From contig NZ_AULT01000032.1 in NCBI RefSeq assembly GCF_000422425.1, positions 1 through 64,000 on the forward strand: a DNA stretch of 64,000 nucleotides, given 5' to 3'. Position 1 is the stretch's first letter. Every line of letters begins with the position of its first letter. The notes below the pieces were generated by a model, which was not told where the DNA came from, ran no database searches, and saw only the letters and a list, made by a program, of their open reading frames with translations. This document shows, one piece after another, positions 1-64,000 of this stretch. A program made the translations under genes and the position numbers. Origin of the DNA: Oceanospirillum beijerinckii DSM 7166 (GTDB lineage Bacteria > Pseudomonadota > Gammaproteobacteria > Pseudomonadales > Halomonadaceae).

Positions 1-366
1 CTGTCGACATTGTTCGGCATGATCCAGAGCGGATTTGAGTGTTTTGGAATCGTGCTCATTGCGCTCATGGCTAACAACACCTACGATCACCTGACTGTCT
101 AACGTGGTGACAACTGAAGCTTTTTGGCCATATTCATAAGGCTTATGGTCTTTGCCTTTCCCGACACAGTAAACGTCCGGCTCATGCAGGCTATAGATTT
201 TATTCTTATCCTTCGGCTGTTGAGCCAATACCCGCTGATACAGCTGAAAACGCTCTTCTTCCTGTTTCAAAATGTCTTCTGGTAGCTTGCGCTGTAACTC
301 TCGCAACAAAATACCGGCAATCGTCCGTAAGCGTTTAAGTGTTTTTTTAGCTTTGCCCCGTCGTTT
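1..366 (-). pseudogene. IS5-type transposase fragment
   Basis: The minus strand is open from the IS21 boundary to the window edge without a start or stop. It translates to a transposase middle section with the motif CVGKGKDHKPYEYGQKAS, preceded by a Leu/Arg-rich helical stretch and followed by SHERNEHDSKTL. This motif is typical of IS5-family DDE transposases with a DUF772-like N-terminus. The N-terminal part is missing because the reading frame abuts the IS21-family element, and the sequence beyond that element is group II intron, not transposase. The C-terminus runs off the window. It is therefore a 5'-truncated remnant; whether the rest is intact cannot be seen. Confidence 0.75.
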
Positions 367-414
367 TGTCAGCAACAGTGCTAAAAGTCCTTAAAACGCC
401 AACTTAAATTGTCC
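367..414 (+). repeat. IS21 left terminal repeat
   Basis: Left 48-base end of the element. It matches the inverted right end at its outer TGTCA-CAACA block and at its inner GCCAACTTAAA-TGTCC block. IS21-family ends usually start with TG and carry several transposase-binding repeats, which fits. Confidence 0.7.
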
Positions 415-467
415 ACCCGACCTGCATGATCTTTCCTTAAGGTGACCAAACCAAATAGGAAAACATC

Positions 468-1649
468 ATGCTAAGCCGAGAGGACCACAACATGATAAAG
501 CAACTTCGTGATCAGGGGATGTACCTAATCGATATTGCCAATCAAATAGGCTGTTCTGAACGCACTGTCAGACGTCAACTGGCTTTACCCGCACCACAGC
601 CTCACCCAAAAAGAGCTCAGCGCCCCTGTAAGCTTGATCCATATAAAGACTTCATTGATAAACAGCTCAGTGACAATATCTGGAATGCGGAAGTCATCTT
701 CCAGATGTTACTTGAACGAGGCTATACCGGCTGTCGAAGCCTGGTTCGAAAATATATTCAACCCAAACGCCCCCTTAGGAGCAGTAAGCAAACAGTCCGT
801 TATGAAACTGAGCCCGGTTATCAGCTACAGCACGACTGGGGGCAAGTTCAGACCGAGATCGCAGGACAGAGCTGCAAAGCAAATATTGCCGTCAATGTGC
901 TGGGCTTCTCTCGTTATTTCCATGTCTGGGCTGCCCCCAGCCAGAATGCCGAGCATACCTATGAATCGCTTGTGAGAGCGTTTCATTACTTCGAGGGCGT
1001 CCCCAAACAGGTGCTTGTCGATAACCAGAAAGCAGCGGTTCTTCAGCATCCCAGAAACGGAAAAGTGGTGTTTAATGCAGGTTTCCTTGAATTAGCTAAC
1101 CATTACGGCTTCACAGCCAAGGCCTGCCGTCCACAAAGGCCTCAAACTAAAGGGAAAACTGAGCGTATGGTGGGCTATGTTAAGCATCACTTCTTTCAAC
1201 GCTATCGCAGCTTTGAGAGTTATGCTCATCTCAATCAGTTATTAGAACAGTGGTTAAGTACTTACGTCCATCAGCGTATCCAGCGCCAGTTCCAATCCCC
1301 GGCGGAACGTTTTTGTAAGGAGCAAAAGGTACTTCTACCTCTGCCAAATCAGGACTTCGATACTCGCTATCATGATATACGCCTGGTGGGTTGGGATGCT
1401 TATATTGATGTGCGTGGTAACCGTTATAGCATGCCAGCAGAGTACTGCGGACAACAAGTCAGTATCCGTATCAGCTTATACGACGAGTTAAGCATCTATG
1501 ACGTACAGAGCAACCTCATCGCTCAGCATCGTTTGCAAACGCAGCAGCCACACTGGCAGACCGTGCCAGAACATCATCAGTCTCTTTGGCAGCATGTACA
1601 ACCGGTACAACAGCGTGACCTGAGCGTGTACGAGGAGGTGGTCAGATGA
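468..1649 (+). CDS. istA: IS21-family transposase IstA
   Basis: A 393-residue DDE/RNase H-fold transposase that catalyses strand cleavage and transfer for the surrounding element. The N-terminus has an HTH (residues about 5-38, MIKQLRDQGMYLIDIANQIG then CSERTVRRQL). The integrase core follows, with HDWGQ near residue 124 (first Asp), VDNQKAAV near 186 (second Asp) and TKGKTERMVGY near 228 (catalytic Glu). The C-terminus has the beta-rich DNA-binding region usual in IstA. Length is normal and no stops or frameshifts interrupt it, so it should be functional. Its stop overlaps the istB start in an ATGA, the translational coupling typical of the family. Confidence 0.95.
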   Translation: MLSREDHNMIKQLRDQGMYLIDIANQIGCSERTVRRQLALPAPQPHPKRAQRPCKLDPYKDFIDKQLSDNIWNAEVIFQMLLERGYTGCRSLVRKYIQPKRPLRSSKQTVRYETEPGYQLQHDWGQVQTEIAGQSCKANIAVNVLGFSRYFHVWAAPSQNAEHTYESLVRAFHYFEGVPKQVLVDNQKAAVLQHPRNGKVVFNAGFLELANHYGFTAKACRPQRPQTKGKTERMVGYVKHHFFQRYRSFESYAHLNQLLEQWLSTYVHQRIQRQFQSPAERFCKEQKVLLPLPNQDFDTRYHDIRLVGWDAYIDVRGNRYSMPAEYCGQQVSIRISLYDELSIYDVQSNLIAQHRLQTQQPHWQTVPEHHQSLWQHVQPVQQRDLSVYEEVVR

Positions 1650-2449
1650 ACCTTGATGAACTGCTTGAGCGTCTGAAGATGGAGCACCTTCACGCGACAC
1701 TGGATAGCTTATGTGAGCATGCGAGTAAAGAGGACCTGACCTACCGGGAGTTTTTGGAACAGGCATTGGCACAGGAGTGGGGTGGCCGACATCAGAAAGG
1801 CTTAGAAACAAGATTAAAACAGGCTCGCCTTCCCTGGATAAAATCGCTGGAGCAGTTCGACTTCAGCTTCCAACCGAGCATAGATCATAAGTTAATCAGG
1901 GAGCTATCCGGTCTGGGCTTCGTAGAGCGCAATGAGAATGTGGTTTTACTCGGTCCTCCTGGGGTTGGCAAAACGCACTTAGCGGTAGCTCTGGGAGTGA
2001 AAGCGGCAGAAGCCGGGCATCGTCTTCTGTTCATGAGTCTAGATCGTCTGGTCAGTACGTTGGTAAAAGCACGGCAAGAGAATCGGTTAGATCGGCAGCT
2101 GCAGCAACTGAGTTATCCGAAAGTGCTGATACTGGATGAGATCGGCTACTTACCGATGACACGGGAAGAAGCCGGCCTGTTCTTCAGACTCATCAATCGT
2201 CGCTATGAAAGAGCTAGCACTATCCTGACCTCGAATAAGAGCTTTACGGACTGGGGAGAAGTATTCGGAGATCAGGTGATGGCTACCGCGATCCTTGATC
2301 ATTTACTGCATCACTCAACGACGCTGAATATTAAAGGAGAAAGTTACAGGCTGAAGGGCAAACGAAAAGCAGGGTTAATCCCTCGCAGTGACTTATCCAG
2401 AGAGGTTGCAGATGTAGATAAACCGGACAAAATGGATAAGCAAGAGTAA
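1646..2449 (+). CDS. istB: IS21-family helper ATPase IstB
   Basis: A 267-residue AAA+ ATPase related to DnaC that selects target DNA and activates IstA. Walker A is GPPGVGKTH (near residue 104), Walker B is VLILDEIGYLP (near 164), and sensor-type residues are in STILTSNKSF. The N-terminal helical region (residues 1-60) matches the IstB family. The start overlaps the istA stop by 4 bases, giving a coupled operon. The ORF is full length, and the right terminal repeat begins only about 10 bases after its stop, so both element genes look intact. Confidence 0.95.
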   Translation: MNLDELLERLKMEHLHATLDSLCEHASKEDLTYREFLEQALAQEWGGRHQKGLETRLKQARLPWIKSLEQFDFSFQPSIDHKLIRELSGLGFVERNENVVLLGPPGVGKTHLAVALGVKAAEAGHRLLFMSLDRLVSTLVKARQENRLDRQLQQLSYPKVLILDEIGYLPMTREEAGLFFRLINRRYERASTILTSNKSFTDWGEVFGDQVMATAILDHLLHHSTTLNIKGESYRLKGKRKAGLIPRSDLSREVADVDKPDKMDKQE

Positions 2450-2457
2450 CGAAAACC

Positions 2458-2505
2458 GGACATTTTAAGTTGGCAAAAAGCGGTCAAAATAGAGTGTTGT
2501 TGACA
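2458..2505 (-). repeat. IS21 right terminal repeat
   Basis: Reverse complement begins TGTCAACAAC and contains GCCAACTTAAAATGTCC at the same offset as the left end. This defines the downstream boundary of the element right after istB. Confidence 0.7.
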
Positions 2506-3573
2506 CCGTTTTGATAATGCTTTGGACCTGTTTAACCGCTTGCTGCTCATTACGATGGGGGCGAAATCCGAAACTATTGCTCGAGAAATCTGGATCGAAG
2601 ATGGGCGTTAGAACTTGGGCTATGGCTTGTTGGATTACGCGATCAGTAACTGTTGAGTTTTATCTCCAAATAGGCCCAGCTGGCGTTTACCGACATCAGG
2701 TTTATCGATTTCAACACGTCTGACCGGGTAAGGGTAATATTGATCTGTTTCCAGTTCTTGAACCACCCGTTTCCAGTTGCCTGATTTAACCCAATCGGGG
2801 AATTCATCAATGGTCATTCCATCAATGCCAGCAGCCCCTTTATTGGCTCGAACTTGTTTCCATGCAACCTGAAGGTTATCAGGCCGTAGTGCCTGTTCGA
2901 GTAGATCTGTGCGAACCAAAAGTAGGCGCCTTAGGCGAGGCTGGCTTCATGACAATACGCTGAGTCATGTCTCCACCGGGCGGTGTTCGTGCGTTCAAGT
3001 CTGACAAGGCTCCTCCTTTATTCAACTGAGTGTTCAGGCCTTCGCCTAAAGCGCCTACTGTTGGCAGCGTGTCCCATCCATTACGATGGGTGTTAGGCTA
3101 CTATGCCGTCTGCTGACTTCTGCTTAATCGCCCGTAGAGTTACCTCTATTGGCGCTATCGGTATCCATCTTGTTCGCTCTCCTTTGTCGATGGAGTCAAA
3201 GGAGCCAAGGCACTTCTATACCAGAGCCTCACTGGTTACAAACCGATCGCCTGTTAAGCAGATCTCCCCCCCTCTTTATAAATAGAAAGGGGGGACATGA
3301 ACTTTCCCTGCACAACTGCATCATTTACGGTGGCCGTTAAGTCACGTGGCTTCGTTGTCTTGTGCCAACTCGCCTTCAGCCTACGCCTCATATGATGTTC
3401 TTGTTCATCAGCTCGCAGTTTTGCTAGCGGCTTCCTCCAGACCTTCCCTCACGGTTAGGCCCTTGCCATTCGCGAGTAGTTAACATCTAATAACGGTAAT
3501 AAACCGCTATGGATGGTGACCTTCCTACAGAGGACTTTCACCTCATTAGTTCATGCCTATGCTGGGCGTACAC
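2506..3573 (-). mobile_element. group II intron, 5' part, truncated by IS21
   Basis: Read on the minus strand from 3573, the sequence starts GTGTACGCCCAGCATAGG and continues with AACTAATGAGGTGAAAGTCC. This resembles the conserved 5' end and early domain I of bacterial group II introns. About 650 bases later the intron-encoded reverse transcriptase begins (2919), the normal distance for domains I-IV. The intron stops abruptly at the IS21 right end, so domains V/VI and most of the reverse transcriptase are missing. No feature other than intron RNA is visible between 2920 and 3573; short ORFs there look incidental. It cannot splice or move by itself. Confidence 0.75.
2511..2919 (-). pseudogene. 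group II intron reverse transcriptase, N-terminal remnant
   Basis: From a TTG at 2919 the protein has the conserved maturase/RT N-terminus: LLEQALRPDNLQVAWKQV, then NKGAAGIDGMTIDEF and later YYPYPVRRVEIDKPD with VGKRQLG. This frame stops at 2635. The family motif resumes in another minus frame as VTDRVIQQAIAQVLTPIFDPDF then SNSFGFRP up to the IS21 boundary, so a small insertion has caused a frameshift between GKRQLG and VTDRV. The catalytic YADD region and maturase domain are absent. A dead remnant of an LtrA-like protein. Confidence 0.85.
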
Positions 3574-3581
3574 AATTCGCC

Positions 3582-3616
3582 ATAACCGATCTTCGCTGCG
3601 CTCGACGGTTAGGCTT
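3582..3616 (+). repeat. attC-like end with GTTAGGC core
   Basis: GCCATAACCG and CGGTTAGGC form an imperfect inverted repeat enclosing a short GC-rich arm. The right end GTTAGGC fits the integron core GTTRRRY and is followed by GCGTTAGTTG as in Vibrio-type cassette arrays. The group II intron 5' end lies 9 bases to the left on the opposite strand. The left half of an attC is displaced or lost. This could be the last piece of a cassette recombination site preceding the toxin-antitoxin pair; it is short and the call is tentative. Confidence 0.4.
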
Positions 3617-3714
3617 TGCGTTAGTTGCCTTATCAATATCTCATGTTCAATTTAATGTACAGGTGGAGTGGTGAGGACTATACTTGTCTCATTAAACGTA
3701 CATGTGGTGGTTTT

Positions 3715-3969
3715 ATGAGAATTGTATCTTTTACCGAAGCTAGAAATAGCTTGAAGAGCGTTTTGGATGCTGTTGTTAATGACGCCGATACAACAGTTAT
3801 TACACGTCGTGATTCTGAAGATGCTGTGGTTATGTCTTTAGATTACTACAATAGCCTTATGGAGACAGTGCACTTACTACGCTCTCCTCAAAACGCTGAA
3901 CACTTAAACCGTTCTATAGCACAGTACCGTGCTGGTAAAACAACAGCACGAGAGTTAATTGATGAGTAG
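3715..3969 (+). CDS. yefM: YefM-type antitoxin (Phd/YefM family)
   Basis: An 84-residue antitoxin that binds DNA through its N-terminus and neutralises YoeB through its C-terminus. The start chosen is the ATG at 3715 (MRIVSFTEARNSLKSVLD), the standard YefM N-terminus, with a GGTGG 5 bases upstream; the longer ORF from 3625 adds unrelated residues. DYYNSLMETVHLL is the family core and the tail QYRAGKTTARELIDE is the toxin-binding segment. It overlaps the toxin gene by 8 bases. The family normally represses its own promoter, which should lie in 3625-3710. The pair sits between two group II intron fragments, beside an attC-like sequence, as in integron cassettes. Confidence 0.9.
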   Translation: MRIVSFTEARNSLKSVLDAVVNDADTTVITRRDSEDAVVMSLDYYNSLMETVHLLRSPQNAEHLNRSIAQYRAGKTTARELIDE

Positions 3970-4231
3970 TAGTCAGCGTTTACTGGCGTGGACTGATGAC
4001 GCTTGGGACGACTACCTGTATTGGCAAACTCAAGACAAAAAAACACTCAAGCGTATCAATAAACTCATCAATGATGTTAAGCGTTCTCCATTTGAGGGCA
4101 TCGGTAAACCTGAGCGATTGAAAGAGAACTTATCTGGTTTTTGGTCCCGTCGTATTGATGATACTAATAGGCTTGTTTACGCAGTCGATGATCAGGCCAT
4201 AACGATAATCTCATGTCGTTATCACTACTAA
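3962..4231 (+). CDS. yoeB: YoeB-type mRNA interferase toxin
   Basis: An 89-residue RelE-superfamily ribosome-dependent endoribonuclease. Family motifs are present: AWDDYLYWQ at the N-terminus, INDVKRSPFEGIGKPE in the middle, LSGFWSRRIDDTNRLVY, and the C-terminal CRYHY that contributes the catalytic His-Tyr. All expected catalytic positions (Glu in FEGIGKPE, Arg in SRRIDD, terminal His/Tyr) appear, so the toxin looks active. Translation is coupled to yefM through an overlap; ATG at 3962 is preferred to the TTG one codon earlier. Confidence 0.92.
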   Translation: MSSSQRLLAWTDDAWDDYLYWQTQDKKTLKRINKLINDVKRSPFEGIGKPERLKENLSGFWSRRIDDTNRLVYAVDDQAITIISCRYHY

Positions 4232-4256
4232 ATTAGGTTCAGCGATCTGACAACTA

Positions 4257-4575
4257 ATCGGGTAGCCGAGGGTATCTAGCCCTCAGCCCCCACAACACCC
4301 TGCATGCGGGTCCGCACAGGGCGTTTCACTCAGGGTAGTGAAGCTTAATCGAACCATCTCGTAGCGAGTAAAGCCCCTCAGGTTTCAGGTAGTCCACGGG
4401 AGGGCCTGATTAATCCCCGGGGTTTTAGTGCTACGCCACGGCCCTTTGCTGGTGATGCCACACGCAACTGCGGCTTTAATATGAACACCAAGACCGATAC
4501 TGTTCAGTACACTTTCACCTGAACGTTGGCTTTTGACCAAGACGCTATTCAAGTCAGAGAGTATGAAAAATCAAT
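4257..4575 (-). mobile_element. group II intron 3' end remnant
   Basis: On the minus strand the end reads as an intron terminus. A domain V-like hairpin (about 4295-4325, GCCCTGTGCGG pairing with CCGCATGCAGGG) is followed by a domain VI-like stem (about 4257-4291, GAGGG/CCCTC) and the terminal CTACCCGAT at 4257. It directly follows the C-terminal coding end of a group II reverse transcriptase. The upstream (higher-coordinate) body is missing. It has the same orientation as the 5' intron fragment at 2506-3573 but lies upstream of it, so the two are pieces of different copies. The exact right edge is uncertain. Confidence 0.75.
4326..4550 (-). pseudogene. group II intron reverse transcriptase, C-terminal remnant
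   Basis: The minus strand encodes the characteristic C-terminal tail of group II intron proteins: GVHIKAAVACGITSKGPWR followed by STKTPGINQAL. A one-base frameshift then occurs, after which VDYLKPEGLYSLRDG and SIKLHYPE with a stop at 4326-4328 complete the tail in the next frame. The N-terminal two thirds are absent. The remnant is bounded on its low side by the domain V/VI region, exactly as in intact introns. Confidence 0.8.
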
Positions 4576-4588
4576 AGCCTGACAGGTT

Positions 4589-5431
4589 TTATCTTTCAGC
4601 CGTTGAAAGTTTGCCTATATCTTTATGGTTCTTCATATATTCCAGATAGGCAATGGCATTGTCGATATCCTGATCTGACAGGTCAGGCAGGCCTGTCATT
4701 CGGCTTCTTGCCCTGAAGCTGTCTGGGTTGCGAATAAACTGCCTCATATACTCCTTCGAGCGGTATTCCGTAATGTTCTGTGGGATATTCAGCTCCGGTC
4801 CGATCACACCACCGACGAGGTTGATCGAGTGACAAGCCAGGCAAGCACCCTTAAAAAGTTTGTAGCCGTCATGAACAGAGATTGATGCCGAGGATGATGG
4901 TTTCAGCATTTCGTAGCTATCGTTTGCAGAAACTTGTAACGCTACAACCTGATGAGGCCATGGGAAGATGCCATAAGTTTCTTTTTGCGGCCATACCATG
5001 TAGAAGGGGGAGGGATCGGCGATCTTTTTACCTTCCCGGATAGGCTCAAAATCACCTTCGATGCCTTTACCATTTTGATCCAGTTGACGATAACTGATCA
5101 TCGCGTCGGGGTATTTTCTCAGAATATCTCCATCTAATACGGCTTTATAGCCATCAGCACAAACTACAGTGATTTCAGTGATACTATCCAGTGAATAATT
5201 GTTATGTTCAAGCAGAGCCTTCAGTGAGATACCTTCATAGGTTTTATCCTGATGATAAGCTTCATCATAGACGGTGAACGCTTGTACTTTTAATGTACCC
5301 ATCATTTCAGATAAGGTCATCACTGCGTCACCCTGTTCAGATTGAATCTTGAACGTCTGGGATGCGTCATAAGCCATTGCCGACATGGATACACCGGCTG
5401 TTAAAATACTGCTAAGTAAGATCCGTTTCAT
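4589..5431 (-). CDS. periplasmic molybdopterin-fold / cytochrome c protein
   Basis: A 280-residue exported protein. Residues 1-20 form a Sec signal peptide ending AMAYD. Residues about 25-175 resemble the substrate/molybdopterin-binding fold of sulfite-oxidase-like proteins (YEGISLKALLEHN, VVCADGYKAVLDGD, PFYMVWPQ), but no separate cofactor Cys is obvious. The C-terminal third is a monohaem cytochrome c domain with CLACH near residue 197 and a probable axial Met in RMTGLPDLSD, followed by IDNAIAYLEYMKNHK. It probably transfers electrons in the periplasm; the partner is unknown and no oxidoreductase gene is adjacent. Confidence is high for the haem domain, moderate for the N-terminal fold. Confidence 0.75.
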   Translation of the reverse strand: MKRILLSSILTAGVSMSAMAYDASQTFKIQSEQGDAVMTLSEMMGTLKVQAFTVYDEAYHQDKTYEGISLKALLEHNNYSLDSITEITVVCADGYKAVLDGDILRKYPDAMISYRQLDQNGKGIEGDFEPIREGKKIADPSPFYMVWPQKETYGIFPWPHQVVALQVSANDSYEMLKPSSSASISVHDGYKLFKGACLACHSINLVGGVIGPELNIPQNITEYRSKEYMRQFIRNPDSFRARSRMTGLPDLSDQDIDNAIAYLEYMKNHKDIGKLSTAER

Positions 5432-5903
5432 GAAAAATTATCCTTATATTCCTGTTCCTTGAGTTGCAAAACGGATAATGCATGAGAAAGTATTAAATAT
5501 CAAATATTAAGAGAAAAGCATAAGCCAAAGGGGCGTTTGCTTATTGTAAGTGAGTTTCAGTTTGGTGTAATACGTTCTGAATATCTCATAAACCCCTTTA
5601 ATATTTTATACATTGGCGATTGCGGAGGCATATTTTTAAATATGTCCCCTTTGTAGGGGACAAAAAAATCTGGGAGGTTGGCAACAAACTTATATCTACT
5701 TATTGGTGCTTTATCTTCGGAATGATTCAGGCCGGTAGCACCAACCTGCCACGGATTACCCGTACGGTGGGGTCCAGTGTTCAGACTGACTCTCAACAAA
5801 AGATTTCAATTTTGATCAGGTTGCCCATATCTATTACAGGAGGCCCGGGGGCTATGCCGCTTCAGACTGTTGCTGAGAATTATCCCTTACAGAGGTTAAA
5901 TGC
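5432..5903. other. intergenic, no convincing gene
   Basis: 472 bases between the cytochrome gene and the methyltransferase gene. A minus ORF of 80 codons (5557-5799) and a plus ORF (5620-5907) overlap here, but neither has a clear ribosome-binding site or a recognisable domain. The stretch 5690-5830 is more GC-rich than its surroundings and may be a decayed insertion. Confidence 0.4.
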
Positions 5904-6560
5904 TTAATCAGTGCGCGAAAATATTAGAATGTCTCCTTTAAAAACGCTATCTAAATAATCGGTATGTTCTGGTTTAGAAAACGTTGATGCATAACCAATC
6001 TCAAGTAGCTTTTTCGCCAATTTGTTTTTTCTACCCCGGCCTGGATCGACGATTATGACCTCGCACCTTGGGTTTGAGTGTTCCTGAATGAAATTTGTGA
6101 GTAACTGAACATGTTCATCTTCATACAGTAGGTCGCTGCCTATTATTATGTCAAAGCGCCCTAAAGTATCATCGCTATCTGCCCAGCCAGTTCTTTCAAA
6201 AGGTATTGCGTTGTCTCCATTAAGCTTTGTGTTTCTGTTTAAAAAGTTTTTTGTTTCAGGATGGTAATCAGTTGCTGTGATATCTATATTCTTTTTATTG
6301 AGTAATAAACTGCTCAGAGCGGTTCCGCATCCAATCTCAAGAACTCGTTTGGCACCAATATCATAGTTACTCATGTGGTGCGCGAGCACTAAACTTGATG
6401 GCCAAATAATTCCAAAAATAGGCCATGTTGCAGAAGAAATACCCAGTTTTTCAGCAGTTCCATCAGGGTCGTGGAACTCCTGCTTATTACGTAGCGTACA
6501 AAGGTGAATATCTATATTTCCAAACTCAATAGTTTGGTAGCATACACGTAGGTCTGTCAT
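5904..6560 (-). CDS. class I SAM-dependent methyltransferase, METTL21/NNT1-like
   Basis: A 218-residue methyltransferase with a Rossmann fold. Motif I is VLEIGCGTALSSLLL (residues about 93-107), the acidic residue ending beta 2 is in ITATDYHPE, and the post-motif IIGSDLLYED matches the lysine/protein methyltransferase group (METTL21/NNT1-like, with DLLYED in place of DVVY/DLIY). The conserved N-terminal segment TWPIFGIIWPSSLVLA, with the Trp-Pro that stacks on SAM, is also present. The substrate may be a protein lysine, but this is inferred from the family. It is monocistronic; no operon partner is seen. Confidence 0.8.
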   Translation of the reverse strand: MTDLRVCYQTIEFGNIDIHLCTLRNKQEFHDPDGTAEKLGISSATWPIFGIIWPSSLVLAHHMSNYDIGAKRVLEIGCGTALSSLLLNKKNIDITATDYHPETKNFLNRNTKLNGDNAIPFERTGWADSDDTLGRFDIIIGSDLLYEDEHVQLLTNFIQEHSNPRCEVIIVDPGRGRKNKLAKKLLEIGYASTFSKPEHTDYLDSVFKGDILIFSRTD

Positions 6561-6746
6561 TTAGCCGCCTCAAAAAGTGAGCGCTCAGCCAAGTATCAAG
6601 GATAAATGACAAAACGAAGAGCGTAGCAGGTTACAGTGATTCAAGGAGAATGCAATGCATTTAATCAGGCGCTGTAACCGACAGATAAAACTGTCTCTTG
6701 TTTTGTCTGTGACTAAGCGCGGCGATATACGTAATCAGGAGGATGC

Positions 6747-7291
6747 GTGAAAATTGTAGAAGCACAACTATCAGATTTAGACTGTTTTTTTGAGTATTTA
6801 GGCGTGCAGCTTTTAGATAATGCTGCAGATGAAACACCGCTTTTTCAACCGATTGCTAAAGAGCACTGCATAGTTTCGGAAGGGCTCAAACCAAGTTTAG
6901 AGACGGATTTCAATACTGTGTTGGTGAGGTTGGCTGGCGCAAGCTGTGGCTGGTTAAAGACTTAACCGGAAGCATTTATGGTCATATCGATCTCCGCCAT
7001 CACAGTAGAGAATATACTTTTCACCGAGTGTTATTGGGCATGGGTGTCGATGCCAGCGTTAGGAAACAAGGCATAGGTGTAAAGCTAATCGAGTTAGTTA
7101 CTACATTCTGTCGTGAAACTGACAGCATCGACTGGCTTGATTTAAATCTCCTTTCAATAAACCTTCCTGCGAAGAATTTATACTTGAAATGCGGTTTCGA
7201 GGTTCTTGGTGAAATACGCGATTGCTATCGTATTGACGGTGAATCGGTATCGGAGCTTACGATGACAAAATGCACCAAAAATCACGTATAA
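6747..7291 (+). pseudogene. GNAT acetyltransferase, frameshifted
   Basis: Two adjacent plus-strand pieces make one GNAT protein. The first (6747-6965) supplies the N-terminus MKIVEAQLSDLDCFFEYL; the second frame supplies VGWRKLWLVKDLTGSIYGH, then LLGMGVDASVRKQGIGVKLI, the acetyl-CoA-binding motif A with RKQGIG, and LYLKCGFEVLGEIRD, the motif B tail. The reading frame changes near 6940-6960, where the first frame ends CGWLKT. Restoring one frame would give about 180 residues, a normal length. Either a recent frameshift or a sequencing error; the strong preservation on both sides favours a recent event. Confidence 0.8.
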
Positions 7292-7620
7292 CACGGCGTT
7301 CAAGAGGGACTTGGTTTACTATACGTTAGTTTATTTTGGCAGAGAGTGTCGGTCTAGGTTGGCTGTTTAACGTATGGGAAAAATGGCGTTAGAGATTAAA
7401 GAAATCTATTGCTGATGAGGCGAGCTTTTTGTCGAGATGAAAAGGGCTTCTGATACAAGGATGTTTGTTATTCTATATTCATTGGATAAACACAAAACCT
7501 TTATTTAAAGTGATGATGTAATTTATCTATATATATTATGAAAATAAACTACCTTATTGGTCAATGGCTTAGTAGTGATATCTTAGGATAATACATGTAA
7601 TCGAAATTAAGGAGATTGTT
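7292..7620. other. AT-rich intergenic region
   Basis: About 330 bases without a supportable gene. The last part is strongly AT-rich (7500-7600) and probably holds the promoter of the GFA gene; AAGGAG at 7611-7616 is its ribosome-binding site. Confidence 0.4.
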
Positions 7621-8028
7621 GTGATAAATACACATCAAGGTTCTTGTCTTTGTGGTCGTGTGAAATATGAATTTTCAGGTGATTTTCAGTCTTTCTTCTT
7701 ATGTTATTGCACTCGCTGTCAGAAGGATACAGGCTCTGCTCATGCTGCCAATTTATTTGCTAAAGAGGGTTCTTTGACTTGGTTGCAAGGTGAAAATGAT
7801 ATTAGAGTTTATAAGCACGAAAACTCTTTGCATGCAAAAAGCTTTTGTCAAAATTGTGGTTCAGCACTCCCTACGTTTGCCGATAGTATTAACAGTGTAG
7901 TGGTGCCTGCTGGCAGTCTCGATAGCCCTGTATCCATTACACCGACTGCTAAAATCTTTGTTGATAGCTGTGCTGTCTGGTCTATGAACTTATCCGATGT
8001 GCCAGGTTACAAAGAGCTTCCAGAATAA
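7621..8028 (+). CDS. GFA/CENP-V family zinc protein
   Basis: A 135-residue member of the family of glutathione-dependent formaldehyde-activating enzyme (Gfa). Zinc ligands are visible in order: GSCLCGRVKYEFSG (Cys9, Cys11), LCYCTRCQKDTGS (three Cys), and SFCQNCGSALP (two Cys). The start is GTG at 7621 with AAGGAG 4-5 bases before. The family is broad and most members have no proven formaldehyde role, so function is uncertain. It stands alone between AT-rich spacers and is AT-richer than its neighbours, suggesting possible transfer. Confidence 0.85.
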   Translation: MINTHQGSCLCGRVKYEFSGDFQSFFLCYCTRCQKDTGSAHAANLFAKEGSLTWLQGENDIRVYKHENSLHAKSFCQNCGSALPTFADSINSVVVPAGSLDSPVSITPTAKIFVDSCAVWSMNLSDVPGYKELPE

Positions 8029-8403
8029 TCTGATAAGTATATAATGATGCGATTTATATGATAGAGGGGCATAAAACAAGGGGCATTAGGGAATGATGTT
8101 TTTATTTTGGTGCTGTTGGTATTTTAAATTGATAAAAGGGATATAAAAAGCCAAATGAAAAGGCTAAGTGTTACCCCGCTTTTGTTTCTTTCGGTAAGTA
8201 TAAAGGGCGAGTGATTATATTGCTGAAATGAATAACAAGAATCACTGCAGTCTCGATAGTGAGTGTTTATCAGGCATTGTATTTGACGTTTAAGATAGCT
8301 TTCGGAAACAGTGGTATTGAATGGCTCACCTCAACAGGGTGTCGTGTGTTCGTATGAGATGTTCTTAGTCGATGGTGAGCAGTGTTTATTAATGAGGGAA
8401 TAA
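8029..8403. other. intergenic, nothing recognised
   Basis: 375 bases, AT-rich in the first half. A 64-codon minus ORF at 8331-8525 overlaps the hydrolase start and is not supported. GAGGGA at about 8394 may be the ribosome-binding site for the downstream gene. Confidence 0.35.
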
Positions 8404-9474
8404 GTGCTTAGGAGAAGTATTTTGTTGAGCAGTAGGTTGTATAGAGCGGTATTTTTATGGGCTGCAATGGCACTTAGCCTGGCCTGCCATGCCAGTTCTG
8501 AAACAGTCGGCATGCGCAGTATCACGTTTGTTAGCCCGGAACGAGCAACAAATATAAGCGCGTTGGTGTGGTATCCGGCAGTTGTTGGTGAGAAGCAGGC
8601 TCAGACACTGATTGGTGATAATGCCGTGTTTCATGGTGTGCCCGCATACCAAGACGCACCTATTGCGGGTGGTCGTTTTCCCCTTGTTATCATTGCCCAT
8701 GGTGGCTTCCGGTCATCGCCTTATAGCGTCAATTGGTTGGCCGCAGCTCTGGCCAGAAGTGGCTATGTTGCGGCTATTATCAATCCACCTGCACTGCCTG
8801 CCGGTCAGGCGACTCAAGCCGTTGTCGATGAATTCTGGCTACGGCCTGCTGATCTCTCAACAGCAATAACAGCGCTTACGGAACAGATGCCCTGGAGTCA
8901 CAATATTGCAGCTGATCGGATTGGTGCTGTTGGCTTTTTTCTGGGTGGGTATACCACCCTGGCATTAGCGGGTGCTCGTGTTGATAACGCTGGTTTTATA
9001 GATGCCTGCAAGGGCGAACAACAGCGCTTTGACTGTGCCTGGTTTGAAAAAGGCGGCGTTGATTTACATCAGTTTGATTCTGAACAGCTAGGCCAATCCT
9101 ATCTTGAGCCACGCCTGACGACGGCAGTTGTCATTGATCCTGAGTGGACACACATTTTTTCACCGGTGAGCCTTGCCGCAGTCGAGCTGCCTGTAGATCT
9201 CTTCAATACTGGCCCCTGGGCTAGCGCTGAATCTCCACTGAATGCTTCAGCATTAGCAGATACACTTTCGACATCGTATTATGCGACGATTGAGCCTGCA
9301 GGAAAGTACAGTAGTTTTGCAGAGTGCAAACCAAAAAGGGTTTTTATTCTGAAAGACGAGGGCGCCGACGCGAGCCTTTGTGATGACGGTCCTGAAAATC
9401 CGGCGCGGGCCGAGACCCATCAGCGCATTGTTAATGAGATTCTCAGCGTTTTGGATCGGCAGTTAAAGCTGTAA
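8404..9474 (+). CDS. secreted alpha/beta-hydrolase (dienelactone hydrolase/PAF-AH-like), nucleophile replaced
   Basis: A 356-residue exported alpha/beta-hydrolase-fold protein. A signal peptide is visible (hydrophobic residues about 14-27, SLACHAS). The oxyanion region is PLVIIAHGGFRSSPYSVNWLA, and the nucleophile elbow is GAVGFFLGGYTTLALAGA. The elbow normally reads GxSxGG; here Ser is replaced by Phe (GFFLGG, codons ggc ttt ttt), which a single C-to-T change would explain. The protein may be inactive, or the base may be an error. Start GTG at 8404 is weak; a TTG at 8422 behind AGGAG is an alternative. It is convergent with msrA. The substrate is unknown. Confidence 0.75.
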   Translation: MLRRSILLSSRLYRAVFLWAAMALSLACHASSETVGMRSITFVSPERATNISALVWYPAVVGEKQAQTLIGDNAVFHGVPAYQDAPIAGGRFPLVIIAHGGFRSSPYSVNWLAAALARSGYVAAIINPPALPAGQATQAVVDEFWLRPADLSTAITALTEQMPWSHNIAADRIGAVGFFLGGYTTLALAGARVDNAGFIDACKGEQQRFDCAWFEKGGVDLHQFDSEQLGQSYLEPRLTTAVVIDPEWTHIFSPVSLAAVELPVDLFNTGPWASAESPLNASALADTLSTSYYATIEPAGKYSSFAECKPKRVFILKDEGADASLCDDGPENPARAETHQRIVNEILSVLDRQLKL

Positions 9475-9521
9475 TCAATACAGGATAGAGAATGGATGCA
9501 GGGCTTAGATAATGGATCAAT

Positions 9522-9995
9522 TTACTGCTTATATTTGTGCAGTATCTCTTTGGGGATATGGCAATAGTCATCGGGGCAGCGAGTGAGCCTGTCCTGATGT
9601 TCATCATCGCTTTTGACATAGTTGGATAGCGGCAGGATTTCAACAGCGATTCGATCTGCATCCGCTCGGTTGTTGATATATTGCTGAGCCAGCTCTAAGT
9701 GGCTTGGTTCTGTACTGTAAATTCCCGTGCGGTATTTTTCGCCAATATCTTCCCCTTGTTGGTTAATGCTGTAGGGGTCGATCACTTCAAAAAAATAATC
9801 GAACAGTTGCGGTAATGAGACAACCTCAGGGTCGAAGCGGGTGCGTACGCATTCTGCATAGCCGTCGTATTCGCCTTGTGTTGTTTTAGCCGTGCCATTG
9901 GCACGACCGGCTTCGGTTGAGGTGACCCCCGGTAGATGGCGCAGATATTCCTGAACGCCCCAGAGGCAGCCACCGGCAAAGTAGATTTCCTGCAT
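9522..9995 (-). CDS. msrA: peptide-methionine (S)-S-oxide reductase
   Basis: A 157-residue cytosolic repair enzyme that reduces methionine-S-sulfoxide with thioredoxin. The catalytic Cys lies in AGGCLWGVQEY (residues 8-18; family form GCFWG). Other family blocks follow: GEYDGYAECVRTRFDP (usually HAE, here YAE), DYFFEVIDPYSINQQGEDIGEKYRTGIY. The length matches short MsrA proteins of the Pseudomonas/Vibrio type. CAGGAG lies 8 bases before the ATG. It ends only 47 bases from the convergent hydrolase gene. Confidence 0.93.
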   Translation of the reverse strand: MQEIYFAGGCLWGVQEYLRHLPGVTSTEAGRANGTAKTTQGEYDGYAECVRTRFDPEVVSLPQLFDYFFEVIDPYSINQQGEDIGEKYRTGIYSTEPSHLELAQQYINNRADADRIAVEILPLSNYVKSDDEHQDRLTRCPDDYCHIPKEILHKYKQ

Positions 9996-10074
9996 TATGC
10001 GACTCCTGGTTTGCTATAAGAAAATAAGGGATGCAATGGCGCGATTGGTCGCGCCACGCCAAACCTGTGAAAAC

Positions 10075-10632
10075 TTAAGCGCTTTTTGCAGAGCGCGACA
10101 GTAAGCTGGCAGGTCGGGATTTGGCAATCGCCGCAGTCAACAAGCCTGCAATCACTGCTTTGATAATGTCACCAGGGATAAAGACCAGCATTAGTGCGGC
10201 GGCTTCAGTCAGGGTTTTATCCAGCACAATGGACATACCCACGATGCCGAAGGCATACAGCACAATAATGCCGCCAATGATAGAGGCAATAGTGGCGACC
10301 AGGGCAATCGACGCCGAACGCCATTTCTCAACAATTAAGCCGGTCACAAACGCAGCCACCGGCCAGCCAATTAGGAAGCCGCCAGTGGTTGAAAAGAACA
10401 AGCCCAGACCGCCACGGCCACCGGAGAGTAATGGCAGGCCAATCGCAACCAGTAACAAGAACAGTAATACGGCTAAGCTGCCGCGCTTACTGCCTAAAAT
10501 CGCGCCGCATAGCATAATGCCCAGGCTCTGAGCGGTAATCGGCACGCCAAATGCCAGGGTGATTTTAGGCACCAGACCCAGTGCCGCAATCAAGGCCGCA
10601 AACAGGGCGGTGTAGGCGATATTCTTTTCCAT
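10075..10632 (-). CDS. bioY: biotin ECF transporter, substrate-binding subunit BioY
   Basis: A 185-residue integral membrane protein with five to six hydrophobic helices that binds biotin. BioY hallmarks include GVPITAQSLGIMLCGAILGS and the loop GGRGGLGLFFSTTGGFLIGWP, the biotin-binding signature region. Third gene of the bioMNY operon; its ATG overlaps the bioN stop by one base (TAATG). Works with BioM ATPase and BioN to import biotin. Confidence 0.95.
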   Translation of the reverse strand: MEKNIAYTALFAALIAALGLVPKITLAFGVPITAQSLGIMLCGAILGSKRGSLAVLLFLLLVAIGLPLLSGGRGGLGLFFSTTGGFLIGWPVAAFVTGLIVEKWRSASIALVATIASIIGGIIVLYAFGIVGMSIVLDKTLTEAAALMLVFIPGDIIKAVIAGLLTAAIAKSRPASLLSRSAKSA

Positions 10633-11246
10633 TATTCATTCTCCAGATGGGTTAATCCACCGCGAGCCCGCAGGGCTTCGGCAACATGGTCTGCGTCATC
10701 AAGTGCGAGGACAGTAAAGGGTAAAATAATTCTCCAGCCGGAACGCCGATTGGAACGGGCGCGCCAGGCCCAGGTCAGTTTCTGGCCTTTTGAGATCAGT
10801 ACGGGGGTCATTCGGATCACCAGCGCAATTGCCAGCTCCAGTGCCCGGCCGTTTAAGCCTAAGCGATATAATGGCTGAGCCAGAAAGTGCACCACATCAA
10901 TCATGTCAGAGAGTCGCGTGGTCATGGTGACCAGATTAGCCAGGGCTACGGCAGACATCATACGTAAAACAATCACGGCCCCCTGCTCAACCTCACCGGT
11001 CCACAGATGCCAAAGGGCCACGATAAGAATAAAGGGCCAGAGAATCTTCAGGTGCCGCCAGCCGCTGCTAAAAAATTCACGGCCTGGCAGTGCATAAAGC
11101 ACGACAATAGCCAGCAAAAACAGGCTGTGAAAAACCAAATGGTCGATAAAAAACAGCATGCCGGTCAGGAAGCACAGCAGGCTAAGTTTTAAACCCGCAG
11201 GCCAACGGTGGGCGCGGGTTTCAACCGGCGAGGTCAGAGATATCAT
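10632..11246 (-). CDS. bioN: biotin ECF transporter, transmembrane coupling subunit BioN (EcfT)
   Basis: A 204-residue EcfT-family membrane protein. Four to five hydrophobic helices in the N-terminal half are followed by the cytoplasmic coupling helices with the two family Ala-Arg-Gly-type motifs: AWRARSNRR near residue 162 and ALRARGG near residue 196. These contact the ATPase. It overlaps bioM by 26 bases and bioY by one, so the three are translationally coupled. The shortness is typical of dedicated BioN proteins. Confidence 0.93.
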   Translation of the reverse strand: MISLTSPVETRAHRWPAGLKLSLLCFLTGMLFFIDHLVFHSLFLLAIVVLYALPGREFFSSGWRHLKILWPFILIVALWHLWTGEVEQGAVIVLRMMSAVALANLVTMTTRLSDMIDVVHFLAQPLYRLGLNGRALELAIALVIRMTPVLISKGQKLTWAWRARSNRRSGWRIILPFTVLALDDADHVAEALRARGGLTHLENE

Positions 11247-12060
11247 CGCTGTCTCCCAGGGTATCCATTTCGCTTAGGTAACGGGGCAGCACCTCGTCAT
11301 AACTGCCCAGTGCAGCCACTTCACCGCCTTCCAGCCAGAGCAGTTGCTCGTAGCCGTGCAGGTCTTCCGGGTCATGACTGATATGAATCAGACTGCCAGA
11401 AAACTTATCCAGATAACGTCGCAGCTGTTTTTTGGTCGGTATATCCAGACCGGCAAAAGGCTCATCCAGAATAATCAGGTTGGGTTTCATCGCCACGATA
11501 GCCATCAGGCAGACAAGGTGCTTCTGGCCCTGGGACAGAGTGGAGGTGTGGACGTTCTCCCAGTGTGCTTTACCAAAGTTGTTTAACACCTGCAGTGCAT
11601 TGTGCTCAGCCGCTTTTTTCTTCTGTCCGAGCTGACGTAGGCCAAAGGTGATCTCTTCTAACACCGTCGGGAAAATAATCTGGTGCTCAGGGTTCTGAAA
11701 CAGCAGGCCTATTTCGCGCAAAGCTCCCTTTCGATCTTTAAAGGGATCAATACCGGCTACTTCAATACGCCCTGAGCTGGTTTCAATTAAGCCTGAAAGT
11801 AAGCGGCTTAAGGTGGATTTACCCGAACCATTACGACCAATTACGCCCAGGCGCTTGATATCGGTCGATAAAGACAGTTTATTGATGACCTGCTTGCCTT
11901 CGATCTCCAGACAAACGTCATCCAGACGAAGGCTGCAGCCTAAAGTAGGGGCGTTTGTAACAGTCGAGGTGTTTGTAACAGTAGCAACGTTGGTCGAGGT
12001 TCTGGTCAAAATTGTGGGCTCTATTTCTTGTGTAATAGGTTTTGTTAGCGTTTTATTCAT
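11221..12060 (-). CDS. bioM: biotin ECF transporter ATP-binding subunit BioM
   Basis: A 279-residue ABC-type ATPase that powers biotin uptake. Walker A GRNGSGKSTLSRL (near residue 75), Q-loop LLFQNPEHQIIFPTV, signature LSQGQKHLVCLMAI, Walker B LIILDEPFAGLD, and H-loop ISHDPEDL are all present. Residues 1-42 are an unusual Thr/Asn/Val-rich, partly repetitive extension (TNVATVTNTSTVTNAP) not found in normal BioM, so translation may really start further in, or this is a recent slippage product. First gene of the operon; a BirA-type operator lies about 175 bases upstream. Confidence 0.92.
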   Translation of the reverse strand: MNKTLTKPITQEIEPTILTRTSTNVATVTNTSTVTNAPTLGCSLRLDDVCLEIEGKQVINKLSLSTDIKRLGVIGRNGSGKSTLSRLLSGLIETSSGRIEVAGIDPFKDRKGALREIGLLFQNPEHQIIFPTVLEEITFGLRQLGQKKKAAEHNALQVLNNFGKAHWENVHTSTLSQGQKHLVCLMAIVAMKPNLIILDEPFAGLDIPTKKQLRRYLDKFSGSLIHISHDPEDLHGYEQLLWLEGGEVAALGSYDEVLPRYLSEMDTLGDSDDISDLAG

Positions 12061-12233
12061 ATCTATTACGTACTGGCTTATACGGGTTAAAACTGGATAT
12101 CACGATGCCGTGACACATCAGTGGGCCTGGTGCATCGTTGAACATCGTTGAGAGCCGTGGGTTGGATCAACTTTCCTCAGTGCCAGTCTTTGATGCGGTC
12201 CGGGCGTCGAAGATTAGCAATAATATACCTTTT

Positions 12234-12264
12234 GGTAAACCATGTTTTTTATTTTTGGTTTACA
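12234..12264 (-). promoter_or_regulatory. BirA-type biotin operator upstream of bioMNY
   Basis: GTAAACC (12235-12241), a 15-base spacer, then GGTTTAC (12257-12263). This reproduces the bacterial BirA box (TTGTAAACC-N14/15-GGTTTACAA) in core and spacing. It lies about 175 bases upstream of bioM on the side from which the operon is transcribed, predicting biotin-BirA repression of bioMNY. The outer bases deviate (GG before the left half, AG after the right). Confidence 0.8.
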
Positions 12265-12302
12265 GGTTGGCGCTGCCCGGTTGCTTGGTAGGCTTCCAAA
12301 GT

Positions 12303-12444
12303 AATACCCAGTCAGATAAGTTGTTGTAGGCCGGAAAAGCCGCAAGGCGCCTTCCGACAAGCATCCGGTATCGGAGTCAGTGTCGGATGGCGCTTCGCTT
12401 ATCCAACCGACTCTGATATCAAGAAACTTCTCGGAAATGGTATA
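12303..12444 (+). repeat. REP-pair (BIME-like) repeat, copy 1
   Basis: About 140 bases containing two REP-like palindromes: GGCCGGAAAAGCCGC with GGCGCCTTCCGAC, and GTCGGATGGCGCTTCGC with TTATCCAAC. The whole block reappears, inverted, at 15042-15182 on the other side of the E1 gene. It looks like an enterobacterial REP pair. A partial copy of its outer arm (GTATTAAGAAACCTATCAG) occurs again at about 12496-12514, touching the E1 stop. No REP-associated transposase is seen here. Confidence 0.85.
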
Positions 12445-12518
12445 AGTCCTACAGGTCTTGCTGCAGTTGAGTCGCGAGTATTAGTTGAGTAGTGGGTATT
12501 AAGAAACCTATCAGAATG

Positions 12519-14804
12519 CTATTGCCGGGTCATCGTCAGAGCGACCTCAATAATGCCATCTTTGCTGGGTAATGTGGCGGTTGCGGCTTTGCCCAGGGCA
12601 ATAAAGCTATCTTCTGCGCTGATGCGTTTGATATTGACGGGCGAATCCAGTTGTTCGGTCAGTAGTGTTACCAGTTGCTCGCCTAATGAAGCGGTTCGGC
12701 GGCATTCGTCGACGATCAGGATATTTTCGCAGGCTCTTACGGCTGCCAGAATGGCTGTCTCATTCAGTGGTGCCAGCCAGCGCAGATCGACCACTCTTAA
12801 CTGAATATGGTGTTGTTCCTGTAGGATTTTGGCCGCTTGTCGGCTGAGGTAGTAGCCGTTGCCATAGGTCATGATGGCGAGTTGAGTGCCTGTACCATCT
12901 TGGTTGATTTGACCGAAGGGGAGAGCCGTTTGTGGCTCTGGATAGCTAAAGCTCCATAAACCATCACCTTTTTCGTGCAGATCACGGGTCATATAGAGGG
13001 CGATAGGTTCGATAAACACAACGACTCTTTGTTCTTCTCTGGCAAGACGCACACACTCTCTTAACATGCCGACCGCATCCTGGCCGTTGCTGGGGCAAGC
13101 GACGATCAAACCGGGGATATCTCTAAACACATTCCAGCTATTGTCGTTATGGAAGTGACCACCAAAACCTTTCTGGTAACCCAGGCCTGCGATACGGATC
13201 ACCATAGGGTTAGTATATTGGCCTTTTGAGAAGAAACTCAGTGTCGCGGCTTCGCCTCTGATCTGGTCTTCAGCATTATGGACGTAGGCGAGGAATTGAA
13301 TCTCTGGAATCGGTAGCAGGCCGTTATGAGCAGCGCCTATAGCTAAGCCCAGAATGCTTTGTTCATCCAGTAGGGTATTGATTACTCGATGGTTACCAAA
13401 CTTCTCGCTCAGTTTGCTGGTGACATTGTATACCCCGCCTTTCGGACCGATATCTTCACCCATCATAATCATTTCGGGATGCTGGGCCATCAGATCTGCC
13501 AGTGTCCAGTTGAGCAGCCGGGCCATATGCTGTGGCTGATCCATGCTGTTTATTTCTCGTTGCTCCATACTTCTTACTTCTCGTTTAAATAGCGCGTTCC
13601 TCTGTTCCGGTTTTAATGGTGGGGCTGGGGGGATATCTCTTTTGGGTGGAATCAGAGATTCCATTACGGCTTTGGCTGAGGTCAGTTTGGGGCGTTGAAT
13701 CACTTCTTCTGCGATATTAGCAACTTGATCACTGATTGTTTGATTCAGCTCGACAATTTGTTGTGCCGTTAAAATATGATTTTCAATCAAGATGCGGGCA
13801 CTGTGCAGAAGTGGATCTTGGGCTTCGGTGGCTTCGATCTCCTCCTGGCTATGGTAAGCCACTTCGGCATCGGAACCCGCATGGCCCATCAGGCGCACAC
13901 AACGCATATGCAGGAAGACCACTTGATGATGCTGACGGGCAAGACGCTCCGCTTTGTGGGCCGCGCAGTAGGTATCGATCAGGTTAAGGCCATCACATTG
14001 GATATAATGCAGTCCGGGCCTGCGACTGAAACTGGCCTGTATCCAGTCCATCGGTGTCGGAGTTGAGATACCAATACCGTTATCTTCACAGATAAAAATC
14101 AGTGGCAGTGGGGCTTTCTGATGACTGGCCCAGCAAGCGCTGTTAATAGCACCTTGAGCGGTGCTGTGATTAGCGGAGGCGTCACCAAAGGAGCATAACA
14201 CCACACTGTCATTAGGCAGCTCGCCCCGATGCCCCATGCGTTTGGCTAATGGGATGCTATAGGCTGCGCCCAGTGCTTTGGGTAGATGGGATGCGACAGT
14301 GCTGGTTTGTGGTGGGATAAACAGTTCTTTGCTGCCCAGCACTTTGTGGCGTCCACCAGAAATCGGGTCTTCGCTGGAGGTGGTAAAAGAGAGCAGCATA
14401 TCCCAAATAGCTTGTTGGTCTGTATCTAAACCGGGTTGCTCTTTATCCTCAAGGGGGGGCTTTTTATCCTCAAGGGGTTGGCGCTGCCGGGCGCGTTGCA
14501 GTAGAAATGCGGCATCCCGGTAGTGTAGAAACGCGATATCGTTATGACGAAAGGCCGCGGCAATAGCGGCATTCCCTTCATGACCGGCACTGCCGATGGT
14601 GTAAAAGGATTCGCCTCGGGCTTGCAGTTTACGAGAGCAGAGATCCAGGTGGCGGCTGAGCAGTTGGCTTTCAAACATCTGCACCAATTTTTCCGGGCTG
14701 AGTCCGACCTCTTCCGGTTTAAGCTGGATTGGGCTATCTGGTAGCTCTCCTGCAAGCACCTTACGGGCAAAACTCTGTTCGATAATCTCTGCTCGACTTT
14801 TCAT
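12519..14804 (-). CDS. fused E1 alpha/beta 2-oxoacid dehydrogenase
   Basis: A 761-residue thiamine-diphosphate dehydrogenase in which E1 alpha and E1 beta are joined. Residues about 40-370 are the alpha half: LDLCSRKLQARGESFY, the ThDP site CSFGDASANHSTAQGAINSA (GDA rather than GDG) ending in the EDNGIGIST Asn, and MRCVRLMGHAGSD. Residues about 425-760 are the beta half: MGEDIGPKGGVYNVTSKL, PEIQFLAYVHNAEDQIR, TYGNGYYLSRQAAKIL and VDECRRTASLGEQ. Such fusions act on branched-chain or related 2-oxoacids with an E2/E3 partner, but none is encoded nearby. A 7-residue tandem duplication (PLEDKKP/PLEDKEQ) sits near residue 112. REP-pair repeats lie on both sides. Confidence 0.85.
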   Translation of the reverse strand: MKSRAEIIEQSFARKVLAGELPDSPIQLKPEEVGLSPEKLVQMFESQLLSRHLDLCSRKLQARGESFYTIGSAGHEGNAAIAAAFRHNDIAFLHYRDAAFLLQRARQRQPLEDKKPPLEDKEQPGLDTDQQAIWDMLLSFTTSSEDPISGGRHKVLGSKELFIPPQTSTVASHLPKALGAAYSIPLAKRMGHRGELPNDSVVLCSFGDASANHSTAQGAINSACWASHQKAPLPLIFICEDNGIGISTPTPMDWIQASFSRRPGLHYIQCDGLNLIDTYCAAHKAERLARQHHQVVFLHMRCVRLMGHAGSDAEVAYHSQEEIEATEAQDPLLHSARILIENHILTAQQIVELNQTISDQVANIAEEVIQRPKLTSAKAVMESLIPPKRDIPPAPPLKPEQRNALFKREVRSMEQREINSMDQPQHMARLLNWTLADLMAQHPEMIMMGEDIGPKGGVYNVTSKLSEKFGNHRVINTLLDEQSILGLAIGAAHNGLLPIPEIQFLAYVHNAEDQIRGEAATLSFFSKGQYTNPMVIRIAGLGYQKGFGGHFHNDNSWNVFRDIPGLIVACPSNGQDAVGMLRECVRLAREEQRVVVFIEPIALYMTRDLHEKGDGLWSFSYPEPQTALPFGQINQDGTGTQLAIMTYGNGYYLSRQAAKILQEQHHIQLRVVDLRWLAPLNETAILAAVRACENILIVDECRRTASLGEQLVTLLTEQLDSPVNIKRISAEDSFIALGKAATATLPSKDGIIEVALTMTRQ
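14439..14480 (-). repeat. 21-base tandem duplication inside the E1 gene
   Basis: Two 21-base units sharing TTTATCCTCAAGGGG encode the repeated PLEDK peptides in the alpha half. In-frame duplication in a surface linker; probably neutral and possibly variable between strains. Confidence 0.8.
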
Positions 14805-15041
14805 CCTGAATACCTCTTGCTCTTATAATGGGGGATGATTGCTTATGCTCCGTTGTGTTTATCTGCTGCGATGGTTCTGACTTAGGACTGAATAGGGACT
14901 GTGTATTTTCTTGGGTTGTGCTTAAAAATGCTGTTGTCTTAATGAGTATGGCTGAGAAATGCGTATTCTGCGGTTTCTGTTGCCGTGAGATCTTTATCGG
15001 AGCGATGCATGGATAGCGCTGGGTATGGAGAAGCGACAAGC

Positions 15042-15182
15042 TAATACTATTCCTGATAAGTTTCTTGATACCTGAGGTTGGATAAGCGAAGCGCCATCCG
15101 ACATTGGCTTCGGTATCTGATGATTGTCGGAAGGCGCCTTGCGGCTTTTCCGACCCACAATAACTTATCTGGTTTGGTATAA
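15042..15182 (-). repeat. REP-pair (BIME-like) repeat, copy 2 (inverted)
   Basis: Reverse complement of the block at 12303-12444, with about 80-85 percent identity by eye: GGATAAGCGAAGCGCCATCC, GGAAGGCGCCTTGCGGC and AACTTATCTGG are in matching order. The two copies flank the E1 gene in inverted orientation and may act as transcript-end structures for the genes on either side. Confidence 0.85.
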
Positions 15183-15198
15183 GGTAGGGGAAAGTGAG

Positions 15199-15214
15199 GT
15201 GTATAAAGATACAG
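15199..15214 (+). promoter_or_regulatory. possible LexA box upstream of polB
   Basis: GTGTATAAAGATACAG matches the LexA consensus CTGT-N8-ACAG except for the first base. It lies about 170 bases before the polB start; polB is SOS-induced in Escherichia coli. The distance is long and the match imperfect, so this is tentative. Confidence 0.4.
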
Positions 15215-15263
15215 TTTTATCTGGGCAGAGAAGGATAATAGGGTTATGCTTAAATCAAAGCAT

Positions 15264-15308
15264 AGTAACTATTTAAGCAGTAGCTATCTAAACAGTAACT
15301 ATCTGATT
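15264..15308 (+). repeat. 15-base imperfect tandem repeat x3
   Basis: AGTAACTATTTAAGC, AGTAGCTATCTAAAC, AGTAACTATCTGATT in direct succession upstream of polB. Could be an array of regulator sites or simple slippage. The rest of 14805-15384 contains the inverted REP pair and the LexA-like site; no gene is seen. Confidence 0.6.
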
Positions 15309-15384
15309 TTATCCGGATTGTGCTCATATTCACTGGATTGTCACTGATGCTTGTCTATTCATCGATCTGATATTTGATAGCGAT

Positions 15385-17889
15385 ATGCAGCAAGGCTTTT
15401 TACTGACCCGACATAGTCACGACAAGGATGGCGAGACCGAGATTATTTTCTGGCTCTCAACGCCGGATGGCCCAACACAATTAAAAGTTAAGGGTGAGAA
15501 GCCGGTATGTTTTATCTATCAGGATGATGTAGCCAGGGTTGAACAAGCCCTTTCGGGGATAGATTTTGGACAAGGCCAGAGTGTAGGGCAAGGTTATGAG
15601 GTTCGCCCACTGACCTTGAAATCTTTCCAGCAACAGCCGGTTTGTGGCCTTTATCTGCCAACGATCAAAATGTTTCATCAAGCCGTTGAGCGTCTGCGAC
15701 AGCAGGGCATTCAGATGCTGGAAAATGATTTCCGGCTGCACGATCGCTATCTGATGGAACGCTGGATTCGCGGGGGCGTGGTATTTCAGGGCAAGAACAG
15801 TCAAAGAAAAGGCTTACACGGTTCCCGCTTTACCCGAGTCGATCAGGCCCGTTTAAAGGGCGGTGATTATATCCCCCAATTAAAGGTCGTTTCGCTGGAT
15901 CTTGAGTGTTCCGCCAAGGGCGATCTCTATTCGGTTGGACTTTATAGCGACGCTATTTCTCTGGTGCTGATGATAGGGCCGGGAGATGATGGTCCGCAGA
16001 TCCGGCTTGAAGAAGATGGGGAATATAAAGCAGCAGAAGAAAAAGAAGAGAAAGGGCAGGTACGCTGGGTTGAAAACGAAAAGGCACTGTTGCAAGCCCT
16101 GGAAGCGACCATTGCCGAGTTAGACCCCGATGTGATTATCGGTTGGAATGTGGTTGGCTTTGATTTTCGACTGCTCAATACCCGTGCACAGAGATACGGT
16201 ATGCGGCTTAAGCTGGGCCGTGGCGGCAGTTATGCTAGTTGGCGTGAGTCCAGGGATGACAGTAATAGCGGTTTTATCACTATTCCTGGACGGGTAGTGA
16301 TTGATGGTATCGCGGCGTTAAAAACGGCAACCTATAACTTTGCCAGTTTTAGCCTGGAGTCGGTGGCTCAGGAGCTGTTAAACCGGGGTAAACTCACCGA
16401 AGATGTGGATGATCGCTTAGCAACCATCATGCACGATTTTCAGCACAATAAGCTAAAACTGGCTGCTTATAATCTGGAAGATTGCCGTTTGGTGTGGGAT
16501 ATCTTTCAGCATACCCGTATTCTGGATTTTTTGATTCTGCGTTCTCAACTGACAGGTTTAGAATTGGATCGCAGCGGTGGTTCGGTCGCGGCTTTTACCA
16601 ATCTGTATCTGCCCAAATTGCATCGGGCGGGTTATGTCGCTCCCAATCTGCCGGGCGGTGGTGGTTTGGCCAGTCCCGGTGGTTATGTGATGGACTCCCT
16701 GCCGGGGCTGTACAATAACGTTTTGGTTTTAGATTTTAAAAGCCTATACCCCTCTATTATTCGCACCTTTAAGATCGACCCGTTGGGCTTGATCGAGGGT
16801 GGTCTGCATCCCGAGCAGGCGATTCCCGGTTATCGCGGTGCTTGTTTCTCAAGGGATCAGCACTTTCTGCCAGATATTATCACCTCGCTGTGGCAACAAC
16901 GTGATGAGGCGAAAAAAGCCCAGGATCCCGTGCGCTCTCAGGCACTTAAAATCTTGATGAACTCCTTCTATGGCGTGCTGGGCTCCGGTGGTTGTCGCTT
17001 TTACGATACCCGACTGGCCAGCTCTATCACCATGCGGGGTCACGATATTCTGAAGCAAACGACGGAATGGATTGAGCAGAAGGGCCTTAAAGTGATTTAC
17101 GGCGATACGGATTCGCTGTTTGTTCTGATGGGGAATGATCTGCAGCAAAGTGGTGGCCAGCAGACGATTAGCCGGGCACAGTCATTATGCTCGCAGCAGA
17201 CCGTAAGCTCAAAGCAGGCGGATCAGCTGGGCAATGAGTTAATGCAGGAGATTAACCAACGGTGGCGGGATCATCTGGCAGACGTTTATGGTTTGGAGTG
17301 TTTTCTGGAGCTGGAATATGAGACTCATTTTACCCGTTTTTTGATGCCGACCATTCGGGGCCAGGATACCGGCAGTAAAAAGCGTTATGCCGGACTGATC
17401 AATAAAAACGGTCAGGAAAAGTTAGTATTTAAAGGTCTGGAGGCAGTTCGTACGGATTGGACCGAACTGGCGAAAGAGCTGCAAAATGAGATCTATAATC
17501 GGGTCTTTCATGATCAGAACCCCTGTGACCTGATCAGTGCTCTGGTGGCGGAATTGAAAGCGGGCCAACGGGATCATCAGCTGGTTTATAGCAAGCGTTT
17601 GCGTCGCTCATTAGATGATTATGTGAAAAACGTACCGCCCCATGTCCGTGCCGCACGCTTGGCGGATGAGATCAATCGTCAGCAGGGTAAACCGCTTAAA
17701 TATCAGCGTAAGGGGCGTATCGCCTATGTAATGACAAGCAATGGTCCTGAGCCTGTGGAGTATCAGCAAAGCCCTATCGATTATCAGCACTATATCGACA
17801 AGCAGGTACAGCCCATCGCTGATGCTATTTTGCCGTTTGTCGGTTTAAGTTTTAGTGCCATTGTTGATGACCAGATGCAGTTGTTTTGA
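15385..17889 (+). CDS. polB: DNA polymerase II (family B)
   Basis: An 834-residue family B polymerase for translesion synthesis and restart of stalled forks. The 3'-5' exonuclease has Exo I DLECSAKGDLYSVGL (near residue 171), Exo II IIGWNVVGFDFRLL and Exo III YNLEDCRLV. Polymerase motif A is DFKSLYPSII (near 449), motif B LKILMNSFYGVLGSGG (near 520) and motif C YGDTDSLFV (near 572). All catalytic Asp residues are present. It is about 50 residues longer than the E. coli enzyme, with inserts near residues 205-230 and 590-615 (Gln/Ser-rich). Monocistronic; no strong ribosome-binding site is visible before the ATG. Confidence 0.95.
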   Translation: MQQGFLLTRHSHDKDGETEIIFWLSTPDGPTQLKVKGEKPVCFIYQDDVARVEQALSGIDFGQGQSVGQGYEVRPLTLKSFQQQPVCGLYLPTIKMFHQAVERLRQQGIQMLENDFRLHDRYLMERWIRGGVVFQGKNSQRKGLHGSRFTRVDQARLKGGDYIPQLKVVSLDLECSAKGDLYSVGLYSDAISLVLMIGPGDDGPQIRLEEDGEYKAAEEKEEKGQVRWVENEKALLQALEATIAELDPDVIIGWNVVGFDFRLLNTRAQRYGMRLKLGRGGSYASWRESRDDSNSGFITIPGRVVIDGIAALKTATYNFASFSLESVAQELLNRGKLTEDVDDRLATIMHDFQHNKLKLAAYNLEDCRLVWDIFQHTRILDFLILRSQLTGLELDRSGGSVAAFTNLYLPKLHRAGYVAPNLPGGGGLASPGGYVMDSLPGLYNNVLVLDFKSLYPSIIRTFKIDPLGLIEGGLHPEQAIPGYRGACFSRDQHFLPDIITSLWQQRDEAKKAQDPVRSQALKILMNSFYGVLGSGGCRFYDTRLASSITMRGHDILKQTTEWIEQKGLKVIYGDTDSLFVLMGNDLQQSGGQQTISRAQSLCSQQTVSSKQADQLGNELMQEINQRWRDHLADVYGLECFLELEYETHFTRFLMPTIRGQDTGSKKRYAGLINKNGQEKLVFKGLEAVRTDWTELAKELQNEIYNRVFHDQNPCDLISALVAELKAGQRDHQLVYSKRLRRSLDDYVKNVPPHVRAARLADEINRQQGKPLKYQRKGRIAYVMTSNGPEPVEYQQSPIDYQHYIDKQVQPIADAILPFVGLSFSAIVDDQMQLF

Positions 17890-18001
17890 TCGGCCATCTG
17901 GGCTTAATAGTTAAATCTGGTACCTGTTGAATGATGTGTATGTACGGGCTACCAATGCAGAGCTCAGGAGATACAGAGTTCAGGAGATGGCATAGCACAG
18001 C

Positions 18002-19423
18002 TTAGCTCACTCGTTGCTGTTCTATGGAAGGTGTATATAGCTCAATCAGTTCTGCTAACTTTTCCAATAGCTGTCGGACACTGTCATCCAGCGGCCAGCC
18101 AGTATTAATGCGCAGACAATCCTGATACAAAGACAGGGTAGTGAAAGCAGGCCCAGCTCTTAAATCCAAACCCCTTTCACATGCCTTTTGCCATAGGGCT
18201 TTGCTGTCTAGGCCGGGAATCTGGAGCCAGATCACCATGCCGCCTTCCGGCTGGCTGATACGGCTATTAGATGGTAGAAGCTTGACCAGTTGTTGTGTGT
18301 AGTCGCGGATATTTTGCCGTAATTGGCTGCGAACTTTATTCAAATGGCTATGATATTGTCCTGTACTGATAAAGTCGGCGATGGCGGACTGGACCGGCGT
18401 GCTGACACCAAAATGACTAATCCCATGCAATCTCAAATAAGCGGGTAGAAAACGTCCCGGTAGACACCAGCCCAACCGGAAGCCTGCAGTTAAGGTTTTA
18501 GAAACCGAGGCACACCAGAGCACATAACCACCTTTATCCCAGTATTTAGCTGGTAAAGGCATCACCTTGCCGTGGCCCAGTTCCATATAGATATCATCTT
18601 CAATAACGGGCACCTGATATTGATTGGCCAGCTCTGCCAGTGCCTGTTTCTGTCGCGGCGACATACTGATTCCCTGAGGGTTCATATGAGAGGTGCTAAA
18701 CAGGCCCGCCTTGATCGAGCCCTGTTTCAGGTGGGCCTCAAACTGTTCCAGATCAATACCTTCCTCGGTACAAGGAATTTCTACGACCTTGCGTCCTAAA
18801 CCGGCTAACAGCTCCAGTAAGCCGCTAAAACAGGGTGAGCTGATAGCGATGCCATCACCGGGTTGAGAGATCGCTTCTAAGCCAATACGTACCGCATCAA
18901 TGCAGCCATTGGTGATCACTAACTCCTTAGCCTGAAATGGAAAGCCATAACCTGAAAAGTGCTGTTCAAGGGCATAGCGCAGACTATGCAAACCCTGGCG
19001 ATCAGGGTAGGCATGAATAGTCAGGTTAAGCCGCTTCAGGCCCCGTTTCAGGCTTCTTTGCAGAGTTTCTGTTGGCATCAATTCTGGGGCTATCTGTGAG
19101 ATACCCAGAGGGCCTGGATCATAAGCACCGGGTCGGTAAGTGATGGCTGATTCCTGAGGAGAGATCTCGCGTAGCTGGCTTTTAAACTGTGGTAGTTCCG
19201 GTGTGGCCAGCTCAGCCAGCGGTTTGGAAACGTAAAAGCCAGACTGAGGTTTGGCAAGGATCCAGCCCAGTTCCTCAAGCATATGATAGCAATTCAGAGT
19301 CGTGGTTAGACTGACCCCCTGCAAATCAGACATTTTGCGCAGCGATGGCATACGGCTGCCGTGAGCCAGTTTCCCCATACGGATATCTTCTATGATCTGT
19401 TCGGCTATCGCTTTATAACGCAT
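18002..19423 (-). CDS. MocR-type transcriptional regulator (GntR HTH + aminotransferase domain)
   Basis: A 473-residue regulator when started at the ATG at 19423 (MRYKAIAEQIIEDIRMGKL), which has GAGAGGGG about 6 bases upstream; the longer ORF from 19528 adds a basic non-family stretch. Residues 1-70 are a GntR winged helix (SRMPSLRKMSDLQGVSLTT). Residues about 115-465 are a fold-type I PLP aminotransferase domain with SSPCFSGLLELL, VPVIEDDIYMELG and the PLP-Lys in ASVSKTLTAGFRLGW. Family members sense amino acids or vitamin B6 compounds. It diverges from the EamA exporter at 19613, the likely regulated target. Confidence 0.92.
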   Translation of the reverse strand: MRYKAIAEQIIEDIRMGKLAHGSRMPSLRKMSDLQGVSLTTTLNCYHMLEELGWILAKPQSGFYVSKPLAELATPELPQFKSQLREISPQESAITYRPGAYDPGPLGISQIAPELMPTETLQRSLKRGLKRLNLTIHAYPDRQGLHSLRYALEQHFSGYGFPFQAKELVITNGCIDAVRIGLEAISQPGDGIAISSPCFSGLLELLAGLGRKVVEIPCTEEGIDLEQFEAHLKQGSIKAGLFSTSHMNPQGISMSPRQKQALAELANQYQVPVIEDDIYMELGHGKVMPLPAKYWDKGGYVLWCASVSKTLTAGFRLGWCLPGRFLPAYLRLHGISHFGVSTPVQSAIADFISTGQYHSHLNKVRSQLRQNIRDYTQQLVKLLPSNSRISQPEGGMVIWLQIPGLDSKALWQKACERGLDLRAGPAFTTLSLYQDCLRINTGWPLDDSVRQLLEKLAELIELYTPSIEQQRVS

Positions 19424-19612
19424 CGCAGTCCCCTCTCTATTCGAATTCAAGCATAGTCTGACAATGATTAACTGTATACTTTTTATTTTAGGAAATTGAA
19501 TCTGTAATCTTTTTCGTCGGGCTTTCATACTGACTTCAACGATTCAGGCTGATTGGTAGGAATCGGCTTCATACAAAAATAGAACGTTTGAAAAAGATAT
19601 AAGGAGGCAATG

Positions 19613-20515
19613 ATGAGACTGAATGACCTACTGCTGGCTTTAGCAGTGATGTGTTTATGGGGATTTAACTTTTCAGTAATCAAACTTGGCGCAGACCAGA
19701 TCAATCCCGTACTTCTGACAGCACTACGCTTTACTGCAGCTGTGATTCCAGCGATCTTTTTTATCGCCAGACCAAACGTAAAACTACGATATCTAATCGC
19801 TTATGGCGTTATTTTTGGGGTAGGCGTCTGGGGAATGATGACTTGGTCAATCACTCTGGGAGTTTCTGCGGGTATGGCGGGTCTATTGATGCAGCTGAGC
19901 CTGGTATCCAGTTTGTTATTAGGCTGGCTGTTGTTAAAAGAAACGATTACGCGTCAAAAGTGGATCGGAGCGACTCTGGCGCTTTCGGGGCTTGGTGCCA
20001 GCCTGACGCTTCAAGATGGTTCAGTGCCTCTGTCAGGTTTGGTGTTTGTTCTGATAGGTGCGTTTAGCTGGAGCCTGATTAGCCTGATTGTCAAACTGGC
20101 CAATACGAATCAGGTGTTCTCGTTTAGCGTATGGGGGATGTTGTTCGCACCTGTTCCTTTAGTGCTTTTAGCTTGGCTAAGCCATGGCAGTGAGATTTTT
20201 GTTCAGTTACCGGGGCAGCTAAATAGCACAGTATGGTTTTCTATTCTGTTTCAAGCCTACCCAACCACGTTATTAGGTTACTGGTTATGGAATCGATTGA
20301 TTGTGAAATACCCCTTATCAACGGTTGCTCCTTTGACAATGCTGGTGCCTGTATTTGGTTTAATTGGTAGTATGATCTTCTATGGTGAGAATGTAGAGGG
20401 AGTCAAGTTGGTTGCATGTGCTTTAATTCTATTAGGTTTGCTGATCAGTCAGTGGCAGAGTAGCTGGTTTAGTTTTATTCAGCGTAAACCTACGGCTAGT
20501 CGGGAGGCTGGTTAA
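19613..20515 (+). CDS. EamA-family (DMT superfamily) exporter
   Basis: About 300 residues with ten predicted transmembrane helices in two EamA repeats. The first starts LNDLLLALAVMCLWGFNFSVIK, and the second ILFQAYPTTLLGYWLWNRLI then PLTMLVPVFGLIGSMIFYGE. EamA proteins typically export amino acids or other small metabolites. AAGGAGG lies 5 bases before the ATG at 19613 (an ATG at 19610 is also possible). Gene is divergent from the MocR regulator, sharing a 190-base promoter region. Confidence 0.9.
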   Translation: MRLNDLLLALAVMCLWGFNFSVIKLGADQINPVLLTALRFTAAVIPAIFFIARPNVKLRYLIAYGVIFGVGVWGMMTWSITLGVSAGMAGLLMQLSLVSSLLLGWLLLKETITRQKWIGATLALSGLGASLTLQDGSVPLSGLVFVLIGAFSWSLISLIVKLANTNQVFSFSVWGMLFAPVPLVLLAWLSHGSEIFVQLPGQLNSTVWFSILFQAYPTTLLGYWLWNRLIVKYPLSTVAPLTMLVPVFGLIGSMIFYGENVEGVKLVACALILLGLLISQWQSSWFSFIQRKPTASREAG

Positions 20516-20998
20516 GTTGGAAAAATATCGGAATATTTATATTTGGGTACTTACCTGACTTTTGACTCGATTATTTTATTTCAGATGTTCTCCTTCGAGC
20601 AATGCAAGCGAAAGTTGAAAATACCTTGCTTTATATGGGGGTAATAGCTCACGGCATTATTTAATAGCCTGTACAGTGATTATGGCGATCACCATGAATA
20701 TTTATTCAGGTAAGTGGCCTTCCTCTTGGGCTAAGAATAAGAAGATTGGCAAAGGCTATGTTATTTGAAGCAGGCGCTGCACCCTATATGTAATATGATG
20801 TAATTGCATTTTTAATATATATGATAATGCTGTTTGTTTCACCTTGTTGATATTGGAAGTAGCAATACATTTCTGGAAGAGTAGTTACACTACATAGCGA
20901 GTGAAATCTTTGTTACAAATGTGTAGATAAATTATTGATTTTTTTTTTATGTATTTGCTTTATACTAAGCTTTAAATGATTCTACATGGACTTGTTCA
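20516..20998. other. AT-rich intergenic region
   Basis: 483 bases between the exporter and the phosphoesterase, AT-rich with poly-T runs near 20940. No ORF or structured RNA recognised; probably the promoter of the phosphoesterase. Confidence 0.4.
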
Positions 20999-21778
20999 AT
21001 GTCGGTTGTTATCCAATATCAAAGTGATTTGCACCTTGAGTTCGAACACGGCTTTATCAGTCACACCTTGCCTGATGTCAACGCTGATGTAATTGTCTTG
21101 GCAGGAGATATAGGTATTGCCAGTCGTCTGCATTTTGACTGGGTGCTTGAGCAGACCCGTGGCATCCCAACGGTTTTTATCCTCGGGAACCATGAGCCCT
21201 ACCGTAGTTGTCTGCAGCTGGCGCAGCAGGAATGGAAAGAAGCTATGGCGGGAAGCAATGTTCATGTGCTGGAAAATGAAGTGGTCGAACTTTGTGGTGT
21301 TCGCTTTATCGGCTCGACTTTATGGAGTGATTTCCAGCTGTTTAATGAAGACCCTTCCATTGCTCAGGATCTGGCACGCATGAGAATGAATGATTTTCGT
21401 CTGGTTGAATTTGAACACAAGGGACTGAAAAGAATGTTCACTCCTGAAGATGCCCGGAATATGCATCTTGAGTCGATGGACTTTTTTAATCAGGAGTTAA
21501 GTAAACCATTTTCAGGACCTACGGTTGTGGTCAGCCATCATGCGCCCTCCATAGAGTCTCTACCAGTATCTTATCGAGATGAACCCATTCGTGCGGGTTA
21601 TGCCAGTAATTTAGAGCATTTTATTGAATTGCATCAGCCTGATGCGTGGATACATGGTCACCTTCATAATACCAGTGACTACTGCATTGGTAAGACACGT
21701 GTATTGTGTAACCCTCGTGGGTATTTCCCCCGAAGTGTAAATCCAGATTTCGATCCTGAAATAGTGCTTGAGCTATAG
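20999..21778 (+). CDS. calcineurin-like metallophosphoesterase
   Basis: A 259-residue phosphoesterase with the complete dimetal site: QSDLHLEF (DxH), VLAGDIGIAS (GDxx), ILGNHEPYRS (GNHE), VVVSHHAPS, and the final HGHLHNTSDY (GHxH). The N-terminus QYQSDLHLEFEHGF is the form found in a family of small cytoplasmic phosphoesterases of unproven substrate. It is monocistronic, and its stop lies inside the first unit of a downstream 16-base tandem repeat. Confidence 0.9.
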   Translation: MSVVIQYQSDLHLEFEHGFISHTLPDVNADVIVLAGDIGIASRLHFDWVLEQTRGIPTVFILGNHEPYRSCLQLAQQEWKEAMAGSNVHVLENEVVELCGVRFIGSTLWSDFQLFNEDPSIAQDLARMRMNDFRLVEFEHKGLKRMFTPEDARNMHLESMDFFNQELSKPFSGPTVVVSHHAPSIESLPVSYRDEPIRAGYASNLEHFIELHQPDAWIHGHLHNTSDYCIGKTRVLCNPRGYFPRSVNPDFDPEIVLEL

Positions 21779-21824
21779 TCTTATAGATCAAAAGTCTTAT
21801 AAGTCAAAAGTGTTATAGATCAAA
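21777..21824 (+). repeat. 16-base tandem repeat x3
   Basis: AGTCTTATAGATCAAA, AGTCTTATAAGTCAAA, AGTGTTATAGATCAAA in direct succession, beginning at the phosphoesterase stop codon. Units differ at two or three positions. No role is evident; a replication-slippage array. Confidence 0.8.
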
Positions 21825-22019
21825 TAACTGTAGTGCATACACCAAGCAGGAGCGTTCTGCCAGGCAGCCGTTTAATAGGGTGACCTTCGATTTCTATGCG
21901 TGCCTTTATTATAAAAGGCGGATTCAGCATACCAGTATAAATATCTCCATTCTCTCCGGCCCCTGGTTGGAGAGAAGAAAGATATAAATATAGGAAAGCT
22001 TATGTGTAGGTGTTCGCCT

Positions 22020-22048
22020 ACAAAGTGATTGAATTTCAACCACTTTGT
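22020..22048 (-). terminator. hairpin downstream of the peroxiredoxin gene
   Basis: ACAAAGTG and CACTTTGT pair around an inner TTGAA/TTCAA palindrome, giving an almost continuous 29-base hairpin 30 bases beyond the peroxiredoxin stop. No T-tract follows, so it is a weak terminator or mRNA-stabilising element. Confidence 0.5.
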
Positions 22049-22078
22049 ATAAAAGGCAACTTTGTCTATAGATGAGAA

Positions 22079-22555
22079 TTACAGTGATGCCAGAATAGTT
22101 TCTGCGCTGCTCTTATCTACACCTTTCTCATCAATGTTCAGTGTCTGAACCACACCATCCTCAACAATCATAGCGTAACGTTGAGAACGGATGCCAAACT
22201 GAACACCTGTCAGATCTTTTTCCAGACCAATTGCCTGAGTGAATTCAGCGATACCATCGGCCAGCATAATAATCTCTTCTGCATTTTGAGCCTTACCCCA
22301 AGCATCCATGACAAAGGCATCATTAACAGACAGGCAGATGATGCTATCAACGCCTTTGGCCTTGATCTGATCTGCCAATACGACAAAGCCTGGTAAGTGA
22401 GTCATGGAGCAGCCAGGAGTAAAGGCTCCAGGCACTGCGAAAAGGACTACTTTTTTACCGGCACATAGCTGTTCTATAGTGATGGACTCTGGACCTGCTT
22501 CGCCCATGACTTTAAGTTCAGTGTTCGGAAGTTTATCGCCAATTTGAATACTCAT
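22079..22555 (-). CDS. peroxiredoxin, Prx5/AhpE-type
   Basis: A 158-residue thiol peroxidase. The peroxidatic Cys is Cys49 in the family motif PGAFTPGCSMTHLPGFV, and a second Cys (residue about 76 in SIICLSVNDAFVMDAWGKAQ) resembles the one near this position in glutaredoxin-dependent Prx5 enzymes. FAVPGAFTPGC and GVQFGIRSQRYAMIVEDG match the group that lacks the C-terminal glutaredoxin fusion. It reduces hydrogen and alkyl peroxides with glutathione/glutaredoxin or thioredoxin. A palindrome with an embedded TATAAA lies just upstream, suggesting regulation. Confidence 0.92.
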   Translation of the reverse strand: MSIQIGDKLPNTELKVMGEAGPESITIEQLCAGKKVVLFAVPGAFTPGCSMTHLPGFVVLADQIKAKGVDSIICLSVNDAFVMDAWGKAQNAEEIIMLADGIAEFTQAIGLEKDLTGVQFGIRSQRYAMIVEDGVVQTLNIDEKGVDKSSAETILASL

Positions 22556-22584
22556 GTTTTACCTCAGGGTACATTAGTCCATGC

Positions 22585-22604
22585 AGTACGTTTTATACCG
22601 TACT
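22585..22604 (-). promoter_or_regulatory. palindrome over the peroxiredoxin promoter
   Basis: AGTACG and CGTACT separated by 8 bases, 30-50 bases upstream of the start codon. On the minus strand the spacer contains TATAAA, usable as a -10 box, so a dimeric regulator here would block the promoter. The regulator is unknown. Confidence 0.5.
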
Positions 22605-23384
22605 GTAGAGTGAATTTCAGACAAAAAAGTTAGTAGTTGACTGTTTTGCTGGGTTGATAGGGGAAGCTTAGCAGGTATTGGTCGTTTTAGCATTAGCCGA
22701 TAATAATCAAAAGCTTGCCCGCTTGAACTTAATGATCAAGCAAGGACGCAGAACGCATGAGGCCAACCAGGCACGATGCTCCTGTTCCTCCCTAACCCTC
22801 TATCTTTCAGTTTGATGATGGCGTTGCTCTAATCGGCGATGAACTCAAAATTGTAATTATTACAGCCTGAAATAACTGCTAAAAATTATAATAATTGTTA
22901 GTGGAAGGTCTTGTTATTCTATACCTATATGAAAAATATTATTTTTATTGGCAGTAAGCGTGCCAATATAGGTGTTTTTATTCTTATTTTATCAGGCTGA
23001 AAGAATAGGGCATGAATTTCGAAAAATACCCTGTGGTGATGGTTATGTATCTATTTTGCAAAGACAAGATTCGGGGCATAGAAATAAAATTCTTTCTGAA
23101 CTGATAATATAGTCCGGATTTTTATCTTATAAGTATAATTGTTAGTTAAATTTTAATTGATGGTTTGTGGTAATGAGTTGGTGGTGTTTATTATTAATGC
23201 TTAATGATATTTAATCTCTAGGCGGCTATTTCTTTAGTTGAATAAATAAGCGATACTTTATTCTTTGTTTTTAGCCTTTGTTAAAGTAAAGCTTTTGACT
23301 CTCTTTTAGATGGCATATCATGGGGCTCTAATGAGCAAGCAGATCGCTATTCCCAAGCAGTTAAGGATTTGAAGGTGATACATC
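22605..23384. other. long intergenic region, no gene recognised
   Basis: 780 bases, mostly AT-rich from 22830 on, without a supportable ORF on either strand. The last 60 bases hold the aldehyde dehydrogenase promoter region and its GAAGGTG ribosome-binding site. An unannotated small RNA cannot be excluded. Confidence 0.4.
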
Positions 23385-24809
23385 ATGTACAACGATAAGT
23401 TTTTCATTAATGGACAGTGGGTTGAGAGTTCGACTCAGGATTACATCGAAGTGATTAACCCGGCCAATGAAACGTCTGTAATGGTCCTGCCCTGTGGCGG
23501 TGAGCAGGATGTTAATGCCGCAGTAGCTGCTGCGAAGGAAGCTTTTAAGTCATTCTCACGATGGAGTAAAGAGCAGCGCTTGGAGTTGCTGGAGAGGGTG
23601 CTGGAAGAGTATAACAAGCGCTTGAGCGATATCGCTCAAGCGATTACTTCGGAAATGGGAGCGCCAACCAAACTGTCCCATAACGCTCAGGCCGCTTCCG
23701 GGGCTGGCCATCTGGTCGCAGCCATCAAGGCATTAAAAAATCTGGATGAAAGTCATTCTCTGAAAAAGACGGAAGTGTATTATGAGCCTGTCGGTGTGTG
23801 TGCATTGATTACACCTTGGAACTGGCCGGTTAATCAGATTATGTGCAAGGTGGCCCCAGCACTGGCTGCCGGTTGTACTATGGTGCTGAAACCCAGTGAA
23901 GAAGCGCCTCTATCAGCTATTTTAGTAGCTGAGGTGCTAGAAGCGGCAGGTGTGCCTGCTGGCGTATTTAATATGGTGCATGGTACGGGTGAAGGGGTTG
24001 GTGCACCGTTATCATCCCATCCCGATGTGGACCTGGTGTCTTTTACAGGCTCAACTCGTGCGGGCACAGCTGTGATGAAGGCGGCTGCAGATACGATCAA
24101 GAAAGTTTGCCTGGAGCTAGGTGGTAAGTCCGCTAATATCTTGCTTGATGATGCGGATTTTGAGCGCAGTGTGAAGCAGGGTGTACTGAGCTGTTTCTCA
24201 AATACCGGTCAATCCTGTAATGCGCCAACCCGTATGCTGGTGCCTGAAACGGAGATGGAGCGAGTGATCGCTATCGCAGAGCAAGCCGCTCAGAAAGTCA
24301 AAACGGGTGATCCACAATCTGAAGAAACTACTATGGGGCCGGTGGTCAGCAAGCGCCAGTATGAGCGCATTCAGATGTTGATTCAGGCCGGTATTGATGA
24401 GGGTGCAACTCTGGTATGTGGCGGTACAGGTAAGCCTGAAGGGAATGAAACCGGCTACTTTGTGAAACCAACAATCTTTGCCAATGCCAATAATCAGATG
24501 ACCATTGCCCGTGAAGAGATCTTTGGCCCGGTGTTGAGCATTATCCCTTATAAGGATGAAACAGACGCCATTGAGATCGCCAATGATACGGTTTACGGCT
24601 TGTCGGGTTACGTTTCTTCATCGGACCTGGAGCGTGCCAAGTCGGTGGCCCGCCAGCTGCGCACGGGGATGGTTCATCTGAATGGTGCTCCGACTGATGT
24701 CTTTGCACCATTTGGCGGTTATAAACAATCCGGCAATGGCCGTGAATGGGGCGCAGAGGGGCTGAAAGAATTCCTGGAAGTGAAGGCAATTATGGGACAT
24801 AACCCGTAA
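23385..24809 (+). CDS. NAD(P)-dependent aldehyde dehydrogenase
   Basis: A 474-residue ALDH-superfamily enzyme oxidising aldehydes to acids. Visible: cofactor motif ITPWNWPVNQIMCKVAPALA, FTGSTRAGTAVM, the general-base Glu in CLELGGKSANILL, the catalytic Cys in FSNTGQSCNAPTRM, and EEIFGPVLSIIPY. The C-terminus FGGYKQSGNGREWGAEGLKE is standard. The group resembles Pseudomonas/Marinobacter 3-succinoylsemialdehyde- and aliphatic-aldehyde-type enzymes; the substrate cannot be fixed from sequence. Monocistronic, after a long AT-rich spacer. Confidence 0.92.
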   Translation: MYNDKFFINGQWVESSTQDYIEVINPANETSVMVLPCGGEQDVNAAVAAAKEAFKSFSRWSKEQRLELLERVLEEYNKRLSDIAQAITSEMGAPTKLSHNAQAASGAGHLVAAIKALKNLDESHSLKKTEVYYEPVGVCALITPWNWPVNQIMCKVAPALAAGCTMVLKPSEEAPLSAILVAEVLEAAGVPAGVFNMVHGTGEGVGAPLSSHPDVDLVSFTGSTRAGTAVMKAAADTIKKVCLELGGKSANILLDDADFERSVKQGVLSCFSNTGQSCNAPTRMLVPETEMERVIAIAEQAAQKVKTGDPQSEETTMGPVVSKRQYERIQMLIQAGIDEGATLVCGGTGKPEGNETGYFVKPTIFANANNQMTIAREEIFGPVLSIIPYKDETDAIEIANDTVYGLSGYVSSSDLERAKSVARQLRTGMVHLNGAPTDVFAPFGGYKQSGNGREWGAEGLKEFLEVKAIMGHNP

Positions 24810-25083
24810 GATCACTGAACCCATAAGGCTAACCTGTGCAGCTGACTCTTTGAAGAAACGGCACTTTTTATAAGGTTTGTTGTCCCAAACAAGTGCATTA
24901 AGCAATGCATAACGTTGTGATGGCAAGCCTTGTTTTGTTTGGTGGGCTTTGTTTGTTTGACAAGAACAAAGCAAACTTTGGCTTCAAGTAATAAGTGATT
25001 GGTTTTAGCGTTAAACTATTGTTAGTTTCCGGTTTTGTTCGGGGCTGTTTTTTGTAACTCAGTGAAATCATCAGGAAGGTATC

Positions 25084-25542
25084 ATGAGAACAATCGGTAA
25101 TATTATCTGGTTTGTGTTGGGTGGGCTGGTGATGGGTATCGCCTGGTGGTTTTTTGGTGTACTGGCGTTTCTGTCGATCATTGGTATTCCCTGGGGAAAA
25201 GCCTGTTTTGTTATGGGCAGTTTCTCATTCTGGCCTTTTGGTAAAGAAGCCATTGCCCGGGATGAGTTGACTCAGCATGAGGATATTGGCACTGGGGCTT
25301 TGGGGTTGATTGGTAATATTATTTGGTTATTGGTCGCAGGGATCTGGTTGGCTATTGGTCATATTATGTCGGCAGTGGCTTGTGCGATTACTATTATCGG
25401 TATTCCATTTGCCATTCAGCATCTTAAGCTGGCGGGTATCTCCCTGGCACCGATTGGTAAAACCGTGGTTGATAAAGAGGTAGCGCAAGCTGCCCGTATG
25501 GCTAATGCTGGTCGCGATGTATCAAATTTAAGAAGAAAGTAG
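25084..25542 (+). CDS. yccF: YccF family inner membrane protein
   Basis: A 152-residue membrane protein with two copies of the YccF (DUF307) domain: RTIGNIIWFVLGGLVMGIAW with SIIGIPWGKACF, then LIGNIIWLLVAGIWLAIGH with TIIGIPFAIQHLKLAGISL. Function is unknown in the family. The start has AGGAAGG 5 bases upstream. A hairpin lies 20 bases after the stop. Confidence 0.92.
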   Translation: MRTIGNIIWFVLGGLVMGIAWWFFGVLAFLSIIGIPWGKACFVMGSFSFWPFGKEAIARDELTQHEDIGTGALGLIGNIIWLLVAGIWLAIGHIMSAVACAITIIGIPFAIQHLKLAGISLAPIGKTVVDKEVAQAARMANAGRDVSNLRRK

Positions 25543-25561
25543 TATCACATTAAGGGGAAAG

Positions 25562-25592
25562 GTCCATTTGCTTTATCCACAAATGGACTTTG
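25562..25592 (+). terminator. terminator-like hairpin after yccF
   Basis: GTCCATTTG and CAAATGGAC form a perfect 9-base stem with a 9-base loop, followed by a short TTTG. Placed between yccF and the convergent peroxidase gene, it could serve as a terminator. Confidence 0.55.
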
Positions 25593-25685
25593 TCCTCCCG
25601 GTATTGTCAGCATGACAGGCCTTTTGATCTTGTACTAAACAGGTTCCAGGCACTCTTCGGCTAACCTACACTGGCTCAGGCTAAT

Positions 25686-26582
25686 CTAGTTCAGTATTCT
25701 GGCCAGATCCTGCTCAGATGGTGCAAACCAGTAGGAGCTGCTTACCGCATCAGAGAAATCAATCAGTTTGTCTGTTATCCCATCTTCCGTCAGGCCGTAC
25801 ATACGCTTCAGTTGAATACTGAAACGTTCCAGTTCACACGCAAATGATAAGAAGTAAAGACCACTTTCTGTCGCTGAGCCGTAAGGTGCGCTTCTGCGAT
25901 AGATCTTCATCGCCTTTCCGTCCACTTTGACATCGGTGCGACTGACATGAGAGTCTACAGGCATAGCATCACCTTCCAGCTCAATATCATCTTCTTTCGT
26001 GCGGCCTACCACTTTTTCCTGTTTCTCTACCGGAAGTTGATTGAAGTCATTCAGCTTGTGTACCCACTTTTGGCTCAGTACATAGCAGCCACCTGCACCC
26101 ACTTGCCCTTCTGGAATCACGGCAGCCAGTTGACGTTGATCCTCTTTGGGATTCGCTGTGCCATCCACAAAACCGATCAGGTCTCGGGAATCGTGGTAGG
26201 TAAAGCCTGGTAGATCCAATTTCAGCTCTGCAATTCCAGACAGTGCGTTTTGGATATGCAAAACCTGATCAAAGTTATTGTCATGGCTCAGGCTATGAAT
26301 CCAGATCAGCAGATCCCTTTGTGTCGCAGGTGCTGTATGGCCTTGAGGACTGGTCAGCGTAGTGAATTCTTCCAGCTCGACCGGCGTCCAGGTCGGGTTC
26401 AGTTGTTGCCAGAGTCGTTTACCAAAAGCAACTACCAGATTGATTTGGTCGGACTGTTTGGTTAGGGCGTGTTGCAGTGCGGGGATAATTTTTTCGGCAG
26501 AGTAAGATGGATCAAGTTGGTATTCCAGGTGATAAAATTGGTTGCTGTTTTCCTGAAAAATAGCCGATTGTGGTTTTAGCAT
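25686..26582 (-). CDS. Dyp-type haem peroxidase (YfeX-like)
   Basis: A 298-residue dye-decolorising peroxidase. The family signature GxxDG is present in DLIGFVDGTANPKED (Asp of the distal site, near residue 150). The proximal haem His is likely in AMPVDSHVSRTDVKV, and the distal Arg in KIYRRSAPYGSATESGLYF. No Tat or Sec signal is seen, so it is a cytoplasmic YfeX-type enzyme, not the secreted EfeB. It handles peroxides or porphyrinogens. Confidence 0.92.
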   Translation of the reverse strand: MLKPQSAIFQENSNQFYHLEYQLDPSYSAEKIIPALQHALTKQSDQINLVVAFGKRLWQQLNPTWTPVELEEFTTLTSPQGHTAPATQRDLLIWIHSLSHDNNFDQVLHIQNALSGIAELKLDLPGFTYHDSRDLIGFVDGTANPKEDQRQLAAVIPEGQVGAGGCYVLSQKWVHKLNDFNQLPVEKQEKVVGRTKEDDIELEGDAMPVDSHVSRTDVKVDGKAMKIYRRSAPYGSATESGLYFLSFACELERFSIQLKRMYGLTEDGITDKLIDFSDAVSSSYWFAPSEQDLARILN

Positions 26583-26784
26583 AAGATCTCCTGGGAAGGT
26601 GAGTTTCTGGCGAGCTAATTGATTTTGAGATAGATAACTATCTGATGCAGAATGTTTTTATCCTGTTATTAACCTCTAATGTACCAAAAGACAGCACGAT
26701 TACTCTACATGGATGATCTGAGGACACTAATTCTTGCTTTCAGGCATCTTGTTAGCACCCCCGGAGATCAAAGCATCTTTACAG

Positions 26785-27210
26785 TTAGTCCAGGCAAGCA
26801 ATGATTTTATCGGCAATGGCTTGCAATTCATCGGTATCGGCAAACTCAACGGCGTGGCCCTTCAGCGCTTTGGCCCCAAAAATGGGTCCTGGTAAAATAT
26901 GGAAGTGGAAGTGAGGGACCGTTTGACCTGCCGCTTTGCCGTTATGCTGGAAAATGGTTGTACCTTCAAAGTTCATCGCTTTGGCGACGGCTTTTCCGAC
27001 ATGCTGCACTGTTTTCATACAAGCTAAAGCGGAAGTCTCTGACAAATCATACAGTGTCTCGGCTTCCTGCTTGGGAATCACCAGAGTATGCCCGTCCATC
27101 TGGGGCATAATATCCATAAAAGCCAAAGTGTGTTCATCTTCGTAAACCTTAATGCAAGGGGCTTCCCCGCGTAGAATCTTGGCAAAAATATTATCCGTGT
27201 CGTAAGCCAT
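26785..27210 (-). CDS. HIT-family nucleotide hydrolase
   Basis: A 141-residue histidine-triad protein. The triad HFHFHILPG (family HxHxHxx) lies near residue 101, with the N-terminal FAKILRGEAPCIKVYEDEHT and FMDIMPQMDGHTLVIPK typical of bacterial HinT/HIT proteins. It likely cleaves nucleotide phosphoramidates or adenylates. Divergent from dctB at 27350. Confidence 0.93.
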   Translation of the reverse strand: MAYDTDNIFAKILRGEAPCIKVYEDEHTLAFMDIMPQMDGHTLVIPKQEAETLYDLSETSALACMKTVQHVGKAVAKAMNFEGTTIFQHNGKAAGQTVPHFHFHILPGPIFGAKALKGHAVEFADTDELQAIADKIIACLD

Positions 27211-27349
27211 TTTGCTACCCTTATACCTAACTGATTGAATTGTTGAGATAATCCTGACATAAGCAGATGGGGCCGCTCAAGTCAGTTAATTTATCATCGT
27301 ATCTGCAAATATTCCCGCAACACCACAATAATGGAATGAATACCGGCTA

Positions 27350-29086
27350 ATGAAACGTGTATCTGTTTTTATACTGCTTTACCTGATAGGCCTGAGTCTG
27401 GTGCTGTTTGTGCTGCATTATCAGCTAACGCTGAGCTTTCATCAAAATAGCCAACAGCAGGCGCAGGTAGAAGTGGAAAGCCTGAGTCAGTATATCAATA
27501 GCAGGTTAGCCCGTTTTCAGAATATCCCCGGTTTATTAGCCAGTAATTACATGATTCGGCAGGGAGTAGGCGGTAATGCCGACCAGGAAGGTTTAAACCA
27601 TCTGCTGTTAGAGATAGGCCAAAGCGCCGGGGCTGATGATGTCTATCTGATGGACCCGGAAGGTACTGTGCTGGCAGCCAGTAATTATCAGCAACCGCAA
27701 AGTTTTATCGGCAGTAACTTTGCCTTCAGACCCTATTTCCAACAAGCGGTACAGGGGCGGGAGAATGCCTATTATGCATTGGGCCAACGCTCTCAGGAGT
27801 GGGGCTTTTTCTTTTCTGCACCGGTAGTATTGGATGGACAGATCCAGGGAGTGATTACGGTCAAGGTTGCCGTGAGTTTGTTTGAGCAGGACACCGAGCT
27901 GCTATCCGGCAGTCAGGGGGAGAGTTTTATTCTGTACGGTCTGGATCGTGTGATCTTTATGTCCAACAAAGCCAGTTGGCGCTTAAAACAATGGCGTGAG
28001 AGTGAGCGTTACAGTTGGCAGCAGATTGCTCAATCCCAACGCTATCTGGACCTTGAGCAGGATATTTTAGTTAATCAACGTTTTCAGGCGCCTTGGTACG
28101 ACAGTGAGATCTGGCAGTTGCCTTTACCCCAAAATATCCGTCAGAACTACTTCTATGCTCAGGCTAATATTCCTTTGATGGATCTGACGCTGGTATTACT
28201 GCTGCCCGATAAGCCTGGCTTGGACTATCCCGTCAGTTATCTGATTTTAGCGGCACTGGCTTATTCGGTCTTGTTGGCACTGGTAATCCATTTATATCGT
28301 CATCAGGCGGGTTATAACCAGTTGCTCTACACCCGTAATAGCCTGGAAAAAGAAGTTTCAACCCGTTCCAAAGAGCTGGCAAAGGCGCAGGATGCCTTGA
28401 TTCGCGCGGCTAAGCTGGCGACGATTGGACAGCTCTCCGCCAGTATAAACCATGAGATCAATCAGCCCCTCAGCGCCATGAGTACCTATCTGGTCAGTAG
28501 CCGTCGGATGATTGATAAGGGTATGTATGATCAGGCGAAAGAGAATCTGTATACCCTGGAGTCGCTGGTACATCGGGTGCATAAGATTGTTGCTCAACTC
28601 AAGCAATTCAGTCGGCTGGAGCAGCAGGAACAGAGCCTGAAACCGGTACCTCTGCAGCAATGTATCGATAATGCTTTAGTGATTGTCGGACCCGAGATAA
28701 AAAAGCGCCATGTCGAACTGCAGATGGATCTCGTGGATACCGAGGTGCGGGTTGAGGCTCTGAAGTTTGAGCAGGTATTGGTCAATTTACTATCCAATGC
28801 GATTGATGCGATGGAAACTGTTGGGCATAAACGCTTAACTCTGGTCGCACAGATCTCTGATCAGGATGTAGTGGTCACAATCAGTGATACCGGCCCCGGG
28901 CTGGATCTGCTGCAGATCGATACGATTTTTGAGCCGTTTTTTACTACCAAATCGGAGCATGGGTTAGGCTTGGGTCTATCTATCGCTCGTAATATTATGC
29001 TCTCTTTTGATGGTGAGCTGTCTGCTGCTAATCAAGACACTGGCGGTGCTATTTTTACTGTTCGACTTAAGCGAGACCAAAACTGA
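27350..29086 (+). CDS. dctB: C4-dicarboxylate sensor histidine kinase DctB
   Basis: A 578-residue membrane sensor kinase. One N-terminal helix (residues 5-25), a long periplasmic double PAS/Cache region (about 30-285, with DDVYLMDPEGTVLAASNY and GSNFAFRPYFQQAV), and a second helix (about 292-315) precede a coiled coil. The DHp box is SINHEINQPLSAM (phosphorylated His near residue 370) and the ATP-binding domain has LLSNAIDAME, DTGPGLD and GLGLGLSIARNI. It is the DctB type that senses C4-dicarboxylates and phosphorylates DctD. Its stop overlaps the dctD start (TGATG). Confidence 0.93.
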   Translation: MKRVSVFILLYLIGLSLVLFVLHYQLTLSFHQNSQQQAQVEVESLSQYINSRLARFQNIPGLLASNYMIRQGVGGNADQEGLNHLLLEIGQSAGADDVYLMDPEGTVLAASNYQQPQSFIGSNFAFRPYFQQAVQGRENAYYALGQRSQEWGFFFSAPVVLDGQIQGVITVKVAVSLFEQDTELLSGSQGESFILYGLDRVIFMSNKASWRLKQWRESERYSWQQIAQSQRYLDLEQDILVNQRFQAPWYDSEIWQLPLPQNIRQNYFYAQANIPLMDLTLVLLLPDKPGLDYPVSYLILAALAYSVLLALVIHLYRHQAGYNQLLYTRNSLEKEVSTRSKELAKAQDALIRAAKLATIGQLSASINHEINQPLSAMSTYLVSSRRMIDKGMYDQAKENLYTLESLVHRVHKIVAQLKQFSRLEQQEQSLKPVPLQQCIDNALVIVGPEIKKRHVELQMDLVDTEVRVEALKFEQVLVNLLSNAIDAMETVGHKRLTLVAQISDQDVVVTISDTGPGLDLLQIDTIFEPFFTTKSEHGLGLGLSIARNIMLSFDGELSAANQDTGGAIFTVRLKRDQN

Positions 29087-30546
29087 TGCCTATTTCCCCT
29101 GCCGATGATGCCCTGACCAATAATAGTGCCGGTCATTCGCAAGAGCCTATTAAGCCAGAACGCCTTCCTAAAGATGGCCAGGCGCTGATGGTGAATCATA
29201 TCGTGGTCATTGATGATGAGGCGATTATTCGGGATTCTCTCAAGCAACTGCTGGAACTGGAAGGTTATCGGGTGAGCTGCTACACCAGCGCTACCACGGC
29301 TCTGGATCGTTTAGGGCGTGAGTTTGCAGGTATCGTCATCAGCGATATCAATATGCCTCATATGGATGGTCTTGCTCTGTTACAGCAGGTGCAAAATTTT
29401 GATAGCGAACTGCCTGTGGTTTTACTGACCGGTTACGCCGATGTTGCGATGGCGGTAAGCGCGATGCATAAGGGCGCTTATGATTTTCTTGAGAAACCGA
29501 TCAATGAAGACCTGCTGGATTGTGTCGCCAGGGCATTAGAGAAACGTCGCTTAGTGCTGGAAAATCGTCAACTAAAAGATCAGGTCGAACAAAGTCTGGC
29601 TCAAAACCGTGGTCCCGGTGTCAGAATCTTAGGTGATACCCCGGCAATGCATGAGATGCTGCAACTGTTAAACGCTGTAGTCGATACTCCGGCTGACGTG
29701 CTGATTCATGGGGAAACGGGGACAGGCAAAGAGCTGGTTGCGCGTTTTTTACATGATCATAGCCAGCGCCGAGATGCTAACTTTCTGGCCTTAAACTGTG
29801 CGGCGATTCCTGAAAACCTGATCGAGAGTGAGCTATTTGGCGCGAAAAAAGGTGCTTTTACCGGAGCGACAGAAGATAGAGTAGGTAAATTTGAGTTTGC
29901 CAATGGTGGTACGGTGTTTCTGGATGAAATTGAGGCGATGCCGTTGGCGATGCAGGCCAAACTGCTACGGGTGCTGGAGGAGCGAAAGGTTACGCCCGTG
30001 GGCAGCAATGAAATTATAGAGCTGGATATTCGCATTGTCGCTGCAACCAAAATCGATCTTTTGGCTCTGGCCGATAAAGGCGAGTTTCGTGCCGATCTTT
30101 ACTACCGTTTAAACCTGGTTATGGTCGAGATTCCTCCGTTAAGAAGCCGTAAAGCGGATATCCCCCTGCTGTTTAAACACTTCACCTCAATCGCGGCCAA
30201 CCGTTTTCATAAGCCCTTGTGTGCGCTGGATGGCGATAGCCAACAGCAGTTATTAAGCTACGATTGGCCGGGTAATGTACGAGAGCTGCGCAATGTGGCA
30301 GAGCGCCACGTGCTGCTGGGAACCGGCATCAAGCTGAATACCACCACTGAAATCCCTTCTATTGATAGCGATCTGAGTTTGGCAGAAAAGGTGGCTTTCT
30401 ATGAGCAGTCGGTAATTGAGGATGCGTTACGTCAAAACTCAGGTTCTGTTAAAAAGACACTGGAACTGCTGAAACTGCCGAGAAAAACTTTTTACGACAA
30501 GATGGCTAAATATGGCTTGGAACGTAGCAACTATATTCAGGATTAA
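29086..30546 (+). CDS. dctD: sigma-54-dependent response regulator DctD
   Basis: A 486-residue NtrC-family activator. The receiver domain (about residues 40-155) has VVIDDEAIIRDSL and the phospho-Asp in IVISDINMPHMDG. The AAA+ domain has Walker A GETGTGKELVARF, GAFTGA (the sigma-54 contact loop, GAKKGAFTGATE) and Walker B GTVFLDEIEAM. A Fis-type HTH ends the protein (SGSVKKTLELLKLPRKTFYD). The N-terminus carries about 38 extra residues ahead of the receiver. It should activate the promoter at 30785-30800 for the DASS symporter when DctB detects dicarboxylates. Confidence 0.94.
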   Translation: MPISPADDALTNNSAGHSQEPIKPERLPKDGQALMVNHIVVIDDEAIIRDSLKQLLELEGYRVSCYTSATTALDRLGREFAGIVISDINMPHMDGLALLQQVQNFDSELPVVLLTGYADVAMAVSAMHKGAYDFLEKPINEDLLDCVARALEKRRLVLENRQLKDQVEQSLAQNRGPGVRILGDTPAMHEMLQLLNAVVDTPADVLIHGETGTGKELVARFLHDHSQRRDANFLALNCAAIPENLIESELFGAKKGAFTGATEDRVGKFEFANGGTVFLDEIEAMPLAMQAKLLRVLEERKVTPVGSNEIIELDIRIVAATKIDLLALADKGEFRADLYYRLNLVMVEIPPLRSRKADIPLLFKHFTSIAANRFHKPLCALDGDSQQQLLSYDWPGNVRELRNVAERHVLLGTGIKLNTTTEIPSIDSDLSLAEKVAFYEQSVIEDALRQNSGSVKKTLELLKLPRKTFYDKMAKYGLERSNYIQD

Positions 30547-30661
30547 CCGAACAAAGCCCCTGAACAAGATGAGAAAACTAAGCCTCTCTTCGTAGAGGCC
30601 AGGCTTAATCGTTTGCTCTTAAGACAAATGAGATAGCTGAGCCTCCCATGACTAAATGCTT

Positions 30662-30711
30662 GTGTGGAAAAAGTGATTTTTGAGCTGGAATATTTGTGTG
30701 GAAATCCATAC
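30662..30711 (+). promoter_or_regulatory. putative DctD upstream activating sites
   Basis: GTGTGGAAATCCATAC (30696-30711) is an imperfect 16-base palindrome, and a half site GTGTGGAAAAAGTG lies at 30662-30675. They sit about 75-120 bases before the sigma-54 promoter, the normal position for NtrC-family enhancer sites. Assignment to DctD rests on the neighbouring genes. Confidence 0.6.
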
Positions 30712-30784
30712 TTTTTTCTGGTGAAAAATATCAATTTTATTATAAATTATTGAATATAAAGGATAAAAATAGAGTTTTAAGGTC

Positions 30785-30800
30785 TGGCAATCAATTTGCG
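30785..30800 (+). promoter_or_regulatory. sigma-54 promoter of the dicarboxylate symporter
   Basis: TGGCAATCAATTTGCG fits the -24/-12 consensus TGGCACR-N4-TTGCW with correct GG/GC spacing; only the positions after TGGCA and the last base differ. It lies 110 bases before the symporter ATG, downstream of the DctD gene and its putative sites. Confidence 0.82.
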
Positions 30801-30910
30801 TGTTGATATATCGAGAGCAGGGTACTGGGACCGTGCTCGAAGAGATCAACACACTTATCTGACCAATACACGCAGGGATGGCGTGCTTGAAGTTTTGAGG
30901 ATTGCTGACA

Positions 30911-32353
30911 ATGAGTGACAACAATAAAAAGACACCCTGGCTAAGCCTGCTACTGGGACCAGCCGTAATGTTAATGACCCTGGTGATGGATTCACCGTTT
31001 GATGGTTTATCAACCGAAGCCTGGAGAACAACGGGTTTAGCCTTCTGGATGGCAAGCTGGTGGATCACCGAAGCGGTGCCTATTCCAGCAGCTTCTTTAC
31101 TGCCTCTGGTTGTGGTGCCATTGGCCGGTATCGCAGGTATTAAGACTGTTTCTGCCCCCTATGCCCACCCCTTGATCTTTCTTTTCCTTGGGGGTTTTTT
31201 AATCTCTATCGCCATGGAAAAGTGGCATCTGCATAAGCGTATTGCACTGACCACCATGTTGGCGGCAGGTAGTCTGCCCAGTATCCAGATTTTGGGTATG
31301 ATGCTGGTGACGGCATTTCTATCGATGTGGATGTCTAATACCGCTACGGCGGTTATGATGATGCCGATTGCTCTGTCGGTAATTCAGATCGTCAAAGATA
31401 AAAATCCAGATAATGAGAGCTTTGCCAAGGCGTTGCTGCTATCCATTGCTTATGGTGCCAGCATCGGCGGTATTGCGACCTTGATCGGCACACCGCCTAA
31501 TGCCCTGATGGCGGCTTATCTGTCAGATAGTTACCAGATTGAGATCGGTTTCGCTGAGTGGATGATGGTCGGTTTACCTGTATCTATCGCTATGTTGGCG
31601 ATCTGCTGGTTCTGGTTGACTAAGGTCAGCTACAAAGTGGATGAAACGGGTGAAGTGAGTGCCAAGTCAGTATTCAAACAGCAGCTGAGTGAGCTGGGTA
31701 CTATGAGCGCTGGTGAGAAAAAGGTGCTGTATATCTTCCTGTTTGCTGCTCTATGTTGGGTATTCCGTCCTTATATCGGCAAGCTGACCGGACTATCTCT
31801 GTCCGATACCGGTATCGCCATTGCTGCAGCGATTCTGTTATTTACTCTGCCGGTGAAATCAGGCAACAATGAACGTGTACTGGACTGGGAAAGTGCGAAA
31901 AAAGTGCCTTGGGGCATTCTGATTCTGTTTGGTGGTGGTTTGACACTGGCCGCACAGATCAAGAGTTCTGGTCTGGCAGAATTTATCGCACTGCAGATTC
32001 AAGGTGCGAGTGCTATTCCACTGATCGCAGGTGTATTGTTGGTAACAGCGCTGATCACCTTCCTGACCGAGATTACCAGTAATACGGCGACCGCTGCGGG
32101 CTTCCTGCCACTGTTAGGCCCTGTGGCGGAATCCATTGCCGGAACACCTCTTGTATGGGTAGTACCTGCAGCGATGGCTGCTAGTTGTGCCTTTATGATG
32201 CCGGTTGCGACGCCACCCAACGCGATTGTATTTGGCTCAGGTATGATCAAAATGCGCGATATGATACGGGCAGGTTTTATGCTGAACCTGGTTGCAATTG
32301 CCCTGATCACGCTGGTAACGGTTACCCTTGTGCCTACGATCTTTGCATTTTAA
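30911..32353 (+). CDS. sodium:dicarboxylate symporter, DASS/SLC13 family
   Basis: About 480 residues with eleven or more hydrophobic helices. DASS motifs include AFWMASWWITEAVPIPAASL, the substrate/Na site SMWMSNTATAVMMMPIAL (SNT motif), SIGGIATLIGTPPNALMAAY, and in the second half TEITSNTATAAGFLPLL with MPVATPPNAIVFGSG. These are shared by VcINDY-type succinate/malate transporters. ATG at 30911 is preferred over the TTG at 30902 because GAGG is 11 versus 2 bases away. It replaces DctA/DctPQM as the expected target of DctB/DctD, and a strong terminator follows. Confidence 0.93.
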   Translation: MSDNNKKTPWLSLLLGPAVMLMTLVMDSPFDGLSTEAWRTTGLAFWMASWWITEAVPIPAASLLPLVVVPLAGIAGIKTVSAPYAHPLIFLFLGGFLISIAMEKWHLHKRIALTTMLAAGSLPSIQILGMMLVTAFLSMWMSNTATAVMMMPIALSVIQIVKDKNPDNESFAKALLLSIAYGASIGGIATLIGTPPNALMAAYLSDSYQIEIGFAEWMMVGLPVSIAMLAICWFWLTKVSYKVDETGEVSAKSVFKQQLSELGTMSAGEKKVLYIFLFAALCWVFRPYIGKLTGLSLSDTGIAIAAAILLFTLPVKSGNNERVLDWESAKKVPWGILILFGGGLTLAAQIKSSGLAEFIALQIQGASAIPLIAGVLLVTALITFLTEITSNTATAAGFLPLLGPVAESIAGTPLVWVVPAAMAASCAFMMPVATPPNAIVFGSGMIKMRDMIRAGFMLNLVAIALITLVTVTLVPTIFAF

Positions 32354-32370
32354 TGTAGGCTTTCTAGATA

Positions 32371-32404
32371 AGAGCTGCTATATGATCAATAGCAGCTCTT
32401 TTTG
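32371..32404 (+). terminator. rho-independent terminator of the symporter gene
   Basis: AGAGCTGCTA and TAGCAGCTCT form a perfect 10-base stem with a 9-base loop followed by TTTTT. It separates the dicarboxylate module from the convergent defence operon. Confidence 0.88.
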
Positions 32405-32488
32405 ATCCACAAAAACACAAAGCCTATGCATAAGCTAGTTTTATACGCATAAACGGTAGAAACGAAGAAAAAGAAAAAAAGTGAGCTG

Positions 32489-34246
32489 TTAAACTATAGT
32501 AAATCCAAGTCCTTTCAGTTGCTCTTTTTCCTCAGGCTTTAGCGTTTTGACGGCCCAAATTAGATACTCTTTGGGCCGTGATGATGCTACATAAGAAAAC
32601 CTAGCGGCTTCACTATTTGGATTCTTAAGCCAACTTTTCCAGTGAGAATCATTTCCAGCTCGATCTGAGGATATCACTATAGTGATATCGTGAGTTTCCC
32701 CTTTGGCACCATGAATCGTTGACTTTCTGTATAGCAGGGATGGTTTTGCTGTAGCTCCTAATGATTTGCTAACCTTTGACTTGGCCTCGCCGGATGGTGC
32801 TCTTAAGTTTACTTTTTCTAGTGGGGTCAATACTCTAGCAATGTCTTCATGACAAAAACTTTGCTTTGGGAGTGTTTGAATTAGCATTTTTGCTTTCTTT
32901 ACCCAGTTTGACCAATCGATATCAATCTTCTGTAAGCTGTTGTTAATCAAATGGCTTAAAGATTCATAAAGAAATCTACGCCACATAAGGGATGAATCTA
33001 CAGATTGGGGGCAGTTGAAACTATTTGGTTTGTAACTTTCTTTTAGATGATAACGAATAAACTCAGAGAAGTGCCACAAAGAGAGGTTCATTGCTTCCAT
33101 ATCTTTAGGGTCATAAAGTTTAATCGCAAGGGCTAGTTTTTGAATGTTCTTCAGATTGGTTGTTGAAGCCTGAAACTTACTAAGGGTAGAGTGACCTCTT
33201 GCGACTACAACATTGTTGTTATAACCATTGCATTTTTCCTCAAAAATTTCTACTAACTCAGTAGGGCAGTTATTGTATTGAACTACTAAACACCGCGGGT
33301 CTAGCCAAGATACATTTCCAATAATTTCTTCTCGCTTGGTTAATTTTGTACAAATATTGATGATATTTTGGCAGCTTCTAAAATTTCTTGTTAGTTTCAA
33401 ACTGGTAAAGCAATTGTTGCGAATGAACTGAGATACCTTGGCTGGGTCAACGCCTCTAAAACTGTAAATAGCCTGATGAAGGTCCCCAATAAAATGCAAT
33501 TGTGTGCCTTTGCCTGACAGCACCTGAAGGATGATTAACTGTTCTTCAGAGAGATCTTGACATTCATCAATAATGATTAATGGATAACGCCTTACAAATA
33601 AATCAACGAAATTCTCGTACTTTTCTCCTGAAAGGACCTCTAGAGCTAAGCACTCAATGTCACGGTAAGTCGCAAAGCCGTTTCCTAACATTTTGATTTT
33701 GGTAGCTTTTAGATCTCTAACTTGCCAATCTTCTAGCTGAATAGCGTTCAAGGCTCGATCTAGTTTAGAATCCCCGGTTTCAAAAATTATATTCTCATTT
33801 ATTAGATTCAAAGAGTAGTGATGAGCACATATTTGCCCTCGTTGTGCATAATGGTATTGAGTTTTATAGCCTAGGAGTGCACTTGGTTCAATGATACGGA
33901 TTGATGCATCTTTGCTCTCTCCAACGTACCTCGTTAGTTCTATCGATAGTGGGGAAACAATATTTTTGTAAATGAAGCTATCAAATGTACCTAAAAAATG
34001 AGGAAACATACTACGGCCATGGGGCAGGTACTTCGATACTCTTATTGTTAACTCTTCAGTTGCGCTATTGGAAAAAGAAAGTGCTGCTAACCCCCCTGGA
34101 TTTTTCTTCCAGGAATTAATCTCCTTAGCAACCTTTGCTGCAACTACCTCTGTTTTTCCGCTTCCAGGGCATGCTTCTAAGAAAATGTGTTCTTCGATAC
34201 TCGAGCCGACATAATCAAGCTGTTCTTTCGTAAACTCTACTGACAT
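32489..34246 (-). CDS. gajB: UvrD/Rep-like helicase, Gabija GajB-like
   Basis: A 585-residue superfamily 1A helicase. Motifs in order: Q/Walker A EACPGSGKTEVVAAKV (residues 24-39), Ia AALSFSNSATEEL, II IIIDECQDLSEEQ, III HFIGDLHQAIYSFRG, IV SLKLTRNFRS, V STIHGAKGETHDITIVIS and VI FSYVASSRPKEYLIW. In Gabija (class 2 OLD systems) such a helicase senses DNA ends or nucleotides and works with GajA in a large complex. The start overlaps the upstream gajA stop in TAATG, so the pair is one operon. It is somewhat longer than the about 500 residues of described GajB proteins. Confidence 0.85.
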   Translation of the reverse strand: MSVEFTKEQLDYVGSSIEEHIFLEACPGSGKTEVVAAKVAKEINSWKKNPGGLAALSFSNSATEELTIRVSKYLPHGRSMFPHFLGTFDSFIYKNIVSPLSIELTRYVGESKDASIRIIEPSALLGYKTQYHYAQRGQICAHHYSLNLINENIIFETGDSKLDRALNAIQLEDWQVRDLKATKIKMLGNGFATYRDIECLALEVLSGEKYENFVDLFVRRYPLIIIDECQDLSEEQLIILQVLSGKGTQLHFIGDLHQAIYSFRGVDPAKVSQFIRNNCFTSLKLTRNFRSCQNIINICTKLTKREEIIGNVSWLDPRCLVVQYNNCPTELVEIFEEKCNGYNNNVVVARGHSTLSKFQASTTNLKNIQKLALAIKLYDPKDMEAMNLSLWHFSEFIRYHLKESYKPNSFNCPQSVDSSLMWRRFLYESLSHLINNSLQKIDIDWSNWVKKAKMLIQTLPKQSFCHEDIARVLTPLEKVNLRAPSGEAKSKVSKSLGATAKPSLLYRKSTIHGAKGETHDITIVISSDRAGNDSHWKSWLKNPNSEAARFSYVASSRPKEYLIWAVKTLKPEEKEQLKGLGFTIV

Positions 34247-36189
34247 TATTCTTTCTCAGTATTATTTGATGAAGAAGCCCAAAGAATGGCTTTTTTAATA
34301 TATTCAGGAACGGCAAAATCAACATGTTCGCGTTGTATTTTGTCAGTCATGACTTGGGCGAACATCCCTTTTCCAATATTATCATCATCGATTCGTTTCA
34401 GGATTTGATGAGCTGCTTCGGCCACTTCTTTTCGTGTTTTTGTTGTCCAATCTATAGTGGACATTTTTTTGAATTCTTCGATTATAGTGCTTTGGCCTGT
34501 TTTAGGTTCAGGCCAGAGAGATGTAATTATATAGGACATTAATGCAGCATTGTTACCCTCCATGGCAAGGTCATATTCCAATGTTTTGTATTTGCTCACG
34601 AATAGACGTGCATTGGTTGATTTGTTAATAGAGTTAACAAGTTTAAGGGCATGGTTAGTGCCACTTTTTATATTGCCATCGAATGGAATGAAGTCTTCAT
34701 GTATTGTTTTTGTTTCACCTTCTTTTTCTGGGTCAGGCACTTCTTTAGGGATTTTTTTAGGTGGGTCGAGATCTGTTATACCTGCACACTTTACCGGAAT
34801 ATTTTCGCCAATATTCCTTTCCTCAGGATTATCGGGGTTCTCAATGTTACAATATAATTGCATGAAGTGTCTGAAGTAGATGCCATTGAGGTTGATTGTT
34901 GAGACACCAAGGTCCTCAAGGCTCTTACGACCTATCTCCTGATCCTTTAGAACTATTTTAGCCAAAGTTGGAATGATCATTTGTTCTGCAATCCCTTCGA
35001 CCAGGATTACACCACCGGCAAATAGCAGGTTTGATTTTGTGACATCTAACCAACGATTGATAAATTGGCTACTAGTTGTTGGCAAGCCACAAGCTTTAAG
35101 AGGTGTAGCTATCGGATTTGGTGATTTAGATAGATGAATGATTGACTCAAGTTCAACCGAAGAGGCTAATACCGTTGAATGAGTTGTTACGATAACCTGA
35201 ACATTTTTGTTCTCTTCAGCTACTGACTTTAGGTGGTTTAGCAGTCTAACTTGTAGCTGAGGATGTAGATGGGCTTCTGGTTCTTCAATAAGCAGCAATT
35301 TAAAAAGGGGTTGCTCTTCATCTTTATCATCAAACGTAAGCTCTGCCAAAATCGAAGCTATGTAGAGGAGGTTATTATAACCCAAGCTATTTTGGTTAAG
35401 CTCGCGGAATAACTCTCTATCCTGAGAAGACATATCAGGAAAGAAAAGCAGAGTTAGTCTTTCGGCAATTTTTGTAAAATCACTTTCCGCAAACTGAATG
35501 CTGGTTTGTTGTCCAAAGTGATGTCCAATAGCTTTAGTTAAGTTGGTAGTTATGAGTTTATTAGCATCGCTAATGCTTAAGGCATCATCTTCAGCTAAGG
35601 AACTGTTGAAATCTTTTAGCTTTGCTTCAAGAGGATGTAGTTTATCCTCTGTTCTACACTGCTTCAATTGTTTGCGATTTAGAGCCTTAAGGAGCTTTGA
35701 TAGCCTAGATTGTCGGCCGTTTGATAATTTGGACTCAGCATCTCTCAGCGGTGGTAAATAGATGCACTGGATCAGATCTAGCAGTTCTGGATCAAATTGG
35801 GAGCTTTTAGATCTCCCGCCCCAAATAATTTTTTTGAACCGTCCTCGTATTTCCTTATTTTCCGCTTGTAGGTTTAGTAGTGCAGTGTCAGAGGTTCCAA
35901 TCCAAGGAAGAAAAGCCACCTTTTTTTCTACATTTAATCCATCAAACTCAGCCGATATTGAAAGGGATGTTGCTGATTGTTCGTTAGTAAATGGAGTGAA
36001 AAAGTCATCGCTTGTGATACTGTATCTACCAGATTCAGAGTCGTGGAAAAGTTGTCGAATAGCGCTGATTATTGCAGTTTTACCCGCTCCATTTTCACCT
36101 ACAATTACATTCAAACTATCTGTAAGTTGAATCTCAAATTCATTTTTGAAACAGCGAAACCCTTCAATATTTAGTGTACTTAAATACAT
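34246..36189 (-). CDS. gajA: OLD-family ATPase/TOPRIM nuclease, Gabija GajA-like
   Basis: A 647-residue class 2 OLD nuclease. The N-terminal ABC-type ATPase has Walker A IVGENGAGKTAII (residues 29-41), a signature-like SLGYNNLLYIASI and Walker B LLIEEPEAHLHPQLQ. The C-terminal TOPRIM domain has the catalytic Glu in AGGVILVEGIAEQMIIP and the acidic pair in CAGITDLDPPKK. The two-gene arrangement with a UvrD helicase defines Gabija. It should nick or cut phage DNA when nucleotide pools drop. Sequence is AT-richer than the flanking housekeeping genes, consistent with acquisition; no integrase is adjacent. Confidence 0.87.
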   Translation of the reverse strand: MYLSTLNIEGFRCFKNEFEIQLTDSLNVIVGENGAGKTAIISAIRQLFHDSESGRYSITSDDFFTPFTNEQSATSLSISAEFDGLNVEKKVAFLPWIGTSDTALLNLQAENKEIRGRFKKIIWGGRSKSSQFDPELLDLIQCIYLPPLRDAESKLSNGRQSRLSKLLKALNRKQLKQCRTEDKLHPLEAKLKDFNSSLAEDDALSISDANKLITTNLTKAIGHHFGQQTSIQFAESDFTKIAERLTLLFFPDMSSQDRELFRELNQNSLGYNNLLYIASILAELTFDDKDEEQPLFKLLLIEEPEAHLHPQLQVRLLNHLKSVAEENKNVQVIVTTHSTVLASSVELESIIHLSKSPNPIATPLKACGLPTTSSQFINRWLDVTKSNLLFAGGVILVEGIAEQMIIPTLAKIVLKDQEIGRKSLEDLGVSTINLNGIYFRHFMQLYCNIENPDNPEERNIGENIPVKCAGITDLDPPKKIPKEVPDPEKEGETKTIHEDFIPFDGNIKSGTNHALKLVNSINKSTNARLFVSKYKTLEYDLAMEGNNAALMSYIITSLWPEPKTGQSTIIEEFKKMSTIDWTTKTRKEVAEAAHQILKRIDDDNIGKGMFAQVMTDKIQREHVDFAVPEYIKKAILWASSSNNTEKE

Positions 36190-36453
36190 AATTTCCCTAT
36201 TGGTTATTTGAGTGCTATTGCTATAAGTGTTGATGATACTGTAATTAAGAGGTCAATGAAATTATTAGGGCAGGGTTTTTATCGGATGTGTAATAAATTT
36301 GTTTTGAATCAAGTATAGACCTGATGGGCATCCTTTCTTTTGAGCTGATCAATGGTGGTAGGTCAATAAAATATTAAAGGTCGGATTAAATGATCTATTG
36401 CTTTTATTGTTTGGGTGCTATATAAAAATATAATTAATATCTGAATGATATAG

Positions 36454-36481
36454 AGTAAAGCCAGATTGCTCTGGCTTTACT
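36454..36481 (-). terminator. hairpin at the end of the rRNA methyltransferase-like gene
   Basis: AGTAAAGCCAGA and TCTGGCTTTACT form a perfect 12-base stem with a 4-base loop just after the stop at 36490. No long T-tract follows on either strand. The remaining 36190-36453 stretch is AT-rich and holds only the presumed gajA promoter. Confidence 0.65.
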
Positions 36482-36489
36482 TTCATTGT

Positions 36490-37425
36490 TTAGCGTTGAA
36501 AGATCAGGGCCTTCAGATCACCTTCTGGATCTATATCAGGAAACTCCGGTGGATTATCCAGACGGCGTTCAAACTTCAGTTCAGGTGCTTCAGCAGCCAT
36601 ACCATCAATCAGAAACTGCGAGGTTACTGCTGGGTCGTTAACACAGGCCAATACACTACCTGATTCAGTCAGCAGTTCAGGCAGACGGCGCAGAATTTTC
36701 TGGTAGTCTTTGGTCAGTGCGAAACTGCCTTTCTGAAAGCTGGGTGGGTCGATAATAACCAGATCATAAGGGCCGTATTTACGCACTTTGCCCCATGACT
36801 TGAACAGGTCATGACCCATAAAGGTTACTTTCTTCAGATCATGCTCGTTTAATCGGTGGTTTTCACGGCCACGATTTAGCATCGCTTTAGCCATATCCAG
36901 ATTCACCACATGATCAGCCCCACCGGCAATGGCGGCGATAGAAAAACCACAGGTATAAGCAAACAGATTCAGGACGCGTTTGCCCTGCGCCTGTTCCCGT
37001 ACCCAGTCACGGCCAAAACGCATATCCAGAAACAGGCCATTGTTTTGATTACGGCCCAGATCCAGCTGGTATTTGAGACCGCTTTCAATCACCTGCTGGG
37101 ATTCACTCAGTTCACCCCAGATGACTTCTGTTGGTGAACCTGGGAGGGCTCTGTGTTGCAGCAGCAGGGATGTTACACCGGTATCAGTCCAGTAATCCTG
37201 CTGGGTGAGTGCCGTTAGATCATTTTTCAGGGCAGCCAGAAACGCTTCTGAAGGTTCTTTAAACAGTGAAACCAGCACCTGGCCTTGTAGCCAATCCACG
37301 GTGATCTGTTCTAAACCTGGCCAGCTGCGGCCACGGCCATGAAACAGACGACGGACTTCTGTCGGTGGGTTTTCCAGAGCAGATTCCAGATGTTGTGTTA
37401 AAACGGGCAGTGCTTCTAATTCCAT
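36490..37425 (-). CDS. RlmI/RlmK-like SAM-dependent RNA methyltransferase
   Basis: A 311-residue methyltransferase of the COG1092 type. The family block GLFLDMRFGRDWVREQ leads into motif I VLNLFAYTCGFSIAAI (near residue 160), VVNLDMAKAMLNRGRENHRL, and the catalytic-region motif VIIDPPSFQKGSFA. It lacks the N-terminal PUA domain of RlmI, so the RNA target (likely 23S rRNA C5-cytosine or m7G) is uncertain. Function is inferred from the family; the gene stands alone between the Gabija operon and the Crp gene. Confidence 0.85.
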   Translation of the reverse strand: MELEALPVLTQHLESALENPPTEVRRLFHGRGRSWPGLEQITVDWLQGQVLVSLFKEPSEAFLAALKNDLTALTQQDYWTDTGVTSLLLQHRALPGSPTEVIWGELSESQQVIESGLKYQLDLGRNQNNGLFLDMRFGRDWVREQAQGKRVLNLFAYTCGFSIAAIAGGADHVVNLDMAKAMLNRGRENHRLNEHDLKKVTFMGHDLFKSWGKVRKYGPYDLVIIDPPSFQKGSFALTKDYQKILRRLPELLTESGSVLACVNDPAVTSQFLIDGMAAEAPELKFERRLDNPPEFPDIDPEGDLKALIFQR

Positions 37426-37573
37426 AATACCTTCAGGCCTGTGTCAGCAAGCGGGCTATTCTACCGATTGCTGACAAGCTGCCAAGTCTGGTGAAGGTTT
37501 ATTTTAGACTTTTATAAGGCATACAATGGCCTGGGTTAAACCGTTTTAATTAATATAGGTGCAACAAATGCAA

Positions 37574-38209
37574 TTACTGCTGTTTCAGGCGGTTGCGGAT
37601 ACGGCTCAGGGCAACTGGAGTAATACCGATATAGGAGGCGATATATTGCAGTGGGATACGTTTCTCCAGGTCGGAAAACTGGCTGATAAAGTCCAGGTAG
37701 CGCCGCTCTGCACTGTGTTTTACCAGAGCGTTTTCCCGCTCTTCCTTGCTAATAAACAGGTGTTCCAGTAAATGGATATAGGTACGCAGAAAGTTAGGGC
37801 ATTGGCTCATCTGTTGATAAAACTCGGCCCAGGGGTATTCCAGTACCAGTACATCCTCTAATGCCTCAATGCTAAATAGAGCAGAAGATTGGTGCACCAT
37901 CGCCCGAGTTGAACCTGCTATTCTGGGGGCAACAGCAAAAGACTGGGTAAATTCTTTGCCTTCTTCAGACAAGCTGACATAGCGTACCAAACCGTAACAG
38001 AGAAAGTACAGATTGGCTGCACTTTCACCCTGTTGAAACAGGTATTCCCCCTTGGCCAGATGCTTGATTTGGGGCTCAAGGGTGAGCTTGCTCCAGTCTA
38101 TTCCCTGGCTTTGGGCATTGGCGCCAAAATTGTCTTTGACAGAGGCATGGGGAACGGAGTACCGGTCCAGATAGCACTGAAAACTATTTTGTAGCTGTTT
38201 TTTGTCCAT
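37574..38209 (-). CDS. Crp/Fnr-family transcriptional regulator
   Basis: A 211-residue protein with an N-terminal cyclic-nucleotide-binding-like beta barrel (LAKGEYLFQQGESAANLYF, GLVRYVSLSEEGKEFTQSF) and a C-terminal HTH (IPLQYIASYIGITPVALSRIRNRL). No Cys cluster for Fe-S is seen, so it is not Fnr-like. It overlaps the EamA gene by 26 bases, forming an operon; it may respond to a solute the exporter moves. Confidence 0.88.
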   Translation of the reverse strand: MDKKQLQNSFQCYLDRYSVPHASVKDNFGANAQSQGIDWSKLTLEPQIKHLAKGEYLFQQGESAANLYFLCYGLVRYVSLSEEGKEFTQSFAVAPRIAGSTRAMVHQSSALFSIEALEDVLVLEYPWAEFYQQMSQCPNFLRTYIHLLEHLFISKEERENALVKHSAERRYLDFISQFSDLEKRIPLQYIASYIGITPVALSRIRNRLKQQ

Positions 38210-39209
38210 CGCCGCCCTTTAGAGAAATCTTGATGCCCATAATGAGTGACAGGGCGAGCAGTAAGAGAGTCAGTCCCAAGTAGAACCCTATAGTAAACTG
38301 ATCGGACAGGTTTTGTCCTGTTTGGTTCAGGGCATTATAAACAGCTGCATTATAGAGTGCTACCCACAGTGGAATGGTATAGGAGAATGCCAATACTTGA
38401 TTGGCACCGCCATTTTTAACCAACCACTGTTGCAGAATGAAGGTCATCACTGTTGTAAAAAGAGTCAAATGCAGGTAGTAAAACCAGAAGCTGCTGTCCT
38501 GCCATTGGACCTGATTGAGATCGCCAGTGAGTAAAATCACAGGCAGCAATAGTAAGCTACCGATTAAGACAATCAAAAAAGCACCTTCAAGCACTTGTAC
38601 CCGGGAGCCCCACTTTTGAACTGCCACTACATGCAGGGCAAGAAAGATCAAGGCTATAAAAAAAATCAGGTCGCCGCTTTGCCAGCTCAACGCCTGAGTA
38701 TCCTGACTGGAGAACAATAAGATTAAAGCAGCGGAACTGCCCAGCACAAAACCGGATAATTTTTGAAGCGAAATTTTATCCTTGAGCCAAAACACGCTGA
38801 TCAATAAACCTAGCAAGGGTAACAGGGTATAGATCACCGAAGTGTTCAGTGCGGTAGTGTTCTCCAGGGCCTTAAACATACCGATAAAAAAGATCACTAA
38901 GCTGGCACTGATAAACAGATAGGGCAGTATAACCTGTTGTTGCATCAGGTCAGTGCGGAGTTGTAATAGCACTTGCCGGTGTTTGGCGGGACTTTGCTGC
39001 TCCTGGCTGATCTGTCTGGCTTTTAGTAGCCATAAAACGGGTAAAATAATCAATAGCGCCAGGGCAAAACGTAACCCTGTTGTTGCCATAGGTGGTGAGT
39101 ATGGCACTATTTTTCCTGAGACCACAAAAGAAGAAGTCATAAGCCATGCCCATAGGGTCAGCAGTGTTAGCTGTTTCATTGCCAGTTTCTCTGATAAATT
39201 GTTTCTCAT
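38184..39209 (-). CDS. EamA-family (DMT) transporter
   Basis: Up to 341 residues with ten hydrophobic segments in two EamA halves, e.g. TLLTLWAWLMTSSFVVSGKI, YTLLPLLGLLISVFWLKDKI and FSYTIPLWVALYNAAVY. The ORF can start at 39209, or at an internal ATG at 39179 (MKQLTLLTLWAW), which removes ten polar residues and looks more natural; neither has a strong ribosome-binding site. Longer loops than the usual 300 residues, with a Gln/Lys-rich insert near residue 70. The Crp-type gene overlaps its end. Confidence 0.85.
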   Translation of the reverse strand: MRNNLSEKLAMKQLTLLTLWAWLMTSSFVVSGKIVPYSPPMATTGLRFALALLIILPVLWLLKARQISQEQQSPAKHRQVLLQLRTDLMQQQVILPYLFISASLVIFFIGMFKALENTTALNTSVIYTLLPLLGLLISVFWLKDKISLQKLSGFVLGSSAALILLFSSQDTQALSWQSGDLIFFIALIFLALHVVAVQKWGSRVQVLEGAFLIVLIGSLLLLPVILLTGDLNQVQWQDSSFWFYYLHLTLFTTVMTFILQQWLVKNGGANQVLAFSYTIPLWVALYNAAVYNALNQTGQNLSDQFTIGFYLGLTLLLLALSLIMGIKISLKGGDGQKTATK

Positions 39210-39262
39210 TTGCTAACGCAGAGTAATGATTCAGTTAATCGTACCTGATTAGCGATAATGGA

Positions 39263-40171
39263 TTAATGGCTGTTGTTGGTAGTGTTTTGTAGTTGAGGCT
39301 GCACAAAGCGTTCAAAAAGATGATCGGCTACCGCCCGGTCAATGGGTAAGCTAAAGGTTTGCAGCAGCAGCTGATATAAATGTTCTGCACTGGTGACGGG
39401 GGTGATCTGGGTTTCTCCCTGCTGTATAACAAACAGCTGATGGTTGCGCAGGGACAATACCTTTTCTGCCAGCTTAAGACTGACGACCAGGTTGTTAACA
39501 AACCCTGCTTTTGGGTAGCGATGAGAGAAGAAATGCCCCGTCAGGCAGTCTGCGTCCGTGTAGCGGTTAAGATCAAAACGGTAGAGAGAGAAAAACTCCC
39601 CCTCTTTGATAATTTGCAGATCATATTCCCCGTGCTCCCTTGCTTTAATTCGGAAGGTCTCATCACCTATAGTCTGGACTTTGTCAGGGGTTAGCTCAAC
39701 AGCGTGACGAGGGCCCAGTGAGCCAAAACCGGTATCGACAATATAGATATTATCGTTCAATTCCAGCAGGGTAATACGGTGGGTGCGAGGTACATCTTTT
39801 TCCTGGTTATAGATTACTCTTGCCAGTAATAGTCGTACCTTAAAACCAAGAGCCTGCAAAAGTTCAAAGCTCAGCTTATTATGTTCAAAGCAATACCCGC
39901 CTAAACCCTGGTCGACAATTTTTCTGCTCAGATGAGGTAAGTCTAAAGGCATCTCCTGCCCGAGAACCACTGCCAGACTATTAAAGCTGTAACGGGCGAT
40001 ATGACGACTTTGTAGCTGGTTGACAAACTCTATATCTGTTGTAGTAAAAGATAAATCCAAGTCATGAAGATAGCGATGCAGCTCTGAAGGTATTAGTGTT
40101 TCTTCTGGTAAGAATCCATAGCTCTGAGCTAAGCCATTATTTTTAAGAGAAGTTGTGTTGTGCTTAGTCAT
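39263..40171 (-). CDS. nat: arylamine N-acetyltransferase
   Basis: A 302-residue NAT-family enzyme that moves acetyl from acetyl-CoA to arylamines or hydrazines. The catalytic triad is visible: Cys in GLGGYCFEHNKLSFELL (near residue 93), His in VPRTHRITLLEL, and Asp in IYIVDTGFGSLGPRHAVEL. The length is slightly above the bacterial norm (about 280) owing to a longer N-terminus. It ends near the EamA start, in the same direction, but a 50-base gap and own context suggest a separate unit. Confidence 0.93.
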   Translation of the reverse strand: MTKHNTTSLKNNGLAQSYGFLPEETLIPSELHRYLHDLDLSFTTTDIEFVNQLQSRHIARYSFNSLAVVLGQEMPLDLPHLSRKIVDQGLGGYCFEHNKLSFELLQALGFKVRLLLARVIYNQEKDVPRTHRITLLELNDNIYIVDTGFGSLGPRHAVELTPDKVQTIGDETFRIKAREHGEYDLQIIKEGEFFSLYRFDLNRYTDADCLTGHFFSHRYPKAGFVNNLVVSLKLAEKVLSLRNHQLFVIQQGETQITPVTSAEHLYQLLLQTFSLPIDRAVADHLFERFVQPQLQNTTNNSH

Positions 40172-40303
40172 GGTAGCTGCCTGTTATTGAGTTTCGCCTA
40201 GTTTAACGTCATTGCGGTAGAAGATAATTAACCTGGGTTTAGTGGCACAGGTTTTCTTCATAGGCTGAAACTCTATTGTGGAGAGCTCCAGCCCATAACG
40301 CGT

Positions 40304-40339
40304 TTTTAACAGGCGACTAACTTTTAACAGGCGACTAAT
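40304..40339 (+). repeat. 18-base tandem repeat x2
   Basis: TTTTAACAGGCGACTAAC followed by TTTTAACAGGCGACTAAT. Lies between the NAT gene and the racemase operon; probably a slippage duplication. Confidence 0.85.
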
Positions 40340-40400
40340 AGCGATGGGACTTTGCTAACCGTAACAATCAGCTGTCTTGCTATGGGATATCCTGTTCAGA

Positions 40401-41111
40401 TTAAGCTACTTTTGGGTAAGTCAACTGGCTTTGACTCAGGTTGTTTTTGACAAGAAGAGCCAGGTAGCTGATTGCGCAGCAATTCGGATCCAAAACAGGA
40501 ATTTTTTTACCGAGTTTATCTTCCAGCATAGCTGCAAGAGGTTGGGCAAAGCGGACGAAGCCTGTGCAGCCGAAGATCAGGGCATTAGCACCATCCAGTT
40601 CAATTGCTTTTAGAGCTTCCTGATACAGATGTTCCAGAATAAGCTGGCGGGCATCATCTTCCGCGAGGTTAGGTACAATAATATTAAGTGGGCGCACAGA
40701 AGCTAAGTTTTCACTGATGCCAAAGTTACGAGTGTGCTCACTTTGCATCTCCTCAACATTAGCAACTGTCAAAATCGAAAAGCGCTTGGCCAACATCATG
40801 GCGGTAAAGGCACTGGCTCTGAAGCCTCCAATTACTGGAATGCTAACTGCCTGACGGGCTGCTTCTACGCCACACATATCCATATCAGTGACAAAAATAC
40901 CATCAAAGCCCTCTTTCTCCGCTTTTCTGGCTAGCTCAACGACATGTGGCGCATTCATCGTCAGATCAAGCCGGGATTGAATAAATGGGGATCCTTGGCT
41001 TATAGCTTCAATATCAATACTGATTTCTGAAGTCAGAACAGGCTGTACTGAGTTCTCAATCAGGCGGTTATATTCAGTTGTATTAACAGGGAGAATAATT
41101 TTTAATTTCAT
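40401..41111 (-). CDS. aspartate/hydantoin racemase-family protein
   Basis: A 236-residue member of the Asp/Glu/hydantoin racemase superfamily. Two catalytic Cys regions are present: TDMDMCGVEAARQAVSIPV (first Cys) and LIFGCTGFVRFAQ (second Cys). ISQGSPFIQSRLDLTM at the N-terminus matches hydantoin racemases. Its start overlaps the DUF917 stop (TAATG). Genes of this pair often belong to hydantoin or thiohydantoin metabolism. Confidence 0.88.
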   Translation of the reverse strand: MKLKIILPVNTTEYNRLIENSVQPVLTSEISIDIEAISQGSPFIQSRLDLTMNAPHVVELARKAEKEGFDGIFVTDMDMCGVEAARQAVSIPVIGGFRASAFTAMMLAKRFSILTVANVEEMQSEHTRNFGISENLASVRPLNIIVPNLAEDDARQLILEHLYQEALKAIELDGANALIFGCTGFVRFAQPLAAMLEDKLGKKIPVLDPNCCAISYLALLVKNNLSQSQLTYPKVA

Positions 41112-42349
41112 TATGCATCGATTCCAGCAATAGATAATTTAGGTGTATCACAACTTTGCTTTTCCAAATTGCGCTCTTCAGCACTCACGGGGGGGCGATA
41201 GCTACCGTAATAACCGTAATGTTTAAAAACGCTGGCATACTGCTTATGGAACCACGGGTGGTACATCGCCCGGTCAGCCAGGAGTGAATAAAGGCAGATA
41301 GGCAGACGCTCTGAACTGTTCATAAAGTGGTTCTGAATCTCAGTGTTGGACAGCACCGTACCATCGGGTTGGATATAACTGATCAAATCAGGTGCCATCG
41401 CGATAGGGCTATCGGATTTATTGGACCAAACCAGCATATTCTCGTTTTTAACAACAACAACAAACTCTTCCTGGTCATCATTTTCAATATAGACTTCCAG
41501 CCAGTCGAAGCCCCCGCGTGTTGTTGAACTGACACGACTGATATAACCCTGACACAACAATTTAGCTGTTGGTAAGGCATCAATAACAGACAGAGGGTTA
41601 TCAGAAAGGCGCAGTGAGCGTCCCAGGTCACGGGCTCTGGTCATGGTGTGATGAATAAATACACCTTCCTGTTTGGCTTGTAACCCTTTCATAGCGTAAC
41701 AGGAAAGAGAAGCTCGTCCGTGGAATCCTGCATTTGCAGAGATGATACTTCGGGCAAGGGCATCGACTGCAGAAGTATCGTTGCAGTCGAGATTCATTTT
41801 TGCTCCCCCAGCGTCAATTGAAGTCTCTGAGGCTAATACGCAAGGGGATATTTGCAGATTAAACTCAGCCTCTTGATTGGCAAAGCTCAGCATAGGGATG
41901 CAAGGTACTGCGCGGCCTGCTCCATCACCGTTAATAACGGGAAGTTCCAGGTTTGCCGCGACAAGCAAAGCCATGCCGTGAGCAATGGTCCCCGTTTCTG
42001 CAGCCATTAAAGAGCAGAAGGTGAAACCGGGATTACCCAAGCGCACCTTAATTAAGCGTTCGTGGCTAAGGAAGGCACTTACAGGTGATTCTCCATAGCC
42101 ATATTGTAAAAACTTTTGTGGCGCGCCCATGGCACCCATAACAGGGAACCAGCCGTGGTCAGGAATCTGGTCTGGTTCCAGATATTGAATATGATCAAGG
42201 CCTCTTTTCTCAAGAACCTTCTTTGTATCAGCCACTAAGCGTTGACCGTTCACTAAAGCACCGCCGCCGCCGCACGCATAAAAGTGTGCTCCGACTGCAA
42301 TATCGTCTAAATCCTGGAAGGTAAATGTATGTGATTGATTTGAGTCCAT
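41111..42349 (-). CDS. DUF917 family (S-methyl thiohydantoin desulfurase-like) protein
   Basis: A 412-residue cytosolic protein of the DUF917 family, now associated with S-methyl thiohydantoin desulfurase and hydantoinase-like operons. Family blocks seen: AVGAHFYACGGGGALVNG at the N-terminus, FCSLMAAETGTIAHGMALL, and VINGDGAGRAVPCIPML (residues about 140-156). The N-terminus has CGGGG, a nucleotide-type glycine motif. AAGGAG lies 9 bases before the ATG. A long inverted repeat upstream (42423-42520) likely controls this operon. The exact substrate is unknown. Confidence 0.85.
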   Translation of the reverse strand: MDSNQSHTFTFQDLDDIAVGAHFYACGGGGALVNGQRLVADTKKVLEKRGLDHIQYLEPDQIPDHGWFPVMGAMGAPQKFLQYGYGESPVSAFLSHERLIKVRLGNPGFTFCSLMAAETGTIAHGMALLVAANLELPVINGDGAGRAVPCIPMLSFANQEAEFNLQISPCVLASETSIDAGGAKMNLDCNDTSAVDALARSIISANAGFHGRASLSCYAMKGLQAKQEGVFIHHTMTRARDLGRSLRLSDNPLSVIDALPTAKLLCQGYISRVSSTTRGGFDWLEVYIENDDQEEFVVVVKNENMLVWSNKSDSPIAMAPDLISYIQPDGTVLSNTEIQNHFMNSSERLPICLYSLLADRAMYHPWFHKQYASVFKHYGYYGSYRPPVSAEERNLEKQSCDTPKLSIAGIDA

Positions 42350-42422
42350 CAGGTTTTCTCCTTTCTAACTTCTGCCGCTAGTATATGAAATTAAAAAAAA
42401 GAAATTAGCATCATTAACGGAT

Positions 42423-42520
42423 CACTTAGTGTATAAAATTTTTGATACTTTTCTCTGTAATAAGATTATTTCACTGTGATCCCTTTTTGATCCGGAGGGT
42501 GATTTATACACTCGTAAGTG
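42423..42520 (-). promoter_or_regulatory. inverted repeat upstream of the DUF917 operon
   Basis: CACTTAGTGTATAAA at 42423-42437 and its complement TTTATACAC...TAAGTG at 42503-42520 are separated by 65 bases, about 75-170 bases upstream of the operon start. The arms interlock with TATA-type sequence, so they could be paired operators. The rest of 42350-42875 shows no gene. Confidence 0.5.
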
Positions 42521-42875
42521 AAATTAGGAGAATGTCTTGATGATCAGTAACTGTGAATATATGGGGAGGCATTAGAGATCTGGTTAGCACGATGTGCTTT
42601 TCACAGAGATAGGACTCCAGTGATACATAAAACAAGCTCTTAAGTGCTAAATAAAGGCTTCTTGTAATAACTACGTTCTTTTTTCAGGAAAGCTTTTGGT
42701 TTTCTGCTATCTATTACAGATAGCATAGCGTTGAAATATTCTTGCTTAAGCTTATGTATATTGCTGAACAACATATTTCAGATTCATAAATACTTCAACA
42801 CGAATACCCCTATCTTTCTGGATAGACGGTAGGAACGTAGTGTGGAAATAATTTTTGTGTAAGTAAAAATGCGCT

Positions 42876-45800
42876 TTACTCCATAAAAAACTGATTAAAA
42901 CTTTCTTCTTCTCCCATTGCTTTGCGAATACGCGCTGCAAACAGTGGGCTTTCCTGGCAATATAAAAGACCTTCCTGAAGGTATTGGTGGGCTTCTGTGG
43001 ATTCGGAACAGAGAGCTAATAGGCGGAACATCTCCGGAACATAACACTCTTCACCATGTTCAATGCCGAAGGTAATGCCCTTATGCAGCACCTCTATAGC
43101 TTCCTTAATCTTGTTTGTTTCCAAGTAAATTTCGGCAAGAATAGTACTATATAGCGAGTAAGCAATTTTATCCCCACTGCTTGCAAGCCATTGTCGATAT
43201 CCCCGGTCAACAATACTGGCTGCTTGAGGGTTTTTATTGAGTTTGTGTTTTGCCCAACCCGAAAATAGTGCCGCAACACCTCTGTAAAATGGGAAATTCA
43301 TACTTATGGATAGAGCTTCCAATTCCTGTGCCGCTGCCAATGACTGAGCTGGTTTATTATGGTGGTAATCTAACCAGGCGCTGCCTTGCAAAGCGATAGA
43401 TAAGCTGAAATCATGCTTAAGATTGCGCATCTCACGCATAAGGTCGTTACGGTATTGCTCTGCTTCTTCTTTATGTCCCAAAATAGAGGCCGACCAGATT
43501 GCAAAGCAGCCTGCTAATGCCCTGGGATCTTGCCCCATTAATTGAATAGATACTTTGGTGTACTCAGGTTTATAAAGACGCAGCGCATGGTTTGCAGCGG
43601 ACTCCGCTTGCTTATGTTTTCCACGCCAAAACAGTGTATTAGCCAAGGCAGTGTAGGCGTGGATACAACCCTGGTCATCATTTAGCATCATGGATACGTC
43701 TAAGCAGCGGTTGGCTAACTCTTCTGCTGCAACCATGTTTAGCGTGGATATTTCTATGGTCCATAAACCAAACAGCGCCATTGCCAAACGTTTGTCTGCT
43801 TCTTTCTGTTTGCATAGCTCTTCTATACGCAAATAAGAGCTTTTTAGAAGAGGTGAAACCCAACCATATTTTACTTTGTAGATACTGGATAATGCCAGTT
43901 GGATATCGATTTCTATATCGCTGATATCTTTCTCAGAACAGGATCTGGCCAATTGAAGAGCTTTATTTAGTATGCGTTCAGACTCATGATAAAGGCCTTT
44001 TTGTAACAGATTGGTGGCAGCCTGGGAATGATACTTGGCGCCTTTTAATAGATGCCCTGCTTGTTCAAAGTGGTGAGCCAGGCTATAGACATCGAGCTGA
44101 GGCATCTTATCCAGTCTTTTTTCCAAATAATCGGCAACAGCTTGGTGATATTTACGTTTAACTTCGTTAGAGAGTCGCTCCCTTACAATATGTTGAACAA
44201 GCTTATGGCATAGGCTGATACTTAAGTGAATATCAATTTTTACCAGTTGGGCTGAGACCAGGCCTTCTGGCGAGTAGCTTTTCTGCTTTAAGAGGTCCTT
44301 TACAACACTTAAAGGGAGTGGGGCTTCACAAATACAGAGTAGCTCAAGAACACGGCGATCTTTCTCATTCAGCTGTAATAACTTTTGTTCAACCAATAGC
44401 TGTAGGGAAGAGGGTATTTCTTCACTATTCTCAGGCTGAGAAGTCAACAGTTGAATCAAATATAATGGGATACCACCAGACCATTGAATGCAGCGTCGTA
44501 TATAATCTTTTGGAAGATGATTGAACTCATTACACAAGCGCTCGACTTCTGCCTCTGATAGAGGGCCTAATGGCACTGTTGAGAAATGACAGTAGTCGTT
44601 AATAAAGGGTTCTAATGTTATCTGATTCTGATATTCAGTCCGGCTGGTAATAATACAGCTTATTGGCAGATGTTTACAGAATGTCAGCAATTTGCCTAAT
44701 AGCTGACAACCTTTGTAATTCGCTAAATGCAGATTATCTACAGTGATCAATAGGCTATGCACCTGCCAGCTCAGGAATATAGTAAACATCTTTGCCATTG
44801 CGGCCAGCACTTCATCTTCGTTGACTGGTTGGGCATTTTGCCAATGCTCTTTGCTATTAATAACCTGAGTACTGAGGTCCAGCAGCTGGACAAAAAACAC
44901 TTGTTGGTTGGCGGGTACTTCCTGATTAAACAGCAGACCGAGTATTTTTTTCTCAGGCCAGCGCTTTTTTGCCTGCGCAAAAAGGTTTTGGCATAAGCCT
45001 GCTGTTAATTGGTGTAAGGGATCATTCCATCCGGCCTCCAGATCAATATCCGCAACAAGAATTTCCTGGAGATACGCTTGTTCATGAATAGCATTGATAA
45101 GCCTGCTTTTGCCAATACCTGCCTGACCATGTATATGAGTAATCGCAGGGCAATTACGACGCTTAACGCCATCCAGTAGGCCGCTGAGCTGGAGCAGTTC
45201 TGTACTTCTTCCAATAAGAGGCAGAGTTTGTTGTAAGTGCTTTTCACTATGCAATAACCAGAGGTGGTGTTCCGATTCATGGCTGGTGCGATAATTAAAA
45301 TGTGTATCACTGATTTTATAGAGATCAGTAGATACAATAATAGAGTCACAGGGAATGTAAGTTGAGTGTTGGGCAAACCATTGTAAAACAGGTGGATCAA
45401 TGATGGCTTCTTCCAAGCCTTGCTGTACGGGGCCTAGTTGCAATGCTGCATAAAAATGAACAGGGAGTTCCCGGTCAAGTAAGAACTGCTGGATTTCCAG
45501 GGCTACCAGCTGGGCATGTAAGTGCCCTTTATTATTGATAGTTTGATGGCCAAATGTGGCTAAAATAGTGTTGCCAAGAGCTTCCCGCCATAAGCTACCA
45601 CTACGTTGTAATAGCTTTATAACATCTTGTGTCAGTTCTTCCGTAATATCCCAAGAATCAAAACGTAGCCATAGAATAGGTAATATAGAGTGAGCAGCTA
45701 AAGAAGTGCCATACAAATTTAATGCGTCATCTTGTGACTGATTTTTTTCGTCGTCTTCTACCAGAGTAACTTCACTGATATCAATATCAAAAAAGGCGGC

Positions 45801-45977
45801 CAGATTTCTTGCTGTACGAAGGCTAACTCTTTTTCCTGCTTCTGCCCGTTTTACTGTGGCAATAGATACAGTCAGGCGGCGTAACTCGCAGGCGTATACT
45901 AAACCTTCTTGACTAAGCCCTTGAATTTGCCGTAATTGCTTGAGTTTTTCACCGTCAAGCAGCAGTTTAGAGTCCAT
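42876..45977 (-). CDS. HTH-XRE / cyclase-like / STAND ATPase / TPR regulator
   Basis: A 1033-residue multidomain protein. Residues about 9-60 form an XRE HTH (LKQLRQIQGLSQEGLVYACE). Residues about 95-245 look like a degenerate class III nucleotide cyclase domain (WLRFDSWDITEELTQDVI; NTILATFGHQ), lacking clear metal-binding Asp pairs. A STAND/AAA ATPase follows: IGRSTELLQLSGLL, Walker A HGQAGIGKSRLINAI (near 285), and SLLITVDNLHLANY as Walker B. From about 600 to the end are TPR-like helices. Such proteins are large signal-responsive regulators, but the ligand is unknown. Same strand as, and 526 bases upstream of, the DUF917 operon. Confidence 0.8.
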   Translation of the reverse strand: MDSKLLLDGEKLKQLRQIQGLSQEGLVYACELRRLTVSIATVKRAEAGKRVSLRTARNLAAFFDIDISEVTLVEDDEKNQSQDDALNLYGTSLAAHSILPILWLRFDSWDITEELTQDVIKLLQRSGSLWREALGNTILATFGHQTINNKGHLHAQLVALEIQQFLLDRELPVHFYAALQLGPVQQGLEEAIIDPPVLQWFAQHSTYIPCDSIIVSTDLYKISDTHFNYRTSHESEHHLWLLHSEKHLQQTLPLIGRSTELLQLSGLLDGVKRRNCPAITHIHGQAGIGKSRLINAIHEQAYLQEILVADIDLEAGWNDPLHQLTAGLCQNLFAQAKKRWPEKKILGLLFNQEVPANQQVFFVQLLDLSTQVINSKEHWQNAQPVNEDEVLAAMAKMFTIFLSWQVHSLLITVDNLHLANYKGCQLLGKLLTFCKHLPISCIITSRTEYQNQITLEPFINDYCHFSTVPLGPLSEAEVERLCNEFNHLPKDYIRRCIQWSGGIPLYLIQLLTSQPENSEEIPSSLQLLVEQKLLQLNEKDRRVLELLCICEAPLPLSVVKDLLKQKSYSPEGLVSAQLVKIDIHLSISLCHKLVQHIVRERLSNEVKRKYHQAVADYLEKRLDKMPQLDVYSLAHHFEQAGHLLKGAKYHSQAATNLLQKGLYHESERILNKALQLARSCSEKDISDIEIDIQLALSSIYKVKYGWVSPLLKSSYLRIEELCKQKEADKRLAMALFGLWTIEISTLNMVAAEELANRCLDVSMMLNDDQGCIHAYTALANTLFWRGKHKQAESAANHALRLYKPEYTKVSIQLMGQDPRALAGCFAIWSASILGHKEEAEQYRNDLMREMRNLKHDFSLSIALQGSAWLDYHHNKPAQSLAAAQELEALSISMNFPFYRGVAALFSGWAKHKLNKNPQAASIVDRGYRQWLASSGDKIAYSLYSTILAEIYLETNKIKEAIEVLHKGITFGIEHGEECYVPEMFRLLALCSESTEAHQYLQEGLLYCQESPLFAARIRKAMGEEESFNQFFME

Positions 45978-46421
45978 ATCTACTCCATAAATGCACTTTA
46001 AACCTGGGGGGTTTACTATCCAAAAACAAAGGATTTTAGGCGCTCCGCTACTAGGCTATATTAACCAGGCCCTGGCACTGACTTATAGCACTTTTCGCGC
46101 GGAAAACTTCTAATCATACAATCAAATAAGAAGGAACCTTGCTTTTGAAATGTGTTAACGATAGCAAAATCCTTAATTCTCAAGGCAGAAATTAACACAT
46201 CCAGTGCTGAAGGTCACTGTTGCATAATAAAATTGTGGCAGGAGTGATTTTCCGCCTTTAGTTTAGAGGGGAAGAGATGTAGTTTTCAGACTGAAGAATC
46301 TTATTGATCTAGGAAAAACAGGGGCGGAATATTCAGCGATTAACAGGGGAAGTAGACCTCTATTTCCTATAACGTGACATCTTCTGTCGCTCGTGAGAGG
46401 ATTGGTTACAGGTATGGCTGG
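45978..46421. other. intergenic, no gene recognised
   Basis: 444 bases between the STAND regulator start and the end of the hypothetical gene, with no supported ORF. The GGAG ribosome-binding site of the regulator is at about 45983; the remainder is featureless by eye. Confidence 0.35.
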
Positions 46422-46901
46422 TTAAAAGCTGAACAGTTGTCTAAACATAGGCTCATTTGAGCAGCTGTGGAAACTAATTGGGTTACCATCCAGAAAAACA
46501 GTGCCCGTATGGTTTTTATTATCAGGTATACAGAGGCTGACAATTTGAATATCAATTGAAGCATGTTCAGGAGCGCTTTCAGGAAGAGATAAAGTCATCT
46601 CATTGATCTGCATTTTAGTCGGATTAATGATATATGCGCAGCCAACACTAAATGTCTTGGTTTCCGCAAGATTGACACTTTGAGTTTCATGCGATGATAA
46701 ATCATAACCATTTAATACGACGTGAGTGGAACAGCCCGTATTATTGTGGCCGACGATAGCAATAGGGTGCGGTGGCAGATTGTTAAAAGTGACAGACTGT
46801 CTTCTGTGTAATGTGTGTCTGGCACCAGAGTTGATAAGTATTTCACCCTCGCAAACAAAACTTGAGCAGGTGGTTTCAAAGTTTGTTACTTGAATGGTCA
46901 T
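46422..46901 (-). CDS. hypothetical protein, unrecognised
   Basis: A 159-residue protein with no family I recognise. Start taken at the ATG at 46901 because GGAGGA lies 7 bases upstream (an ATG five codons earlier overlaps that site). The sequence looks beta-rich, alternating hydrophobic residues, and has several His/Cys (VGHNNTGCSTHVVLNG, SIDIQIVSLCIPDNKNHTG, SFHSCSNEPMF). No signal peptide or membrane segment is visible, suggesting a small cytoplasmic beta-sandwich, possibly secreted unconventionally. It diverges from an ATP-grasp gene over a 618-base gap; a functional link is only conjecture. Confidence 0.6.
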   Translation of the reverse strand: MTIQVTNFETTCSSFVCEGEILINSGARHTLHRRQSVTFNNLPPHPIAIVGHNNTGCSTHVVLNGYDLSSHETQSVNLAETKTFSVGCAYIINPTKMQINEMTLSLPESAPEHASIDIQIVSLCIPDNKNHTGTVFLDGNPISFHSCSNEPMFRQLFSF

Positions 46902-47519
46902 CTGTGCTTCCTCCATTGTGCCCTGTTATTAATGCCGCTCTTTTTAGGTGGGCCGAACGACCAGGGATGCTTTCTTATTTTGATGAGGCTAAGTATCCAG
47001 GCTAATTAATAAAATAAGGTGGCCGAAACCAGAAGACTTACTCTCTTTTACGCCAGAGAACGCATCCTATATTGCCCGGCTGCACGCTAAAAATCTGCCA
47101 TATTTGGCTACTTACAATCTCATAAAAGCCACCTTATCGGTTTTGATCCGTTTATGCAGTATCAGTTACGGATCATTTGCGGATTTCAATATCAAAAGTG
47201 CTCTTCAAGGGCCTAGTGTAGCTGCAGAGGGCTTGGCGACTGATACTGACTTCACTATTTGAATCACTTTATCTTCAACTATTTATTTTAAAAAAATCAA
47301 AAAGACCCTTAACTGATTCTTCTTTTAATTCAATTTTTTTTGTATGGCTAACGGATTTCTAGCCTCCTTTTATCTGATCTATACAAAAAATAAAACTGAT
47401 TCCGGCTGATCTGGTAAGCGCGTTTTTATAGTGTTTTATTTTATCTGCTTTATGGGGGGATATGTAAGAGAGTTTGTTTTTTATTGATTTATTTGTATTT
47501 AATTTTTTTGGAGGCATTT
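46902..47519. other. long divergent intergenic region
   Basis: 618 bases between the hypothetical gene and the ATP-grasp gene, strongly AT-rich after 47270. An inverted repeat GATCCGT/ACGGATC lies at 47145-47174, a possible operator for the divergent pair. No ORF is supported. Confidence 0.4.
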
Positions 47520-48755
47520 ATGACTATTATTTTTTTAAGCGCAAGTTACTGTCAACATATCGATTTTAAATCTCTAAGAGAAAAGTATGCTCTAAGAGCA
47601 GTATTGCTAACAGATAAGGATATTGATCTTTCGAAAGATTTTCTCAGTGAATTCGATCGGGTTGAACGCTTATCTTCTTCAAATCATGATGTCAGGCCCA
47701 TTTTGAATTTCTCTGAAGCTTTAGCTATCTGCAGTGAGGAGTCGATTGCATCACGTGGTAATATTACTATTGTATGCCAGGAAGAATCTAATCTGTTACT
47801 GGCTGCTAAGCTGCGTGAAGTACTGGATCTGCAGAAGGGTGACCGCCCTAACATTGTAAATCGTTTCAGAAATAAACTCTTAATGAAGCAAGCTCTAAAA
47901 CCTTCAGGAATAAAAATGCCTGAGTATCAGAGCATAGACAAAAAACGCTTGTCGCGCTGTCGCGTTACCTACTTTAATGAGCTGGTGCATAATCTGGGTT
48001 CTCCCTTTATTGTGAAGCCGGTGGACTCTGCAGGTAGTTTTGGTGTTGAAATCATCCGCGAGGTCAGTGACTTCTATCAATGGGCTCAGGAGGTTCAGGA
48101 TAGTGTCTTTGAATATGAAGCGGATGAATTTATTCCATACCCTATGGGGCAGGTTGATTCGATAGTCGTAGATGGTGAGATCGTTTTTGAAGGTGTCTTA
48201 GAGCTGAATTGCACAAACTTCCAGTTTGTCAAGGGGACTCCTTTGGCCGCCCGTTATGTTGAAGATCCCAAGTTGAAAGCCAGAATGACAGAGATGAACC
48301 GTAAGGTGATTAAGACCCTGGGATTAAAAAATGGTTGTAGCCATCATGAGATGTTTATCAATCCGGAAACTCAGGAGGTGACTTTTCTGGAGATCGCCTG
48401 CCGGGTTCCAGGGGGTATGATTATTCCCATTCATATGTCGAATACTGGTGTGAACTTCATGCAAGTACATGTGGAGTCTTTGATTAATAAAAACTTTAAA
48501 TTTAAGCAAGGAGAAAATAAAGGCACCAATGTCTATGCCATGTTACCCGTTGAGTCAGGAACTATATCAAGTCTGATAGAGCCTAATCTGGAAAGCCGAT
48601 ATAGTATCGATTGGAAAGTGAAGGTAGGTGATAAGGTAAGTGCCAATAGTGTTGTTGATACCGCTGGTATTCTGCATTTCTATAATGAAGATATAGCTGC
48701 CCTACATAGGGATTACGATAGGTTGAGTCACTATAAGGCGGTGGTGTGTGAGTAA
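47520..48755 (+). CDS. ATP-grasp ligase
   Basis: A 411-residue ATP-grasp enzyme, starting at the ATG at 47520 with GGAGG 5 bases upstream. The N-terminal domain precedes NRFRNKLLMKQALKPSGIKMPEY. The ATP site comprises FIVKPVDSAGSFGVEIIREV (Lys and flexible loop) and ADEFIPYPMGQVDSIVVDGE; the Mg site is in CSHHEMFINPETQEVTFLEIACRVPGG, with conserved Glu/Asn equivalents. It resembles ATP-grasp peptide/amino-acid ligases such as those in small natural-product or RiPP clusters, but no precursor or partner gene is visible nearby. Function therefore unknown. Confidence 0.85.
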   Translation: MTIIFLSASYCQHIDFKSLREKYALRAVLLTDKDIDLSKDFLSEFDRVERLSSSNHDVRPILNFSEALAICSEESIASRGNITIVCQEESNLLLAAKLREVLDLQKGDRPNIVNRFRNKLLMKQALKPSGIKMPEYQSIDKKRLSRCRVTYFNELVHNLGSPFIVKPVDSAGSFGVEIIREVSDFYQWAQEVQDSVFEYEADEFIPYPMGQVDSIVVDGEIVFEGVLELNCTNFQFVKGTPLAARYVEDPKLKARMTEMNRKVIKTLGLKNGCSHHEMFINPETQEVTFLEIACRVPGGMIIPIHMSNTGVNFMQVHVESLINKNFKFKQGENKGTNVYAMLPVESGTISSLIEPNLESRYSIDWKVKVGDKVSANSVVDTAGILHFYNEDIAALHRDYDRLSHYKAVVCE

Positions 48756-48835
48756 TAAGATATGATCTGTCAGTATATTTAGTATTGTATAAGTGAATAA
48801 AGAATTGAGTCTGGAGATAGAGTGAGGAGGTCGGA

Positions 48836-48899
48836 TGCCGGTACCTCATCTAAGCTTCATTCAGGTTGGATATGGACGTAGGCACAAGAGGTGCCGGCA
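48836..48899 (+). repeat. long hairpin downstream of the ATP-grasp gene
   Basis: TGCCGGTACCTC and GAGGTGCCGGCA pair with one mismatch around a 40-base loop. No T-tract follows, so it is not a standard terminator. The rest of the 48756-49324 gap shows no gene; AAGGAAAA before 49325 is the next ribosome-binding site. Confidence 0.5.
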
Positions 48900-49324
48900 A
48901 CCTGGAATAAAGAAATAACATATTTATCGCGATTTTATCTGTCCTTAGGCCTAAAGACACTCAGCAATTGAGTGGGTTACATCTCGTTACTTTTGAGCAC
49001 AATGTCCTACATATGATGAGTATCTGATTTACATCCTGCCTTTATGCTCTGTAGTATCTGGTACCACTACCAGTTGGTTTTATTCGACTAACGTTTTACT
49101 ACCTGTCAAAGCTTATGTGATTGTTATTCTTTAATCAGTGTGAATTGCAGGCTTGGGTTATCTAAGTAGGTGGTCGAAAATGTATTCAAACTCCCAAGCA
49201 AAAGCTTTATGGCGAGAGACTTCCTCATTTTCAGGTGGCGGACTTAAAGCTTCATCAAAGAACGATTGTTGTTTGGGAATATTTGCGGGGCTTTACCCCT
49301 GAGATCCGGCTAAGGAAAATAACA

Positions 49325-50737
49325 ATGTATACAGACTTCTCAATGCTGATTAACGGTCAAAAGGTTCAAGGTACTCAGGAAGAGTTCAATGTATTAAATC
49401 CGGCCAATGAGGGAGTAGTGGCAACTTGTCGCAATGCTTCGGTCAGCCAGTTGAATGAAGCGGTCGGTGCAGCCCGGAAAGCATTTAAAACCTGGCAGTA
49501 CAGTACAGATGACGAGCGTAAGAAACTGCTGATTCAGATTGCCGATAAGATTGAAGAGAATGCAGCCGAGCTGGCTGAAATCGTTGTAAAAGAGCAGGGC
49601 AAGCCTATGTTTCTGGCTCAGGCTGAGGTGGGTGGTGCGGTTGCCTGGACCCGATACACCGCCAGTCTGGATATTCCTGTAGACGTGATCGAAGACAGCG
49701 AAAACAAGCGTATTGAAGTACAGCATAAGCCTCTGGGGGTTGTGGGTTCTATCACCCCTTGGAACTGGCCGCTGATGATCGCTATCTGGCATATTGCCCC
49801 GGCATTAAGAGCCGGCAATACGGTTGTCTGTAAACCGTCCGGTTTGACACCACTAAACACTCTGCGCCTGATTGAACTGATGAATGAAGTGCTGCCTGCG
49901 GGCGTGGTTAACGCAGTCACCGGTGATGGTGAGATTGGTAATGCCATGAGTGAACATCAGGGCATTAACAAAATTATCTTTACCGGTTCAACGCCGACCG
50001 GGCAGAAAATTATGCAAAATGCGTCATCAAACCTGAAACGTCTGACCCTGGAACTGGGTGGTAATGACGCCGGTATTATTCTCCCGGATGCGGATGTTGA
50101 TGCGATTGCTGAAGGTATCTTTCAAACGGCATTCCTGAATATGGGGCAAACCTGTGCGGCGCTGAAACGTCTGTATGTGCATGATAGTCTCTACGATCAG
50201 ATGTGTGAGAAGTTGGTAGCTATCGCTGAGGCACAGAACGTTGGAAATGGCTTGGAAGAGGGTGTGACCTTCGGCCCTATCCAGAATCGTATGCAGTTCG
50301 ATCTGGTGAATGCTTTGGTTGAGGATGCCAAAGAACAGGGTGCTGATATTCTGTGTGGTGGCGCTCCTTTGGAGGGTAAAGGTTATTTCTATCCACCCAC
50401 TATTGTGGCTAATATCACTGATGGTACTCGTTTGGTGGATGAAGAGCAATTTGGTCCGGTTTTGCCAGTGATCCGCTATACCGATATTGATGATGTCATA
50501 GCCCGTGCCAATAATTGCTCCGTCGGGCTGGGTGGCTCTGTGTGGTCTTCGGATATCGAAAAAGCGCAGCAGATTGCTCAACGTCTGGAGTGCGGTACTG
50601 CCTGGATTAATGGTCATGCGGAAGTACTCCCTCATGCCCCATTTGGTGGTTGTAAAATGTCTGGTTTTGGTGTCGAGTTTGGACAGGCGGGCTTGATGGA
50701 GTATACCGTACCGCAAACCATCAATATCAATAAGTAG
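49325..50737 (+). CDS. NAD(P)-dependent aldehyde dehydrogenase
   Basis: A 470-residue ALDH-family enzyme, start placed at the ATG at 49325 (MYTDFSMLINGQKV) with AAGG 8-9 bases upstream; the ORF from 49235 adds a non-family leader. Cofactor site ITPWNWPLMIAIWHIAPALR, general base in LTLELGGNDAGIILP (Glu in ELGGN), and nucleophile Cys in FLNMGQTCAALKRLYV are intact, with EEQFGPVLPVIRYTD later. It is distinct from the first ALDH at 23385 (Asn-Asp after ELGG, other active-site flank). Ends in a strong terminator. Substrate unknown. Confidence 0.92.
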   Translation: MYTDFSMLINGQKVQGTQEEFNVLNPANEGVVATCRNASVSQLNEAVGAARKAFKTWQYSTDDERKKLLIQIADKIEENAAELAEIVVKEQGKPMFLAQAEVGGAVAWTRYTASLDIPVDVIEDSENKRIEVQHKPLGVVGSITPWNWPLMIAIWHIAPALRAGNTVVCKPSGLTPLNTLRLIELMNEVLPAGVVNAVTGDGEIGNAMSEHQGINKIIFTGSTPTGQKIMQNASSNLKRLTLELGGNDAGIILPDADVDAIAEGIFQTAFLNMGQTCAALKRLYVHDSLYDQMCEKLVAIAEAQNVGNGLEEGVTFGPIQNRMQFDLVNALVEDAKEQGADILCGGAPLEGKGYFYPPTIVANITDGTRLVDEEQFGPVLPVIRYTDIDDVIARANNCSVGLGGSVWSSDIEKAQQIAQRLECGTAWINGHAEVLPHAPFGGCKMSGFGVEFGQAGLMEYTVPQTININK

Positions 50738-50785
50738 GTTTTTGAGTCTATTTGCCTTTAGAGTTGAAGTTATGTCGCTCTGCTT

Positions 50786-50812
50786 AACCACCTCATATGA
50801 GGTGGTTTTTTT
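50786..50812 (+). terminator. rho-independent terminator after the second ALDH
   Basis: AACCACCTCAT and ATGAGGTGGTT form a perfect palindrome with almost no loop, followed by seven T. A bidirectional terminator between the ALDH gene and the convergent MEKHLA gene. Confidence 0.9.
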
Positions 50813-50847
50813 ATTGCTGGAGAGAATAAATTTTGGGAAATGGCCTC

Positions 50848-51330
50848 TTATAGCGGCCTAATGTGCTCAAACATTGCGGCCTGGCCATGAAACTGGCCCA
50901 GTTCATCAATAATATTCCACACGATGGCCTGCTCAATTATAAAGCGTTGGCCGGTTGACGAAATCCGTATACCGGAATAATCATCAATATAGCCCTGGTC
51001 CGTTACTTTCTTCAGCAACGCCGCTCGTTCCTCTCGGTTAATAGGTTCCGCAGAATGTCGTGAGGGCAATTGAATAAAACCCAGCCAGCTGAACTCAAAC
51101 AGCTCAAGAGCCCTTTGATTGCCAAAATTAAAGATGGGATCAGCTTCCAGTCCATGGGAAAGCAGTGCAAACGGTGCATTATATAACTTCTGTATCAGTT
51201 CCGGATCACTTTCCGAAAGATCATGATCATTGAGCAAGGGGCGCCCCAGCAGTTTCTGGAAGCTATAACAAAGTAGCTGACCGTGTCTCTGATAAAAAGG
51301 GGTTGTTAATGCTTCTGGTATCAGACTCAT
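50848..51330 (-). CDS. MEKHLA domain protein
   Basis: A 160-residue protein with a PAS-like MEKHLA domain. The conserved block is QRALELFEFSWLGFIQLPSR followed by HSAEPINREERAALLKKV and GYIDDYSGIRISSTGQRF. The start is ATG at 51330, 7 bases after GGAG; an upstream ATG at 51381 adds residues lacking similarity. In plants the domain lies at the end of HD-ZIP III proteins; bacterial versions are short and of unknown function. Convergent with the ALDH gene. Confidence 0.88.
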   Translation of the reverse strand: MSLIPEALTTPFYQRHGQLLCYSFQKLLGRPLLNDHDLSESDPELIQKLYNAPFALLSHGLEADPIFNFGNQRALELFEFSWLGFIQLPSRHSAEPINREERAALLKKVTDQGYIDDYSGIRISSTGQRFIIEQAIVWNIIDELGQFHGQAAMFEHIRPL

Positions 51331-51440
51331 TTTTGGTCTCCGATTCCTTATGGCAGAGGTTAAGCCCAATTCGTTTGCCATGCAGGCGGTAAAAAGGTTT
51401 ATGGTTTAAAAATACCCAGAGTAGCTATTGCTGTCTAATT

Positions 51441-52049
51441 CTACGGTGCATAAGCTCTTAAGAACATATCGATACAGTTTTGAATGTAGGCATTAATTTC
51501 TGCTTCACTTTGACGTGCTTCTATATTGTATTCTGCTTCCATGCGGGCTTCACCCTGTAACATTTTCAGTAGCTGTACTGATGCCATGCGAGGCTCTTCA
51601 ACCTTCAGTTTTCCGCTTTCATCTAAACTTCGCAAAATTTTGGCCACTTGTTCAATCACTTGCATAGGCCCTGTGGCATAAAATAACCGGGCAACTGTTG
51701 GATTGGTATAAGCTTCACTGACGCTGGCTCTATGCACCTGCATCGCGTCTTCTGACAAAATCATCTGAGAAAAACTGCGTGAGATCAGAGTAATCACTTC
51801 ACGGGCCGAAATATCTTCACGCAGTTGGATCTCACTAAACTTTAAACTGACGCATTTCTGCTCAATAGCGGCTGTGAAAAGCTCATCTTTATTACCAAAG
51901 TGACTATATACAGTTTGCTTAGAGACACCTGCCTCCTTAGCAATCATATCCATAGAGATCGCCGTGAAGCCTTGTGCGCAAAACAGATCTTTTGCGGCAC
52001 TTAGAATCTGTAGACGTTTTTCTTCGCTTTTGGATCTGGTTTTACTCAT
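51441..52049 (-). CDS. TetR-family repressor of the RND pump
   Basis: A 202-residue TetR-type regulator. The HTH is FTAISMDMIAKEAGVSKQTV with the following YSHFGNKDELF (residues about 27-58). The C-terminal ligand domain is of the AcrR-C type. Divergent from the membrane-fusion protein gene, with overlapping palindromes in the shared 100-base region, so it most likely represses the pump and itself. ATG at 52049 follows GAGGTTGTG. Confidence 0.93.
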   Translation of the reverse strand: MSKTRSKSEEKRLQILSAAKDLFCAQGFTAISMDMIAKEAGVSKQTVYSHFGNKDELFTAAIEQKCVSLKFSEIQLREDISAREVITLISRSFSQMILSEDAMQVHRASVSEAYTNPTVARLFYATGPMQVIEQVAKILRSLDESGKLKVEEPRMASVQLLKMLQGEARMEAEYNIEARQSEAEINAYIQNCIDMFLRAYAP

Positions 52050-52083
52050 CACAACCTCAATTTTGATTAAATCAAACTGGACA

Positions 52084-52119
52084 GTCTAGTTTTATAATTC
52101 TAGACTAGACCGGCTAGTC
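52084..52119 (+). promoter_or_regulatory. overlapping palindromic operators of the TetR/RND region
   Basis: GTCTAG-N10-CTAGAC (52084-52105) and GACTAG-N5-CTAGTC (52103-52119) overlap by three bases. The first spans a TATAAT (52093-52098) that can serve as the -10 box. This is the pattern expected for a TetR-type repressor controlling the divergent promoters. Confidence 0.75.
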
Positions 52120-52150
52120 CACTTTAACACTGTTTCTCAGGAACCATACC

Positions 52151-53452
52151 ATGAAGACCCTAAATGTTAACAGCCTGTGGCCAAGGTCCCACACTGCATT
52201 GGCGTTCTCCGTTGTTTTACTATTGCAGCTCGGTTTGACCGCCTGTACTCCAGGTAATGCCGATGAGAGTAGTGAAACTGAAGGTATGACAGGGCAGATT
52301 CAGTATCATGACCAAAGCTATTATCACCTGGCAAAAAGTGAGCCGGTCATTTTACAGCAAGGTTATCATGTTGAACGCCGCTTCTCTGGTAGCGTCCAGG
52401 TGAAACAGAATGCGGCCATTGGCTTTGAACAGTCCGGTAAAGTTGCAAGCCTTTATTTTGATGAGGGTGATCAGGTGCAGCAGGGTGATTTGCTGGCCGC
52501 TCAGGATACGGAGCTGTTGCAAATGGAGCGGGAAGAGTTGAAGGCTCAGTTTAGTGAAATAGAAGCGGAGCTAAACCTCACCCGTAACAACCTTAAGCGT
52601 TTGACCCAATTAAAGCAGAGTGGCTTTACTTCCACCCAGAGTATTGATGAGCTGGAGGCCCGCCAGAAAGTGCTGTTAGCCAGTCGCTTAAGAGTTAAGG
52701 CTGCACTGGATGCTAACCAGATCCGTATTGAGAAAGCGAATTTATATGCGCCATTTTCTGCCCGTATCAGCCAGCGCCTCCAGGATTCCGGGTCGGTAGT
52801 CAATGCCGGAGTACCGGTGTTTCAGTTACTGCAGTCTGGCAATAGTGAAGTCAAAATTGGTGTGCCGGTACGTTTATTGGATACCATTCTCCAGCAGCAG
52901 GCGGGAGGCCCGAAGCTTGGAAAGGAAACAGGCAAAAAAGATGGATTAGTGCTTGAAATTGATGGTCTGACATATCCGACAACTCTTTTAGCTGCCGGTG
53001 CAGAGGTCCACCCTGTTACCCGCACTGTCGCGTTACGTTTTTCTTTACCTGAAAGTACCCGTCTGGTTAATGGTCAGATGGCGTATCTAACCGTTGCTGA
53101 ACATCATCAGGCACAGGGTTTTTGGTTACCTCTTACTGCCCTGACTGATGGGGTTCGGGGGATGTGGAACCCCTATACTCTGCAACCGGAAACCGAATCA
53201 AGTGTTGATGGGCTGAAACTTTATACCCTGCAAAGTCGTAATATCACTGTACTACATGCCACACAGGAGATGGCCTATGTTTCTGGTGCTTTGGCTGATG
53301 GGGAACGTGTATTAACGGCGGGTTTACAGCGTTTAGTGCCTGGGCAGAAGGTGCGTTTACAGGCGCAGGCCCTTACCAGTGACAAAACAGACCCTACTAA
53401 ACCTTTGAAGATGATCTCTGCTGAACAACATATGGCTGAGGTGAAATCATGA
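52151..53452 (+). CDS. RND efflux membrane-fusion lipoprotein
   Basis: A 433-residue periplasmic adaptor. A signal peptide ends in the lipobox LTAC at about residue 32. The first lipoyl half is AAIGFEQSGKVASLYFDEGD with QQGDLLAAQD. The coiled-coil hairpin spans about residues 120-195, and the second lipoyl half plus beta-barrel follow. It bridges the pump at 53449 and an outer-membrane channel encoded elsewhere. The last codons overlap the pump start (ATGA). Confidence 0.93.
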   Translation: MKTLNVNSLWPRSHTALAFSVVLLLQLGLTACTPGNADESSETEGMTGQIQYHDQSYYHLAKSEPVILQQGYHVERRFSGSVQVKQNAAIGFEQSGKVASLYFDEGDQVQQGDLLAAQDTELLQMEREELKAQFSEIEAELNLTRNNLKRLTQLKQSGFTSTQSIDELEARQKVLLASRLRVKAALDANQIRIEKANLYAPFSARISQRLQDSGSVVNAGVPVFQLLQSGNSEVKIGVPVRLLDTILQQQAGGPKLGKETGKKDGLVLEIDGLTYPTTLLAAGAEVHPVTRTVALRFSLPESTRLVNGQMAYLTVAEHHQAQGFWLPLTALTDGVRGMWNPYTLQPETESSVDGLKLYTLQSRNITVLHATQEMAYVSGALADGERVLTAGLQRLVPGQKVRLQAQALTSDKTDPTKPLKMISAEQHMAEVKS

Positions 53453-56400
53453 TGCGCAGTTTTGTTGCTAATGGTCGTATGTTGGCGTTGGTTATTGTGG
53501 TGTTACTGGTTTCGGGCTTAGGGGCATTAACCACCTTACCCAGAGCAGAAGACCCTCGCATTACTAACCGGGTCGCCAGTGTCGTGACTTATTTTCCCGG
53601 TGCCAGTGCTGAGCGGGTTGAAGCTTTAGTCAGTGAAAAAATTGAGAATAAACTGCGTAAACTGGCAGAGATTAAGCTGCTGACCTCAAGCTCTCGTCCT
53701 AGTATTTCGGTAGTTCGTCTGGAATTAAAGGACTCCATTACTGAGGTTACTCCAGTCTGGTCCCGGGTAAGAGATCTCATTAATGATGTCGCCCCCGAGT
53801 TACCTGCGGGCACCTCGTCACCTTCGCTGGATGATGATCACGGTTATGCTTTTACCACTTTAATCGCACTTAAGTGGCAGGGACCGGGGGCGCTGGATGC
53901 CGCAGTGCTGGGGCGTTATGGTGCGGATCTGCAAAATCAGCTGCGCATTGTGTCAGGAACCGATTTTGTCGAGCTATTTGGTGAGCCGGAAGAGGAGATT
54001 CTCGTCCAGCTGGACCCGGATCTGGCAGGGCGATTACAGCTATCTCCGGCGATGATTGCTCGTAGTATTGGTCAGGCTGATGCCAAAGTCAGTGCTGGTC
54101 AGTTGGTGAATGAACAGAATCAGCTGCAAGTCGAGCTGACCGGAGCGCTGGATTCCGTAGATCGCATACGTCGTATACCGCTGCTAAGCGATAGCAATGG
54201 CTTCTTATTGCGTATTGAGGATCTGGCTGAAGTGCGTCAGGAGCTGAAATGGCCCGCCTCGGAGATGGCTATCGTTGATGGCCAAAGTGCCGTTGTTGTC
54301 GCAGCCCGCATGCTGCCTGAGCGCCGAATCGATCATTGGACGGCAGATGTTAAACAAGCTCTGGCGCAGTTTGAAAGCCGCCTACCCACCAATATCAGTG
54401 CCGAAATCCTATTTGATCAGGAGTCTTACACCTCGACTCGTTTAGGCGAATTGATGGATAACGTTCTGGTGGGTTTTGGTCTGATCGCTTGTGTACTCTT
54501 TTTTACCCTGGGTTGGCGTTCAGCGCTGGTTGTGGCGGTATCACTGCCTTTAACCGTACTATTTACCCTAAGTTGTATGAAATATTATGGCTTACCTATT
54601 CACCAGATGTCGGTGACGGGTTTAGTGGTCGCATTGGGCATTATGGTGGATAACGCCATTGTGATGGCAGACTCGATTCAGCAGCGACGTCAACTGGGTG
54701 AGAAAGCCTTAGATGCGGTGATGAATTCTTTACATCACTTGTGGCTACCGCTCTTAGGTTCAACCTTAACGACTATTCTGGCCTTTATGCCAATAGTGCT
54801 GATGCCGGGACCTGCGGGTGAGTTTGTGGGTGGTATTGCGTTAAGTGTTATCTTTTCTCTGATGGGCTCTTATATTATCTCTCATACCTTGGTTGCGGCC
54901 GTATCCGGGCGTTTTTTACGCAATACAGCTGATCAGGGGCATTGGTATCAGCAAGGGGTGAAGCTGAACTGGTTGAGTCGATTATTTAAACGCTCACTGC
55001 ATCTGACTTTAAGATACCCCAAGATCGCGATTCTGATCGTCTTTTTGCTGCCATTATCTGGTTTTATGGCCGCAAAACAGCTGACAGAGCAGTTTTTTCC
55101 ACCGTCCGACCGGGATATGTTTCAGATTGAGCTTTATATGCCTGCACAAACCAGCATCAGTCAAACTTATCGTATGACTCAGCGTCTGGATCAGATACTG
55201 GCAGATGAAACGGGGATTAAGCAGGTACGTTGGTTTGTAGGTAGTAATGCGCCTTCCTTCTACTACAATCTTGTACCGAATCAGCGTGGTGCACAGAATT
55301 ATGCTCAAGCGATGGTGACAGCTGCCGATTTCCAGGCTGCTAATCGTATGATTCCTGAATTGCAACAGCAGTTGGATGATGCCTTCCCTGAGGCGCAGAT
55401 TTTGGTAAGAACGTTAGAGCAGGGGCCACCGTTTAATGCACCTGTTGAGTTACGCCTGTACGGTCCAAATCTGGACACCTTGAAAACACTAGGTGATCAG
55501 GCCAGACAGGTTCTGGTTGGTACACCGGATGTGATTCATACCCGAGCAACCTTACAGCCGGGCACACCCAAGGTGTGGTTGGATATCAATGAAGATATGG
55601 GGCGTATCAGTGGTTTAAGCCTGACCGGGATCGCTACTCAGTTACAACACAGCTTGCAGGGGGTTACTCAAGGTTCTGTTTTACAGACGACAGAATCGAT
55701 TCCAGTGCGAGTTCGCGTGGGCAATGAGCAGCGCCAGGATCTCTCTGATCTGACAAACCTGAGCCTGACAGTTCCCGGTGTAGAGGGTAATATCCCGCTC
55801 TCAGCACTGGCTAATGCTGAGTTGAGACCCAGCCGGGGAGCGATTCCTCGCCGTAATGGCGAGAGGGTAAACGTTATTGAAGGCTATCTGCGCTCCGGTG
55901 TGCTACCTGCTACAGCACTTGCTCAGTATCAACACCGACTGGAGCAGGCCGGTTTTACTATTCCTGCGGGTTATCGTATGGAGATTGGCGGAGAATCAGC
56001 TAAACGCAATGATGCCGTCGGTAACCTGATGGCCAGCATTGGTGTGATAGCAACATTACTGGTTACAGTGGTGGTGCTGTCGTTTAACTCCTTCCGCATG
56101 AGTATTCTGATCTTTCTGGCAGCATTTCAGTCCGTGGGTTTGGGTTTATTAAGCGTTTACACCTTTAGCTACCCATTTGGTTTCACTGTGATTATTGGCT
56201 TGTTAGGCTTAATGGGCTTGGCCATTAATGCCGCAATTGTAATTTTGGCAGAGTTAAAAGCCGACGCAAAAGCGATTGAGGGAGATCGGGAAGCGATTGT
56301 TCATGCTGTAATGAGCTGTGGTCGTCATATCAGTTCGACGACTATTACTACCGTGGGCGGCTTCCTACCTTTGATTTTGGCAGGCGGTGGGTTCTGGCCA

Positions 56401-56526
56401 CCCTTTGCTGTGGCGATTGCGGGAGGCACTGTTTTGACTACAGTCCTATCGTTTTATTTTGTCCCGGCAGCATTTCGTTTGATGAGCCGTCGAAGAGCTT
56501 TTGAGTTAACCATGGCGACGGCTTAG
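53449..56526 (+). CDS. RND efflux pump inner-membrane transporter
   Basis: A 1025-residue AcrB-superfamily proton antiporter. Twelve helices are in the usual positions, with TM4 carrying the proton-relay Asp in GLVVALGIMVDNAIVMADSI and two large periplasmic domains (about residues 35-330 and 560-860). The N-terminus LTTLPRAEDPRITNRVASV marks the subfamily found with TetR-controlled two-gene operons (no outer-membrane gene). Probably exports organic toxins; a TolC-like partner must be elsewhere. Ends 172 bases before the convergent FKBP gene. Confidence 0.93.
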   Translation: MMRSFVANGRMLALVIVVLLVSGLGALTTLPRAEDPRITNRVASVVTYFPGASAERVEALVSEKIENKLRKLAEIKLLTSSSRPSISVVRLELKDSITEVTPVWSRVRDLINDVAPELPAGTSSPSLDDDHGYAFTTLIALKWQGPGALDAAVLGRYGADLQNQLRIVSGTDFVELFGEPEEEILVQLDPDLAGRLQLSPAMIARSIGQADAKVSAGQLVNEQNQLQVELTGALDSVDRIRRIPLLSDSNGFLLRIEDLAEVRQELKWPASEMAIVDGQSAVVVAARMLPERRIDHWTADVKQALAQFESRLPTNISAEILFDQESYTSTRLGELMDNVLVGFGLIACVLFFTLGWRSALVVAVSLPLTVLFTLSCMKYYGLPIHQMSVTGLVVALGIMVDNAIVMADSIQQRRQLGEKALDAVMNSLHHLWLPLLGSTLTTILAFMPIVLMPGPAGEFVGGIALSVIFSLMGSYIISHTLVAAVSGRFLRNTADQGHWYQQGVKLNWLSRLFKRSLHLTLRYPKIAILIVFLLPLSGFMAAKQLTEQFFPPSDRDMFQIELYMPAQTSISQTYRMTQRLDQILADETGIKQVRWFVGSNAPSFYYNLVPNQRGAQNYAQAMVTAADFQAANRMIPELQQQLDDAFPEAQILVRTLEQGPPFNAPVELRLYGPNLDTLKTLGDQARQVLVGTPDVIHTRATLQPGTPKVWLDINEDMGRISGLSLTGIATQLQHSLQGVTQGSVLQTTESIPVRVRVGNEQRQDLSDLTNLSLTVPGVEGNIPLSALANAELRPSRGAIPRRNGERVNVIEGYLRSGVLPATALAQYQHRLEQAGFTIPAGYRMEIGGESAKRNDAVGNLMASIGVIATLLVTVVVLSFNSFRMSILIFLAAFQSVGLGLLSVYTFSYPFGFTVIIGLLGLMGLAINAAIVILAELKADAKAIEGDREAIVHAVMSCGRHISSTTITTVGGFLPLILAGGGFWPPFAVAIAGGTVLTTVLSFYFVPAAFRLMSRRRAFELTMATA

Positions 56527-56697
56527 CAGATTGAAACGATAATGGTCTATGTCAAAAGGCTTTATATAAAGCGCCGATACTTTCCTGATCGCTCCTGGAG
56601 GCCAGATTGCTCCTGAAGGTGTGATTGTTCTGGAGAGTATCGGCCATGCTTAGCGTGGTATTCAGCCTGGCTAAAGCAACTGCTTGCGGTTCATAAC

Positions 56698-57042
56698 TTA
56701 CTCGCGGTTCATGACTTCCAGTAGCTCAATCTCAAAGATCAGGTTGGAATTTGGGGGAATCATCTCTCCAACCTGGCGTTCGCCGTACCCCAGTTCGGAA
56801 GGAACAAGCAGTTTGCGTTTGCCGCCGACTTTCATACCCAGCAGGCCTTTCACCCAACCTTGAATCACTTTGCGTTGGCTTAATACTGTTTGAAAGGGCT
56901 TATCTTTTTTGTAAGAAGAGTCAAATTCAGTACCATCTTCCAGAAAGCCACGGTAATGCGCTGTGATTAATGCACCGCCTTTTTTTACTTCCGTGCCTTC
57001 ACCCACCACAATATCTTCAATAACTACTTCAGCGTCTGACAT
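56698..57042 (-). CDS. FKBP-type peptidyl-prolyl isomerase
   Basis: A 114-residue cytoplasmic PPIase, starting at MSDAEVVIEDIVVGEGTEV (ATG at 57042); the ORF extends to 57129 but those residues are basic and non-homologous. The FKBP core is GGALITAHYRGFLEDGTEFD then FQTVLSQRKVIQGWVKGLLG, KRKLLVPSELGYGER and IPPNSNLIFEIELLEV. These include the active-site Tyr, Phe, Trp (QGWVKG) and Ile positions of the family. A single-domain folding helper. Confidence 0.92.
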   Translation of the reverse strand: MSDAEVVIEDIVVGEGTEVKKGGALITAHYRGFLEDGTEFDSSYKKDKPFQTVLSQRKVIQGWVKGLLGMKVGGKRKLLVPSELGYGERQVGEMIPPNSNLIFEIELLEVMNRE

Positions 57043-57289
57043 ATCCGTATTACTCTTTGATAACTTTAAGGATCTGTGTAGAAAAGGTCGCAGCTTACGG
57101 TAGTTAAGCCGTAAAGAAAAGGTTGCCATTGATCTTCGTTAACGGGGAAAGCCGAGTCTTCAAATTTTGTGGTGTAATTATCTGTAATAGTAAGTCGTTC
57201 AGTTTTTGCTGATGATTTGGGTAATTATTTGTACTCCTTATCTGCATTGTGCTGGAAATAGGGTTATTTGCTATAAAGGAATTGACTGC

Positions 57290-58717
57290 ATGACTTTAAC
57301 ATCAGCTTCTTCAACCTCTCTACATGATTTTTTCACTGAAAACCTTGAGATTTTATCGGATGTAATCCGCCATGGTTACCAAAAGGGCGCAGTCAGTATT
57401 CCATCGCTGGACCCTTACACTGCTGATACTGAAATCAGTGAGCAGGTATCACTGAAAAAAGTGAATATGTCAGTCAAGATTGGTCAGCCCACGCTATTCG
57501 GACTGGCGACCCTAAAACCAGAATCCAGTGTTCATCTGGATCTGGCTAAGCGCAGCGTTGTTATTGACTTACACTTTTCTAAAATTCAGTTAGCCAGCGA
57601 AGACTTTCATCTGAAAGGCGACTACAAGTTACTGCTGCTAAGACATAATTTAAACTCGGATGGCTCATTTAAGATGACCGCCAAGGATGTGCAGCTTAAG
57701 GTTGCTCTGAGTCTGATGGTATCGGAGAAGAGTCTAGGCGTTACGCTGGTTTCATCAGAATGTGATATTGGTAACCTGGATTTTAAGTTAGAAGACAGTT
57801 ATGCACTGAGTAAATTGTTGCCGCTGTTCAAGTCCCGCTTTGAGGCACTGATTTCGGCTGCAATTGGTTCCAAACTGGCTGATTTCACTAATATTCGTTT
57901 GCAGCAGGCTTGTGAGGAACATGCCGCTGTTTTAGCTAAGTTAGAAGGTTTGTACAAACTGAAAAAACAGCAGGGCCGTACGGAACAACCTCCCCGCTTG
58001 TTACAGGGACTGGATGGCATTGGTCAGTTGCCTTTTCCAATGTTTTGGCAGGTACCAGCGATTGATACTCAGACAGCTCCTAAGATTGATCTAAATGATC
58101 TACTGGAAGAAGCACAAACAGGCGATTTGATTCTGTTTGCCGGTTCTTATCCATCTTCTTTACGCATTCGCCGCCTAACGCAGAGCCGCTATTCCCATGT
58201 GGTAGTGGTGATTAAAGAGCCCGACATTTGTGATGGTAAAGCGTGCATCTGGCAAGCCACTTCCAGTACTCATCAGGGTGTGTTACGGGGTATGGAAGAA
58301 AAATCGGGCATACAGCTTAACTTTTTAGCAGATATGCTGAGAGATTATCGTGATGAGGATGCAAACTCTGTTATTAGTTATCGTAAAGCGGTTCAAACTG
58401 GCACTTCATCAGCGTTAGCACGTGATAATTGGTCGGTTGTAAAAGCCTTTATTGAGCAGATGGATGGCAAACCCTACACCGATGATATGGATGGTTTGTA
58501 TATCATGGGGCTGATGGAAGTGGATAATCCAAAAAAAGATGATTACTTTTGTGCAGGACTGGTGGCTGAAACATTAATGAAAATGCAGCTGCTGGATACT
58601 CCATTTATGCAATATCAATATGCACCGAGGGATTTCTCGGAACTTCAAACCGCATTACCACTTTTACATGGTGTGAAATATAGCGCAGAAACTGTCATAG
58701 AAAACATATCTGACTAA
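57290..58717 (+). CDS. permuted papain-like (YiiX/NlpC-like) protein
   Basis: About 475 residues, starting at the ATG at 57290 behind AAGGA. The N-terminal 280 residues are not recognised (amphipathic, many Leu/Lys). The C-terminal 190 resemble circularly permuted NlpC/P60 (YiiX/YebB-like) amidases: TGDLILFAGSYPSSLRIRRL, catalytic-type His in SRYSHVVVVIKEPD, and Cys in DDYFCAGLVAETLMKMQLL. This order (His before Cys) is the permuted form. No signal peptide. First of three consecutive accessory genes; role unknown. Confidence 0.75.
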   Translation: MTLTSASSTSLHDFFTENLEILSDVIRHGYQKGAVSIPSLDPYTADTEISEQVSLKKVNMSVKIGQPTLFGLATLKPESSVHLDLAKRSVVIDLHFSKIQLASEDFHLKGDYKLLLLRHNLNSDGSFKMTAKDVQLKVALSLMVSEKSLGVTLVSSECDIGNLDFKLEDSYALSKLLPLFKSRFEALISAAIGSKLADFTNIRLQQACEEHAAVLAKLEGLYKLKKQQGRTEQPPRLLQGLDGIGQLPFPMFWQVPAIDTQTAPKIDLNDLLEEAQTGDLILFAGSYPSSLRIRRLTQSRYSHVVVVIKEPDICDGKACIWQATSSTHQGVLRGMEEKSGIQLNFLADMLRDYRDEDANSVISYRKAVQTGTSSALARDNWSVVKAFIEQMDGKPYTDDMDGLYIMGLMEVDNPKKDDYFCAGLVAETLMKMQLLDTPFMQYQYAPRDFSELQTALPLLHGVKYSAETVIENISD

Positions 58718-58930
58718 GCGTTGAAGCACAAAGTTCTGAACAACAACCGTTAGCTACCAATACAAATGTTTTCTGATGTTCAGGGCAGAGAGAATTAAAA
58801 CCCTTTATTTCGTGATATAGCAAAAGCTTTATGAAAAGTTCAGTGCTTTCCAGTTTTGTCTGGAAAGTGCTCTGTATTTTTTATTTATCTATAGCGCAGC
58901 AGGGTTTACTTACAGTTAAAAGGAATTGTT

Positions 58931-60643
58931 GTGGATTTTGATACTCAGCATATATTTGTTTTAGTGGCAGGCACCGTAGACCCTATTTGTCTGACTCCTA
59001 GCAGTATTAAACGCGCATCAAGCTACACCAGTAGTAATAATTATTGGGCCGAAAACACAAAGTTTATAGAAAAGCTAAGAGGTTTATGTGAAACACATGA
59101 GAATCTTGCTCTGTTTGATGCCCATGGTTGGAGTGGCGACAATACTAAAGCAAATAGGGAGATAGCAGGGGCTTATCTTGCAAATCGTCTTTGTGGTAGC
59201 AATGGTGAAGTCGCTTATTATTCAGGCTATCGCAACAGAAAAGTGGCCTTTCACCTTATCGGCCATTCTCATGGTGGTAACGTGCTCAATGAGTTCACAA
59301 AGCGCGCGGCAGTTGCTCCAGAGTGGCCGGAGCAGTGGCAGATAAAAAGCATCACTTACTTGTCTACCCCATTCTTTAACCAGCTGCACCAGCTGGATGA
59401 AAGTCGTTTTGCATCGGACTGCCGTATCATCAATGTGACAAATGACTTTGATTTAACCCAGCGAGTGATTGCCGATTTCTCCATGTATGATCTGGTCTCT
59501 GCCTATAATCTAGTGAAAGATGATGTGCCAACACTGGCCCGGGTAGTCAAGGAATCCAGTGCAGAAGGTATCAAGGCAAAGCTCCTTGGTATTAAGGCTA
59601 AATTGCCTAAAACCAGTGCCTTCAAAATATTCATAAACTACAATGGCTATAAGTTTACAGCCGCGGAAGGCCAAGAGATTTATCAGGATGCCATTGCCAC
59701 CCTATTAGACTGCAAAGCAATCTTGCTAGAACTGAAAGGTTCAGTGGAGAAGCTCAGTCAAACACTTTATTACGCATCAGATGATGTGGTTAAACGATAT
59801 AGTGGAGATATTACCAGGCACTTTATCAATGCGGAGCTCAAGTCTGAGCTGGATCGCCTGATTGATGCGCTCGTTCAGGATATTTCCAATATTATGGAAG
59901 CTATTGATAAGCGTAACAGAAAAGGTGACTACTGTGTTCTGCCTCTGATAGGTGATATTGCAGAAGAGCTGAATCATATTATCGATTTTCTATCCATTGA
60001 TGTAGGCAAGGCATCTGGACCTTTTGTGGACCTTCTATATGCACTGGTTTCCAATCAGATTGAGTATTTTGATAATACTTCGACAACACCTGAGAAACAG
60101 CTGTCAGATAGCTTTAAGTCTCGTTTGTCTAACGTCAATGTAACAGCGTTGGATAGCAAATATTCCGATATTCATTTGGATAGCTTTGTTGCTTTTATAC
60201 AGCACCTGCAACAGGCTGAGCAGGATTATGAGCAGTTGCCTGATCAGAAAAACCTATTAAAGTTATGCATTAATTTATTGGCTCCGCAAACAGAGTTGTC
60301 TGGCTTTACAGCAGGCCTGGAGACCGCTTCTAAGGCTTTGGATGGCATGATAGGTTCCGGCATGCGCCGTTTCCTTGCGCGATCTTTTACTTTATGGGGC
60401 AATATCAAACCTATCAGAAAAATGGCTTACCGCGTGCTTGATCTGACCAAAAGTTATGATCGCATGTTTAAGGAATACAATAGGGAAACCCTAATCTTAA
60501 AGGAAAAAGCCGAATCAGGATCGCTGGCGCATTTTTCCGTGGTATCCCACTCGGTGAGTCGACAGGAGCTGTATCCTGAAGTGGTTCAGCTGCTTGAGCC
60601 TCAGTTTAAAGGCTGTGAGCCTGAAAGGCAGACAGTATCTTGA
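58931..60643 (+). CDS. alpha/beta-hydrolase-like protein with GHSHGG elbow
   Basis: A 570-residue protein; start GTG at 58931 behind AAGGAATT. Residues about 5-190 look like an alpha/beta-hydrolase core: IFVLVAGTVDPICLTP, NLALFDAHGWSGDNTKAN, and the nucleophile elbow VAFHLIGHSHGGNVLNEF (Ser near residue 118). The C-terminal two thirds (about 200-570) are helical and unrecognised. No signal peptide is seen. The Ser elbow and its surroundings resemble lipase/PGAP1-like proteins. Same strand as the papain-like and acidic repeat genes. Confidence 0.65.
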   Translation: MDFDTQHIFVLVAGTVDPICLTPSSIKRASSYTSSNNYWAENTKFIEKLRGLCETHENLALFDAHGWSGDNTKANREIAGAYLANRLCGSNGEVAYYSGYRNRKVAFHLIGHSHGGNVLNEFTKRAAVAPEWPEQWQIKSITYLSTPFFNQLHQLDESRFASDCRIINVTNDFDLTQRVIADFSMYDLVSAYNLVKDDVPTLARVVKESSAEGIKAKLLGIKAKLPKTSAFKIFINYNGYKFTAAEGQEIYQDAIATLLDCKAILLELKGSVEKLSQTLYYASDDVVKRYSGDITRHFINAELKSELDRLIDALVQDISNIMEAIDKRNRKGDYCVLPLIGDIAEELNHIIDFLSIDVGKASGPFVDLLYALVSNQIEYFDNTSTTPEKQLSDSFKSRLSNVNVTALDSKYSDIHLDSFVAFIQHLQQAEQDYEQLPDQKNLLKLCINLLAPQTELSGFTAGLETASKALDGMIGSGMRRFLARSFTLWGNIKPIRKMAYRVLDLTKSYDRMFKEYNRETLILKEKAESGSLAHFSVVSHSVSRQELYPEVVQLLEPQFKGCEPERQTVS

Positions 60644-60925
60644 TAATGCTATCTTGATACAAGCGTGGGATCCTTTGTATCGGCAGGTAGAGCTTAGAAA
60701 AGATTTTAATGTGGAGGCTACATTCCATAAACAAACCAAAAACATCATCTCCAGCAAGATTTTGCCACAATATTTCTGCACTTGAGGGTAAGTGCTCCAC
60801 CTAGACTCTTTACCGACTCAGTCAGATGCTTATTAGGCGACAGGGTGAAGTGCCTACGTGGATTACCTTTAGGCCAGTAATCAAGGTGCTGGCAAAAACA
60901 TGCATAATATCAAGGAAATAGGATC

Positions 60926-62317
60926 ATGATGTTTACCAAAGTTAATAATGTTCAGCCCCTGCCTGCTGAACGAGAAATTGAGCCTGCTACTCTGGATATT
61001 CAGCCGACAGTAGAACCTGCAATTGGACCTGCTATTCCGAGTGCCGAGCCTGTTTCTGAAGAGCCCGCTGCTGCTGGTATTATGGCCGGGGGATGTGTGA
61101 TTTTCCCGGAAGATGATGAGATTCAGGCCCTTTACCAACAGCTGGATGAGATCTTTGGTACACCTGATTTTGATCTGAATGAAGCAGAGCAGAAACAGGT
61201 TGATGCGTTATACGATAAGGTGAACACTTTTTTTGCACCTAATGAAAATGGTGAGTGGGTTGAACTGACAGAAGCTCAGGAAAAAGAAGTCGCTGCTTTG
61301 TATGACCAGATTGACGATATCTACGGCATTGTTAATTACGATGACTTGAGTTCGGAACAGCAGAAGCAAGTCGATAATATCTACGCTGAGCTGGATAAGC
61401 TGTGGGCGGATCAAATTGATATTTTACCAGTCGAGCCGATTGATGAAGAAGTTCAGTCTCTATATGACCGTCTGGATGATATCTTTGGTAGCTATAAACA
61501 GGAACTGACCAAAGAAGAGCAAGTGCAGGTTGATGAGTTGAACACTCAGATTGAAGCGATGCTGTTACCGGACGAAAATGGTAATTGGCCTGAGCTGACT
61601 GAAGCGCAGCAGGAAGAACTGAATGGCCTGTACAAGCAGATTGATAAGGTATACGGCGTCGTATCCTATGATGACCTGTCCGAAGAGTTGCAAGAGGAAG
61701 TAGATGGCATTTACGCACAGCTGGATGCTATTTTCCTGAAAGATGATGGCATGATTTCCATCATGCCTATTCCAGAATTTGATGAAAAAACTCAGGCCCT
61801 GTTTGATGAGTTGGATGAGATCTTTGGCACTCCTGACTTTGATTTGACAGATGTTGAGCAGGCCCAGGTTAATGCCCTGAATCAGCAGATTGATGATCTA
61901 CTAGGTCCTGATGAGAATGGCGATTGGCCTGAGTTGACAGAGCAACAGGAGGCCGAGCTCGATGGCTTGTTTAAGCAGGTTGATAAAATCTATGGCGTTG
62001 TTTCTTATGAAGACCTGACAGCAGAGCAGCAACAACGTGTTGATGAAATCAATGGGGAGCTGAACCCAGAGCCACTGATTGCCATTGAACCCGTAGACAG
62101 CTCATTGATTGATTTAACCTTAATTGATGCTCTCCCTGTCGATTTGGCTGCCGTTTCACCCATTAATGATCAGGCTGTTGAGGGTGGTAACTGGACTGAC
62201 TTTGGTATGTGCGGCTTTGTCGACAATGTTGGTGGCCAGGAGGTTACAGGTAATCAAGTGCTGGAATTAACCGGTTTGGCCGATTTTAGCTTTGAGTTTG
62301 ATTTCGCCGGTTTCTGA
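60926..62317 (+). CDS. acidic tandem-repeat protein, unrecognised
   Basis: A 463-residue, extremely Asp/Glu-rich protein. After a Pro/Glu-rich N-terminus ending GIMAGGCVIF, three repeats of about 110 residues follow (about 66-175, 175-285, 285-390). Each has sub-units of roughly 35-40 residues built on LYxQLDxIFG, then ELTEAQ and QQKQVD. The middle of each unit has an EF-hand-like loop (PDENGNWPELTEAQ, also NENGEWVELTEAQ). The tail LADFSFEFDFAGF ends in Phe, as do some exported or surface proteins. Repeat helices suggest a flexible solenoid or cation-binding structure; function unknown. Confidence 0.7.
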   Translation: MMFTKVNNVQPLPAEREIEPATLDIQPTVEPAIGPAIPSAEPVSEEPAAAGIMAGGCVIFPEDDEIQALYQQLDEIFGTPDFDLNEAEQKQVDALYDKVNTFFAPNENGEWVELTEAQEKEVAALYDQIDDIYGIVNYDDLSSEQQKQVDNIYAELDKLWADQIDILPVEPIDEEVQSLYDRLDDIFGSYKQELTKEEQVQVDELNTQIEAMLLPDENGNWPELTEAQQEELNGLYKQIDKVYGVVSYDDLSEELQEEVDGIYAQLDAIFLKDDGMISIMPIPEFDEKTQALFDELDEIFGTPDFDLTDVEQAQVNALNQQIDDLLGPDENGDWPELTEQQEAELDGLFKQVDKIYGVVSYEDLTAEQQQRVDEINGELNPEPLIAIEPVDSSLIDLTLIDALPVDLAAVSPINDQAVEGGNWTDFGMCGFVDNVGGQEVTGNQVLELTGLADFSFEFDFAGF

Positions 62318-62383
62318 TTTTTCAGATCATCTTATTGGTCAGGCCTTGCAATAAGCAACCTGCCAAACGGATAGAATATAGCT

Positions 62384-62439
62384 GGAATCACTCTTTGACG
62401 GATAGCTGAATGTATTGGTTCAGGTCAAGGAGTGATTCC
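62384..62439 (+). repeat. 16-base inverted repeat, 56-base hairpin
   Basis: GGAATCACTCTTTGAC and GTCAAGGAGTGATTCC pair over 16 bases (one G-T) around a 24-base loop, about 70 bases after the acidic protein stop. No T-tract. Elsewhere 62318-62880 contains no supported gene; AAAGAGGA precedes the next start. Confidence 0.7.
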
Positions 62440-62880
62440 CTGCCCTCCCTTGTAGTTTACTTCAGCATGTTTATTGCCTGAATCCAGTTTTATTTGGCAA
62501 ATGAGCAAACCAACATAAATATTTTCATACTCAGGGGCCCGAGAGGGTAAGGAAATAAATGTTGAAAGCCTTTTGCTCTGGTGCTTAGAGCCTGAAGTAG
62601 CGGTGTTTTTCAACCTTGTTGTCGCCTCAGACAGTAATTTACTTAGACCTTTGCTGCATACAGCATAACTTTTTAATTTTAGTGAGATTTTTCTTAACTC
62701 TGAAGCGAGAAACTTGCTACAGTAGCAGCTAAGTCGCTGAATGGTTCAAGTGACGTATTTTCCCAGATAAATCTCTTTGCTACATGTCCATCAGTAATGA
62801 GTCAAGATGGAGAATGAGGCTAAAGAAGTTTTGTTTGGGGTCAATTCTTTGGATCCTAAAACAAGAAAGAGGACCTATTG

Positions 62881-63114
62881 ATGCGTTTATCGGAAGAGCA
62901 ACATCAGGAAGTCAATATATTGATCCAGTTTAACCTCTCAAGTATGCAGCAGGGGGTTAAAGTGCACTCAGATGCTGATCCTGAAATGATTGAGGCTGCA
63001 AAACGCCTTTATGCTAAAGGATTGATTACTCAGGAAGATGGTGGTTACCTAACCTCGCTGGGTCATACCGCTGCAGAACACGCCCAGGCACTGAAAACGA
63101 TTTTATCTAATTAA
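62881..63114 (+). CDS. TIGR02647 family small protein
   Basis: A 77-residue protein of the TIGR02647 family, restricted mostly to Pseudomonas-like gammaproteobacteria and of unknown function. Family features: QHQEVNILIQFNLSSMQQG, VHSDADPEMIEAAKRLYAKG and DGGYLTSLGHTAAEHAQ. ATG at 62881 with AGAGGA upstream; the TTG one codon earlier is less likely. A perfect hairpin (CTGGACTTAAG/CTTAAGTCCAG) follows at 63140-63167. Confidence 0.88.
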   Translation: MRLSEEQHQEVNILIQFNLSSMQQGVKVHSDADPEMIEAAKRLYAKGLITQEDGGYLTSLGHTAAEHAQALKTILSN

Positions 63115-63139
63115 TTTTCCGCACGCTAATCTCCATATC

Positions 63140-63167
63140 CTGGACTTAAGTAATTGCTTAAGTCCAG
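63140..63167 (+). terminator. terminator-like hairpin after the TIGR02647 gene
   Basis: Perfect 11-base stem with a 6-base loop, no T-tract following. Otherwise 63115-63511 is AT-rich spacer, presumably with the promoter of the next gene. Confidence 0.6.
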
Positions 63168-63511
63168 ACGGCAAACATATTTCACTTAACATGTTTTATC
63201 TTTTTAAAATCAATAATGAACGGTAAAACTGGACTCGCTGGTCTAAGTTAATCAAATAAATTAATTTGATGAATAATTTAGCTTCCTCGGATAAAGCTCT
63301 GTCTCTATCATCCCGTTTGAGAATATTTAATTTAGCCTATCAGGACTAAATAGGCATTGAGTAAAGAACACTGTGTGTTCAGTAACGCCAATGTCTTTTG
63401 AGCTTTCTCCTTCTTTCACAGTGAAGTCATCATACTTTATCTATAGTAAAGATCATGATGTCTGATTTATTGACACTTTTTGAACTAAATAAGACGCTTA
63501 AGGAATCCAAG

Positions 63512-64000
63512 ATGCCCTGTCGACCTCGTCTATTGGCTTTAACCTGTGTGCTAGTAGCAAGCCTGTTTTTATCAGGCTGTAAACCGGAGCAGGAAACTGT
63601 GGAACGAGAACCTGTTATCAGGCCAGTCAAACTCAGTACCATTGGTAGCCTAAGTGTTGCTATGCGTTATTTCCCGGCGGAGTTTGTCGCCAGTGAGGAA
63701 ACCGATCTGACTTTCCGGGTGGCGGGGCAGTTAGAGGCTTTACCTGTAGTTTCAGGGCAGGAGGTGCAGAAAGGTCAGCTATTAGCTGCGCTGGATGATA
63801 AAGATTTTAAACTGAATATCAGTCAACGTCAGACCGCTTATGATCTTGCTAAGTTACAGCAACGGCGTATTAGCGCCATGGTGCAGCAGAAGGCGGCAAC
63901 ACAGTCTCAATTGGATGAGATCAATAATACTGTGAAGCAAGCCGCGACTGCTTTGCAACAGGCTAAAAACCAGCTCTCTTACAGTAAAATTTATGCGCCA
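63512..64000 (+). CDS. RND membrane-fusion lipoprotein, partial
   Basis: Open to the window end (163 codons). ATG at 63512 follows AAGGAATCCAAG. A signal peptide with the lipobox LSGC near residue 23 precedes a lipoyl half (FRVAGQLEALPVVSGQEVQK, GQLLAALDDKDFKLNI) and the first coiled-coil helix (RISAMVQQKAATQSQLDEIN). Related in layout to the gene at 52151 but divergent in sequence. The partner pump must lie beyond the window. Confidence 0.9.
   Translation, partial: MPCRPRLLALTCVLVASLFLSGCKPEQETVEREPVIRPVKLSTIGSLSVAMRYFPAEFVASEETDLTFRVAGQLEALPVVSGQEVQKGQLLAALDDKDFKLNISQRQTAYDLAKLQQRRISAMVQQKAATQSQLDEINNTVKQAATALQQAKNQLSYSKIYAP

What the first reader, a model, noticed from the sequence alone, without database searches (positions are those of the whole stretch)
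32489..36189. Two-gene Gabija-type anti-phage operon
An OLD-family ATPase/TOPRIM nuclease (647 aa) overlaps by one base with a UvrD-like helicase (585 aa). Walker A/B, TOPRIM Glu and Asp-x-Asp, and helicase motifs I-VI are all visible. Established knowledge: class 2 OLD plus UvrD helicase is the Gabija arrangement. Both proteins are longer than described forms, and the operon is AT-richer than neighbours, so it may be an uncharacterised subtype.
Basis: partly seen in the sequence, partly recalled or inferred. Interest (0 to 1): 0.75.

Follow-up and report, generated by a model that had tools for sequence, protein, structure and literature searches.

The report
Ordinary Gabija anti-phage gene pair
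Two adjoining bacterial genes encode a DNA-cutting enzyme and a helicase that together form Gabija, a common and already described defence against viruses; this copy looks intact and horizontally acquired, and it belongs to a branch that existing models already recognise.

Summary
The window carries an intact gajA-gajB pair at 34246-36189 and 32489-34246, minus strand, sharing one base. Both proteins match PADLOC Gabija models over nearly their whole length (GajA PDLC00091, E 6e-276; GajB PDLC00129, E 8e-248). [quoted passage not shown] Close relatives with GajB directly downstream occur in 8 of 8 other species found in one scan, several beside mobile-element genes. No close copy was found in 5 of 5 same-genus genomes. 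The operon is the most AT-rich stretch of its size in the window, so acquisition is likely. An uncharacterised, unusually long subtype is not supported: the best PADLOC models are 627 and 594 positions long. What is true is that this branch is far in sequence from the B. cereus prototype and has the active-site set of the Burkholderia/Xanthomonas class 2 OLD nucleases. Verdict: new member of a known kind, low interest.

The parts
34246..36189 (-). gajA: class 2 OLD nuclease (ABC-type ATPase + TOPRIM), 647 aa
   Evidence: PADLOC GajA PDLC00091 E 6.3e-276, residues 1-644; Pfam AAA_15 and OLD-like_TOPRIM above cut-off; AlphaFold model mean pLDDT 86.7, best PDB match B. cereus GajA
32489..34246 (-). 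gajB: UvrD-like SF1 helicase, 585 aa
   Evidence: PADLOC GajB PDLC00129 E 8e-248, residues 3-585; Pfam UvrD-helicase E 1e-27; B. cereus GajB is best PDB hit of the 10-sequence profile
36076..36099 (-). GajA Walker A, residues 31-38 GENGAGKT
   Evidence: read from DNA; G31, N33 and K37 in 35 of 35 aligned GajA
35263..35298 (-). GajA Walker B region, residues 298-309 LLLIEEPEAHLH
   Evidence: read from DNA; conservation in the viral rows is partly by construction because IEEPEAH was one of two search patterns
34996..34998 (-). GajA TOPRIM Glu E398 (B. cereus E379, BpOLD E400)
   Evidence: E in 35 of 35; correspondence read from the profile alignment to B. cereus GajA
34765..34773 (-). GajA DxD, D473 and D475
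   Evidence: D in 35 of 35 at both; read from DNA
34576..34584 (-). GajA metal-B residues T536 and E538 (BpOLD T506, E508)
   Evidence: T in 30 and D in 5 of 35 at 536; E in 35 of 35 at 538; roles from PMC6755086 (passages)
34369..34371 (-). GajA K607, candidate equivalent of BpOLD K562 and B. cereus K541
   Evidence: K in 30 of 35, the same five rows differing as at 536; correspondence by motif position, not by superposition
34151..34174 (-). GajB Walker A, residues 25-32 ACPGSGKT
   Evidence: G28, G30, K31, T32 in 30 of 30
33554..33568 (-). GajB DExQD box, residues 227-231 DECQD
   Evidence: D227, E228, Q230, D231 in 30 of 30
36190..36489 (-). AT-rich leader between the upstream methyltransferase gene and gajA; presumed promoter region, with a 14-pair hairpin at 36452-36483
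   Evidence: sequence; hairpin; no sigma-70 consensus match there, so the promoter is presumed only

Best explanation
This is a complete two-gene Gabija anti-phage system. GajA is an ABC-type ATPase fused to a TOPRIM nuclease (class 2 OLD); GajB is an SF1 helicase, probably made from the same message. By analogy with the studied systems the two assemble into one complex, GajB works on DNA, GajA senses nucleotide or DNA state through its ATPase half, and its two-metal TOPRIM site nicks or degrades incoming phage DNA. Shown here: gene order, homology, catalytic residues, predicted fold of each protein. Inferred: assembly, DNA cleavage, and the trigger, for which I favour unprotected linear phage DNA ends (RecBCD-free DNA, as reported for Pseudomonas aeruginosa PA14 Gabija) over nucleotide depletion at about 55 to 45. 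Because its metal-B pair is Thr/Glu as in the non-specific BpOLD and not Asp/Glu as in the site-specific B. cereus GajA, I expect non-specific cleavage (inference, about 0.55). The pair was probably acquired horizontally.
For: PADLOC GajA and GajB as best models over nearly full length. A profile of 35 GajA including this one has B. cereus GajA as its top PDB hit, E 1.1e-58 over positions 1-515. The 10-sequence GajB profile has B. cereus GajB as top PDB hit, E 8.1e-19. Foldseek best hits of the GajA model are B. cereus Gabija GajA chains, E 3.8e-22. E398, E402, D473, D475, E538 in 35 of 35 aligned GajA. GajB directly downstream in 8 of 8 other species found. In the viral scan a GajB-profile ORF lies within 120 nt downstream of the GajA ORF in 57 of 78 loci and in 38 of the first 39, L065-L103; the exception there, L068, ends at the contig end, and L077-L079 show only a 102-aa GajB piece. 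No close copy in 5 of 5 same-genus genomes. Literature: PMC10781630 (passages), PMC10822852 (passages), PMC12407980 (outline with abstract, discussion, passages), PMC10568477 (passages), PMC6755086 (passages).
Against: The window GajA alone, and a profile of its 8 close members, do not reach B. cereus GajA in the PDB at E <= 1, so prototype biochemistry cannot be carried over in detail. The GajB model is structurally closest to UvrD/Rep/PcrA; Gabija GajB appears first at rank 31. TM-scores of the GajA model to the prototype are moderate (0.51). In 21 of 78 viral loci no GajB-profile ORF follows; these are mostly low-scoring OLD- or AAA-like rows or cut loci. No expression or phage data. Ten further window proteins gave no convincing PADLOC hit, so a defence-island context was not seen.
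Confidence: 0.93

Rival explanations
1. A mechanistically distinct Gabija branch: same architecture, but a different trigger or DNA preference from the B. cereus prototype, because of its BpOLD-like active site and the extra segment after the DxD motif. (Overlaps with the best explanation; the odds do not exclude each other.)
For: B. cereus GajA is not reached by direct search with the window protein. At 536 Thr in 30 and Asp in 5 of 35; the same five rows (L107, L112, L117, L126, L128) also lack the Lys at 607 in this alignment and form one clade (100/100) on a long branch; of these five only L128 was tested against the PDB, and it matches B. cereus GajA (E 1.2e-36). The segment D475-E538 is 64 residues in the window and its 6 closest aligned relatives but 44 in L065/L066. 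In B. cereus a lysine-rich loop 436-442 just after DxD sets substrate selectivity (PMC10822852, passages).
Against: PADLOC already covers this branch with its own models. The segment length varies from 33 to 121 residues across the 35, so it marks no clean subtype. The five deviating rows are one clade, so this is one evolutionary event, and their missing Lys may be misalignment in a divergent C-terminus. Class 2 OLD nucleases of this active-site type have been in print since 2019.
Confidence: 0.25
2. A housekeeping OLD/RecF-type repair protein that happens to lie beside a UvrD-type helicase, not a defence system.
For: The GajB fold is closest to UvrD/Rep; a non-defence role of an OLD-family protein is reported in an archaeon (PMC12796447, start of abstract in search listings only).
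Against: GajA models outscore Old by about 800 bits; no close copy in 5 of 5 same-genus genomes; relatives on a plasmid record and beside transposition, integrase, resolvase and phage lysozyme genes; tight pairing in close relatives.
Confidence: 0.03
3. A decayed, non-functional remnant.
For: Two of the eight close relatives look broken: Vibrio owensii gajA has an in-frame stop and Colwellia polaris gajA is split over two contig ends.
Against: In the window both frames are full length, stop-free and keep the catalytic residues looked at.
Confidence: 0.04

Closest known systems
Gabija branch of PADLOC models PDLC00091 (GajA) and PDLC00129 (GajB); homologues in Vibrio europaeus, Photobacterium arenosum, Marinomonas polaris, Shewanella benthica, Proteus terrae, Alteromonas sp. 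MMG017
   Same: 71-79% identity over full-length GajA and 60-70% over GajB, same gene order and abutting junction
   Different: host and genomic location; no functional difference was tested
Bacillus cereus VD045 Gabija (prototype, PDB 8SM3 and others)
   Same: same two-gene architecture; best PDB match of the 35-sequence profile and of the predicted GajA fold
   Different: GajA not detected directly; prototype proteins shorter (578, 494 aa); prototype has Asp-Leu-Glu where the window has Thr-Leu-Glu
Burkholderia pseudomallei and Xanthomonas campestris class 2 OLD nucleases (PDB 6NK8, 6NJV)
   Same: E400, E404, D455, D457, T506, E508 all matched by the window; found by the 8-sequence profile at E 3.4e-8 and 2.2e-8, over about 65-70 residues only
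   Different: solved as C-terminal regions only; phage targets listed as unknown for BpOLD in the review; full-length sequences not compared here
Pseudomonas aeruginosa PA14 Gabija
   Same: taken as a functional model in a gammaproteobacterium (PMC12407980)
   Different: no sequence comparison made; its sequence was not at hand

Membership tests
Gabija | GajA: ABC-type ATPase plus TOPRIM nuclease of the OLD family, GajA model as best hit | tested here: met
Gabija | GajB: UvrD/PcrA/Rep-like helicase encoded directly next to gajA, GajB model as best hit | tested here: met
   structure alone did not discriminate, GajB first at rank 31
Gabija | Intact TOPRIM active site (Glu, DxD) and ATPase Walker motifs | tested here: met
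Gabija | GajA-GajB heteromeric (4:4) complex | not testable with these tools
   only single chains were predicted
Gabija | Protection against phage needing both genes | not testable with these tools
   needs a plaque assay
Class 2 OLD nuclease | Metal-binding set E400, E404, D455, D457, T506, E508 and a helicase gene downstream | tested here: met
   E398, E402, D473, D475, T536, E538; set taken from PMC6755086 passages
Class 1 OLD (single gene) | No helicase partner | tested here: not met
   gajB overlaps gajA by one base
Septu / retron PtuA, PARIS AriA | PtuB HNH, reverse transcriptase or AriB partner (partners recalled) | tested here: not met
   the partner is a helicase; PtuA model 70.8 bits against a cut-off of 500, AriA 134 bits against GajA 915

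The most novel reading that the evidence does not exclude
The branch to which this pair belongs works differently from the B. cereus prototype: its GajA is a non-sequence-specific processive nuclease of the BpOLD type (Thr-x-Glu plus catalytic Lys) whose action on phage DNA ends is gated by GajB, so that the site-specific, nucleotide-sensing model holds only for the side branch with Asp-x-Glu.
Probability: 0.2. Interest if true: 0.4.

Novelty: new member of a known kind. Interest (0 to 1): 0.14.

Why it matters
As a genome annotation it adds one more intact Gabija in a gammaproteobacterium. Its only wider use is as a representative of a branch that is distant from the B. cereus Gabija complex, the only Gabija GajA-GajB complex that I recognised in my PDB searches, and nearer to class 2 OLD nucleases solved as isolated C-terminal regions; a structure from this branch would test how far the B. 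cereus model can be generalised.

Tried and rejected
Looked for a precise empty site: the kinase, regulator and DASS transporter genes on one side keep their order in 3 of 3 same-genus genomes fetched there (G002, G004, G005), but the methyltransferase gene of the other side lies elsewhere in the three where I fetched it (G001, G002, G004), so the insertion borders stay open. Looked for flanking repeats: the only pair with one copy on each side of the operon is a 21-nt direct pair at 76% identity inside the two neighbouring genes, which I take as chance. No sigma-70 match in front of gajA. PADLOC scan of 10 of the other window ORFs of 150 aa or more: nothing convincing; the rest were not scanned. 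E. coli complete genomes: no DNA-level match. Phage records: 13 with a match, best 40.6%. Plasmids: 460 records with a tblastn match, 196 covering 80% or more, best about 60% identity. Class-wide sample: PDLC00091 at E <= 1e-60 in 6 of 369 genomes, the window's own included; among 14 control genomes it rang in Methanosarcina acetivorans. RecF-like and class 1 OLD readings were rejected on score and gene context. Three paper searches listed no paper that I recognised as being about this branch, but none was aimed at it by name, so I claim no absence in print.
Full report
Observation. The operon has a GC content of 0.386 against 0.456 for the rest of the window, and 0 of 1058 stretches of equal length that do not overlap it are as low.

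Identity. Against PADLOC the upstream protein has GajA PDLC00091 as best model (E 6.3e-276, residues 1-644 on positions 1-625 of 627) and the downstream protein GajB PDLC00129 (E 8e-248, residues 3-585 on positions 10-592 of 594). Old (108 bits) and AriA (134 bits) lie far behind GajA (915 bits). Pfam models above their cut-offs include AAA_15, AAA_21, DUF2813, SMC_N, AAA_23 and OLD-like_TOPRIM for GajA, and UvrD-helicase and AAA_19 for GajB. None of the NCBIfam rows shown for either protein reaches its cut-off.

Link to the prototype. The window GajA alone does not reach B. cereus GajA among PDB chains at E <= 1, nor does a profile of 8 close members. An intermediate, L128 (566 aa), does (E 1.2e-36), and a profile of 35 GajA proteins including the window's has B. 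cereus GajA as its best hit (E 1.1e-58). The 35 were chosen by me: the window, 6 of the 9 genome-contig loci and 28 of the 78 viral loci. For GajB a profile of 10 finds B. cereus GajB first (E 8.1e-19). An AlphaFold model of GajA (35 sequences, mean pLDDT 86.7, pTM 0.82) has B. cereus GajA chains as its best PDB matches (E 3.8e-22, TM 0.51). The GajB model (30 sequences, mean pLDDT 81.7, pTM 0.69) matches UvrD, Rep and PcrA best and Gabija GajB first at rank 31, so for GajB the sequence evidence is what discriminates.

Active sites. The class 2 OLD set defined on BpOLD (E400, E404, D455, D457, T506, E508, K562; PMC6755086, passages) corresponds to E398, E402, D473, D475, T536, E538 and, by motif position, K607. 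In 35 aligned GajA the first four and E538 are present in 35, Thr at 536 in 30 with Asp in 5, Lys at 607 in 30. The five rows that differ are the same at both sites: L107, L112, L117, L126, L128, one clade in the tree; the missing Lys may be misalignment. B. cereus GajA shows Asp-Leu-Glu in place of Thr-Leu-Glu in the profile alignment. Invariance of the IEEPEAH stretch is partly by construction, because that peptide was one of the two patterns used to find the viral rows. In 30 aligned GajB, chosen likewise, G28, G30, K31, T32, D227, E228, Q230, D231, G254, D255, Q258, R290, H512, K515, G516, V553 and R557 are invariant.

Length and subtype. The proteins are longer than the prototype's (578 and 494 aa in the PDB chains), but their best PADLOC models are 627 and 594 positions long, and in my aligned sets GajA runs from 566 to 713 aa and GajB from 540 to 609 aa. 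The suggestion of an unusually long subtype therefore falls away. The branch is real: in a tree of 46 GajA proteins the window groups with Photobacterium, Vibrio, Marinomonas, Proteus and Alteromonas copies (6 rows, 99/95), then with Shewanella (100/99), then with two viral-contig copies L065 and L066 (98/97), then with an Acinetobacter nosocomialis plasmid copy (100/100), while the five Asp-type rows sit apart on a long branch. Of those five only L128 was tested against the PDB; L117 shares its best PADLOC model, PDLC00066. The tree has several long branches and its deep order is unsure.

Distribution and mobility. In one scan of one genome per species, 43 stretches matched the search patterns and 9 loci in 8 species encode relatives, 71-85% identical in the best segment (the 85% is a 439-residue piece); GajB follows directly in 8 of 8 species. 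The scan finds close relatives only. Settings include a plasmid (V. europaeus, record title), Tn7-like transposition genes (Colwellia polaris: TnsD/TniQ, TniB and Mu-type transposase domains upstream of gajA), a resolvase and a tyrosine integrase (Alteromonas), a resolvase and a ParA-like protein (Shewanella), a DnaB-like helicase (Proteus) and a phage lysozyme gene (L065) (10 flanking proteins scanned; L066 has the same ORF order). OLD-UvrD Gabija pairs as frequent Tn7-like cargo are in print (PMC8649781, passages). The operon is AT-richer than its flanks in 8 of 10 loci measured, equal in L033 and slightly less AT-rich in L034. In the host genus the best GajA hits in the 5 other genomes are E 2.2e-12 to 4.2e-4 (the best, in G002, has no GajB hit in its locus) and PDLC00129 finds none of 5 at E <= 1e-40. 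Among all 57 other genomes only G037, same order, exceeds E 1e-50; most of the other matches are weak, and many fall in frames of about 1170-1240 aa, the size of SMC proteins. The kinase-regulator-DASS genes on one side are conserved in 3 of 3 same-genus genomes fetched there, without Gabija next to them; the other flank is not syntenic, so the borders of the insertion are not known. The window holds no tRNA gene and the site no convincing flanking repeat.

How it probably works. For B. cereus, GajA and GajB form a 4:4 octamer, the TOPRIM site cuts DNA, and mutations in either ATPase site abolish defence (PMC10781630 and PMC10822852, passages; octamer also in the abstract start listed). For P. 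aeruginosa PA14, Gabija is reported to act on linear DNA not occupied by RecBCD, without growth arrest, and its authors argue against the nucleotide-depletion model (PMC12407980, abstract and discussion). BpOLD and XccOLD cut non-specifically in vitro (PMC10568477, passages). I therefore expect an ATP-controlled, largely non-specific nuclease acting with GajB on phage DNA ends. Only the anatomy is shown here; the rest is inference.

Verdict. A correct call of an already well-known defence system, with an over-reading of its length as a new subtype. Interest is low.

Noticed in passing
window 468-2449 (+) and 2635-3458 (-): Two ORFs (468-1649 and 1646-2449) that look by eye like IS21 istA/istB lie beside group II intron domains (Rfam RF02001 at 3294-3458 and RF01998 at 3037-3154, minus strand) and a 94-aa ORF that by eye resembles the start of an intron-encoded reverse transcriptase (2635-2919): perhaps an intron cut short by the insertion sequence.
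   Followed up: partly
window 4257-4326 (-): A further group II intron piece (RF00029) lies on the wrong side of the other pieces to belong to the same intact intron.
   Followed up: no
window 3625-4231 (+): Two small adjoining ORFs look by eye like a YefM-YoeB type antitoxin-toxin pair, between the intron pieces; no profile search was made.
   Followed up: no
L031:1353-3296: Vibrio owensii gajA carries an in-frame stop after 117 codons while the downstream gajB is open: a decayed copy or a sequencing error.
   Followed up: partly
L038:7315-7445 and L039:1-133: Colwellia polaris gajA is split at about residue 439 over two contig ends; both ends share an 8-base word at the break, next to unlike sequence, as an insertion sequence with an 8-base target duplication would leave.
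   Followed up: partly
L153:6473-8920: In the same-genus genome G001 a PLD-like protein and a GmrSD-type protein lie directly upstream of the homologue of the methyltransferase gene that flanks Gabija in the window; possibly another defence cluster.
   Followed up: partly
window 42876-45977 (-): A 1033-aa protein with an HTH start, an AAA_16 ATPase domain and TPR repeats, reminiscent of STAND-type regulators; only weak PADLOC hits to HTH models.
   Followed up: partly
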